A DNA stretch of 37,509 nucleotides. Source: Singulisphaera sp. GP187 (GTDB lineage: Bacteria; Planctomycetota; GCA-002687715). Positions 1-37,509 of this stretch are shown here, one piece after another. Under the pieces are notes generated by a model. That model was not told the DNA's origin, did not search any database, and saw nothing but the letters and a program-made list of their open reading frames with translations. Within the stretch, counting starts at the first letter, position 1. Each line of letters starts with the position of its first letter. A program made the position numbers and the translations under genes. Location of the stretch: NCBI GenBank assembly GCA_945907755.1, contig CAMDTN010000025.1, positions 1 through 37,509 of the forward strand, written 5' to 3'.

Positions 1-45
1 CGACCGCCCTTCGACGGCGCTCGCGCCACTCTTATTTCGGCTGCG

Positions 46-1269
46 TCAGCTTCTGCGGACCAGTGAGCCCATCTGCATCAGCGGCATGATGATGGCTGCC
101 ACCACAAACAGCACAACGAGCGCAAGTGCAATAATAATAACCGGTTCCAGAACCGAAGTGAGCCGCTGTGTGGCGATATCGATCTCTTCGTCGTATGCCT
201 CGGAGATATTGCCGAGAAGCTCTTCCAGTTGCCCGGATTGCTCGCCGGTGGCGATCATGTAGCCCACCATGGGAGGGAAGACCCCGCTGGCCTGCAGCGG
301 AGTGGCGATGTCCGAGCCTTCCAAGATGGATTTATGCACATCGTCCACAGTCTTGGCCAAGACCGCGTTTTGCACCACGGCTTGTACGATTTTGAGTGCA
401 TCCAGTACTGGAATGCCGGATTTCAGCAGAATGGCCATGGTGGTGGCGAAGCGGCTGATGGCACTCTTGCGCACGAGGTCGCCTAGCACAGGAATCTTCA
501 TCAGCGCGCGATCAAAGCGGATGCGCCCTTCCGGCGTGCGCCGCATGTTCTTCAGCATCAGCCAAGTAAGGAATGCCGCCAGCGGAATGGTCCACCAGTA
601 GAACTGGAAGAATTTCGAAATGGCGATGAGCGCTTGCGTGATGGCCGGCAAGGCCTTGCCCACTTTGGTGAACAAGCTGGTGAGGTTGGGCACTACAAAA
701 GTCATCAAGACCACCACCACCAGCACACCCACGATGACCATCACCATGGGGTAGGTGAGGGCCGAAGTCAGCTTCGAGCGCAGGCGGTTCTGCCGCGTGA
801 TGTACACGGACAAGCGCGCGAGGATGGCGTCCAGTTGGCCTGCGGCTTCGCCGGCACGCACCATGTTCACAAACAAGTCGTTGAACCACTGCGGATGGTT
901 CGCCATTGCGTCGGCCAACATGTCGCCTTGGGTGACGCGCTCGCGCACATCGCGCAGCACGCGTTCAAAATCTCGCGATTCCACTTGGCCGATCAGTGCC
1001 TTCAGCGCGTCGACCACCGAGATCCCTGCGCCCAGCAAAGTGGCCAACTGGCGCGTGACCACGGCTAACTGGCGCTGGTCGCCCCGGGGAGCGAACAGCG
1101 AGCGCCGCGTGATGCTGGCTTTCTTGCGCTCTTCCAGCGTGGCGATGTCGATGACATGGATGCCGTCGGCTCGCAGCTTCGAGCGCGCGTCGCGCGGCGA
1201 ATCTGCGTCCACGATGCCGCGGCGCGGTTTGCCTGCGGTGTCGATGGCTTTGTAATCAAAAATCGGCAT
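46..1269 (-). CDS. gspF: Type II secretion system inner-membrane protein GspF
   Basis: Polytopic inner-membrane platform protein of the type II secretion system, expected to couple the GspE ATPase to pseudopilus growth. The 407 residues match the usual family length. The N-terminus (MPIFDYKAIDTAGKPRRG) is the canonical GspF opening. Two T2SSF repeats follow, roughly residues 70-195 and 272-397, each ending in hydrophobic stretches: about 168-195 and 215-240 after the first, and 375-400 at the C-terminus. The gene starts 3 nt after gspE stops, so it is the last visible gene of a gspD-gspE-gspF operon. The 45 bases beyond its stop contain no start codon; a pseudopilin gene would be expected just outside the window. 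PilC of type IV pili is the close relative, but the neighbouring secretin of GspD type favours T2SS. Confidence 0.95.
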   Translation of the reverse strand: MPIFDYKAIDTAGKPRRGIVDADSPRDARSKLRADGIHVIDIATLEERKKASITRRSLFAPRGDQRQLAVVTRQLATLLGAGISVVDALKALIGQVESRDFERVLRDVRERVTQGDMLADAMANHPQWFNDLFVNMVRAGEAAGQLDAILARLSVYITRQNRLRSKLTSALTYPMVMVIVGVLVVVVLMTFVVPNLTSLFTKVGKALPAITQALIAISKFFQFYWWTIPLAAFLTWLMLKNMRRTPEGRIRFDRALMKIPVLGDLVRKSAISRFATTMAILLKSGIPVLDALKIVQAVVQNAVLAKTVDDVHKSILEGSDIATPLQASGVFPPMVGYMIATGEQSGQLEELLGNISEAYDEEIDIATQRLTSVLEPVIIIALALVVLFVVAAIIMPLMQMGSLVRRS

Positions 1270-1272
1270 CGG

Positions 1273-2976
1273 CTATTCGAAATCCATCTGCGTGACGCGC
1301 AGCACTTCTTGCAGCGTGCTCTGCCCCTGACGCACCTTGCGCAAGCCGTCGGCGCGCAGCGTGATCAAACCCTGCTCCAAGGCCGCGCGCTTGATGACCG
1401 AAGCGCTCGAGCGCGCCACGATCTCTTCGCGCACTTTCTCGCCAACGGGCATCACTTCGTAGATGGCCGTGCGGCCCACATAGCCCGTGTTGAAGCAGTT
1501 TTCGCAGCCGCGGCCTTTGTGCAGCAGGCCGCCGGGAAGTTCGCTCACATCCATGCGCACATCAGCAAGGATGGCGATGTCTTCTGGGCCGGGGGCGTAG
1601 GAAATCTTGCATTCTTTGCAGATCACACGCACCAGGCGCTGCGCCACCACAGCGATCAGCGACGACGCCACGAGGTACGGCTCGACACCGATGTCCAACA
1701 TGCGCGAGATCGCGCCGGCGGAATCGTTGGTGTGCAAGGTGGAAAACACCAAGTGGCCGGTGAGGGCGGCTTGAATAGAGATGCGCGCTGTTTCTTCATC
1801 GCGCACTTCGCCGACCATCATCACGTCGGGGTCTTGGCGCAACAGCGAACGCAGGCCCGCAGCAAAGGTCAGCCCCTTCTTGTTGGACACCTGAATCTGG
1901 CTGATGCCTGGTAGGTGGTACTCAATCGGGTCTTCAATGGTGATGACATTCTTCTCGGCGGAGTTCACCTCGGTGAGGATGGCGTAAAGCGTGGTGGTCT
2001 TGCCGGAGCCTGTAGGGCCAGTGATGAAGATGATGCCGTGGGAGAGGTGGATCACCTTGCGCATGGCCGCGAGGTGCTCTGGCGACATGCCGATTTCATC
2101 GAGCTTGTAGACATTGGTGGTCTTGTCCAACAAGCGCATCACGATGCGTTCGCCGTGATTGGTGGGCACCGACGAGATACGCACGTCAACTTCCGAATCT
2201 CCGATCTTGATGGTGGCACGGCCGTCTTGTGGCACGCGGCGTTCGGCGATGTCCATCTTGCCCATCACCTTCACGCGCGAAACCACCGCGTCTTGCACCT
2301 TCTTGGGCACGGTCTCCATGTCATAGAGCACTCCGTCGATGCGGTAGCGGATTTGCAAGCGGTCTTCGAAAGGCTGCAAGTGCACGTCCGACGCGCGCAT
2401 CTTCAGCGCTTGAAAAAGCACCATATTGACCAGCTTGATGATGGGGGCCTTGTTGGCCACATCCAGCAGGTCTTCTGAATCTGAGACGAATGCCGAAAGA
2501 TCTTCGATGTTGTCGCCTTCGATGGTCTCGATGGCTTCGTCCACTAGGTCCGCTTTGTGGCGGTAGGCTTTGTTCACCAGAAGCGTGATGGGTGCGCGTG
2601 GCACCAGCACTGGACGCACCTCCATACGCACCATGGCGGCGAGGTCGTCCAGTGGATACACCTCGAAGGGCGCACACGTGGCCACCTCCATCACGCCGTC
2701 TTGAACGCTGATGGCAACGAGGCTGTAGTTGCGTGCAAACTCGATGGGCACGCGCTCGCTGAACTCTTGTGGCACCTTGATGCCCTCAAGATCTGCGCGG
2801 TAGCCGCAGCCCAACTCTTCCGCGTACAGCTTGAGGATCTCTGTTTCTTCGAGACATCCCTTGCGTAGCAAAATGCGATCGAGAGTTTGCCCCGACTCAC
2901 CTTCCAGACGCAGGCAATCCTCCAACTTGTCCTTGGGGATGCGCTCGCCCAGCCGTTCCAGCAACCGGTCCTTCAC
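1273..2976 (-). CDS. gspE: Type II secretion ATPase GspE
   Basis: Cytoplasmic hexameric ATPase that powers pseudopilus assembly. The 567 residues contain an N-terminal MshEN-like region (about 1-150) and the GspE/PilB ATPase core. Walker A is GPTGSGKT at 320-327, the Walker B segment is DVMMVGE at 384-390, and the His box VFSTLHTND lies at 410-418. Near the C-terminus the zinc-binding tetracysteine characteristic of GspE/PilB is present (CKEC at 453-456, CENC at 491-494). Nothing essential appears to be missing. It lies between gspD (11 nt upstream) and gspF (3 nt downstream), so co-transcription is very likely. PilB is the only serious alternative, and the secretin next door argues against it. 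Confidence 0.96.
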   Translation of the reverse strand: MKDRLLERLGERIPKDKLEDCLRLEGESGQTLDRILLRKGCLEETEILKLYAEELGCGYRADLEGIKVPQEFSERVPIEFARNYSLVAISVQDGVMEVATCAPFEVYPLDDLAAMVRMEVRPVLVPRAPITLLVNKAYRHKADLVDEAIETIEGDNIEDLSAFVSDSEDLLDVANKAPIIKLVNMVLFQALKMRASDVHLQPFEDRLQIRYRIDGVLYDMETVPKKVQDAVVSRVKVMGKMDIAERRVPQDGRATIKIGDSEVDVRISSVPTNHGERIVMRLLDKTTNVYKLDEIGMSPEHLAAMRKVIHLSHGIIFITGPTGSGKTTTLYAILTEVNSAEKNVITIEDPIEYHLPGISQIQVSNKKGLTFAAGLRSLLRQDPDVMMVGEVRDEETARISIQAALTGHLVFSTLHTNDSAGAISRMLDIGVEPYLVASSLIAVVAQRLVRVICKECKISYAPGPEDIAILADVRMDVSELPGGLLHKGRGCENCFNTGYVGRTAIYEVMPVGEKVREEIVARSSASVIKRAALEQGLITLRADGLRKVRQGQSTLQEVLRVTQMDFE

Positions 2977-2987
2977 GCCAACCCCTT

Positions 2988-5291
2988 TCAGACGCCGCCC
3001 GTAGGCAGCGTGGCACCATTGCTCTTGACCGGCTGCGCCGCTGGCGCAGCGCCCTTGGTAGGGACCGCCTCATTCACCGGCGCCGTAGGCACGTAGTGCG
3101 GCATGTCCAAGTCGCCCGATTCCTCGATCTGTTCGAGGGTTAGGCCTGGCGCATCCAGCCCTACTTCGCGGAAGCCTGGATCGACGAGCTTCAAGTTGCC
3201 GTGGAGCCGCAAGACTTCCAACTTGGTTTCGTAGGACATGTCTTCGAGAGTCTTGAACTCGGCAATGATGGTGGGAGTGACGAACAAGTACAGCGTGGAA
3301 CGCTGGTGGTCTTTGGTCTGGCGTTTGAAGAGCTCGCCCAAGATCGGGATTTCGCTGAGCAGCGGAATCGAACTTTCGCCTTCCGACAGGTTGTCCTGCA
3401 CCAAGCCGCCGATGACCACTGTTTTCCCGCTGGGCACGGTGACATTGCCGCTGAATTCGCGGGTCGTCTTGTCGGGCGGCAATCCTGCACCGGAGTTCGT
3501 GTTGACGAACGCTTCGACAACAAGCAGCAATTCGAGACGCAGGTAATTGTCTGTGGAGATATGAGGCGAGATTTCCAATTTGATCTCGGCCTTTTGGTAG
3601 TCCTGGAACCCCGTGCGGCTTTGGCCCGAGGGGTCGAAGGAGTTCTGCGAAGTCGCAACTTCCTTGCCTACGGAAATGCGCGACATCTCGTTGTCGTTGG
3701 TGAGCACACTCGCATTCGACAGCAGGTTCACTTTTTGTTTGGATTGCCCCATGGCCAAGAGCATGGGAATGGTGCCATCGCTGTTGATGATGCCGCCGAG
3801 CAGGCCAGTGAAGCCGGTGTTGGGCAAGCGCGAGATGTCGTTGAAGGAGAAACCGTTAGAAGTGGGAGTGGTGGGCGTCGTCCCGCCACCTCCGCCGGTG
3901 CCAGTGCCACCAGTACCGGTCCCCGTTCCGGAGGAGGTTCCGATTTCACTCAGCCCGAAACCACTCAGGGCGCCGAAGCGGTAGCGGTCGTTACCACCTT
4001 GGATAGCGGTGAATTCCACGCCCAAGTCGCGCAGTGCGCCGTCGCTCAATTCAGCGATGGCGGCATGCACCATCACTTGCGGGCGCCGTTTGTCCAGCAT
4101 CTCGATGATGGGCTCAATTTCATCGTAGCGCGTGCGCGTGCACGTGATTAACAGCGAGTTGGTGTTCACATCGCCAACGATGGTCACTTCTTGGCCCATT
4201 TCTGAAGCCGAACTGGGTTGCCCTCCAGTGTTAGATCGCGTGCCAGAAGCGCGGCCGGTGCGTGAGCCCTGCTGCGAGAGCAGATCGCGCAGGGTGTCTT
4301 CCATGTCGTCGGCGTTGGTGTTCTTCAGGAAGAACACGCGAATATTGCTGTCGAGGGAAGTGACTTCGGTGTCCAGCGCGGCGATGAGGCGTTTGATTTC
4401 GGCCATGTCAGCATCCACCGCGTACACCACGATGGCGTTGGTGCGCGGGTCTGCAATGATCTTTGGTTCTGGGATTTCCGTACCGGCGGTGATGCCCTCT
4501 GCACCTGCTACGCGGGGCGCGCGCGGTTGGCCTGGCGCAGCTGTGCCGCCGCTGGGGGCGATGAGTTCAGAGAGCAGCCCCACCAACTCTTCGGCCACAG
4601 CATTCTTCAGACCCACGATGTCGAACTTCAGCGCAGCTGAAGATGACGGCACATCCATGGCCTGCATGATTTGGTAAACGGCGTACACCGTGGGAGCGAA
4701 GCCCACGATGATCATGGCGTTGGCCGAAGGCACTTCCATGGAGAACTCGCTCTGGCGGTTCACCATCAACTGCGCCACTGCGTTTCTGACCGAATCCACC
4801 TTCACATGCTTCAGCGGGATGGTGGTCATAATCACCTCGCCCGCCTTCGTTTGGTATTTCTTCAGATCCTCCACCGGGACATAGCTCGCGCGCTGCTTGA
4901 TTAACTGTGAGGTCTGCACCAGCTCAACTTGGATGAAGTCGCCGTCGCCAGGGCCCATGGGCACCATGGCGAAACCCTGAGTCACAAAGATGGCTTGCCA
5001 GAATTCGTAGATGCGCGTGCGTGGCACCACGATGCGGCCTGTGACCATAATCTTGGGCTTGTTTTTGAAATCCTGGTCGTTGAACTTGAAGGGGCGGCCG
5101 GTGCTGGTGCCAGCAATCTGAATGGCCTCTTCAAGGGTTAGGCCTTCAGGAGGGAAGGTGTAGACCACATTCTCCTTGTCCTCAGTGCCGACCTGCCCCC
5201 AAACCGGGGCTGCGGACCAAGCGCAAAGCAGAAAGAGTGTAAGAAGGGCGGGGAATGCAAATCCTAGTGCCCGAGCCAGATGTCGCGCCAT
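2988..5291 (-). CDS. gspD: Type II secretion secretin GspD
   Basis: Outer-membrane secretin forming the exit pore of the type II system. An in-frame ORF extends further upstream, but ATG at 5291 is preferred: it has GAAAGGT at 5297-5303 and gives a clean signal peptide (hydrophobic core about residues 10-24, cleavage near AAPVWGQ). The 767-residue product has an N0 domain (about 42-112), N1-N3 repeats interrupted by Ser/Gly-rich linkers, and the secretin domain (about 400-675). That domain includes QVMVHAAIAELSD and the signature VPSGKTVVIGGLV followed by IPLLSEIPILGELF and LYLFVTPTII. A Gly/Thr-rich low-complexity insert lies at 452-480. About 85 residues follow the pore domain and end in an Ala/Pro-rich tail, which could bind a pilotin; this is inference. 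First gene of the gspDEF operon. Confidence 0.95.
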   Translation of the reverse strand: MARHLARALGFAFPALLTLFLLCAWSAAPVWGQVGTEDKENVVYTFPPEGLTLEEAIQIAGTSTGRPFKFNDQDFKNKPKIMVTGRIVVPRTRIYEFWQAIFVTQGFAMVPMGPGDGDFIQVELVQTSQLIKQRASYVPVEDLKKYQTKAGEVIMTTIPLKHVKVDSVRNAVAQLMVNRQSEFSMEVPSANAMIIVGFAPTVYAVYQIMQAMDVPSSSAALKFDIVGLKNAVAEELVGLLSELIAPSGGTAAPGQPRAPRVAGAEGITAGTEIPEPKIIADPRTNAIVVYAVDADMAEIKRLIAALDTEVTSLDSNIRVFFLKNTNADDMEDTLRDLLSQQGSRTGRASGTRSNTGGQPSSASEMGQEVTIVGDVNTNSLLITCTRTRYDEIEPIIEMLDKRRPQVMVHAAIAELSDGALRDLGVEFTAIQGGNDRYRFGALSGFGLSEIGTSSGTGTGTGGTGTGGGGGTTPTTPTSNGFSFNDISRLPNTGFTGLLGGIINSDGTIPMLLAMGQSKQKVNLLSNASVLTNDNEMSRISVGKEVATSQNSFDPSGQSRTGFQDYQKAEIKLEISPHISTDNYLRLELLLVVEAFVNTNSGAGLPPDKTTREFSGNVTVPSGKTVVIGGLVQDNLSEGESSIPLLSEIPILGELFKRQTKDHQRSTLYLFVTPTIIAEFKTLEDMSYETKLEVLRLHGNLKLVDPGFREVGLDAPGLTLEQIEESGDLDMPHYVPTAPVNEAVPTKGAAPAAQPVKSNGATLPTGGV

Positions 5292-5585
5292 TTTCGACCT
5301 TTCAGGAGCTGAAGCGTGGATGGAGGCCCACCTATCGACAGAGCACCGCCGAAGAAGGAACCGCCTTCGCCAGGCCCAAGAGGGGCTTGGCGTCGCTATT
5401 CTCCCTTGTCTGCACAGACTGTCCACAGGGAGGCCTCTTCGGACGACCAAGAAACGAGTTTTCTTCCATACGGAGCGAACTCCGTTTGCGCATTCAAGGT
5501 GGTCGACTAAGCTACTTTCCGCCTCAAGGTCGCAAGGTGCTTTGCGCACCACGCCTTGACTACTTTCCGGTCACGGGAGCTGCGC
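5292..5585. other. Divergent intergenic region between gspD and the HU/IHF-like gene
   Basis: About 294 bp without a convincing gene, holding the 5' ends of two divergent transcription units. A perfect 6-bp stem ACGGAG/CTCCGT with a four-base loop sits at 5470-5485. It has no T-run on either side, so it may be an mRNA hairpin or operator rather than a terminator. No -35/-10 pair was good enough to call. The upstream extensions of the two flanking ORFs into this region have no signal peptide or family similarity and were rejected as coding. Confidence 0.5.
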
Positions 5586-5972
5586 ATGTCGCAAACGGTC
5601 ACAAAGAAGGAACTTGCCTACCGCATCGCTGGGCTCACCGGTCATAAGAAGATCATCGTCCGCAAGATTATTCAGCAGTTCATCGAGGACATCATCGGCG
5701 AGTTGGCAGGCGGCAATCGGCTCGAGTTCCGGGAATTCGGTGTGTTTGAGCTAAAGCGCCGGGCCCCGCGGCGGGCCAGAAACCCACGCACGGGCGACCG
5801 CGTTGACGTGCCCTCTAAGACGGTGGTGTACTTCAAGCCCGGGCGGGCCATGCGCGAGATGCTGACACGCTTCAACGCGACGGATTCCAATGCCCCTGCC
5901 GCCGCCAGACCCCGGCGCAAGCCCGCAGCCACTCCCCAATCCGGGCAGGCAGAACTATCCACCGAAGCCTGA
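5586..5972 (+). CDS. HU/IHF-family DNA-binding protein
   Basis: Small nucleoid-associated protein that bends DNA as a dimer. The 128-residue product has the full HU/IHF fold: the N-terminal helices (TKKELAYRIA...) and the core FREFGVFELKRR. The beta-arm tip RNPRTG carries the proline that intercalates in the minor groove, and VPSKTVVYFKPG follows. A tail of about 28 residues, rich in Ala, Pro, Arg and Lys, extends beyond the usual length of about 95 residues. ATG 5586 was chosen over the TTG at 5556 because GGGAG precedes it at normal spacing and the domain begins immediately. Subunit type (HU, IHF-A or IHF-B) cannot be assigned. It is divergent from gspD and is followed by rpsU on the same strand. 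Confidence 0.93.
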   Translation: MSQTVTKKELAYRIAGLTGHKKIIVRKIIQQFIEDIIGELAGGNRLEFREFGVFELKRRAPRRARNPRTGDRVDVPSKTVVYFKPGRAMREMLTRFNATDSNAPAAARPRRKPAATPQSGQAELSTEA

Positions 5973-6056
5973 CTTCAGCCTTGGGCACAGCAGGGCGAAG
6001 CGCTAAACCTGTCGTCCCGGGAGCGCCTGATGGCCATCCCAGAGTGAGGAGAGCAA

Positions 6057-6260
6057 GTGGGAATTCGCGTGCAAGTTCGAGACAACGAGCCCATCGACAA
6101 GGCGCTACGCCGCCTGAAGCGCCTCTGCAACGCAGAAGGCATGGACCGTGCCGTGAAGGCGAAGGTCTTCTACGAGAAGCCCAGCGAGCGCCGCCGCCGC
6201 AAGGCCAAAGAGCGCATGAAGACCATCCGTATCGCGCGCCGCATGCGCGCGGATGCTTAA
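6057..6260 (+). CDS. rpsU: 30S ribosomal protein S21
   Basis: Small basic protein of the 30S subunit. The 67 residues match bS21 end to end: the N-terminal beta strand (IRVQVRDNEPIDKAL), the RRLKR helix, and the Arg/Lys-rich C-terminal helix (PSERRRRKAKERMK...). The start is GTG at 6057, supported by GAGGAG about five bases upstream. It lies 84 bp after the HU/IHF-like gene on the same strand. A weak hairpin follows the stop codon. Confidence 0.95.
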   Translation: MGIRVQVRDNEPIDKALRRLKRLCNAEGMDRAVKAKVFYEKPSERRRRKAKERMKTIRIARRMRADA

Positions 6261-6274
6261 GATCTCCGCCGAAG

Positions 6275-6294
6275 GCACCCGTGCTCGGGTGTTT
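6275..6294 (+). terminator. Possible weak terminator after rpsU
   Basis: CACCCG (6276-6281), a four-base loop TGCT and CGGGTG (6286-6291) form a perfect 6-bp GC-rich stem. Only three T residues follow. Its position 15 bp after the rpsU stop suits a terminator, but the short T-run makes intrinsic termination uncertain. Confidence 0.4.
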
Positions 6295-6309
6295 GCGCTG
6301 CTAGGCGCA

Positions 6310-6337
6310 CAGCACCTCAGCGACCGCTGAGGTGCTG
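6310..6337. repeat. Perfect 12-bp inverted repeat between convergent genes
   Basis: CAGCACCTCAGC (6310-6321), loop GACC, and its exact complement (6326-6337) form a 12-bp perfect stem. It covers the last codons and stop of the cystathionine beta-synthase gene on the minus strand, just past rpsU on the plus strand. Neither side has a T-tract. It may block convergent transcription or protect 3' ends. Confidence 0.6.
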
Positions 6338-7696
6338 AATCACATCGAAGCGAGTGATGATGCCGTCGATGTGTCCTGCGCGTCGCACCAGTACCGCTTC
6401 GTTTTCTCGGGTGAAAAGCCTAGCCACATGGGCCATCGGCTCGGTCTCGAAGACAACCGGGTAGGGCACATCCATCACTGCAAGGATTGCCTTGTCCAGC
6501 ACTGTGCGGTCTTCGATGGCCCTCGCCATCAGCGCAGATTCGCGCACCGAACCCACGCATTCATTCTCAACGATCACTGGCATCTGCGTAATGCCGTGCT
6601 CGTTCATGGTGGCTAATACCTGCTTGACGCTGCGGTCTGGCGTGGTGGCCAGCAAACCAGCACCAACGCGCTTGCGCGCGAGGACATCCCGTGCGCGGGT
6701 GGTGTCGGGGTCGAGGAAACGATTCTCGGTCATCCATTCGTCGCTGTGCAGTTTCGAGAGGTAGCGCTCGCCCGTGTCAGTGAGGATCACCACCACCGTC
6801 GCGTCGGGGTCGTCCAATTCGCGCGCCAATTCCAGCGCGGTGACGGTGGCGAGGCCCGATGACCCGCCGACGAACAGGCCTTCTTCGCGCGCAAGCCGGC
6901 GCGCCATCAGGAACGATTCCTTATCGCCGACCATGCGAATCTCGTCGATGAGATTGAGGTCCAGCACTCCGGGGACTTTGTCGCCGCCGATGCCTTCAAC
7001 CTTGTAGGGCTGACCTTCGGGGATGACGCCAGTTTGTTTGGCAGCTTGCAGCACACTGCCTATGGGATCTGCACCCACGATGCGCACCGCAGGATTCTGC
7101 TCCTTCAAGAAACGTGCACAGCCGGTCATGGTTCCGCCGGTGCCCATGCCGCCAACCAACGCGGTGATCTGGCCTTTGGTTTGTTGCCAGATCTCAGGCC
7201 CCGTAGTGCGGTAGTGCGCCAACGGATTGGCCGCGTTGTAAAACTGATTGGCGAGGATGGCCGTCTCGTTCTTCTCGACGATGCGTTTGGCCACGGTGAC
7301 ATAGTATTCGGGGTGGTGTACGCCTACGGTCGGAGTGACGATCACTTCAGCGCCGAACGCTTTCAGGAGCTTCACTTTCTCCGTCGACATCTTGTCCGGG
7401 ATGGTGAAGATGCAGCGATAGCCGCGGATGGATGCGGCGATGGCGAGGCCCACGCCTGTGTTGCCGCTGGTGCCTTCGACGATGATGCCGCCGGGCTTCA
7501 GCTTCCCGCTGCGCTCGGCCTCTTCAATGATGGCAAGACCGATGCGGTCTTTGACGCTGGCGCCTGGGTTCATGAATTCGCACTTGGCCAGTACTTTCGT
7601 GCGGATGCCGTCGCAAACTCTGCGCAGCCGCACCATGGGGGTGTTGCCAACGCATTCCAGAATTGAGTCGCACGGATCAGGAAGTGCGCGGTTCAT
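6317..7696 (-). CDS. PLP-dependent cystathionine beta-synthase / cysteine synthase with CBS domains
   Basis: Fold-type II PLP enzyme that condenses serine or an activated serine with homocysteine or sulfide. The 459-residue product has a catalytic domain (about 10-320) with the PLP lysine in NPGASVKDR (K49), the substrate loop TSGNTG (76-81) and the PLP-phosphate loop GGMGTGGT. Two CBS repeats (about 335-455) follow and probably sense an adenosyl ligand. This architecture matches cystathionine beta-synthase, but bacterial proteins of this layout also act as O-acetylserine sulfhydrylases, so no gene symbol is given. ATG at 7696 has GGAG about 11 nt upstream; the GTG at 7711 has no ribosome binding site. 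It is a single-gene unit, convergent with rpsU and divergent from the undecaprenyl-diphosphatase gene. Confidence 0.9.
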   Translation of the reverse strand: MNRALPDPCDSILECVGNTPMVRLRRVCDGIRTKVLAKCEFMNPGASVKDRIGLAIIEEAERSGKLKPGGIIVEGTSGNTGVGLAIAASIRGYRCIFTIPDKMSTEKVKLLKAFGAEVIVTPTVGVHHPEYYVTVAKRIVEKNETAILANQFYNAANPLAHYRTTGPEIWQQTKGQITALVGGMGTGGTMTGCARFLKEQNPAVRIVGADPIGSVLQAAKQTGVIPEGQPYKVEGIGGDKVPGVLDLNLIDEIRMVGDKESFLMARRLAREEGLFVGGSSGLATVTALELARELDDPDATVVVILTDTGERYLSKLHSDEWMTENRFLDPDTTRARDVLARKRVGAGLLATTPDRSVKQVLATMNEHGITQMPVIVENECVGSVRESALMARAIEDRTVLDKAILAVMDVPYPVVFETEPMAHVARLFTRENEAVLVRRAGHIDGIITRFDVIQHLSGR

Positions 7697-7767
7697 CGCA
7701 GGAGGCTCCACTGTTCGAGTAAGTGCCGGATGCTAACAGGGGCTGCCCGCGGAACCGCGCGGCCCAT

Positions 7768-7773
7768 GAGGAG
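7768..7773 (+). promoter_or_regulatory. Shine-Dalgarno sequence fixing the uppP start
   Basis: GAGGAG lies 6 nt before the GTG at 7780. It decides the start in favour of this GTG over the longer ORF, whose extra 19 residues have no family similarity. Confidence 0.75.
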
Positions 7774-7779
7774 AGTTGC

Positions 7780-8595
7780 GTGGACTACGCTCAAGCGTTG
7801 GCTTTGGGAACTTTGCAGGGTCTGGCAGAGTTTCTGCCCATCTCGTCATCGGGGCATCTTGCCATCCTCTCAGCATTGTTCGGGCTCAAGGGCGCGGGCG
7901 ACGGCGCCTTGTTCGAAGTGCTGCTGCACATTGGTTCTGCGGCCGCCATCATGATCGTCTACTGGCCTCGCATTTCGGGCATCTTGCGTGTGATGCATTG
8001 CTTCTTAATGCCATGGACGTGGCGCGGTCGCAGCGCCGATCCTTCCTTCCGCATGGCCACTCTGGTTCTGCTTGGCAGCGTTCCCGCTGGCGTCGTGGGC
8101 CTCACGTGGGGCAGCGAAATCGAAGCGCTGTTCGGTGCCACCAAATTCATCGGTTGGATGCTGCTGGTTACGGGTGGGTTTTTGCTGGCCACGCGCGCGC
8201 TGCGGCCCAAAGAAGGCGCGCTCACGGCAGGGCGCGCGTTCTTCGTGGGCTGTGTGCAAGCGGTGGCCGTGGTCCCTGGCATTTCGCGCAGTGGTTCCAC
8301 CATCTGCAGCGGGTTGGCCAGCGGCTTGCGCCGCGAAACTGCCGGAGAATTCTCTTTCCTGCTGGGCCTCGTGGCCATCGTGGGCGCAAACCTGTTGGAA
8401 ATCCCTAAGCTGAGTGCAGCGTTCGCTGAAGGCGGTTCGCTGCAACTGGGGCCAGTGCTGCTCGGATGCGGCGCAGCTTTTGTGGTCAGTTGGATCAGTC
8501 TGCGCTGGTTGCTGCGATTCGTAGCCAAGGGGCAACTATGGGTGTTCGGCCCTTACTGCCTGCTCGCCGGAGCAGCAACGGTCTTATGGATGTGA
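7780..8595 (+). CDS. uppP: Undecaprenyl-diphosphatase (UppP/BacA)
   Basis: Integral membrane enzyme that dephosphorylates undecaprenyl diphosphate to recycle the lipid carrier for peptidoglycan and other envelope polymers. Overexpression in other bacteria gives bacitracin resistance. The 271 residues match the family length. The two signature regions are present: near the N-terminus EFLPISSSGHLAI with its acidic residue, and mid-protein VPGISRSGSTI. Several hydrophobic helices surround them. The GTG start at 7780 is supported by GAGGAG. It leads a plus-strand series of genes; the next gene starts 37 nt downstream. Confidence 0.95.
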   Translation: MDYAQALALGTLQGLAEFLPISSSGHLAILSALFGLKGAGDGALFEVLLHIGSAAAIMIVYWPRISGILRVMHCFLMPWTWRGRSADPSFRMATLVLLGSVPAGVVGLTWGSEIEALFGATKFIGWMLLVTGGFLLATRALRPKEGALTAGRAFFVGCVQAVAVVPGISRSGSTICSGLASGLRRETAGEFSFLLGLVAIVGANLLEIPKLSAAFAEGGSLQLGPVLLGCGAAFVVSWISLRWLLRFVAKGQLWVFGPYCLLAGAATVLWM

Positions 8596-8632
8596 ACTTG
8601 CGCCTTCGTATGCCTGCGGCGAGAGTTCATGC

Positions 8633-10156
8633 ATGAATCGTGCGCGCGAGCAATTCTTCATGCGCATCGAAGCAGAGTTGGCGCTCTCGGATCAGAACGG
8701 GCCAGCCTTTGTGTTTGGAGTGCCCGAGCGCGCAGTGCTTCACGGCCTAGCGGGTAGCGCGGCAGAGATTGTCTTGCACTGCGGCCAAGGGCGCTTGCGC
8801 GAGTTGCGCAAGTCGCTGCGCGAATCCTTTGCTGTGCCGTTGCACGGCTGTCCGCAAGACGGAGAAGGATTGCCGGTCTACGACCAGCCGTGTGCCACTT
8901 GCGTGGTTGCGGACTTGCCGATGCAAGGCGCGGAAGATGCTTTGGAACGCGCACTTTCCATGGTGGCTGATGGTGGCGCCGTCTGGTTGTTGTTGCCGCG
9001 GCGCAGCGCTGGTGCAGAAGCGCGCTTGCGGCGGCTGTTGGAGGCTGCGTGTCACGGCACTGTGGAATCCGTGGCTGATGCACCAGCGGAAATGTTTGCG
9101 CTGCGTGCACGGCGCTGCTGTACGGTCACCTTGGAGTGCGTTGACGAGCAACCCGCAGCATTGCCGGTCTCGTGCATCGTCGTGACGCGCGGTGCAGAGC
9201 TTGGGTTGGAAGAAACGCTGGTGGACTTGGTGTTGCGCCAGCATTACCGTCCCATGGAAGTGTTCGTGCTGGACTTGGGCGGAGCGAGCGAATTGGATGC
9301 GGCGTTGTTCGGCCTCGCGGAACGCAGCACGGTGCCGGTGGCGCTTTTCCTGAAGCACGGCGCGGCCGAAGCCACTGCGTTGCAGGATGCCATTGGTGGT
9401 GTGCAAGGGCGCTTTGTGCATTGGTGCCACGCGGGTGCACGATTGGCGCCACACTTGCTGACCACGCTCGGCATGGCGCTGGAGCGTGAAGACGGTTGCG
9501 CTCTCGCAATGGCCGAGAGCGCCCGTGAACAGAATGGAAGCTGGAGCGCTCATCGCGCCATTGCGCCGAGTGCGCTTGCGCGGGTTTCGAGCAGTGAGCG
9601 CTTTGCGCCAGAAGCAGTGCTGTGGTCAAGCGCTGCAGTGCGCGCCGCCGCTGGGCCGAATGCTGCGTTCGGAGCCTTTGCCAGCCGCGAATTAGCGTGG
9701 CGCCTGTTGCAACAACAGCGCGGTGTGTGTTTGCCCGCGGTGGTGGCAGGGCACAGTGCGGCGGCGCCGGCAGCAGACGCAAGCTCGTGGCAGAAAGTGC
9801 AGCAGGCACTGCGGCCAGACCCGAAGGGCCTTGCAATTCCGCTGGAATTGCAAGCGTTGATTCACTTGCGCTGCGGCGACGCCGCTTGGGTGACCGAGCA
9901 TATTCAGGGCGACGCGGTGCCGCACTTGTTGCTGCGTAGCCAAGCACTGTTGCACCTAGGGCGTGGGCCAGAGGCCGAAGCAATCCTGCGCCATCCGTTG
10001 CTCTGCGAGCATGCAGCGGCGGCCACACTGCTGTTGGCGCAACGCTGCGCCGCTGATGGTGCCGCCGCGTATTCCGCATTGGTGCTGGCACTGCAGGCTG
10101 CCGGCGTCGACGACGCATGCTGGCTGCTGGAAATGGCCTCAGCGCCAACGTCCTGA
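8633..10156 (+). CDS. Large protein with degenerate glycosyltransferase-2-like middle domain
   Basis: 507 residues, not confidently assignable. The middle (about 180-300) resembles the start of a GT-A family 2 glycosyltransferase: VSCIVVTRG, then LVLRQHYRPMEVFVLDLGG and a later segment GRFVHWCHAGARLAP. The expected metal-binding DXD is not visible there, so catalysis is doubtful. Before it, residues about 30-165 vaguely resemble a class I methyltransferase without a clear GxGxG loop. The C-terminal third is helical, with LLLRSQALLHLGRGPEAEAIL looking like a TPR unit. No signal peptide or membrane helix is apparent. Ala, Leu and Arg dominate. It lies between uppP and the Fe-S genes on the same strand. 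The domain assignments are inference by eye. Confidence 0.5.
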   Translation: MNRAREQFFMRIEAELALSDQNGPAFVFGVPERAVLHGLAGSAAEIVLHCGQGRLRELRKSLRESFAVPLHGCPQDGEGLPVYDQPCATCVVADLPMQGAEDALERALSMVADGGAVWLLLPRRSAGAEARLRRLLEAACHGTVESVADAPAEMFALRARRCCTVTLECVDEQPAALPVSCIVVTRGAELGLEETLVDLVLRQHYRPMEVFVLDLGGASELDAALFGLAERSTVPVALFLKHGAAEATALQDAIGGVQGRFVHWCHAGARLAPHLLTTLGMALEREDGCALAMAESAREQNGSWSAHRAIAPSALARVSSSERFAPEAVLWSSAAVRAAAGPNAAFGAFASRELAWRLLQQQRGVCLPAVVAGHSAAAPAADASSWQKVQQALRPDPKGLAIPLELQALIHLRCGDAAWVTEHIQGDAVPHLLLRSQALLHLGRGPEAEAILRHPLLCEHAAAATLLLAQRCAADGAAAYSALVLALQAAGVDDACWLLEMASAPTS

Positions 10157-10198
10157 ACAGCTTCCACCTGCGCGTGCTTCTTGGCACACTGTGCACGC

Positions 10199-10202
10199 GG
10201 AG
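10199..10202 (+). promoter_or_regulatory. Shine-Dalgarno sequence selecting a TTG start
   Basis: GGAG lies 7 nt before TTG at 10210. Earlier in-frame starts would overlap the preceding gene or lack a ribosome binding site. Confidence 0.5.
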
Positions 10203-10209
10203 CCGCCCC

Positions 10210-10440
10210 TTGCCTCAAGACCCCAAAGCCCTCTTGTGCCATTGCCATGGGGTGAACTACGCCACGGTGCAGCGTGTCATCGATGAAAATTCGTGCGTGG
10301 CCATCGACCAAGTGACGCGCATCTGCCGCGCGGGTGGTGGTTGCCGCAGTTGTCATGTAGAGATTTACGAGCTGATCCAAGCGTCGGTGGCGCGGCGCAA
10401 CGGGTTCTGGAAACGCCTGTGGCACCGCATCCGGAACTGA
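10210..10440 (+). CDS. BFD-like [2Fe-2S] domain protein
   Basis: Small iron-sulfur protein of the bacterioferritin-associated ferredoxin / NifU-central-domain type. The 76 residues carry the four-cysteine pattern CHC (C10, C12) and CRSC (C45, C48) with about 32 residues between them, as in BFD domains. TVQRVIDEN, the Gly-rich segment AGGGC and a basic tail (RRNGFWKRLWHRIRN) are also seen. The start is inferred as TTG 10210 from GGAG; an upstream GTG at 10174 is possible. It ends 8 nt before the cysteine desulfurase gene, so a role in cluster assembly or electron transfer with that enzyme is likely but inferred. Confidence 0.8.
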   Translation: MPQDPKALLCHCHGVNYATVQRVIDENSCVAIDQVTRICRAGGGCRSCHVEIYELIQASVARRNGFWKRLWHRIRN

Positions 10441-10448
10441 CGCACACC

Positions 10449-11585
10449 ATGAACAGCATCTACTTAGATAACAATGCCACCACGCCGCTGCTCGCGGAAG
10501 TTCTGGAAGTTGTTTGCACGGCATTGGCGAGGGATTTCGGGAACCCCTCTTCCATTCACGCGCCGGGCCAAGCTGCACGCGCAGTGGTGGACCTCGCACG
10601 CCAGCAAGTAGCAGGACTGCTGCAGGCGCGGCCCACTGAAGTGGTGTTCACGTCCGGTGGTACTGAGGCGATCAATACAGCCATCCATGCGTGCGCCGTT
10701 GCGGTGCCTGCCGCGCAACGGCGCATGATTCGCAGCGCAGTAGAACACGAAGCGGTGATCGAAGCGGTGCGCCACTTCGGCAGCAGCGTCAGCGTGATTG
10801 CGGTGGATTCTGAAGGGCGCCTAGATCTTGAGCAACTCGAACGCGAACTGCGGCAGCCCGCGTGTTGTTTGAGCCTGATGCTGTCGAACAATGAGACCGG
10901 GGTGTTGTTACCTGTAGCTGAAGCGGCGCTGTTGGCGCAAGCCCGCGGCGTGCCGGTGCACATCGACGCAGTGCAAGCGGTAGGCAAGGCGGAGCTGAAT
11001 GTCGAAGCGCTGGGTTGCGATTTCTTGTCGGTAGCAGGGCACAAATTCCACGCGCCCAAAGGCACCGGCGCGCTGTATGTGCGGCGCACGGCCAAATTCC
11101 AGCCGCTCATGGTGGGGGCTTCGCAGGAACATTCGCGGCGCCCTGGCACGGAGAATGTGGCGGGGATTGCCGCCTTAGGTGCTGCAGCAAATATCATGGG
11201 ACGCGGCATCGAAGCGCGCCGCGCGCAGTTGTTAGGGCTGTCGAACGAGGTGGAGCGGCGCTTGCTGGCCTTGCCTGGAGCACGCTTGCAAGGCGCTGCA
11301 GCGGCGCGCATGCCAGGGACTTCCAATGTCGCCTTCGAAGGATTGGAAGGCGCTGGCATCGTGTTGCGGGTCGCGCGCGAAGGGGTCGCCATCAGTTCTG
11401 GCTCGGCCTGTTCCGCTTCCACTGGCGGAGGCAGCCATGTGCTGGAAGCTATGAAAGTTCCCTACGGGCACCTGTTTGGGGCCATTCGCGTCTCGTGCGC
11501 CGAGCGCAACACGCTCGACGAAATTGCGGTGGCCTGTAGCGCCATCGAACGCGCCGTGCTGCATCTGCGCTGCCTGTTGCCGTAG
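10449..11585 (+). CDS. Cysteine desulfurase, NifS/IscS family
   Basis: PLP enzyme that removes sulfur from cysteine as a persulfide for Fe-S clusters and thio-cofactors. The 378 residues start with the family opening IYLDNNATTPL. They contain the stacking-histidine region (H100), the NNETG motif (148-151), the Schiff-base lysine in AGHKFHAPKG (K199), and the active-site loop SSGSACSASTGGGSHVL with catalytic C321. The loop resembles the longer, flexible loop of group I (NifS/IscS) enzymes. ATG 10449 follows the BFD-like gene by 8 nt. Together they form a minimal Fe-S assembly module without an IscU/NifU scaffold visible in the window, so the NifS or IscS subtype is left open. Confidence 0.93.
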   Translation: MNSIYLDNNATTPLLAEVLEVVCTALARDFGNPSSIHAPGQAARAVVDLARQQVAGLLQARPTEVVFTSGGTEAINTAIHACAVAVPAAQRRMIRSAVEHEAVIEAVRHFGSSVSVIAVDSEGRLDLEQLERELRQPACCLSLMLSNNETGVLLPVAEAALLAQARGVPVHIDAVQAVGKAELNVEALGCDFLSVAGHKFHAPKGTGALYVRRTAKFQPLMVGASQEHSRRPGTENVAGIAALGAAANIMGRGIEARRAQLLGLSNEVERRLLALPGARLQGAAAARMPGTSNVAFEGLEGAGIVLRVAREGVAISSGSACSASTGGGSHVLEAMKVPYGHLFGAIRVSCAERNTLDEIAVACSAIERAVLHLRCLLP

Positions 11586-11700
11586 AAGCTGCGCGGCGGC
11601 GCGTTTGAGTAGTGCAGCGCAACAGGCGCGTGCCACCTTGAATGATGCTTGATCTCAAGCCGCAAGATTCCGAAAAGTGTGTTGGTCTTTCGCCATCTGC

Positions 11701-12330
11701 ATGTTTGCCCTCATAAAAAGCCTGTTGTTCCGCGGCACCATTACAGCGGTGGTGTTGGGGATTCTCTTCACTGTATTTTTCTTAGAGGAGTGGCCGCAGA
11801 AAGACCTGCGCAGCGAACTTGGGACGCTGAAAAGCGCAAACCCAGCAGAAGAGCTGTGGGTGGAAGTGTCGCTGCAGCGCATGGTGCTGGAAGTGAAGAA
11901 CGGCGAGGAGACGCTGTGGCGTTTCGATATTGGATTTGGACGCGGGGCCATCGGGCGTGCCAGTGCTGAAGTAGAGGGCACGCCGCTGGGCGAATATCGC
12001 ATCATCAAGAAGGAGAGCCGCACGGACCTGTTCGGGCGTGGCGCTCGCTTCCTGCAATTCGACTATCCCAACGAAGATGACGCAGACCGCGCGGTGGCTT
12101 CGGGGCTGATCACGCCGGATGATTGCCGCCGCATCTTTCGTGCCCATGCCGTGAACGAAGCGCCGCCAACGGACACACCACTCGGCGGACCGCTGGGGTT
12201 GCAGGGCAATCTGTTTGCCTTTGTCGGCCGTCGCTTCACTGATGGCAGTGTGGCTGTAAACAACGGCGACTTGATCGCACTGTACGAAGTGCTGCCTGTT
12301 GGAACCCGCGTGGTGATTACCGACCGCTGA
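11701..12330 (+). CDS. Membrane-anchored L,D-transpeptidase-fold protein lacking catalytic residues
   Basis: 209-residue protein with one N-terminal membrane helix (about 8-28) and an extracytoplasmic domain resembling the YkuD/YafK L,D-transpeptidase fold. Recognisable segments include the TPLGEYRI strand (94-101), DYPNEDDADRA (121-131) and LGGPLGLQGN (161-170). The expected active-site sequence, of the type T-x-GC-I-A-V-x-N, is present as FTDGSVAVNNGD (179-190). The cysteine is replaced by S183, and the HG histidine upstream is replaced by Gln in LQGN. If the alignment is right the protein cannot be a normal transpeptidase and may bind peptidoglycan or regulate others. An upstream GTG at 11677 is a possible alternative start; neither has a clear ribosome binding site. 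Confidence 0.7.
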   Translation: MFALIKSLLFRGTITAVVLGILFTVFFLEEWPQKDLRSELGTLKSANPAEELWVEVSLQRMVLEVKNGEETLWRFDIGFGRGAIGRASAEVEGTPLGEYRIIKKESRTDLFGRGARFLQFDYPNEDDADRAVASGLITPDDCRRIFRAHAVNEAPPTDTPLGGPLGLQGNLFAFVGRRFTDGSVAVNNGDLIALYEVLPVGTRVVITDR

Positions 12331-12338
12331 TCTGTAAG

Positions 12339-12911
12339 ATGCCCTCCATGCAAGGGCCCTCTGATCCGCTTCCGGATGAATCTCGCGAGCTATTGCCGGT
12401 GCAGTTGCGGCGGCTGCTCCCTGCGCGCGACAGCGCTGGTTTGGTGCTGGACGCTGGCGGCAAGTTCTTCCTCATCATGATCGGCCCTGCAGAAGCCGCT
12501 GCCGTGATGCGCGAACTCAGCACTGCAAAACCCGAGCGCCCGCTCACGCACGACTTGATCGGCTACATCCTCACGGGTTTCGATATCACCGTGGAAAGCG
12601 TGGTGATTTCGTCGATGGTCAACGGGGCTTTCTGCGCCACGCTGACACTGCAACGCAAGCAGGGCGAGATGAGTGAGCGCGTGCGCTTCGATGTTCGGGC
12701 CTCCGATGCCATTGTGCTGGCCATCAAACATTCTGTGCACATGCAGGTGACGCGCCTCGTGCTAAATCAAGTTGAAGACATCAGCAAGATGATCAAAGAG
12801 GTGGATCAGCACCTAGCGGCGGATGCCGGCGGTGAGCCGAGCGATGATCCAGCGGAACCCGGCGCGGGCCCTGATACAGACACGCGGCCGCCCTCCACGC
12901 CGCTGCTCTGA
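12339..12911 (+). CDS. Bifunctional nuclease (BFN, DUF151) domain protein
   Basis: 190-residue cytoplasmic protein with the BFN/DUF151 domain at about 33-140. The strand KFFLIMIGPAEAAAVMREL is followed by ERPLTHDLI (66-74) and the signature DVRASDAIVLAI (118-129), which matches the DxRxSDAIALA motif of the family. Members have been reported to cleave DNA and RNA, but function in bacteria is poorly defined. The C-terminal 40 residues are Pro/Gly/Asp-rich and probably disordered. They are encoded over the 3' end of the opposite-strand membrane protein gene, a 106-bp tail-to-tail overlap. It starts 8 nt after the transpeptidase-like gene, suggesting one transcript. Confidence 0.85.
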   Translation: MPSMQGPSDPLPDESRELLPVQLRRLLPARDSAGLVLDAGGKFFLIMIGPAEAAAVMRELSTAKPERPLTHDLIGYILTGFDITVESVVISSMVNGAFCATLTLQRKQGEMSERVRFDVRASDAIVLAIKHSVHMQVTRLVLNQVEDISKMIKEVDQHLAADAGGEPSDDPAEPGAGPDTDTRPPSTPLL

Positions 12912-13786
12912 ACGCCTGCCTCTGCACTGATCCATTGCAAGCACGCGAGCGCGCGGACAATTGCGGCTAAGGGTGCGCCGCTGCCAAGGTGCAGCAGCAA
13001 CAAGAGCCAACACCAAGCGGATGATCCCGCTACGCTGCGCGCCCCCAAAAAGCATGCGCTGAGCAGCAGCGCCACCAGTGCGAGAGAGACCGCTGCATGC
13101 TGCACGCTCGCACTCAAAGGCAGTGCCAACAGCAGCGTTGCGGCGACGTGCGGCCACAGAAACGCGGCGAGCGCTGCTCCAAGGGCGCAAAGAAAAGCCA
13201 GCAAGCGCGCGCGGTGGGCCAAGGGCAGCAACGCATGCCAGGCAAGTCGCAGCAGACAAGAGCTTTGCAGCAGGTCCTCGGCGAGACCCGGGCCAGTCAG
13301 GTTCATGCTGGGGTGCGCCAGCAGGTGCCAGAGCGCGAGTGCGCTCAGCAGCAAGAGGGTTGCCCGCAGCGCCGGCGCGGCGCGCGCAACGAGCAACAAT
13401 GTTCCAATAAGCGCCAACCCGTGTGCCGGCAGAGTGGCGTGCGTGTTCAGCAGGACGGCGCCGCAGCAGAAGGCCCCGAGGGCGATGCTCAAGGCTGAGT
13501 ACCGGAGCAGTTGCGCGTTGCGATCCAGCAGCGCTGTTCGGTCGCTCGGTGCACTGAGCGCTAAGGCATGCACGGCGGCGAACACGACCAGCGCCGCTTG
13601 GAAAGGTGCCTCAAGGTGGTCGGCTGCGGCAGCCCACCAAGCCAACATGCCTTCCGACTGCGGGCACAGTTCTCCACCGCGGCGCAAGATGGCGTCCGCT
13701 GCGGCAGTGATGACCAAGGCTGGCCAAGTCCAGCGTAGAGCGAGAGCCGACCAACTCGGTTCGGCAGGAGATTGCACTTGATCCAT
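12806..13786 (-). CDS. Polytopic membrane protein of unknown function
   Basis: 326 residues, very rich in Leu and Ala, with about eight or nine hydrophobic segments between residues 20 and 285, then a Gly/Ser/Pro-rich hydrophilic tail. I recognise no family. Its reality rests on three points. It is the only long ORF explaining this stretch. It has regularly spaced charged loops between helices. Its ATG at 13786 has AGGA about 9 nt upstream. Its last 35 codons overlap the 3' end of the BFN gene in antisense. It is divergent from the microcompartment operon, with 100 bp between the two starts. A role linked to that operon is possible but unsupported. Confidence 0.6.
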   Translation of the reverse strand: MDQVQSPAEPSWSALALRWTWPALVITAAADAILRRGGELCPQSEGMLAWWAAAADHLEAPFQAALVVFAAVHALALSAPSDRTALLDRNAQLLRYSALSIALGAFCCGAVLLNTHATLPAHGLALIGTLLLVARAAPALRATLLLLSALALWHLLAHPSMNLTGPGLAEDLLQSSCLLRLAWHALLPLAHRARLLAFLCALGAALAAFLWPHVAATLLLALPLSASVQHAAVSLALVALLLSACFLGARSVAGSSAWCWLLLLLHLGSGAPLAAIVRALACLQWISAEAGVQSSGVEGGRVSVSGPAPGSAGSSLGSPPASAARC

Positions 13787-13873
13787 GGTGCGCGTCCTGT
13801 ACCCTTTGGCGGCTTCGCCCGCAAGGTGGCGAGCGCGGCGTTAAGGCCGCAAGGATCAACGACCGCGAGGTCG

Positions 13874-13880
13874 AAAGGAG
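13874..13880 (+). promoter_or_regulatory. Strong ribosome binding site of the microcompartment operon
   Basis: AAAGGAG lies 6 nt before the ATG at 13887. The internal genes of the operon instead rely on overlapping stop and start codons. No promoter was convincing in the 100-bp divergent spacer. Confidence 0.75.
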
Positions 13881-13886
13881 CAGTCC

Positions 13887-14201
13887 ATGCTGTTGGGGCG
13901 CGTGGTTGGCACGGTTTGGGCGACACGGCGCGATCCATCTCTGGATAACGCGAAGTTCTTGCTCGTGCGGCAGCTCCGGCTGGATGGAACGCTCGCGGAT
14001 TCGTGGGTGGTGGCAGTGGACTCCGTGGGTGCTGGTGTGGGCGAGCGCGTGTTGGTGGCCCAAGGTTCGAGTGGCCGTCAGACGGAGCAAACAAAGAATC
14101 GTCCCGTGGACGCCGTTGTGATGGCCATCGTGGATGATTTCGAGGTTGTGCAGCGCGACTGGAAGTCCTTCGACGCCGTGGGCGTGCGCGATGTCGTCTA
14201 A
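13887..14201 (+). CDS. Bacterial microcompartment vertex (pentamer) protein, EutN/CcmL family, copy 1
   Basis: BMC-P shell protein expected to form pentamers that cap the vertices of a polyhedral microcompartment. The 104 residues begin [17 protein letters not shown], the typical EutN/CcmL N-terminus with a short basic loop. They continue with [27 protein letters not shown] (the DxxGAGxGExV signature at about 44-53) and [11 protein letters not shown] near the C-terminus. A tail of about 16 residues follows the domain. It is the first gene of the operon, has a strong ribosome binding site, and its last 11 bases overlap the RpiB-like gene. Confidence 0.93.
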
Positions 14202-14994
14202 CCCCGTGGATCGCGCAGCGCTGAAAGCTGCCGTCGTGGCTGCGCTGCAACAGCACTTGGCCAGTGCCGAAATTGCTGCAACCAAACCCGCGAATGTTAT
14301 GCCGGAAGCGGGCACTATTCCCGCTGCGCCGCGCGGTCGTCCGCTGATCACCGAAGCGGATGTGATGCAGGCGAGGAGTGGCAACCGCCGCATTCAAACC
14401 ACGCCCGATGCCATCATTACTCCCTTGGCGCGCGAGAGCGCCGAGCGCTATGGCGTTGCGCTTGTCTTTTGCGACAAGCCTTCAAGTGCACCGTCGCAGA
14501 CCGCGCCAGCAAGTGCGGCCATCACGGCACCCGCTGCGTCGTCGGCGGCGCAACAAGTGGTGGCTATCGCAAGCGACCACGGTGGCTTCGCATTGAAGCA
14601 AGCATTAGTGGTGTTTCTCGAACGCGAAGCTGGCTGTCGTGTGCTGGACCTTGGCACCACCAGCGCTGCACCAGTGGACTACGCAGATTTCGCGCACAAA
14701 TTGGCAGCGGCAGTGGCTCGCGGCGAGGCGAGTTGCGGCATCTGCATCGACGGTATGGGCCTTGGCAGCGCGATGGCTGCGAATCGTCACAGCGGCGTGC
14801 GCGCAGCGGCATGCCGCGAAGTCTTGGAAGTGGTGAATGCGCGCGAACACAACGACGCCAATGTGCTTTGCCTCGGTGGGCGCGTGCTCGGTGACTTGAC
14901 GGCCAAAGCGCTGGTGTCGGTATTCCTTGCCACTCCATTTGCGGGAGGGCGCCACGCTGCACGCGTGCAAAAGATCGAGGCTGGGCCATGCTGA
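14191..14994 (+). CDS. RpiB/LacAB-family sugar-phosphate isomerase with microcompartment-targeting N-terminus
   Basis: 267 residues in three parts. Residues 5-24 ([20 protein letters not shown]) form an amphipathic helix followed by a flexible Ala/Pro linker, like encapsulation peptides of microcompartment cargo. Residues 50-95 ([10 protein letters not shown]... [19 protein letters not shown]) resemble the N-terminal segment of EutT-type proteins (LTPSARELL pattern). Residues 123-265 are an RpiB/LacAB domain with SDHGGFALK (128-136) and [19 protein letters not shown] (217-234). RpiB interconverts ribose-5-phosphate and ribulose-5-phosphate. In an ungapped alignment from AANR, the usual catalytic Cys is D187, and the nearest Cys is C185. 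Substrate or mechanism may therefore differ. ATG 14191 overlaps the upstream gene by 11 bp; the downstream pentamer gene overlaps by 7 bp. Confidence 0.85.
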
Positions 14995-15278
14995 TGGCAC
15001 GCGTGATCGGTTCGGTGTGGACCAGCTCGCGCCAAGACGCGTTGGCGTCCGCGCGTTTCGTGTTGCTGCAGCCGCTGGATGAAGCCAAGCAACCTTATGG
15101 AGAAGCGTTGGCCGCGCTGGACATGGGCGGCAGCGGCCCTGGCGAAATCGTCTTGTACACCACTGCCTACGAAGCGGCGATTCCATGGAAAGAACGCCAT
15201 CCAGAACTCGACCTCGTGGGCGTGGATGCAACAGTCGTGGGTGTCGTCGACCGCGTGGACAAGGCTGGTAACGCATGA
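14988..15278 (+). CDS. Bacterial microcompartment pentamer protein, EutN/CcmL family, copy 2
   Basis: BMC-P homologue of 96 residues. The N-terminus ([19 protein letters not shown]), the LLQPLD strand, the ALDMGGSGPGEIVLY segment and VDATVVGVVDRVD correspond to the three conserved parts of EutN/CcmL proteins. It is the most divergent of the three copies. GGSGPGE replaces GAGxGE, and the Ser/Ala-Arg loop is replaced by TTAYEAAIPW with an extra acidic and basic stretch (KERHPELD). Different pentamers in one shell may occupy distinct vertices; that is inference. Its ATG overlaps the end of the RpiB-like gene, and its stop overlaps the next start as ATGA. Confidence 0.9.
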   Translation: MLMARVIGSVWTSSRQDALASARFVLLQPLDEAKQPYGEALAALDMGGSGPGEIVLYTTAYEAAIPWKERHPELDLVGVDATVVGVVDRVDKAGNA

Positions 15279-15547
15279 TCCTCGGGCGCGTGACAGGTGC
15301 GCTGCACGCCACATTGGCCAACCAACACTTGGAAGGCCAACACTTGCTGTTGGTGGACCCAGTGGAGCCTTCCGGAAAACTTAGTGGCAAGCCTCTAGTT
15401 TGCATCGACCGCGTAGGCGCTGGTCCAGGCGATCTCGTCTTAGTGAACCGCGAAGGCGGCGCTGCGCGTGCGTTGTTGCAAGATGATCGCTCGCCAGTGC
15501 AGGCGCTCATCGTCGGCGTGGTCGACCACATGCAGGTGAAGGAATGA
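15275..15547 (+). CDS. Bacterial microcompartment pentamer protein, EutN/CcmL family, copy 3
   Basis: BMC-P protein of 90 residues, the most typical of the three: MILGRVTGALHATLANQHL, LLLVDPVEPSG, CIDRVGAGPGDLVLVNREGGAAR and PVQALIVGVVDHM. It belongs to the same shell as the other two copies; three paralogous pentamers in one operon recall planctomycete-type microcompartment loci. It starts by ATGA overlap with copy 2 and ends by ATGA overlap with the DeoC gene, so translation is probably coupled. Confidence 0.93.
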   Translation: MILGRVTGALHATLANQHLEGQHLLLVDPVEPSGKLSGKPLVCIDRVGAGPGDLVLVNREGGAARALLQDDRSPVQALIVGVVDHMQVKE

Positions 15548-16404
15548 GCTTGGACGCAGCATCCATCGACGCACTTGCGGAACGCATCGTTGCCGATTTA
15601 TTGGCGCGGCAATCCGGCGCATCACCACGCGAATCTGTGTGCAGCAATTGCGTCGGCAATTGCGTGCGGCAGTGCGCCTTCAAGCTCGACGACTTCATCG
15701 CGGCTGGTGCCGCGCGCATCGGTGCTGCTCCCGGAGTGGGAGCCCCCAAGCCAGGCCTTGCGGCATTTATCGATCACACTTTGTTGAAGCCCGATGCGCG
15801 CGAATCAGAGATCGATCAACTCTGCGCCGAAGCTGCGCAGCACGGTTTCGCTTCGGTGTGCGTGAACCCCGTCTTCATCGAGCGCTGTCGTCGCAACCTC
15901 GCTGGCACCAAGGTAAAAACCTGCACCGTCATCGGCTTTCCCTTGGGCGCCACGCTGACACAAGTGAAGGCTGCAGAAGCGCGTGCTGCGCAAGATCTGG
16001 GCGCCGAGGAGTTGGACATGGTGATCCCAGTTGGCCTGCTGAAATCTGGGCGCCACGATTTGGTGCAAGCAGACATCGCTGCCGTGGTGGCCGTGCGCGG
16101 TCCGAACACCGTGGTGAAGGTGATCATCGAAACCTGCCTGCTGACCGACGACGAAAAGCGCGCAGCCTGCCGTATCGCCGCCGCAGCAGGTGCGGACTAT
16201 GTGAAGACTTCCACTGGCTTCGCAGGTGGTGGTGCCACGGCCCACGATGTGGCGCTGATGCGCGCGGAAGTAGGCCCGAGTGTCGGGGTAAAAGCTTCGG
16301 GCGGGGTGAAAGATCTCGCCGCGATGCAGGCGCTGTTGGCCGCAGGCGCTACGCGCATCGGTGCCAGTGCCGGCGTGCGCATCGTGAAGGAGTTGGCGTC
16401 ATGA
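15544..16404 (+). CDS. deoC: Deoxyribose-phosphate aldolase (DeoC) with encapsulation peptide and Cys cluster
   Basis: Class I aldolase that cleaves 2-deoxyribose-5-phosphate to glyceraldehyde-3-phosphate and acetaldehyde. The TIM-barrel core spans about 70-286. It includes IDHTLLKP (76-83), ELDMVI (156-161, with D158), the Schiff-base lysine in KVIIET (K192) and the proton-relay lysine in VKTSTGF (K221). Ahead of the core is an extension of about 70 residues absent from standard DeoC. It has an amphipathic helix LDAASIDALAERIVADLLAR (3-22), typical of microcompartment targeting peptides, then C33-x2-C36-x3-C40-x3-C44, which could hold an Fe-S cluster or zinc. Last-but-one gene of the operon, overlapping both neighbours as ATGA. 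Retaining volatile, toxic acetaldehyde would explain the compartment. Confidence 0.93.
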   Translation: MSLDAASIDALAERIVADLLARQSGASPRESVCSNCVGNCVRQCAFKLDDFIAAGAARIGAAPGVGAPKPGLAAFIDHTLLKPDARESEIDQLCAEAAQHGFASVCVNPVFIERCRRNLAGTKVKTCTVIGFPLGATLTQVKAAEARAAQDLGAEELDMVIPVGLLKSGRHDLVQADIAAVVAVRGPNTVVKVIIETCLLTDDEKRAACRIAAAAGADYVKTSTGFAGGGATAHDVALMRAEVGPSVGVKASGGVKDLAAMQALLAAGATRIGASAGVRIVKELAS

Positions 16405-17219
16405 GCAAGGCTTCAGCCCCCAAGGGTTCCGCAGGACGCGCGTATCACATTGGGTTGGTCCGCGGCGAAGTGGCTCGCGAGATCTTGCTCGTTGGCGACC
16501 CTGCGCGTGCCGAGCGCATCGCGCAGCGCTTCAGTACGGTGCGCGTGACGCAGCGCTGCCGCGAATATGTCACCTTCACCGGGACTTGCGCAGGTGCCGA
16601 AGTGAGCGTGATGGCCACAGGCATGGGCCCCGACAACACGGAAATCGCATTGGCTGAATTGCTGCCGCTAGTAGAGCAGCCGGTGTTCTTGCGCGTGGGC
16701 ACCTGCGGCGCGCTGCAAGCAAACCTGAGCTGCGGCACCTTGGTCATCAGCACGGCCTCGGTGCGCTTGGAAACGGTCACAGCCGCCTATGTCGAACCGG
16801 GCCACCCGGCGTTAGCGCACCGCGATTGTGTCGTGGCGCTTGAAGCTGCGGCGAAGCGCCTAGGCCACGCTCATGCTGTGGGCCTGAGTGCAACAGCTCC
16901 GGGTTTCTACGGTGCGCAGGGCCGCGCTTTCGGCACCGTGCCGCCGCGAGATACCGCTCTGCTGCAGCGGCTTGCCGCTCAGGGTGTGCTGAACATGGAA
17001 ATGGAATCCAGCGCGCTGTTCACACTGGCGGGTTTGACAGGAGCGCGCAGCGGAGCAGTGTGCGCCGTTGTGGGCAATCGCGTCACCGACGAGTTTCTGG
17101 ACGAAAGTGCAAAGCTGGCAGCAGAAGAGCGCGCCGTGGACACCGCGTTGTCGGCGTTGCAGATCCTGCGCGCACTGGATGCGCGGGGCGGCTTGAGTTC
17201 AGTACTGCCCTCAGCTTAG
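16401..17219 (+). CDS. Nucleoside phosphorylase, uridine-phosphorylase-like (PNP/UDP family 1)
   Basis: Hexameric-type nucleoside phosphorylase that splits a nucleoside with phosphate into a free base and (deoxy)ribose-1-phosphate. The 272 residues show the phosphate-binding VGDPARAERIA (31-41), the conserved MATGMGPDNTEIAL (71-84), RVGTCGAL (98-105) and the ribose-contacting NMEMESSALF (198-207). The NMEMES motif fits uridine or purine substrates. Pairing with a cytidine deaminase suggests uridine/deoxyuridine, with specificity inferred. Its ATG at 16401 overlaps the DeoC stop (ATGA). It ends by a 9-bp tail-to-tail overlap with the cytidine deaminase gene. No encapsulation peptide is obvious, so it may be cytosolic. 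Confidence 0.9.
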   Translation: MSKASAPKGSAGRAYHIGLVRGEVAREILLVGDPARAERIAQRFSTVRVTQRCREYVTFTGTCAGAEVSVMATGMGPDNTEIALAELLPLVEQPVFLRVGTCGALQANLSCGTLVISTASVRLETVTAAYVEPGHPALAHRDCVVALEAAAKRLGHAHAVGLSATAPGFYGAQGRAFGTVPPRDTALLQRLAAQGVLNMEMESSALFTLAGLTGARSGAVCAVVGNRVTDEFLDESAKLAAEERAVDTALSALQILRALDARGGLSSVLPSA

Positions 17220-17600
17220 GGAATCTGGACCGAACGCGGCGGGCAGCAATGCCGCCAACGAAGTCTCGCTCACTGTTCCTGTTTCTGTGCAGAGCAGCAC
17301 CCGCAGGTTGGGCCCGAACTCGCGCAGCACTTGGCGGCAGGCGCCGCAGGGGGCCACGCCGCCGCGCGACACCACGGCAATGGCGCTGAATTGCAGTGCT
17401 CCGGCGGCCACCGCAGCGGCCACCGCGTGGCGCTCTGCACAAACGGTCAAGCCATAGCTGGCGTTCTCGACATTGCATCCAGCAAAAATGCGCCCGTCGT
17501 TAGCCAGCAGCGCGGCGCCTACGCAGAAGTGGGAATACGGCGCATAGGCACTTGTGCTTGCGTCACGAGCTCGTTGCACCAGTTCGTTGTCGCTGTTCAT
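17211..17600 (-). CDS. cdd: Cytidine deaminase
   Basis: Zinc enzyme that hydrolyses cytidine and deoxycytidine to uridine and deoxyuridine. The 129 residues match the small tetrameric class. The motifs are SHFCVGAAL, GCNVENASYG (41-50), the catalytic TVCAERHA with zinc ligand C54 and proton shuttle E56, and PCGACRQ with zinc ligands C85 and C88. ATG 17600 overlaps the stop of the purine nucleoside phosphorylase gene as ATGA; the longer upstream ORF overlaps that gene and has no family match. It supplies uridine or deoxyuridine for the phosphorylase encoded convergently. Confidence 0.95.
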   Translation of the reverse strand: MNSDNELVQRARDASTSAYAPYSHFCVGAALLANDGRIFAGCNVENASYGLTVCAERHAVAAAVAAGALQFSAIAVVSRGGVAPCGACRQVLREFGPNLRVLLCTETGTVSETSLAALLPAAFGPDSLS

Positions 17601-18424
17601 ACGCTGGCCTCCGTGGCGGTGACAGCGTCGCGCAGGCTGTGTTCGATGAGGTCGGCGAGAGTGTTCCCGGCGACAAGCCCACATTCCAACACTTCCTTGT
17701 GCGACAGCGGCAAGCGGCTCACCCCTGCAGCCAAATTCGTCAGCATGGAAATGCCCAAGACCGGAATGCGCATCTGCGCAGCAACAATGGCTTCAGGCAC
17801 GGTGGACATTCCTACCGCATCAGCACCCAAGATGCGCAGCATGCGCACTTCCGCAGGAGTTTCGTACTGCGGGCCGCGCAGCATCGCATACACGCCTTCG
17901 CGCAGCAGCAACCCGCGGGCATCCGCAACACGGCGCACGCAGTTGCGCACTGCTGCGGGATAAATGCGGCTCATGTCGGGGAAGCGTTCGCCACAATCGG
18001 CAGTGTGAGGCCCTTCGAGGGGCGAGCCACCACTGAGGTTCAGATGATCGGCGATGAGCATCAAGTCGCCGGGCTTCATGTCGCGTTGAATGGAACCGGC
18101 GGCGTTGGTCAGCACGAGCAGCTTCGGCTGCACCGCCAACAGAACGCGCACGGCGCGCACCACGGTTTGCAGTGCATGGCCCTCGTACACATGCGTGCGC
18201 CCGCTGAGCAATGCCACGCGCACTCCAGCAAGCGTGCCGCAAATGAGCTCACCCGTGTGGCCCGCGATACTCGCTGCGGCCACGCCAGGAATGTCCGTGG
18301 CCGGGCGTCGCACAGCCTGCTGCACGCGCTCGGCCAATGCTCCAAGGCCAGAGCCCAAGACCAGCACTGCTTCCGGACGAAATGCCCTCAGAACCGAAAC
18401 GGCGACAGACTTCAGATCATTCAT
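17597..18424 (-). CDS. Purine nucleoside phosphorylase (trimeric PNP class)
   Basis: Phosphorolyses inosine, guanosine and their deoxy forms to base and (deoxy)ribose-1-phosphate. The 275 residues contain the trimeric PNP motifs: LVLGSGLGALAE (21-32), AGHTGEL (54-60), GRTHVYEGH, LTNAAGSI, the base-site GPQYETPAEVRML, VGMSTVPEAI and the SMLTNLAAG segment carrying the purine-binding Asn. 5'-methylthioadenosine phosphorylases belong to the same family, but the length and the TNLAAG motif favour inosine/guanosine. It overlaps the transporter gene by 8 bp upstream and the deaminase gene by 4 bp downstream. Confidence 0.93.
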   Translation of the reverse strand: MNDLKSVAVSVLRAFRPEAVLVLGSGLGALAERVQQAVRRPATDIPGVAAASIAGHTGELICGTLAGVRVALLSGRTHVYEGHALQTVVRAVRVLLAVQPKLLVLTNAAGSIQRDMKPGDLMLIADHLNLSGGSPLEGPHTADCGERFPDMSRIYPAAVRNCVRRVADARGLLLREGVYAMLRGPQYETPAEVRMLRILGADAVGMSTVPEAIVAAQMRIPVLGISMLTNLAAGVSRLPLSHKEVLECGLVAGNTLADLIEHSLRDAVTATEASV

Positions 18425-19643
18425 CGAGGAACGCTCCGGCGATGGTTGCGGTCATGCAGTTCGCTAGTGTTGCGGCGAACATGGCGCGCATGCCCAGCTT
18501 GGCAACATCGACGCGTTTTTCAGGGGCCAGCAACACGGTGCCGCCGATGGTAATGCCCACGGTGCTGAAGTTGGCGAAGCCGCAGAGTGCATACGAGGCC
18601 ATGACTCTGGCGCGGTTTGAGAGAGCGCCTGGTTCGAGCACGCCGAATTGCTGGTACGCAACGAATTCGTTGGTGGCGAGTTTGGTGCCCAGCAGGCTGC
18701 CAAACAGCGAACAATCGGCCCAGGGTGCGCCGATGGCCCACGCCAGCGGAGCAAAGACCCAGCCAAACAGGCGCTGCAAGGAGAGTGGTTCGTCTGCGAC
18801 GCTGATGAAGCCAATCAGGAAATTCAAAGCGGCCACGATCGCCACGAAGGCCACCAACATGGCGGCGACATTCCAGAAGAGCTTGAGGCCGGTGGTGGTG
18901 CCGGCAGCCACCGCGTCGATGGCATTCACAGCGGTGCGCTCGATGCGCAATGGGATGCGTCCGGCGGTGGCGGCGGTTTCCGTTTCGGGCACCAGCAAGC
19001 GCGCCAGCACGAAGGCTGCGGGTGCTGACATGAAACTCGCAGCGAGAATGTGCCCAGCGTATGCGTCGCCGATGAACGCGATGTACGCGCCATACACCGA
19101 GCCCGCGACAGTGGCGTAGCCGCCTACCAAAAGGCTTGCGAGCTCGGCGCGCGTCATTTGCGCGATGTAGGGCCTGATGGCCACGGGGGCTTCAGTAGGG
19201 CCCAAGAACACATTCGCTGCCATGGCCAGCGCTTCGGCGCCGCTGACACGCAAGGTGAACGCCATGATGCGCGCGATCACCCAAACAATGACTTGCATGA
19301 TGCCCAAGTGGTAGAGCAGCCCCATCACTGCCGCGAAAAAAATGATGCTCATCAGGCCAGTGAAAGCGAAGATGAAGCCTGAGGGCCCCTGAGTGTCCGC
19401 GAGCGACCCGAACACCATGCGGGCGCCGTCGCCGGAGAAATCGAGGAAGCGCGTGGCTGCCCGGCCCATAGCGGCGAGGAAACCGGCTCCGGTGTCGGTG
19501 CGCAACACGAACCACGCCACCAAGACTTGCAGCAGAATGCCGCCGATGATGGTGCGCACGGCGATGCGGCGTTGGCAGCCGCCGAGCATCCAGCCCAGCA
19601 GCAAGAACACAGAAATTCCAAGCATGGCGCGGGCAATTGGCAT
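18417..19643 (-). CDS. Concentrative nucleoside transporter (CNT/NupC family)
   Basis: Cation-coupled nucleoside symporter of the inner membrane. The product is about 408 residues with many hydrophobic helices. It shows the CNT signatures FLGPTEAPVAIRPYI (the usual QTEAPL-like hairpin motif, here with Pro-Thr-Glu), MTRAELASLLVGGYATVAGSV, LLGTKLATNEFVAY and YALCGFANFSTVGI. The start is uncertain. ATG 19643 precedes the first helix and has a GAGAAG-like sequence; ATG 19625 and upstream ATG or TTG codons up to 19688 are alternatives. It is the first gene of the transporter-PNP-deaminase operon, so imported nucleosides feed directly into the enzymes beside it. Confidence 0.92.
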   Translation of the reverse strand: MPIARAMLGISVFLLLGWMLGGCQRRIAVRTIIGGILLQVLVAWFVLRTDTGAGFLAAMGRAATRFLDFSGDGARMVFGSLADTQGPSGFIFAFTGLMSIIFFAAVMGLLYHLGIMQVIVWVIARIMAFTLRVSGAEALAMAANVFLGPTEAPVAIRPYIAQMTRAELASLLVGGYATVAGSVYGAYIAFIGDAYAGHILAASFMSAPAAFVLARLLVPETETAATAGRIPLRIERTAVNAIDAVAAGTTTGLKLFWNVAAMLVAFVAIVAALNFLIGFISVADEPLSLQRLFGWVFAPLAWAIGAPWADCSLFGSLLGTKLATNEFVAYQQFGVLEPGALSNRARVMASYALCGFANFSTVGITIGGTVLLAPEKRVDVAKLGMRAMFAATLANCMTATIAGAFLDE

Positions 19644-19710
19644 CGGCTTCTCGGGCGGCATTGTCAGGAGCATGCGCGGTGCGGTCAACCGCCGCGGCTA
19701 CGATGACGGC

Positions 19711-21096
19711 GTGCACTCCCATATTTTTAGGCGTTACGACATTCGCGGGGTGGCGGACACCCAACTCAGCACCGAAGTGGCCTATGGAGTGGGTAGGGCG
19801 CTAGGCACCCGCATACGCCGCGCTGGGGGCAGCGTTGCCGTGGTGGGCCAAGATGTGCGCGAAAGTTCGCCGCGTCTTGCCGCAGCAGCCTGTGAAGGGC
19901 TTGCAGCCACTGGGTTGCAAGTGGAAGACCTTGGCGTCGTGCCTACGCCGGTGTGGATGCACGCGCTGAAAACACGCCAACGCCACGGCGGCATCATGGT
20001 CACTGGTTCGCACAATCCGCGCCATGACAACGGACTCAAGTGTTGCCTTGGGAGCGAATCGCTGTGGGGCGACGCGGTCACATCGTTGCGCACACAAATC
20101 CTCGCGGAGGATTTTGAAACGGGTCACGGGCGCGTGGACAGCGTGGATTGGTTGCCCACTTACACGGAGCAGTTGTGCGCTGAGTTCAGTTTGAAGCCTG
20201 GGCTGAAGGTGGCGGTAGATTGCGGCAATGGCGTCATGGGGCCGCTGGTGCTGCAAGTGTTAGCGCGCATGGGTTGCGTGGTGGAAGCGCTGTACTGCGA
20301 GCCCGATGGCAATTTCCCCAACCACATTCCAGATCCCGAAGTTCCAAAGTACATGGCGGACTTGGGGCGCAGGGTGGTGCAGTCCGGGGCCGCTTGCGGC
20401 ATTGGTTTCGATGGCGACGGCGACCGTGTTGGGCTGTTAGATGAACGCGGTCACAAACACGCTGCCGATCGTGTGATCGCGCTGTTTGCGCGTCCTTTGT
20501 TGCTGCAGCACCCGGGCGGAGTGGTGCGCTACGACGTGAAGTGTTCAGATTTTCTCGAAGCCGAGATTCGCGCCCTCGGCGGCGTTCCGGTCATGGGCGA
20601 AACGGGGCACTCGCTGTTGAAGCGCGACATTGCGAAGCTCGACGCCATCCTTGGTGGCGAACTCAGCGGGCACATCATCGTGGCGCGCGGCTGGCCAGCC
20701 ATCGACGATTCGCTCTTCGACGCCTTGTTCTTCTTGCAGATCCTGCAGCAGTCTGGTGGCGCGGCTTCGTCATTGTTCGCATCTTTTCCGCAATTGTGTT
20801 CCACCGCTGAAATCAAACTGCCTTGTGCAGATGCACGCAAAGAAGCTGTGGTGCAAGGCATCACGGCGCAGTTCAGCGCCGCTTTCGAAGTGTGCACCAT
20901 TGATGGCGCCCGCGTGCGCACACCTGACGGTTGGTTCTTGGTGCGCAGCAGCAACACCACGCCTAATCTGACGGTGCGCTTGGAATCGCCTGACCGTGCA
21001 GCACTGCTGCGCAATCGCCAGCTTTTAATCGATGCCTTCGTCAGTTTTCCCGACACCGACACGCGGCCGCTCATCGAAGAAACGGAGTCTTGCTGA
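19711..21096 (+). CDS. Phosphohexomutase-superfamily enzyme (PMM/PGM), possible phosphopentomutase
   Basis: Alpha-D-phosphohexomutase family enzyme moving phosphate between C1 and C6 (or C5) of a sugar. The 461-residue product starts HSHIFRRYDIRG, the usual opening. It has the phosphoserine loop TGSHNPRHDNGLK (S100), the metal loop DGDGDR (234-239), the sugar-recognition loop GGELSGH (315-321) and the phosphate-binding RSSNTTPNLTVR. Annotation would normally be phosphomannomutase/phosphoglucomutase. Because it is divergent from the nucleoside transporter, and no DeoB-type phosphopentomutase is visible, it may supply (deoxy)ribose-5-phosphate from the phosphorylase products; enzymes of this superfamily with that activity are known. 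GTG 19711 fits family length; ATG 19672 is an alternative. Confidence 0.88.
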   Translation: MHSHIFRRYDIRGVADTQLSTEVAYGVGRALGTRIRRAGGSVAVVGQDVRESSPRLAAAACEGLAATGLQVEDLGVVPTPVWMHALKTRQRHGGIMVTGSHNPRHDNGLKCCLGSESLWGDAVTSLRTQILAEDFETGHGRVDSVDWLPTYTEQLCAEFSLKPGLKVAVDCGNGVMGPLVLQVLARMGCVVEALYCEPDGNFPNHIPDPEVPKYMADLGRRVVQSGAACGIGFDGDGDRVGLLDERGHKHAADRVIALFARPLLLQHPGGVVRYDVKCSDFLEAEIRALGGVPVMGETGHSLLKRDIAKLDAILGGELSGHIIVARGWPAIDDSLFDALFFLQILQQSGGAASSLFASFPQLCSTAEIKLPCADARKEAVVQGITAQFSAAFEVCTIDGARVRTPDGWFLVRSSNTTPNLTVRLESPDRAALLRNRQLLIDAFVSFPDTDTRPLIEETESC

Positions 21097-23111
21097 TGCT
21101 GCGCGCGCTTGCACTGTGGCTGTTGCTGGCACCTGCGCTGATGGCGCAGACCACGCTGGCCGCAATCCGGACCCAAGAGTACGCGCGTTGCAGCGATGCC
21201 GCTGTGTGGCGCGCGTTGTTGGCCGACGCGGGCACGGATGAAGTGCGCTCCTATGCATTGCAGGCCATGGGCCGTGTGGGGCACGTTCATTTGCGCCCAG
21301 TATTCAGCGAGCAACTGGCCGCGCTGCAACCGACGGATGCCAAGTGCCTGCGTCAGGGTGCCACCATCGGCACAGCTCTCATGGGCGATGCCGCGCTGTT
21401 AGCTCCTCTCGCGCGCTGTGTGTCCGGCGCGGCGCTGGCTTTCGCGGTGGGTTGCGTGGGCGCATTGCCTGCTGGCGATGCTGGCGCCACGGTGCGTGAG
21501 GCTCTGGCGACAGAAACCAATGCCGTGCAGATCGAAGGTGCGCTGCAAGACCATTTGTGTGCGCGGTTGATTTACGGTCTGCGTTGGGCAGACCCGGAAT
21601 TACCTCAGTTGGTCGAAGCGGCGTTCACGGCGCCAACGCCTGCTGGGTTGCCTGCTGCAGCGCTGGCGCGAGAGCGTCTGCATGCGGCTTTGTTTGTGTT
21701 GCAGCGCGGCAAGACACGGCCTGCAAAGGTTTGGCGTGCGCGCGTGGCCCCGCTGTTGTTAGATGCTGATGAGCGCATCGCAGGCCGCGCCGCACGGGTG
21801 TTGGCTTTGGTGGACGACGCGGATGGCGGCGATGCGGCGGTCATTTCAGCGGCGTTCCTCGAGAGCGGGCGCAACAGTGGTTTTGCTCAGGTGGAACGCT
21901 TGCGCGCGTTGGCCATGTTGCCGTTAGGTGCTGATTCCTGCGCCGCGTTATTGCGCGCGTTGACCAGCGAAGTGGTGGCTTTAGAGCGCACGGCGTTCGA
22001 GTCGCTGGCGGCTGGCGCCAAGACACTCGCTACTGAAACGCGCAGCATGTTCACGCGCATGGCGCAAGCGGCAGCGGGTGCATCGGCCCATGTCGAAGTA
22101 TCGCGGGCTGCGGTGGAAGCGCTCGCGGCGTTAGATCCAGCGGTGTTCTTGCGCGAGGCGCGCATGTGGCGGCTGAAGCGTGGCTGGCAGGTGCGTGCGG
22201 TTGCTGCTGACGCGGCGGCCATGCTGTTGCCAGACCCTGCTGCGAGTGCCGTGCTGCGTTTGTATGCGCAAGACAGCGACGCTCGCGTGCGCGCTGCGTT
22301 GGTGGAAGGCGGCACGCGCTGGCTGAAGCAGCGCAGCGGCCTCACTCGCGCCGATGCAGATCTGCTGCTGTCCATCGCTGATAGCGATAATGCCGCGCGC
22401 AGCGAGGGCGAATTTGTAGTGCCCCTCGGCGCAGACCCCGTGCTGTTGGCGCAGTGGGCGCGTCTCGCTGAAGTTCTGTACTCCGAAAAATGCGTTGCCG
22501 CATTGGGGCCTCCGACTGCGGTAACACTGTTGTTGCAGGCCCTGCGCGAGCGCATACCCGCCAACGAGGTTGAATGTTTGCAGGCAGCGATGGACCTTGC
22601 TCGCGTGGCAGGGGATCAGGCAGCGTTGCAGCACTGGGCGCATTGCATTGAACCCGCGCTGCACACACCAGCGGAACCCACTGCGCGCGAGGCCGTGGTG
22701 CTAACGACGCGCGGGCGCATCGCGTTGACATTGTTCGCAGACGACGCACCGGCGACCGTTGCCAATTTCGTCGCGCTGGCACGCAGCGGTTGGTTTGACG
22801 GATTGATGTGGCACCGGCGCGTGCCGGGCTTTGTGGCGCAAGCCGGGTGCCCGCGAGGCGACGGCTGGGGCGCAGGTGCGCGCACCATTCCTTGCGAAGT
22901 GAACGCACGCACTTATCGGCGTGGCAGCTTAGGCATGGCCTTGGCAGGCAAGGACACTGGAGGCAACCAGTGGTTCTTGTGCCTGGCAGATGCGCCGCAC
23001 CTCGACGGCCGCTACACGCTGTTTGGCTGCGTGCGCGGCGGTTGGGAAGTGCTTGACTCTCTCTGCGAAGACGACCAGATCCTCGGCGTCGAGTTCCCTG
23101 AACCGCGTTAG
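21096..23111 (+). CDS. Secreted HEAT-like repeat protein with C-terminal cyclophilin domain
   Basis: 671-residue exported protein. Residues 1-18 are a signal peptide (LRALALWLLLAPALMAQ). Residues about 25-520 are Ala/Leu/Val-rich helical pairs typical of HEAT-like repeats (for example VRSYALQAMGRVG, RAALVEGGTRWL). Residues 533-671 are a cyclophilin-type peptidyl-prolyl isomerase domain: TTRGRIALTLFADDAPATVANFVALA, then MWHRRVPGFVAQAG, GSLGMALAG, NQWFLCLADAPHLDGRYTLFGCV. The active-site Arg is present in the HRRVPGF segment, while the usual SQFFI is NQWFL. It is probably a periplasmic folding factor with a substrate- or partner-binding scaffold. Its ATG overlaps the mutase stop (TGATG) and has GGAG 8 nt upstream. 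Confidence 0.85.
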   Translation: MLRALALWLLLAPALMAQTTLAAIRTQEYARCSDAAVWRALLADAGTDEVRSYALQAMGRVGHVHLRPVFSEQLAALQPTDAKCLRQGATIGTALMGDAALLAPLARCVSGAALAFAVGCVGALPAGDAGATVREALATETNAVQIEGALQDHLCARLIYGLRWADPELPQLVEAAFTAPTPAGLPAAALARERLHAALFVLQRGKTRPAKVWRARVAPLLLDADERIAGRAARVLALVDDADGGDAAVISAAFLESGRNSGFAQVERLRALAMLPLGADSCAALLRALTSEVVALERTAFESLAAGAKTLATETRSMFTRMAQAAAGASAHVEVSRAAVEALAALDPAVFLREARMWRLKRGWQVRAVAADAAAMLLPDPAASAVLRLYAQDSDARVRAALVEGGTRWLKQRSGLTRADADLLLSIADSDNAARSEGEFVVPLGADPVLLAQWARLAEVLYSEKCVAALGPPTAVTLLLQALRERIPANEVECLQAAMDLARVAGDQAALQHWAHCIEPALHTPAEPTAREAVVLTTRGRIALTLFADDAPATVANFVALARSGWFDGLMWHRRVPGFVAQAGCPRGDGWGAGARTIPCEVNARTYRRGSLGMALAGKDTGGNQWFLCLADAPHLDGRYTLFGCVRGGWEVLDSLCEDDQILGVEFPEPR

Positions 23112-23142
23112 AGATTCGATGCCGCCGGCTCGCTGTGCAGAT

Positions 23143-23505
23143 TCACATGCGTGAATGCGACAGCTCGCGCACCACCACGATGCAAGGCGGTGCGCCCTTG
23201 GCTTGCTCGGCAGCGCTGGTGGCTACCACTTGGCCGCGCACGCGCGCTTTGCCTCCGCGGCGGCGCACTTCGTCGAGGCCAGGATCTGTTAGAGGCACAA
23301 CGAAGCTCACGCGTTTCCACTGGTAGAGCGCAGCGCCTCGGCGTGCAGTCTTTGGCAGTGCGAACACCTTGGCCGGCAGCGTCAGCAGCACGTGGCGGCC
23401 CACCTCGCTTTGCCCACGACTGGCACTGAACGCATCGAGGCGCACGCCATCCAAACGCACATCGGATGGCTGCAATAACAGCAGCGCAAGGCTTAGAACC
23501 CACAT
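23143..23505 (-). CDS. Small exported protein of unknown function
   Basis: 120 residues. The start (MWVLSLALLLLQPSDV) looks like a short signal peptide. The rest is basic with alternating strands: RHVLLTLPAKVF, WKRVSFVVPLT, GKARVRGQVVAT, CIVVVREL. This could be a small beta-barrel or OB-like fold, but I do not recognise a family. The excellent ribosome binding site GGAGGG, 6 nt before ATG 23505, supports the gene. It is convergent with the HEAT-cyclophilin gene and 51 bp downstream of the endonuclease III gene on the same strand. Confidence 0.6.
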   Translation of the reverse strand: MWVLSLALLLLQPSDVRLDGVRLDAFSASRGQSEVGRHVLLTLPAKVFALPKTARRGAALYQWKRVSFVVPLTDPGLDEVRRRGGKARVRGQVVATSAAEQAKGAPPCIVVVRELSHSRM

Positions 23506-23511
23506 GGAAAA

Positions 23512-23517
23512 CCCTCC
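23512..23517 (-). promoter_or_regulatory. Ribosome binding site supporting the small exported protein
   Basis: GGAGGG on the minus strand lies 6 nt before the ATG at 23505. It is the main evidence that this unrecognised ORF is translated. Confidence 0.65.
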
Positions 23518-23556
23518 GCGAGTCTCCGGCCATGCTGCTGGTCGCAGCGGCGCAGT

Positions 23557-24249
23557 TCAAGGCTTGCGTGCAGGAACTGCGCTAGCAGAGGGGCAGAGTG
23601 AGGCCAGAGTGCATTCATTGCAACGCGGCCGATTGGCGATGCACACGGCGCGGCCATGCAGAATGATGCGGTGACTGAAACCGATCCAACGCTTCTGCGG
23701 CAGCAGCTGCATCAGCACTTGCTCGATGCGCACAGGGTTGTCGTCTTGCACCAGCCCCAGCAGTCCAGTCAAACGCTGCACATGAGTGTCGACCACCACG
23801 CCCAAGCTGATGCCCCACACGGTGCCCAGAACCACATTGGCGGTTTTCCGCGCAACGCCCGGCAGTTGCAGCAGTGCGTCCATGTCCTGCGGTACTTCGC
23901 CTGCGTGTTTTGCGACGAGCAGCCGCGCGGTCGCGTGGATGTTCTTGGCTTTGGCTCTGAAGAAGCCGGTGGAGTGCACCAGCACTTCGAGTTCGTCGAT
24001 GCCGAGGGCTGCCATTGCAGCGGCATCTGGCGCACGCTGGAACAACGCGCGGGTGACGATGTTCACGCGGGCGTCGGTGCACTGCGCCGACAAGATGGTG
24101 GCCACCAATAATTGGAACGGCGTTTGGTGATCCAGCGCGCATTCCGCATCGGGGTACGCGCGCTCCAGAAGCGCATCGATGGCCACAGCCCGTGGGCCGT
24201 CAGCGGAGGAGGCGCGCTTAGGACGCTGCTTGGGTGTCGGCTTCGCCAT
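23557..24249 (-). CDS. nth: Endonuclease III
   Basis: Base-excision-repair DNA glycosylase/AP lyase acting on oxidised pyrimidines. The 230 residues have the helix-hairpin-helix LPGVARKTANVVLG with catalytic K135 and the catalytic aspartate in VVDTHVQRL (D154). The C-terminal [4Fe-4S] cluster has the exact C-x6-C-x2-C-x5-C spacing (C203, C210, C213, C219). LLVATILSAQCTDARVN is the usual conserved first block. ATG 24249 was chosen because it opens the domain after a short basic tail; upstream in-frame codons run far into the preceding gene. It overlaps the DUF2203-like gene by 32 bp and is probably co-transcribed with it. Confidence 0.95.
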   Translation of the reverse strand: MAKPTPKQRPKRASSADGPRAVAIDALLERAYPDAECALDHQTPFQLLVATILSAQCTDARVNIVTRALFQRAPDAAAMAALGIDELEVLVHSTGFFRAKAKNIHATARLLVAKHAGEVPQDMDALLQLPGVARKTANVVLGTVWGISLGVVVDTHVQRLTGLLGLVQDDNPVRIEQVLMQLLPQKRWIGFSHRIILHGRAVCIANRPRCNECTLASLCPSASAVPARKP

Positions 24250-24622
24250 GGTCGAGAGGCTTGCGGCCGCTGAAGCCTTCATGGACACCGTGCCACCAAG
24301 CGAGGTCGGGCTCGTCATGGCGCCAACAGAGATAAGCAATGTCGTTGCCGCGCCATGTGAAAAAATCGATCAGCCCAATGCTCGGGTCTTTGAGGATCGC
24401 GCCGTGACTGTTCATTGCCGTGAGGGTGCGGCGGAAATCATCTTCGAGGGTGGCGCGTTCGAGTTCGATGTCCGGTGAGTATTCGGAGGCACCTTCCGCA
24501 GGCAGCATTTGCAAGCGTTGTGTGGTTGCCATGATTTGCGCCACTAGCGGGCGCACTAATTGCAAACGCTTGCGTGCCTCGCTGAGGTCAAGAACATCGG
24601 TGGTTGTGTTCAGCCGTTCCAT
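24218..24622 (-). CDS. DUF2203-like protein
   Basis: 134-residue cytoplasmic protein. An N-terminal helical region ([25 protein letters not shown], then [21 protein letters not shown]) precedes a short strand-rich C-terminus. The C-terminus has the DUF2203-like pattern [47 protein letters not shown]. This pattern (glycine, 'D/L-DF', then a Trp-rich segment ending in a G-R-x-P-L) is how I recognise the family; its function is not known to me. ATG 24622 lies inside the end of folE (13-bp overlap), and the C-terminus overlaps nth. Confidence 0.8.
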
Positions 24623-25197
24623 GGGGTGTCCCCACGGCCGTGCACGAGACTGAGGAACTCGGAGCGAGTTTTGCAGTCGTCGCGGAAGGCCCCCAGCATG
24701 GCGCTGGTGACTGCGGTGGAGTTCTGCTTCTCCACACCGCGCATCATCATGCACAGATGCCGCGCTTCGATGACCACGCCCACGCCCCGCGGTTGCAGCG
24801 CGGTTTGCACGGCTTCGGCGATTTGTGCCGTCAAGCGTTCTTGCACTTGGAGGCGGCGCGCAAAGGCGTCCACCAAGCGTGGCAGCTTCGACAACCCAAT
24901 GATCTTGCCGTTGGGGATGTAGGCCACATGAGCGCGCCCGAAAAATGGAAGCATGTGGTGTTCGCACATGCTGTACAGCTCGATGTCGCGCACGACAACC
25001 ATCTCTTCGCACGGCTCTTCGAAGATGGCATCGTTGATCAGCTCCGGGATGTTGATGGCTGAGCCACCAGTGAGGTGGTTCAGCGCTTTGGCGACGCGTT
25101 CAGGCGTCTTCAGCAGCCCTTCACGGGTGGTGTCTTCGCCCAGTAGCTCCAACTGTTCGCGCACCAATTTGGAGAGTTGTTCTTCGCGGTGTGTCAT
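24610..25197 (-). CDS. folE: GTP cyclohydrolase I
   Basis: Converts GTP to 7,8-dihydroneopterin triphosphate, the first step of folate, pterin and queuosine precursor synthesis. The 195 residues match type I Fol[16 protein letters not shown] (25-39), [20 protein letters not shown] with zinc ligand C78 and H80/H81, [23 protein letters not shown] (101-123), and [12 protein letters not shown] with C149. It starts by ATGA overlap with the QueD/PTPS gene, implying one operon in which FolE product is passed to that enzyme. Confidence 0.96.
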
Positions 25198-25610
25198 GCG
25201 GCGTTAGGTCCAGTGTATTCCACGATGTTGTTCTCGCTCTCATGGACGCGCACGAGGTGCAACGCTCCCTCGGGCAGGTGCGGCGCTACGGCCTCCCAGA
25301 TGGCGATGGCCACATTCTCGGTGGTGCTGATGCGCCCACGCAAAAGGCCCTCGGGTGCATCCAGCGAAGAATAGTCGGCGCGGGCGACGACCTCGCGGTC
25401 CAGCACATCTTTCAGGTGGCGCAGGTTCATGACCATGCCTGTGGCCGGGTCGGGCTGTCCCTTCACCAACACTTCCACTTCGTAGTTATGCCCATGGCCG
25501 TGCACATGGTTGCACTCGCCGAACAGCCTGCGATTTTCGTCGGCACCCAATGCTGGGTTGTTCAGCCGATGGCTGGCAGAGAAGCGAATGCGTTTGCTGA
25601 CATACAGCAT
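25194..25610 (-). CDS. 6-carboxytetrahydropterin synthase / 6-pyruvoyl-tetrahydropterin synthase family (QueD-like)
   Basis: Zinc enzyme acting on 7,8-dihydroneopterin triphosphate. The 138 residues show the zinc histidines in FSASHRL and [13 protein letters not shown], the nearby cysteine (GECNH), a [10 protein letters not shown] segment and ESENNIVEY near the C-terminus with a catalytic glutamate. In bacteria this family usually makes 6-carboxytetrahydropterin for queuosine (QueD), but some members make pyruvoyl-tetrahydropterin, and the motifs do not decide. No other queuosine gene is in the window. It is translationally coupled to folE. Confidence 0.9.
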
Positions 25611-25656
25611 GGAAGGAGCGACTCTATCAAGAGCCGCTCCACGCGCTGCCGCTGGC

Positions 25657-27372
25657 TCAGGCAGCCCGCTGCGCCGCGCTATTGCGGTGTCGTAGCACCA
25701 CGGCGGCCAACAGACCTAACTGCACCACAGTGAAGATCCACAACCACATGGGAATACTCTTGCTGCCATTGGCGCTGGCGTAGGAGTGCTGCCCGGACTG
25801 GAAGAAGTTGGTGCCGTAGTAACACCACAGCAGGGACCATCCGCCAACCATGCTGCCTACCGCGGTGCCGAAGTCCTTCAGCCATCCGGCCCAACGACCG
25901 TGGACAACCACCATGAACACCAACCACATCACCAAGGCGCCAACTTCTTTCGGGTCCCAGCCCCAAAAGCGTCCCCATGATGCATCGGCCCACACGCCGC
26001 CGAGCACGATGCCTGCGAAGAGCAACACTTGGCCCACGGGAATGGGGAGCCATGCCATGCGCGCGAGGTTTTTCTGCTCGTCACTGTCTGCGCCGAGGAA
26101 CAAGTAGCGCACCAGCCACGACTGACCGAGCACGAAGGCCAAGCCCAGCAGTGCATAGCTGGTCATCATCGTGGGGACATGGATGTAGATGAGATCGTTG
26201 TTGATGAGGACCGGACGCAGCGTGCTGATGGCGGGCTGCATGAAGTCGGAATTGTGCGTGGCCACGAACAAACCTGCGAATGCCACCAGCGACCCAGTGC
26301 ACAGGAACCAGCCGCGACGCGCCCAGAGTTCCAGCAGCAAGCCCAGCACACCTGCGGCCGCCGCGGCGAAGAGCATGGATTCGTAGAAAGTGCCGATAAG
26401 CGCGCGGCCTGAAAGCCAAGTGCGCTCGTGAAGTCCGAAACCCATCAGCCATGCGCCGTACAGCGCTGGTGCGGCGGCGAGCAACAGCAGCCAGCGCGCG
26501 CGACGGAACACCAATGGGAACAACGACAGCATGAATGACAGAAAGAACCACCACACGGCTTGATCGAAGGGCCGCGCTTTGTTCAGGCGAATTTCGCGGT
26601 CGATGGCGTCCATGCCGCTGAAACCCATGGGGCCTTGGGGATATCCAAGTGCTGCCGATGCGGCCAATAACTGGGCGGAGGCAGTTTCGAAATCTGCTGC
26701 ATTGCGTGCGATGAATGCGGCCTTGGCTGCGATCCACGCTTTGCCAAAGGCATCCGCTTTGGTGGCATCCACGCCAGCCATGAGCATCTGAGCGGGGGAC
26801 AACCAACGATATTTTTCGCCTGCCTTCGGGGCTTCCTTCGGCGGCACGCAAGGCAGCCAGCCACCGAGATCACCACTCTGCTCCCAACCAGATTCCACCC
26901 CTGCGATGGAGCCGAACATGCTGACGCGCGAATCCAAGCGCAGGGCTTCGGTCTGCAGCGCCGTGTGGTCTTTGTCGGCGATTTTTTGTGCGGCTTCCAC
27001 CAGCGCCGTGAGCGCCTTGTTGGCCATCAGCTCGTCGTAGGAGCGGAATGATTCTGTGCGCGAGCGAATGTCGTCGAAGCCCATTTCGTGCGACAGCGCC
27101 GCATCGGTGAGGTGAATGACGCGCTCTGTGCGTGCAGCAGCGGCTTCGAAGCGCCAATGCAGGAAGAGGACCAAGGGCTCGGTGTCGCGAAAGCGCCGCG
27201 AGCCGGTGATGCGCTCGACCCATTCTTGCGCCAACGAATCCAGCGGCTTGTAGCGTTCGCCTTCCAGCACGGGGAGTCGGCGGATGGCCGTGCCGTCGAT
27301 ACCGCCTTTGACAAAGGCATCTTGCGCACAGGCAACACTCAGCAGCAACAAGCAAAGCGAGAGGATTCTCAT
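25657..27372 (-). CDS. ccsA: Cytochrome c biogenesis protein CcsA/ResC with extended N-terminal domain
   Basis: Membrane component of System II cytochrome c maturation, which carries heme across the membrane and attaches it to apocytochromes. The 571 residues begin with a signal or lipoprotein-like segment (MRILSLCLLLLSVAC). An extracytoplasmic region of about 255 residues follows, then about eight membrane helices (272-565). The WWD heme-binding motif is WGRFWGWDPKE (466-476). Candidate heme-ligand histidines include H315, H398, H491 and H529. The large N-terminal domain is much longer than in plain CcsA, although I have seen such forms with ResB partners. ATG 27372 overlaps the resB stop as ATGA and has AAAGGAGG. 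Confidence 0.93.
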   Translation of the reverse strand: MRILSLCLLLLSVACAQDAFVKGGIDGTAIRRLPVLEGERYKPLDSLAQEWVERITGSRRFRDTEPLVLFLHWRFEAAAARTERVIHLTDAALSHEMGFDDIRSRTESFRSYDELMANKALTALVEAAQKIADKDHTALQTEALRLDSRVSMFGSIAGVESGWEQSGDLGGWLPCVPPKEAPKAGEKYRWLSPAQMLMAGVDATKADAFGKAWIAAKAAFIARNAADFETASAQLLAASAALGYPQGPMGFSGMDAIDREIRLNKARPFDQAVWWFFLSFMLSLFPLVFRRARWLLLLAAAPALYGAWLMGFGLHERTWLSGRALIGTFYESMLFAAAAAGVLGLLLELWARRGWFLCTGSLVAFAGLFVATHNSDFMQPAISTLRPVLINNDLIYIHVPTMMTSYALLGLAFVLGQSWLVRYLFLGADSDEQKNLARMAWLPIPVGQVLLFAGIVLGGVWADASWGRFWGWDPKEVGALVMWLVFMVVVHGRWAGWLKDFGTAVGSMVGGWSLLWCYYGTNFFQSGQHSYASANGSKSIPMWLWIFTVVQLGLLAAVVLRHRNSAAQRAA

Positions 27373-29837
27373 GTGGCCTCCTTTGTGGCGCGTTCCATGC
27401 GCCGTGTGAACACCGATTGCATCAACCAAGTTTCCAGCAGCAGCCCTGCCACCACCAACAACGCACCCAAGCCTTTGCTGAGGCCGCTGTCCATCCACAC
27501 GATGACGAGTACTCCGGGCACGGTGGCCAACGACAACCACAGAATGGTTGTCACTGCGCCAACGAAGCGCGCGAGCGGCGTGGAATGTGCCAACTTGCGC
27601 CCCAACGCGCGCAAGAACGGCTTCTGAAAAAAGACCAGCACCATGCCCAAGGTGAGCAAACAGCAGGCAGGGTAGATGACACTCAGGCCTGGGTCGCGAT
27701 TCACTTGCAGGATGGTGCTCTCGCCGCCTTCCGTGCTGTAGCGCGCTTGGAACAAGCGCCAGCCGGCCAGACGCAGCGGGTGGTTCATGTCGATCTTGAT
27801 GTCAGCACCATCTTTGAAGCGCTCATTGTCGCGCAGTTTCAAATAGGACTCGAAGGTGCTCTCTTGCGAGCTACCGGGATAAAAATCTCGGCGGAAGTCG
27901 TGCAGCGTCAGTTGGAAGGGCAGCGGCAACTGCGTGCGTTGCCAGCGCAAGCGATAATTCTCGCCGCCGCGCTCCAGCGGGATGCTGCCGCCCAGCGGCA
28001 ACCAGTGTTTTTCACTCTTGCCATCGCTGCTGATGACCAACTGGGCCACCGACTGCATGGGATTGAAGCCCTTGAAGGCCCAGTTCTCGGTCTCGCGCAG
28101 TTTGGTGAACAGTTGTTGCGGCGTCACTGCCAACGGAATGCCGAGAGGCAGCGCTTCGCCAGTTACCAACACGCCGTGTTGGAGCCCGCTGCTGCGCGAG
28201 TTGAAGGCCCAGAATGTGGGCACGCCTTCGCCGCCAACAAACCACAGAGTGCCTGCGGGCACGGGGAACCAACGCCAGCGCACGCTGTATTCCGCGTAGG
28301 CGTTGCGTTCGGGGTCTGGTGCGAGGATTTCTGGATACCAAGCAAAAGCCCAACGCGCATCGCTGCCCTTGGGCCCTTCGAGGCTGAATGCCAAAGCGGG
28401 ATTGCGGGGGTCTTCGGGGCTCGCGTCGGTGGGCTTGCGCGTGCCTTGCGATTCTTGCAACTGCCAATTGGCATACAGCGCTTTGCCCTTCAGACGCAGG
28501 CCTGTGCCCGGGATCTCGCTATCAATAAGCAGCGGGCGGCTGCCTGCTCCCGCGTCGAAATCGCCAGAGTTGACGGCCACCGAATGCACCACGGCGCCCG
28601 ATGCATCCAGCACTTCCAGCGTGCCTTGGCCAGGCGCGGCCGCGCGCAACAAATCCGCTGCGCCCAAATCGGGCACACGGCGCACTCCCATCATCAGCAA
28701 GGAGGGATCGCCGCGCTCCTCGCCACCTTCACTCAGCAGGAATGCGCCTTCTCGGCCGCCAGGCATCAAGATGAACCCGCGCACACCAAGGCGCGGTTCG
28801 GTGCCGCTGTCAGTTGCGACTTCCGAGCGCTCGGCGTCTGCAAACCATGTCTCAACGCGAATGTCGAAGGCCTTTTCGCCGCCAACCGAAAGCGCAATGG
28901 CTTCGTTCGGGGTTTGGTTCTTGGGGTTGGTGTCGAAGGTGCAGATGGTGTCGTCCACTTTGCGCCAAGTATTGCGCCCGTTGATGCTGCGCGCTTCTTC
29001 AAGAATGAAGCGCGTCTGGTCTTCCATCTGGAACCAAGCAGCAGATTCGCCTTCCGCCAGCATCAGCTCACCTTCGCGCTTGCCCCAGAAACTCATCAGC
29101 GAGCCCACGATGATGAGCACCAGTGCGATGTGCACGACGATCCAACCCGTTTGGTCAACGCGCCATGGGTACTTGCGCAGTGTGGCCGCCACCAACGACA
29201 TCAAGAACGCGAAGAAGAGGAACCCGATCCAGCCACTGGTGTAGATGGTGGCCATCGCGGCTTTGTGGCCGTAGGCGGTTTCTACCCAACTGCCCCAAAA
29301 AATCGCTGCGGTGAGCAGTGCCAGCCAACTGATGCCCAACCAAATGTTGCCGATGGCGAAGCAGGCGCGCGCGAGAGCATGAGTGAAGCGGCCCGCTGTC
29401 CACGCTTGAGCGCTGCGTGCGGGCAGCGTTGCGCCGATGGCACCGGCCGTGCCGAGAGCAGCCACCAACAAGCGCGCTATCAGAGGTTGGTTTTCCACCA
29501 TGCCTGCGGCGGCGATGATCGGCGCGGCGCACACGCCCGTTTGTCCAGCCAATGCCCACCATGGCGTGTCGTCGCGGCGTTCGGCGAGGATGCCGCCCAA
29601 GGTGCCGAACACCAAACCACTGAGCACGCTTAATCCCAAGAAGGCGAGGCGCTCTGAGCCAACCCATGTGCTATCGGTGCCGTGGGCCAGCAACCACGGA
29701 ATGAGCACCAAGAGCAGCAGTTCCACCGCCGCGATGCTCATGAGCACGGCGAAAAGATGGGGCATCTCGCCGCGAGGCGAAATGCGCAAGCCTCCAGCGC
29801 GCACTACGCTCGGTTGCTTCGTCAGGGCCACGTTCAC
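27369..29837 (-). CDS. resB: ResB/Ccs1-like cytochrome c biogenesis protein
   Basis: Partner of CcsA in System II heme delivery. The product of about 822 residues has an N-terminal block of membrane helices (about 30-140, then 160-250), ending in a pair after RVDQTGWIVVHIALVLIIVGSLMSFWG. A long extracytoplasmic region of about 450 residues follows. A ResB-like C-terminal part has FPGSSQESTFES-like segments, NHPLRLAGWRLFQARYS and VNRDPGLSVIYPACCLLTLGMVLVFF, followed by a further helix pair. The DPGLxxxYxG-type segment is the clearest ResB signature. GTG 29837 has GGAG 6 nt upstream; GTG 29849 is an alternative without one. Forms an operon with ccsA; apart from the ccsA/resB pair no cytochrome is encoded nearby. 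Confidence 0.85.
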   Translation of the reverse strand: MNVALTKQPSVVRAGGLRISPRGEMPHLFAVLMSIAAVELLLLVLIPWLLAHGTDSTWVGSERLAFLGLSVLSGLVFGTLGGILAERRDDTPWWALAGQTGVCAAPIIAAAGMVENQPLIARLLVAALGTAGAIGATLPARSAQAWTAGRFTHALARACFAIGNIWLGISWLALLTAAIFWGSWVETAYGHKAAMATIYTSGWIGFLFFAFLMSLVAATLRKYPWRVDQTGWIVVHIALVLIIVGSLMSFWGKREGELMLAEGESAAWFQMEDQTRFILEEARSINGRNTWRKVDDTICTFDTNPKNQTPNEAIALSVGGEKAFDIRVETWFADAERSEVATDSGTEPRLGVRGFILMPGGREGAFLLSEGGEERGDPSLLMMGVRRVPDLGAADLLRAAAPGQGTLEVLDASGAVVHSVAVNSGDFDAGAGSRPLLIDSEIPGTGLRLKGKALYANWQLQESQGTRKPTDASPEDPRNPALAFSLEGPKGSDARWAFAWYPEILAPDPERNAYAEYSVRWRWFPVPAGTLWFVGGEGVPTFWAFNSRSSGLQHGVLVTGEALPLGIPLAVTPQQLFTKLRETENWAFKGFNPMQSVAQLVISSDGKSEKHWLPLGGSIPLERGGENYRLRWQRTQLPLPFQLTLHDFRRDFYPGSSQESTFESYLKLRDNERFKDGADIKIDMNHPLRLAGWRLFQARYSTEGGESTILQVNRDPGLSVIYPACCLLTLGMVLVFFQKPFLRALGRKLAHSTPLARFVGAVTTILWLSLATVPGVLVIVWMDSGLSKGLGALLVVAGLLLETWLMQSVFTRRMERATKEAT
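27377..27384 (-). promoter_or_regulatory. Strong ribosome binding site fixing the ccsA start
   Basis: AAAGGAGG on the minus strand, 4 nt before ATG 27372 and inside the end of resB. It decides the start against the much longer upstream in-frame ORF. Confidence 0.8.
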
Positions 29838-29843
29838 GGCAGT

Positions 29844-29847
29844 CTCC
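29844..29847 (-). promoter_or_regulatory. Shine-Dalgarno sequence choosing between two resB GTG starts
   Basis: GGAG on the minus strand lies 6 nt before GTG 29837. The alternative GTG 29849 includes this sequence within its own coding region and has no clear site of its own. Confidence 0.5.
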
Positions 29848-29905
29848 ACAGAAAGGTCAAACCTTCCGGAATCCTGTATAGCGCCGGGCAGGGCCCGGCT
29901 CCACT

Positions 29906-32192
<2,287 letters not shown>

Positions 32193-32196
<4 letters not shown>

Positions 32197-32519
32197 CGCA
32201 GAATCGCCACCAACGCGCCTTGCAATACTAAGGCCACCACACCTAACAGCATCAGTCGGAGATTGCGAATCTTGTGGCGGAAAAGCAGTGCAGCCATGAG
32301 AAAACCCACAGCGCCTCCGGCGAGGGCTGCGCACGCGAGCACTTTTTCTGGCACTCTCGAGCGCCCTGCACGAGCACGCAACTTGTCGAACCACATCAGG
32401 AAGTAGGTGAGAATGCTGGGCCCAGCCAAGGCTGCGATGGCGGGTTCTGGCGCCAAGCGGAATTGAATCGCCGCCAAAGCGACAGCGAGATTCAGCAAGA
32501 CAACGCTAGCGCAGGCCAA
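32193..32519 (-). CDS. DUF1294 family membrane protein
   Basis: 108-residue protein with three or four membrane helices. The family core is clear: FLMWFDKLRARAGRSRVPEKVLACAALAGGAVGFLMAALLFRHKIR, with the DK-x-RA, RVPE and FRHK landmarks of DUF1294. The start is uncertain. The ORF opens with TTG 32519, 14 bp inside the response-regulator gene; TTG 32498 is another option, and the first ATG (M42) would remove the first helix. Function unknown. Confidence 0.8.
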
Positions 32520-33813
32520 GGCGTTTCATCTTTCGCTGCAATGTGCGCCGGTCGATGCCCAGCATGTCGCTGACGCGACTGACATTGCCACCTTCGCGTT
32601 CCAACATGGCCACAATGTGGCGGCGCTCCGTTGCGCCGAGGGTTTCGCCGTGAGGCACCGTTTCGGTGGAAATCCAACGCTGCGGTTGCAGGCCGAGGGT
32701 TGCGCGCAGCGCCGTTGCGTCCAGCGCGCCTTCTTTCGCCAGCAGCACGGAACGCTCCAGGGCGTGCAGCAATTCGCGCACATTACCGGGCCATGCAGCC
32801 GCGCCGAGCAGTGCCAGTGCATCGTCGGTCAAACTGACGCCGCGTTGCTTCGCTTCAGGGCAACGCGCCAACCAGTCGGAAGCAATGGCGGCGATGTCGC
32901 CACGGCGTTCGCGCAGCGGTGGCAGCACGATGCGCACGACATCCAAGCGCCAGAGCAGTTCTTTGCGGAACCTGCCGGCGGCGCATTCAGCGACAAGGTC
33001 GCGGTCGCTGGCAGCGACGAAGCGGATTTTCACGTGGTGCTCGCTGGTGCCGCCGAGCGGGCGGAACGAGCCGCACTCCACCACGCGCAACAAGCTGGCT
33101 TGCAAGTTGGCGCCGAGCAGCGCGACTTGGTCGATGAACAGGCAGCCGCCGTTGGCGTGGTCTAACAAACCAGCGGTGGCCGCAGCGCCGGGTGCGGCGC
33201 TGCCGAAGAGTTCGGCTTCTAGCAAGTCCGGGCGCGGGCCCGAGCAATCGAGCGTCACAAAAGGTTGGTCTTTGCGCGACGAACTGGTGTGCAGCACTTC
33301 GGCTACGAGGCTCTTGCCGCTGCCGCTTTCACCGAGGATCAGCACGGGGCTCCATGAATCTGCGCTGCGCGCGATGGTGGTGCGCACTTCTTCCATCGAG
33401 GGGGAATTGCCAAGCAGGCGCGTCAGCGCCGCGGCATCGGCTTTGCGCGATCGTGCCGCCAAGCGCAATGCCGTGGCGACATCTTCAGCGTCGCAGGGTT
33501 TTTGCAAATAATCGAAAGCACCGGCGCGGATGGCCTCGATGGCCGAAGGAACACTGCCGTGCCCCGTGAGGATCACCACCGGCAGCGTTGCGTCACGCGC
33601 GCGCATCGTGCGCATCAATTCCAAGCCGTCCATGCCGGGCATGCGCAAATCCAACAACGCCACTTGGGGCGCACCCGCCTGGAACAAGTCCAGGGCTTCA
33701 GCCGCACCACCGGCAGCACGCACGTTGCAACCGCGGCGCGTGAGTGCCCGCGTCAGCGTGCGACGAAAGACTTCGTCGTCGTCAGCGAATAAGACATCCA
33801 GCGTCTGGCTCAT
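32506..33813 (-). CDS. NtrC-type response regulator with degenerate AAA+ domain
   Basis: Receiver (about 1-118), AAA+ (about 132-370) and Fis-type helix-turn-helix (about 395-435), 435 residues. The receiver is intact: acidic pair DDD (11-13), phospho-acceptor D55 in LLDLRMPGMDG, and K105. Walker A is GESGSGKS (161-168). The sigma-54 contact loop normally reading GAFTGA is GAAATA (209-214), and the Walker B glutamate is replaced: LFIDQV, Q229 instead of Glu. RFRKELLWRL and the AWPGNVREL block are conserved. It probably binds DNA and responds to phosphorylation but may not open sigma-54 complexes; this is inference from residues. Starts one base inside the kinase gene end (TGATG). Confidence 0.9.
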   Translation of the reverse strand: MSQTLDVLFADDDEVFRRTLTRALTRRGCNVRAAGGAAEALDLFQAGAPQVALLDLRMPGMDGLELMRTMRARDATLPVVILTGHGSVPSAIEAIRAGAFDYLQKPCDAEDVATALRLAARSRKADAAALTRLLGNSPSMEEVRTTIARSADSWSPVLILGESGSGKSLVAEVLHTSSSRKDQPFVTLDCSGPRPDLLEAELFGSAAPGAAATAGLLDHANGGCLFIDQVALLGANLQASLLRVVECGSFRPLGGTSEHHVKIRFVAASDRDLVAECAAGRFRKELLWRLDVVRIVLPPLRERRGDIAAIASDWLARCPEAKQRGVSLTDDALALLGAAAWPGNVRELLHALERSVLLAKEGALDATALRATLGLQPQRWISTETVPHGETLGATERRHIVAMLEREGGNVSRVSDMLGIDRRTLQRKMKRLGLR

Positions 33814-35450
33814 CAATGCGTCGTCACAGGTAGTTCAAGGTGGAGGCATGCGCCCTGCGGGCGCGGCTCGAGGGCGATGCGCCCCCCCAGATTCTGCACG
33901 ATCTCGAACGATACATAGAGCCCAAGCCCAGTGCCTTCGCCTTGGCCCTTGGTGGTGAAAAACGGCTCGAACAGGCGCGGAAGGTGTTCGGGGCTGAGTC
34001 CGTGGCCTTCGTCCTCGATGTCCACCATGACGCGGCCTTCGCTGGCTGTGGTGCTTACGCGGATGGCGCCGCCGCTGCTTTTGGTGGCATCCACCGCGTT
34101 GTCGAGCCCGTTCAGCAGCACTTGCAAGAGTTGGTCGCGCGAGGTGTGCAGCGCTGGCACGGGCCCCAGCTCGCGCACTTCAATGCGGCTGCGCAGGGCG
34201 GGGTCGCGCAGCGACACCAATTGCACCGCTTCGCGCACCAGCGCGGTGACATCCAGCGATTCCATGCGCGGACTTCCTGGGTGGGCAAGGTCGAGGAAGC
34301 GGCGCACCAGCCCGCTGATGCGCTCGGTCTCGCCGCGAATCTCCGTGAGGCGCACCGAGCAGTCTTTCAAGTGACCACAGGATTCATGGCCACCGCGTGC
34401 GATCTCTTCACTGCATTCCTCGGCGAGTAACCGCACCGAAGCCAAAGGAGTGTTGATCTCATGCGCCATGCCGGCGGCAAGGCGCCCGAGGGCTGCGAGC
34501 TTTTCCGTGCCATGCAATTGGCGTTCGGCGGCACGGCGCGCAGTGACATCAGTGGCGACCACCACAATTTGCGTTGCGCCACCCTGGACTCGGGTCCACT
34601 TCGCCCCTAACGCATGGTGCCGCACGCGGCCATCGGCGTGGCGGCGTTCGATGTGCGTTTCCAACTGGTCCACGCGCTGCAAGTCTTCGTCGCGAGGCCA
34701 CGCTTGGCCTTCCACCAGCAAGCGTGTTCCCACGCGCAATTCAGGCAGAATCGCCAACGCCTGCGCATTGTGCCACTGCAAATAGCCGAGCCCGTCGGTC
34801 ATCAGCAGTCCCGCGCCAACAGCGGTAATCGCCGCTTCCAAACGCAAGCGCTCGCGCTCGGCTTCAGCGTGGTAATGCGCTGCGTCTAATTCCCGCGCGC
34901 GCAGGTCGTCCATGATGCGCAGCGCAAAAGGCGTTGCAATGGCGCAGGTGATCAGCAACGCAAAAGCCAAGCCCCACTGCAAACTCGCGCCCTGCGGCAA
35001 CGCGGCACCGCTGCCTGCGCCGGGCAACATGTCCGTGGCACCAAGCCCTGCGAGCAACAACAGCAGCAACGCAGCCAAGCTGCTCACCGGCACTACAAGA
35101 GATGGAACGAGAATCGCCGCGAGCACCACCTGCACCACGACGAAAATGGCGAACGGGTTCAACAGGCCACCGGTCAAGGCCAGCAAGCCGCTTAGCAGCA
35201 GCAAGTCCAACGCCAACTGCGAGCCTGTGGATTGGGGCGTGAGTCCGCGTCGTTCACGCCATGTCAGCCATCCATTCCACGCGGCCAACAGCAACACGAT
35301 GGAGTAGGGCGGCCACCACACCGGCAACAACCCCAGCACAGGCCCAGTCGCTAGCAACACAGCGAGCACGCCAACCACAGCAACCCAGCGCAGTTGGAGC
35401 AGCCGATGGTTGGGGTCGGGGCGGAGGCTGGCATTGCCGCTTGGGGTCAT
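33813..35450 (-). CDS. Membrane sensor histidine kinase
   Basis: 545-residue sensor kinase partnering the degenerate regulator. Six or so hydrophobic helices fill residues 20-180, a RegB-like arrangement with little extracytoplasmic loop. A PAS-like segment (about 200-305) precedes the HisKA domain with GRLAAGMAHEINTPLASV (phospho-acceptor H330). The ATPase has an N box (LLNGLDNAVDA, N447/N451), G1 (DEGHGLS, 480-486), F (FEPFFTTKG) and G2 (GEGTGLGL, 504-511). All catalytic boxes look intact. ATG 35450 follows a possible weak site. It shares a TGATG junction with the regulator. Confidence 0.92.
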   Translation of the reverse strand: MTPSGNASLRPDPNHRLLQLRWVAVVGVLAVLLATGPVLGLLPVWWPPYSIVLLLAAWNGWLTWRERRGLTPQSTGSQLALDLLLLSGLLALTGGLLNPFAIFVVVQVVLAAILVPSLVVPVSSLAALLLLLLAGLGATDMLPGAGSGAALPQGASLQWGLAFALLITCAIATPFALRIMDDLRARELDAAHYHAEAERERLRLEAAITAVGAGLLMTDGLGYLQWHNAQALAILPELRVGTRLLVEGQAWPRDEDLQRVDQLETHIERRHADGRVRHHALGAKWTRVQGGATQIVVVATDVTARRAAERQLHGTEKLAALGRLAAGMAHEINTPLASVRLLAEECSEEIARGGHESCGHLKDCSVRLTEIRGETERISGLVRRFLDLAHPGSPRMESLDVTALVREAVQLVSLRDPALRSRIEVRELGPVPALHTSRDQLLQVLLNGLDNAVDATKSSGGAIRVSTTASEGRVMVDIEDEGHGLSPEHLPRLFEPFFTTKGQGEGTGLGLYVSFEIVQNLGGRIALEPRPQGACLHLELPVTTH

Positions 35451-35491
35451 GCCCCATTAGTAGCGCAGCTCAGGCAGAAGTTGAAGCGCCC

Positions 35492-35731
35492 TTACTCGCC
35501 GCCGGTGTCGTCGGGACCAGTCGGCAGTGCAGTGGGCTCGGCCACCTTGCGGTAACCCAGCGAGCGCGCGATGAGCAAAACCTCGGTCCACGAGGGGAAT
35601 GGCCGCCCTTTGCGCGTTTTGTAGAGCTCGATGGCTTGAATGAACTCCAGCGCCTCGGCGTTCACCGCTGTAGAAAACCGTGACTTGCGCTCTAACGGCT
35701 TGGGTCTCTTGACGCTTTGCTTAGTGGGCAT
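35492..35731 (-). CDS. Small conserved protein of unknown function
   Basis: 79 residues, predicted cytoplasmic. It starts with a Lys/Arg-rich segment ([19 protein letters not shown]), then a compact region [42 protein letters not shown], likely helical, and an acidic tail. I recall similar small proteins in planctomycetes but can name no function. ATG 35731 has GAGGAAG at good spacing; the longer in-frame ORF lacks such support. It lies 41 bp upstream of the kinase gene on the same strand. Confidence 0.65.
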
Positions 35732-35854
35732 GGCACTTCCTCGTGATGCTGCAGCACCGATGTCGTTGCTATCGGCGCGTGAGGGGTACGAGCGTGAATG
35801 GGCACTAAGCAACCCGGCTGCACACATTTGCATGGTGCGCTAGGGCGTTGGCGC

Positions 35855-36913
35855 TCAGCCGAGGAGGGCGCGCACGGAGGCGGTGGAGACTGGGGCGATG
35901 ACGCCGCGCTCGCAGATGATGGAAGTGATCAAGTGCGCTGGCGTGACATCGAAAGCTGGGTTGAAGGCGGCCACGCCGTTGGGTGCCGTGGGCACGCCAG
36001 CGAAATTGCACACCTCTGCAGCGCTGCGTTGCTCGATGGGAATGCTCGTGCCCTCTGCGAGTGATAGATCGAAGGTGGTTGAGGGCGCCACCACATGGAA
36101 GGGGATGCCATGGGCGCGGGCCAGCACGGCCAGGCCATAGGTGCCGATCTTGTTGGCGCTGTCGCCGTTGGCGGTGATGCGGTCTGCGCCGACGAGCACG
36201 CGCTGCACGCGTCCACTGGCCATCAAGGCTGCTGCTGCGCCGTCACAAAGCACGGTTACGGGCACACGAGCGCGGCTGAGCTCGTAGGCGGTGAGGCGCG
36301 CACCTTGCAACAGTGGGCGCGTCTCGTCTGCAAACACTTGCGGGCGCAGCCCGTTGGCATGGGCTGCAAAAACAACGCCCAGCGCTGAACCGCATCCGCC
36401 CGTGGCCAAAGGGCCAGTGTTGCAGTGGGTGAGCACGCCTTCATTAGGCTGCATCAGATTGGCGCCGTGGCGTGCCATCTGCGCGCACATGGCGGTGTTT
36501 TCTGTTTCGATGGCGCGCGCTTCTTGCAGCATTGCCTGCAGTGCCTGCGCAGATCCTTCAACGCTGTGAGCATGGCCACAGGCGGCGACGCGCTGCACAG
36601 CCCACGCCAAGTTGCGCGCCGTGGGTCGCACCGCAGCCAAGCGCGTCGCCGCGCTGTGCAATGCGCGTGTGAAAGCAGCGGCATCTGCTTGCGCATGAGC
36701 TTGCAGCGCCAGCACCAACCCATAGGCACCCGCGAGCCCGATGGCCGGGGCCCCGCGCACGCGCAACATCAAAATCGCTTCGCAAAGTTGGTCGGTCGTC
36801 GCGATGCGCAGCACGGTTTCGCGCGTTGGAAGCTGAGTTTGATCCAGCAGCAGCAGCACGCCGCTGATGCTGTCGCCTTCCCAGTGGAGCGGTTGCAACA
36901 GTTCTTGGGTCAA
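35855..36913 (-). CDS. mtnA: S-methyl-5-thioribose-1-phosphate isomerase MtnA
   Basis: Isomerase of the methionine salvage pathway converting methylthioribose-1-phosphate to methylthioribulose-1-phosphate. The 352 residues have RGAPAIG (53-59), the active-site Cys in THCNTGPLATGG (C164), ADETRPLLQGARLTAYEL (195-212) and VGADRITANGDSANKIGTY with catalytic D244. FNPAFDVTPAHLI...ERG closes the domain. The start is TTG 36913, overlapping the purE stop as TTGA. Some family members also handle 5-deoxyribose-1-phosphate or ribose-1,5-bisphosphate. No MtnK, MtnB or methylthioadenosine phosphorylase is evident nearby, so the exact route is open. Confidence 0.9.
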   Translation of the reverse strand: MTQELLQPLHWEGDSISGVLLLLDQTQLPTRETVLRIATTDQLCEAILMLRVRGAPAIGLAGAYGLVLALQAHAQADAAAFTRALHSAATRLAAVRPTARNLAWAVQRVAACGHAHSVEGSAQALQAMLQEARAIETENTAMCAQMARHGANLMQPNEGVLTHCNTGPLATGGCGSALGVVFAAHANGLRPQVFADETRPLLQGARLTAYELSRARVPVTVLCDGAAAALMASGRVQRVLVGADRITANGDSANKIGTYGLAVLARAHGIPFHVVAPSTTFDLSLAEGTSIPIEQRSAAEVCNFAGVPTAPNGVAAFNPAFDVTPAHLITSIICERGVIAPVSTASVRALLG

Positions 36914-37428
36914 GGTTTGTTGGGCCGTTCAGCGAGCTTTTGTTGCAAGCGCGCGTCGGCTTCTGCCACCGCTGGAGCAAGCCCGTTGCGCCACTCTTGC
37001 AAGCGGCGGCGAAGATCAGGGTTACCGAGGGCGAGGATGGCGAGGGCCAAATACGCGGCGTTTTTCGCGCCAGGTTTGCCGATGCCCACGGTGGCCACTG
37101 GGATTCCCGGCGGCATCATCACGGTGGAATACAGACTGTCCACGCCCGCGAGGTGCGGTGATTCCATAGGCACGCCGATGACGGGCAGGATGGTTTTTCC
37201 AGCGACGACCCCGGCGAGATGAGCGGCCATGCCTGCGGCGCAGATCACCAATTGCGTTCCGTTGGCTTCGGCGGCACGCACCAATTCTTCAACGCGGTGC
37301 GGCGAGCGATGGGCGGAGGCCACATGACATGCGCTACGCACGCCGAATTGATCCAAAACTTCCAGCGTCGCCGCCATGGCGGGGAAATCCGAATCGGAAC
37401 CCATCAAGATCAGCACGGTAGTGCTCAT
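36910..37428 (-). CDS. purE: N5-carboxyaminoimidazole ribonucleotide mutase PurE
   Basis: Purine-biosynthesis mutase converting N5-CAIR to CAIR. The 172 residues match class I PurE: LMGSDSDFPAM (8-18), VASAHRSPHRV with the catalytic His (36-46), AAGMAAHLAGVV, PVIGVPMESPHLAG and MPPGIPVATVGIG. ATG 37428 has GAAGGGA upstream at reasonable spacing and follows the purC stop by 12 bp. Its stop overlaps the mtnA start, so purC-purE-mtnA look co-transcribed. Confidence 0.95.
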   Translation of the reverse strand: MSTTVLILMGSDSDFPAMAATLEVLDQFGVRSACHVASAHRSPHRVEELVRAAEANGTQLVICAAGMAAHLAGVVAGKTILPVIGVPMESPHLAGVDSLYSTVMMPPGIPVATVGIGKPGAKNAAYLALAILALGNPDLRRRLQEWRNGLAPAVAEADARLQQKLAERPNKP

Positions 37429-37440
37429 GGTTCAGTCCCT

Positions 37441-37509
37441 TCAGTCGTTGAGGCAAGGCACCGGCTTGCCGGCGATGCGCTCGTAGATTTCGATGTAGCG
37501 GCGTCGGGC
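37441..37509 (-). CDS. purC: SAICAR synthetase, C-terminal fragment (window edge)
   Basis: Only the last 22 codons and the stop are inside the window. They read ARRRYIEIYERIAGKPVPC followed by LND and the stop. The RYIEIYERI-G pattern matches the C-terminus of PurC, and the gene sits right before purE, its usual partner in purine biosynthesis. The 5' part lies beyond position 37509. The call rests on this short tail plus context. Confidence 0.7.
   Translation of the reverse strand, partial: ARRRYIEIYERIAGKPVPCLND

Follow-up and report, generated by a model that had tools for sequence, protein, structure and literature searches.

The window analysed in this study, a stretch of 37,509 nt from Singulisphaera sp. 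GP187 (contig CAMDTN010000025.1, assembly GCA_945907755.1), encodes an NtrC-like response regulator whose AAA+ domain has no GAFTGA motif and carries glutamine in place of the catalytic Walker B glutamate. We consider it reasonably probable that this protein is a former sigma-54 activator that has become an ATP-binding, essentially non-hydrolysing regulator, which works independently of sigma-54. More tentatively, and with somewhat less confidence than we have in that general statement, we propose that it may be a natural ATP-locked bEBP, in which a Walker B Gln and a switch Asp, combined with replacement of the Walker A Glu and the loss of both the sensor I Asn and the L1 loop, would have turned a remodelling motor into a static ring or dimer, glued by ATP, that positions DNA for the housekeeping polymerase.

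Results

Domain organization of the regulator

The regulator gene lies on the minus strand at positions 32506–33813 (ATG at 33813–33811, stop codon at 32508–32506), as do all parts of it described here. Its product of 435 aa has the order receiver, AAA+ and Fis-type HTH, and the ORF gave Pfam matches to Response_reg, Sigma54_activat, AAA_lid_14 and HTH_8, all above the cut-off. The receiver domain (33460–33813, Response_reg) has its phospho-acceptor D55 at 33649–33651, and both D12 and D55 are invariant in an alignment of 35 sequences (alignment A2). The Walker A motif reads GESGSGKS (33310–33333); K167 is retained and Ser168 stands at the position of the bEBP glutamate (PspF E43). According to the alignment, the switch residue is Asp189 (33247–33249; PspF N64), and the L1 loop (33172–33201), which is shortened and without GAFTGA, consists of residues 205–214 with the sequence SAAPGAAATA. 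Walker B reads LFIDQ, with FIDQ at 33127–33138, where D228 is retained and Q229 (codon 33127–33129) replaces the catalytic glutamate (PspF E108). At sensor I, Asp270 (33004–33006) is found in place of the asparagine (PspF N149). The arginine-finger motif RKELLWR (32947–32967) retains R283 and R289 (PspF R162 and R168), with Glu285 at the position of PspF D164, and the sensor II arginine is likewise retained as Arg346 (32776–32778; PspF R227). The best-conserved part of the protein is the Fis-type DNA-binding domain (32509–32643, HTH_8), which is 96 % identical to that of G001, another genome of the genus.

Orthologues and gene neighbourhood

The comparison covered the window genome (G000), two other genomes of the genus (G001 and G002) and three sister genera of the same family (G003 to G005). 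One close match to the regulator was found in each of these six family genomes, the window's own included, with protein identities of 81 % and 68 % in the two other genus genomes and 53–54 % in the three sister genera. By tblastn, the order orf113, kinase, regulator, cupredoxin-like, thiC, ResB is present in all five other stretches, mtnA in four and purE in three of them (in G005 the contig starts only at orf113, and in G003 the stretch only near mtnA); because gene order is shared, the six family regulators are true orthologues. Among the matches listed in a scan of genome contigs there were only NtrC relatives at 31–40 % identity and no further orthologues. Placed in a tree together with 49 other bEBPs, the six orthologues group as one clade (support 0.991), and the genus regulators are a clade with support 1.0 and a long stem of 0.55. 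The excess sits in the AAA+ part, with values of 0.89–0.94 for the genus versus 0.37–0.50 for the sister genera in the tree analysis, while the HTH shows no acceleration in the genus. A smaller excess is seen in the receiver (0.67–0.75 versus 0.35–0.45), and that the faster evolution hits this domain too counts against the reading preferred here.

Downstream of the regulator, on the minus strand, are genes for a DUF1294 protein (32193–32519, Pfam) and for a cupredoxin-like protein (31372–32394), which was recognised by eye from HTA...CDMHPWM and has no Pfam match. Each of the six genomes has the cupredoxin-like gene a short way downstream of the regulator, and the true start of the protein probably lies inside the ORF. 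Just upstream of the kinase gene, positions 35492–35833 encode a 113-aa protein without a Pfam match, which is present in the five other stretches as well. The neighbours include cytochrome c assembly proteins (ResB, Cytochrom_C_asm), and an Rfam scan of the window gave no family at the gathering score.

Residues lost and kept in the genus

All three genus genomes lack GAFTGA and have FIDQ as Walker B, whereas the three sister genera have GAFTGA and FIDE. Following ELFG, the window regulator has a loop that lacks four residues relative to the sister-genus orthologues, which means that GAFTGA was deleted and not merely point-mutated, and the shortened L1 sequence varies among the three genus species. 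The position of PspF E43 is Ser, Ser and Asn in the genus and Glu in the sister genera; that of N64 is Asp in all three genus genomes and Asn in all three sister genera; that of E108 is Gln versus Glu; and sensor I (PspF N149) is Asp, Asp and Gly versus Asn. The equivalents of PspF K42, D107, R162, R168 and R227 are retained in all six orthologues. When we considered the 62 AAA+ columns that are at least 85 % conserved in 146 other domains, leaving out columns deleted in the window, the genus trio was found to keep 50, to disagree internally at six and to have jointly lost six. Since the sister genera also deviate at three of the joint losses (227, 240 and 350), the genus-specific losses among conserved columns come down to the Walker A Glu, the L1 loop and the Walker B Glu. 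Receiver and AAA+ domain are joined by a linker of 53, 53 and 54 residues in the genus, which is 11–12 residues shorter than in the sister genera (65); it has 57–71 residues in 23 of 34 survey proteins, namely those measurable by script. The dN/dS ratios of the AAA+ core, which are rough because dS is near saturation, come to 0.13, 0.24 and 0.18 in the three comparisons within the genus, as against 0.14 and 0.18 in two sister pairs. As judged from the coding sequences, the AAA+ core is under purifying selection and the protein is being kept.

A preliminary description of this DNA, made from the window's letters, had reported an ORF at this place with a GAAATA loop, an FIDQ Walker B motif and a conserved receiver, Walker A and Fis-type HTH, all of which agrees with the ORF, the Pfam matches and our alignment. 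It had also read the protein as having lost both sigma-54 contact and the catalytic glutamate, and this now extends to all three genus genomes. Its view of GAAATA as standing in for GAFTGA is correct in that the motif is absent, but the loop, being four residues shorter, is not that of a point mutant. It had further reasoned that intact orthologues would speak for an error or isolated decay; orthologues in the three sister genera are indeed intact, but those of the genus are all altered, and the change is therefore a fixed one of the lineage and not isolated decay. To these losses we can add the switch Asn-to-Asp change, the Walker A Glu replaced by Ser, Ser and Asn, and the lost sensor I Asn.

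Sequencing error or isolated decay was rejected, the same state and open frames being found in two more genus genomes and dN/dS being low. Loss of sigma-54 from the genus was rejected as a cause as well: rpoN (PF04552) is present in G000, G001 and G002, so that sigma-54 was not lost alongside, and the intact Walker B pattern has four matches in other genes of G000.

Rarity of a Walker B glutamine

At the Walker B Glu position, 148 distinct AAA+ domains (the window's excluded; 90 from named records and 58 from genomes of the window's phylum), which are not a random sample because the loci were fetched as relatives or family members, have Glu in 139, Asp in six and Gln in three cases. Gln occurs in the two genus orthologues and in a single further bEBP, from the phylum genome G048, whose GAFTGA is intact. 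The Walker A Glu position is Glu in 131, and the sensor I position Asn in 106, of these other domains. The switch position is Asp in ten of the 148, seven with a Walker B Glu and three with Gln, and on these counts Asp–Gln as a coupled pair is only suggestive. The G048 bEBP (locus L188, 885–2963) combines its intact GAFTGA with an FLDQ Walker B motif and a switch Asp, and otherwise looks like a normal sigma-54 activator.

A strict Walker B pattern with Gln had one match each in five of 392 phylum genomes, namely the three genus genomes, G048, where it marks the real bEBP, and G378, where a search of the matching stretch at E 1e-15 found no bEBP. With Glu instead, the pattern had 759 matches in 99 genomes, the Gln and Glu searches covering different genome numbers. 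A looser Gln pattern had 35 matches in 33 of 392 genomes, 30 of them with a locus and five without. When ORFs of at least 150 aa from the strict and loose Gln loci, the window's own excluded, were searched with profiles, bEBP domains were found only in the genus loci and G048 among the 33 Gln-pattern loci, and no bEBP was seen in the ORFs of six loose-Gln loci outside the genus. The scarcity of Gln matches in these 392 phylum genomes rules out that a Walker B Gln is a common variant there. As a separate observation, the regulators at loci L090, L091, L095, L106, L110, L117, L132 and L142 have a loop without GAFTGA and a Walker B Asp–Glu; these eight are probably NtrX-like proteins, mostly of Alphaproteobacteria.

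The cognate kinase

The stop codon of the cognate histidine kinase gene (33813–35450, minus strand) overlaps the regulator ATG by one base. The kinase consists of a hydrophobic N-terminal part with GGLLNPF, a PAS-like part, HisKA and HATPase; the first two were called by eye and the PAS-like part has no Pfam match. NPF is present in all six kinase orthologues and GGLxNPF, a motif of RegB, in five of them. The ActS/PrrB/RegB model NF033792 matches the kinase with an E value of 7e-45 and 153.5 bits, but its cut-off is 350 and a higher score (175.6) comes from the generic AtoS model, so that the term RegB-like rests mostly on GGLxNPF. The regulator is the partner in a RegB-like, probably redox-sensing two-component pair, and a redox signal for the kinase is plausible. 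In all three genus kinases, and in none of the three from sister genera, there is a Cys 16 residues past the phospho-acceptor His, with more Cys nearby. RegB has a redox-active Cys in the same helical region, and the genus Cys could give the kinase an additional redox input, acquired at the time when the regulator was altered. The G002 kinase (locus L191, about 7700–8980) is, by eye, without the PAS-like segment between the hydrophobic part and HisKA that is present in the other five.

Structural model and search for target sites

The AlphaFold model of the regulator has an intact AAA+ fold with a mean pLDDT of 91.5. It matches NtrC1 with a Z score of 30.2 (1.5 Å over 242 residues) and PspF E108Q with ATP with a Z score of 27.8 (2.5 Å over 239), and it is also close to the NtrC1 Walker B mutant. 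Asp189 and Gln229 are placed at or just past the ends of strands 185–189 and 224–228.

In the six gene clusters (G000 to G005, in this order), a −24/−12 scan returned 3, 2, 1, 0, 1 and 0 weak hits, where 1.05, 0.75, 0.57, 0.25, 0.23 and 0.17 were expected, a slight excess in the genus; there was no hit in the sister clusters G003 and G005. Counts of a RegA-like dyad stayed close to the shuffled mean or under it in five of the six clusters; in G004 there were 22, against a shuffled mean of 14.3 and maximum of 21. The two scans of the six clusters revealed no binding site or target promoter.

Discussion

The residues altered in the genus are ones that have been mutated in PspF (papers are cited here by PMC number, for what their available parts state). 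Vmax values of 39.5 for wild-type PspF, 1.37 for E43A, 1.50 for N64Q and 0.07 for E108Q have been reported (PMC3419264), and the E108Q protein binds ATP about 30-fold more tightly, is a hexamer with or without nucleotide, hydrolyses at less than 1 % and has its glutamate switch stuck in one conformation with any nucleotide (PMC4132715). PspF E108Q, as far as the available accounts go, still remodels sigma-54 complexes, and the Gln alone is therefore no proof of lost activation. With three PspF-critical positions changed and no sigma-54 loop, neither useful hydrolysis nor engagement of sigma-54 is expected, though we infer the size of the effect, because the genus residues (Asp at N64, Ser or Asn at E43) differ from the PspF mutants that were measured in the parts available to us. 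The preliminary description had compared the protein with GAFTGA-less regulators of the TyrR/HupR type, a likeness that the literature bears out (PMC3162934, in part), and had suggested a nucleotide-binding switch or a repressor. Rather than a switch, a locked state is likelier, since PspF E108Q is, in the text available, fixed in one conformation and the partner Asn is changed here too.

In the scheme that we favour, the ancestor would have been an ordinary sigma-54 activator, and on the genus stem its AAA+ domain would have lost the sigma-54 contact loop and the ATP-hydrolysing residues and been kept as an ATP-binding assembly platform. To judge from the residues kept, the regulator may still bind ATP and pack via its arginine fingers. 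The kinase would phosphorylate D55; the regulator would bind ATP tightly with barely any hydrolysis; and its AAA+ domains, held together by the intact arginine fingers, would form a dimer or ring offering several Fis-type HTHs to DNA. This static complex would activate or repress ordinary sigma-70 promoters, the most likely place for it to act. What is known of Caulobacter NtrC counts against a static reading, as this GAFTGA-less protein appears, in the available part of the report, to need Walker A and Walker B residues (PMC10274813), and sigma-54 gene expression still rises with some of its mutants (PMC12421884, in part). That our scans yielded neither a binding site nor a target promoter also counts against it.

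A rather unlikely but still serious alternative is that the AAA+ domain now serves only as a folded spacer or dimerization domain for which nucleotide is irrelevant, as in VpsR, which is stated to require no ATP (PMC10274813, in part), or in DhaR of Escherichia coli, which is without the Walker B Asp/Glu pair, both arginine fingers and sensor II. The varying Walker A (Ser or Asn) and sensor I positions of the genus and its shortened linker fit this idea. However, unlike DhaR, all three genus proteins keep the Walker A Gly and Lys, the Walker B Asp, both arginine fingers and sensor II, and the keeping of these nucleotide- and subunit-contact residues suggests that the contacts are still selected. 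It seems improbable that the carboxylate has merely been relocated, the Asn/Glu pair becoming Asp/Gln so that Asp189 would polarise the water and the protein would still be an ATPase. The fixation of Asp189 together with Gln229 in the three genus genomes, the modelled position of both at or near their strand ends and the same Asp and Gln in the unrelated G048 bEBP, which is of the same phylum and has GAFTGA, would agree with such an exchange. Yet the G048 protein is one case only, seven other domains have a switch Asp with a normal Glu, so that Asp is not tied specifically to Gln, and the changes extend to the Walker A Glu and the sensor I Asn. We give very little weight to a slow or static sigma-54 factor that would engage sigma-54 in another mode and modulate other activators: RpoN is present in the genus, and some mutants of the GAFTGA-less Caulobacter NtrC still raise sigma-54 gene expression (PMC12421884, in part), but the L1 loop has been cut short and varies in sequence between the three species, as one would expect of a loop without a contact partner. 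That the regulator is becoming a pseudogene in a genus of small genomes (2.6–2.9 Mb versus 5.1–6.1 Mb in the sister genera) is already disfavoured and hardly credible, since all three species have open frames, dN/dS is low, the HTH has hardly changed and the kinase gene still lies next to the regulator gene.

Comparison with known systems

With a static, ATP-binding regulator as the preferred reading, several known proteins invite comparison. GAFTGA-less bEBPs that act at sigma-70 promoters include, in the papers as available, TyrR, DhaR and HupR (PMC3162934) and the NtrC proteins of Rhodobacter capsulatus and Caulobacter (PMC10274813), and for R. capsulatus NtrC it is stated that ATP binding, not hydrolysis, is essential (PMC10274813). 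These two NtrC proteins share the receiver/AAA+/Fis architecture and the deleted L1 loop, but they serve nitrogen genes with NtrB, whereas the window regulator pairs with a RegB-like kinase; the Walker B Asp that Caulobacter NtrC is described as needing (same source) is followed by Gln in the window regulator. Brucella NtrX, to which a Foldseek search with the whole model gave the matches with the best E-values, has the same architecture and a loop without GAFTGA, but keeps the Walker B Glu (YLDE), as do eight of nine survey domains clearly without GAFTGA, in which Asp–Glu is found. E. coli TyrR, which is not known to have a receiver, differs in that the switch Asn, the Walker B Asp–Glu and the arginine fingers are all kept. 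Its GAFTGA is deleted, as here, and it is described as sigma-70-dependent (PMC3162934, in part). E. coli DhaR is alike in lacking GAFTGA and the Walker B Glu (it has LEK there), but besides losing the arginine fingers and sensor II it has kept the switch Asn. The laboratory mutant PspF E108Q, of which the window regulator would be a natural counterpart, carries the same Glu-to-Gln change, but there it was engineered as the only alteration, and GAFTGA and N64 are untouched. The RegB/RegA systems (PrrB/PrrA, ActS/ActR) resemble the present pair in the kinase GGLxNPF and the sub-cut-off match to the family model, but the window regulator carries an AAA+ domain. Regulators of the RegA type consist of receiver and HTH and are not known to have an AAA+ domain. 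With NtrC-type group 1 bEBPs, finally, the regulator shares the domain set and a host sigma-54 gene, but it has lost GAFTGA, the Walker B Asp–Glu and the switch Asn.

In the literature searched, which was mostly non-subscription and available in part, we found no natural GAFTGA-less bEBP with a Walker B Gln. GAFTGA-less bEBPs as such are already known; what appears to be new, on sequence grounds, is that hydrolysis residues are gone while binding and subunit-contact residues are kept. Escape from sigma-54 has so far been known from a few scattered cases, namely TyrR, HupR, R. capsulatus NtrC, DhaR and VpsR. Here the change falls between sister genera, in a conserved neighbourhood and with sigma-54 still encoded, and it hits the residues that PspF mutagenesis links to hydrolysis and sigma-54 contact while sparing those for ATP binding and subunit contact. 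The system therefore lets one ask what role an AAA+ domain has once it is no motor and, if the ATP-locked reading is true, the sister genera with their intact motor would permit a stepwise dissection of the change.
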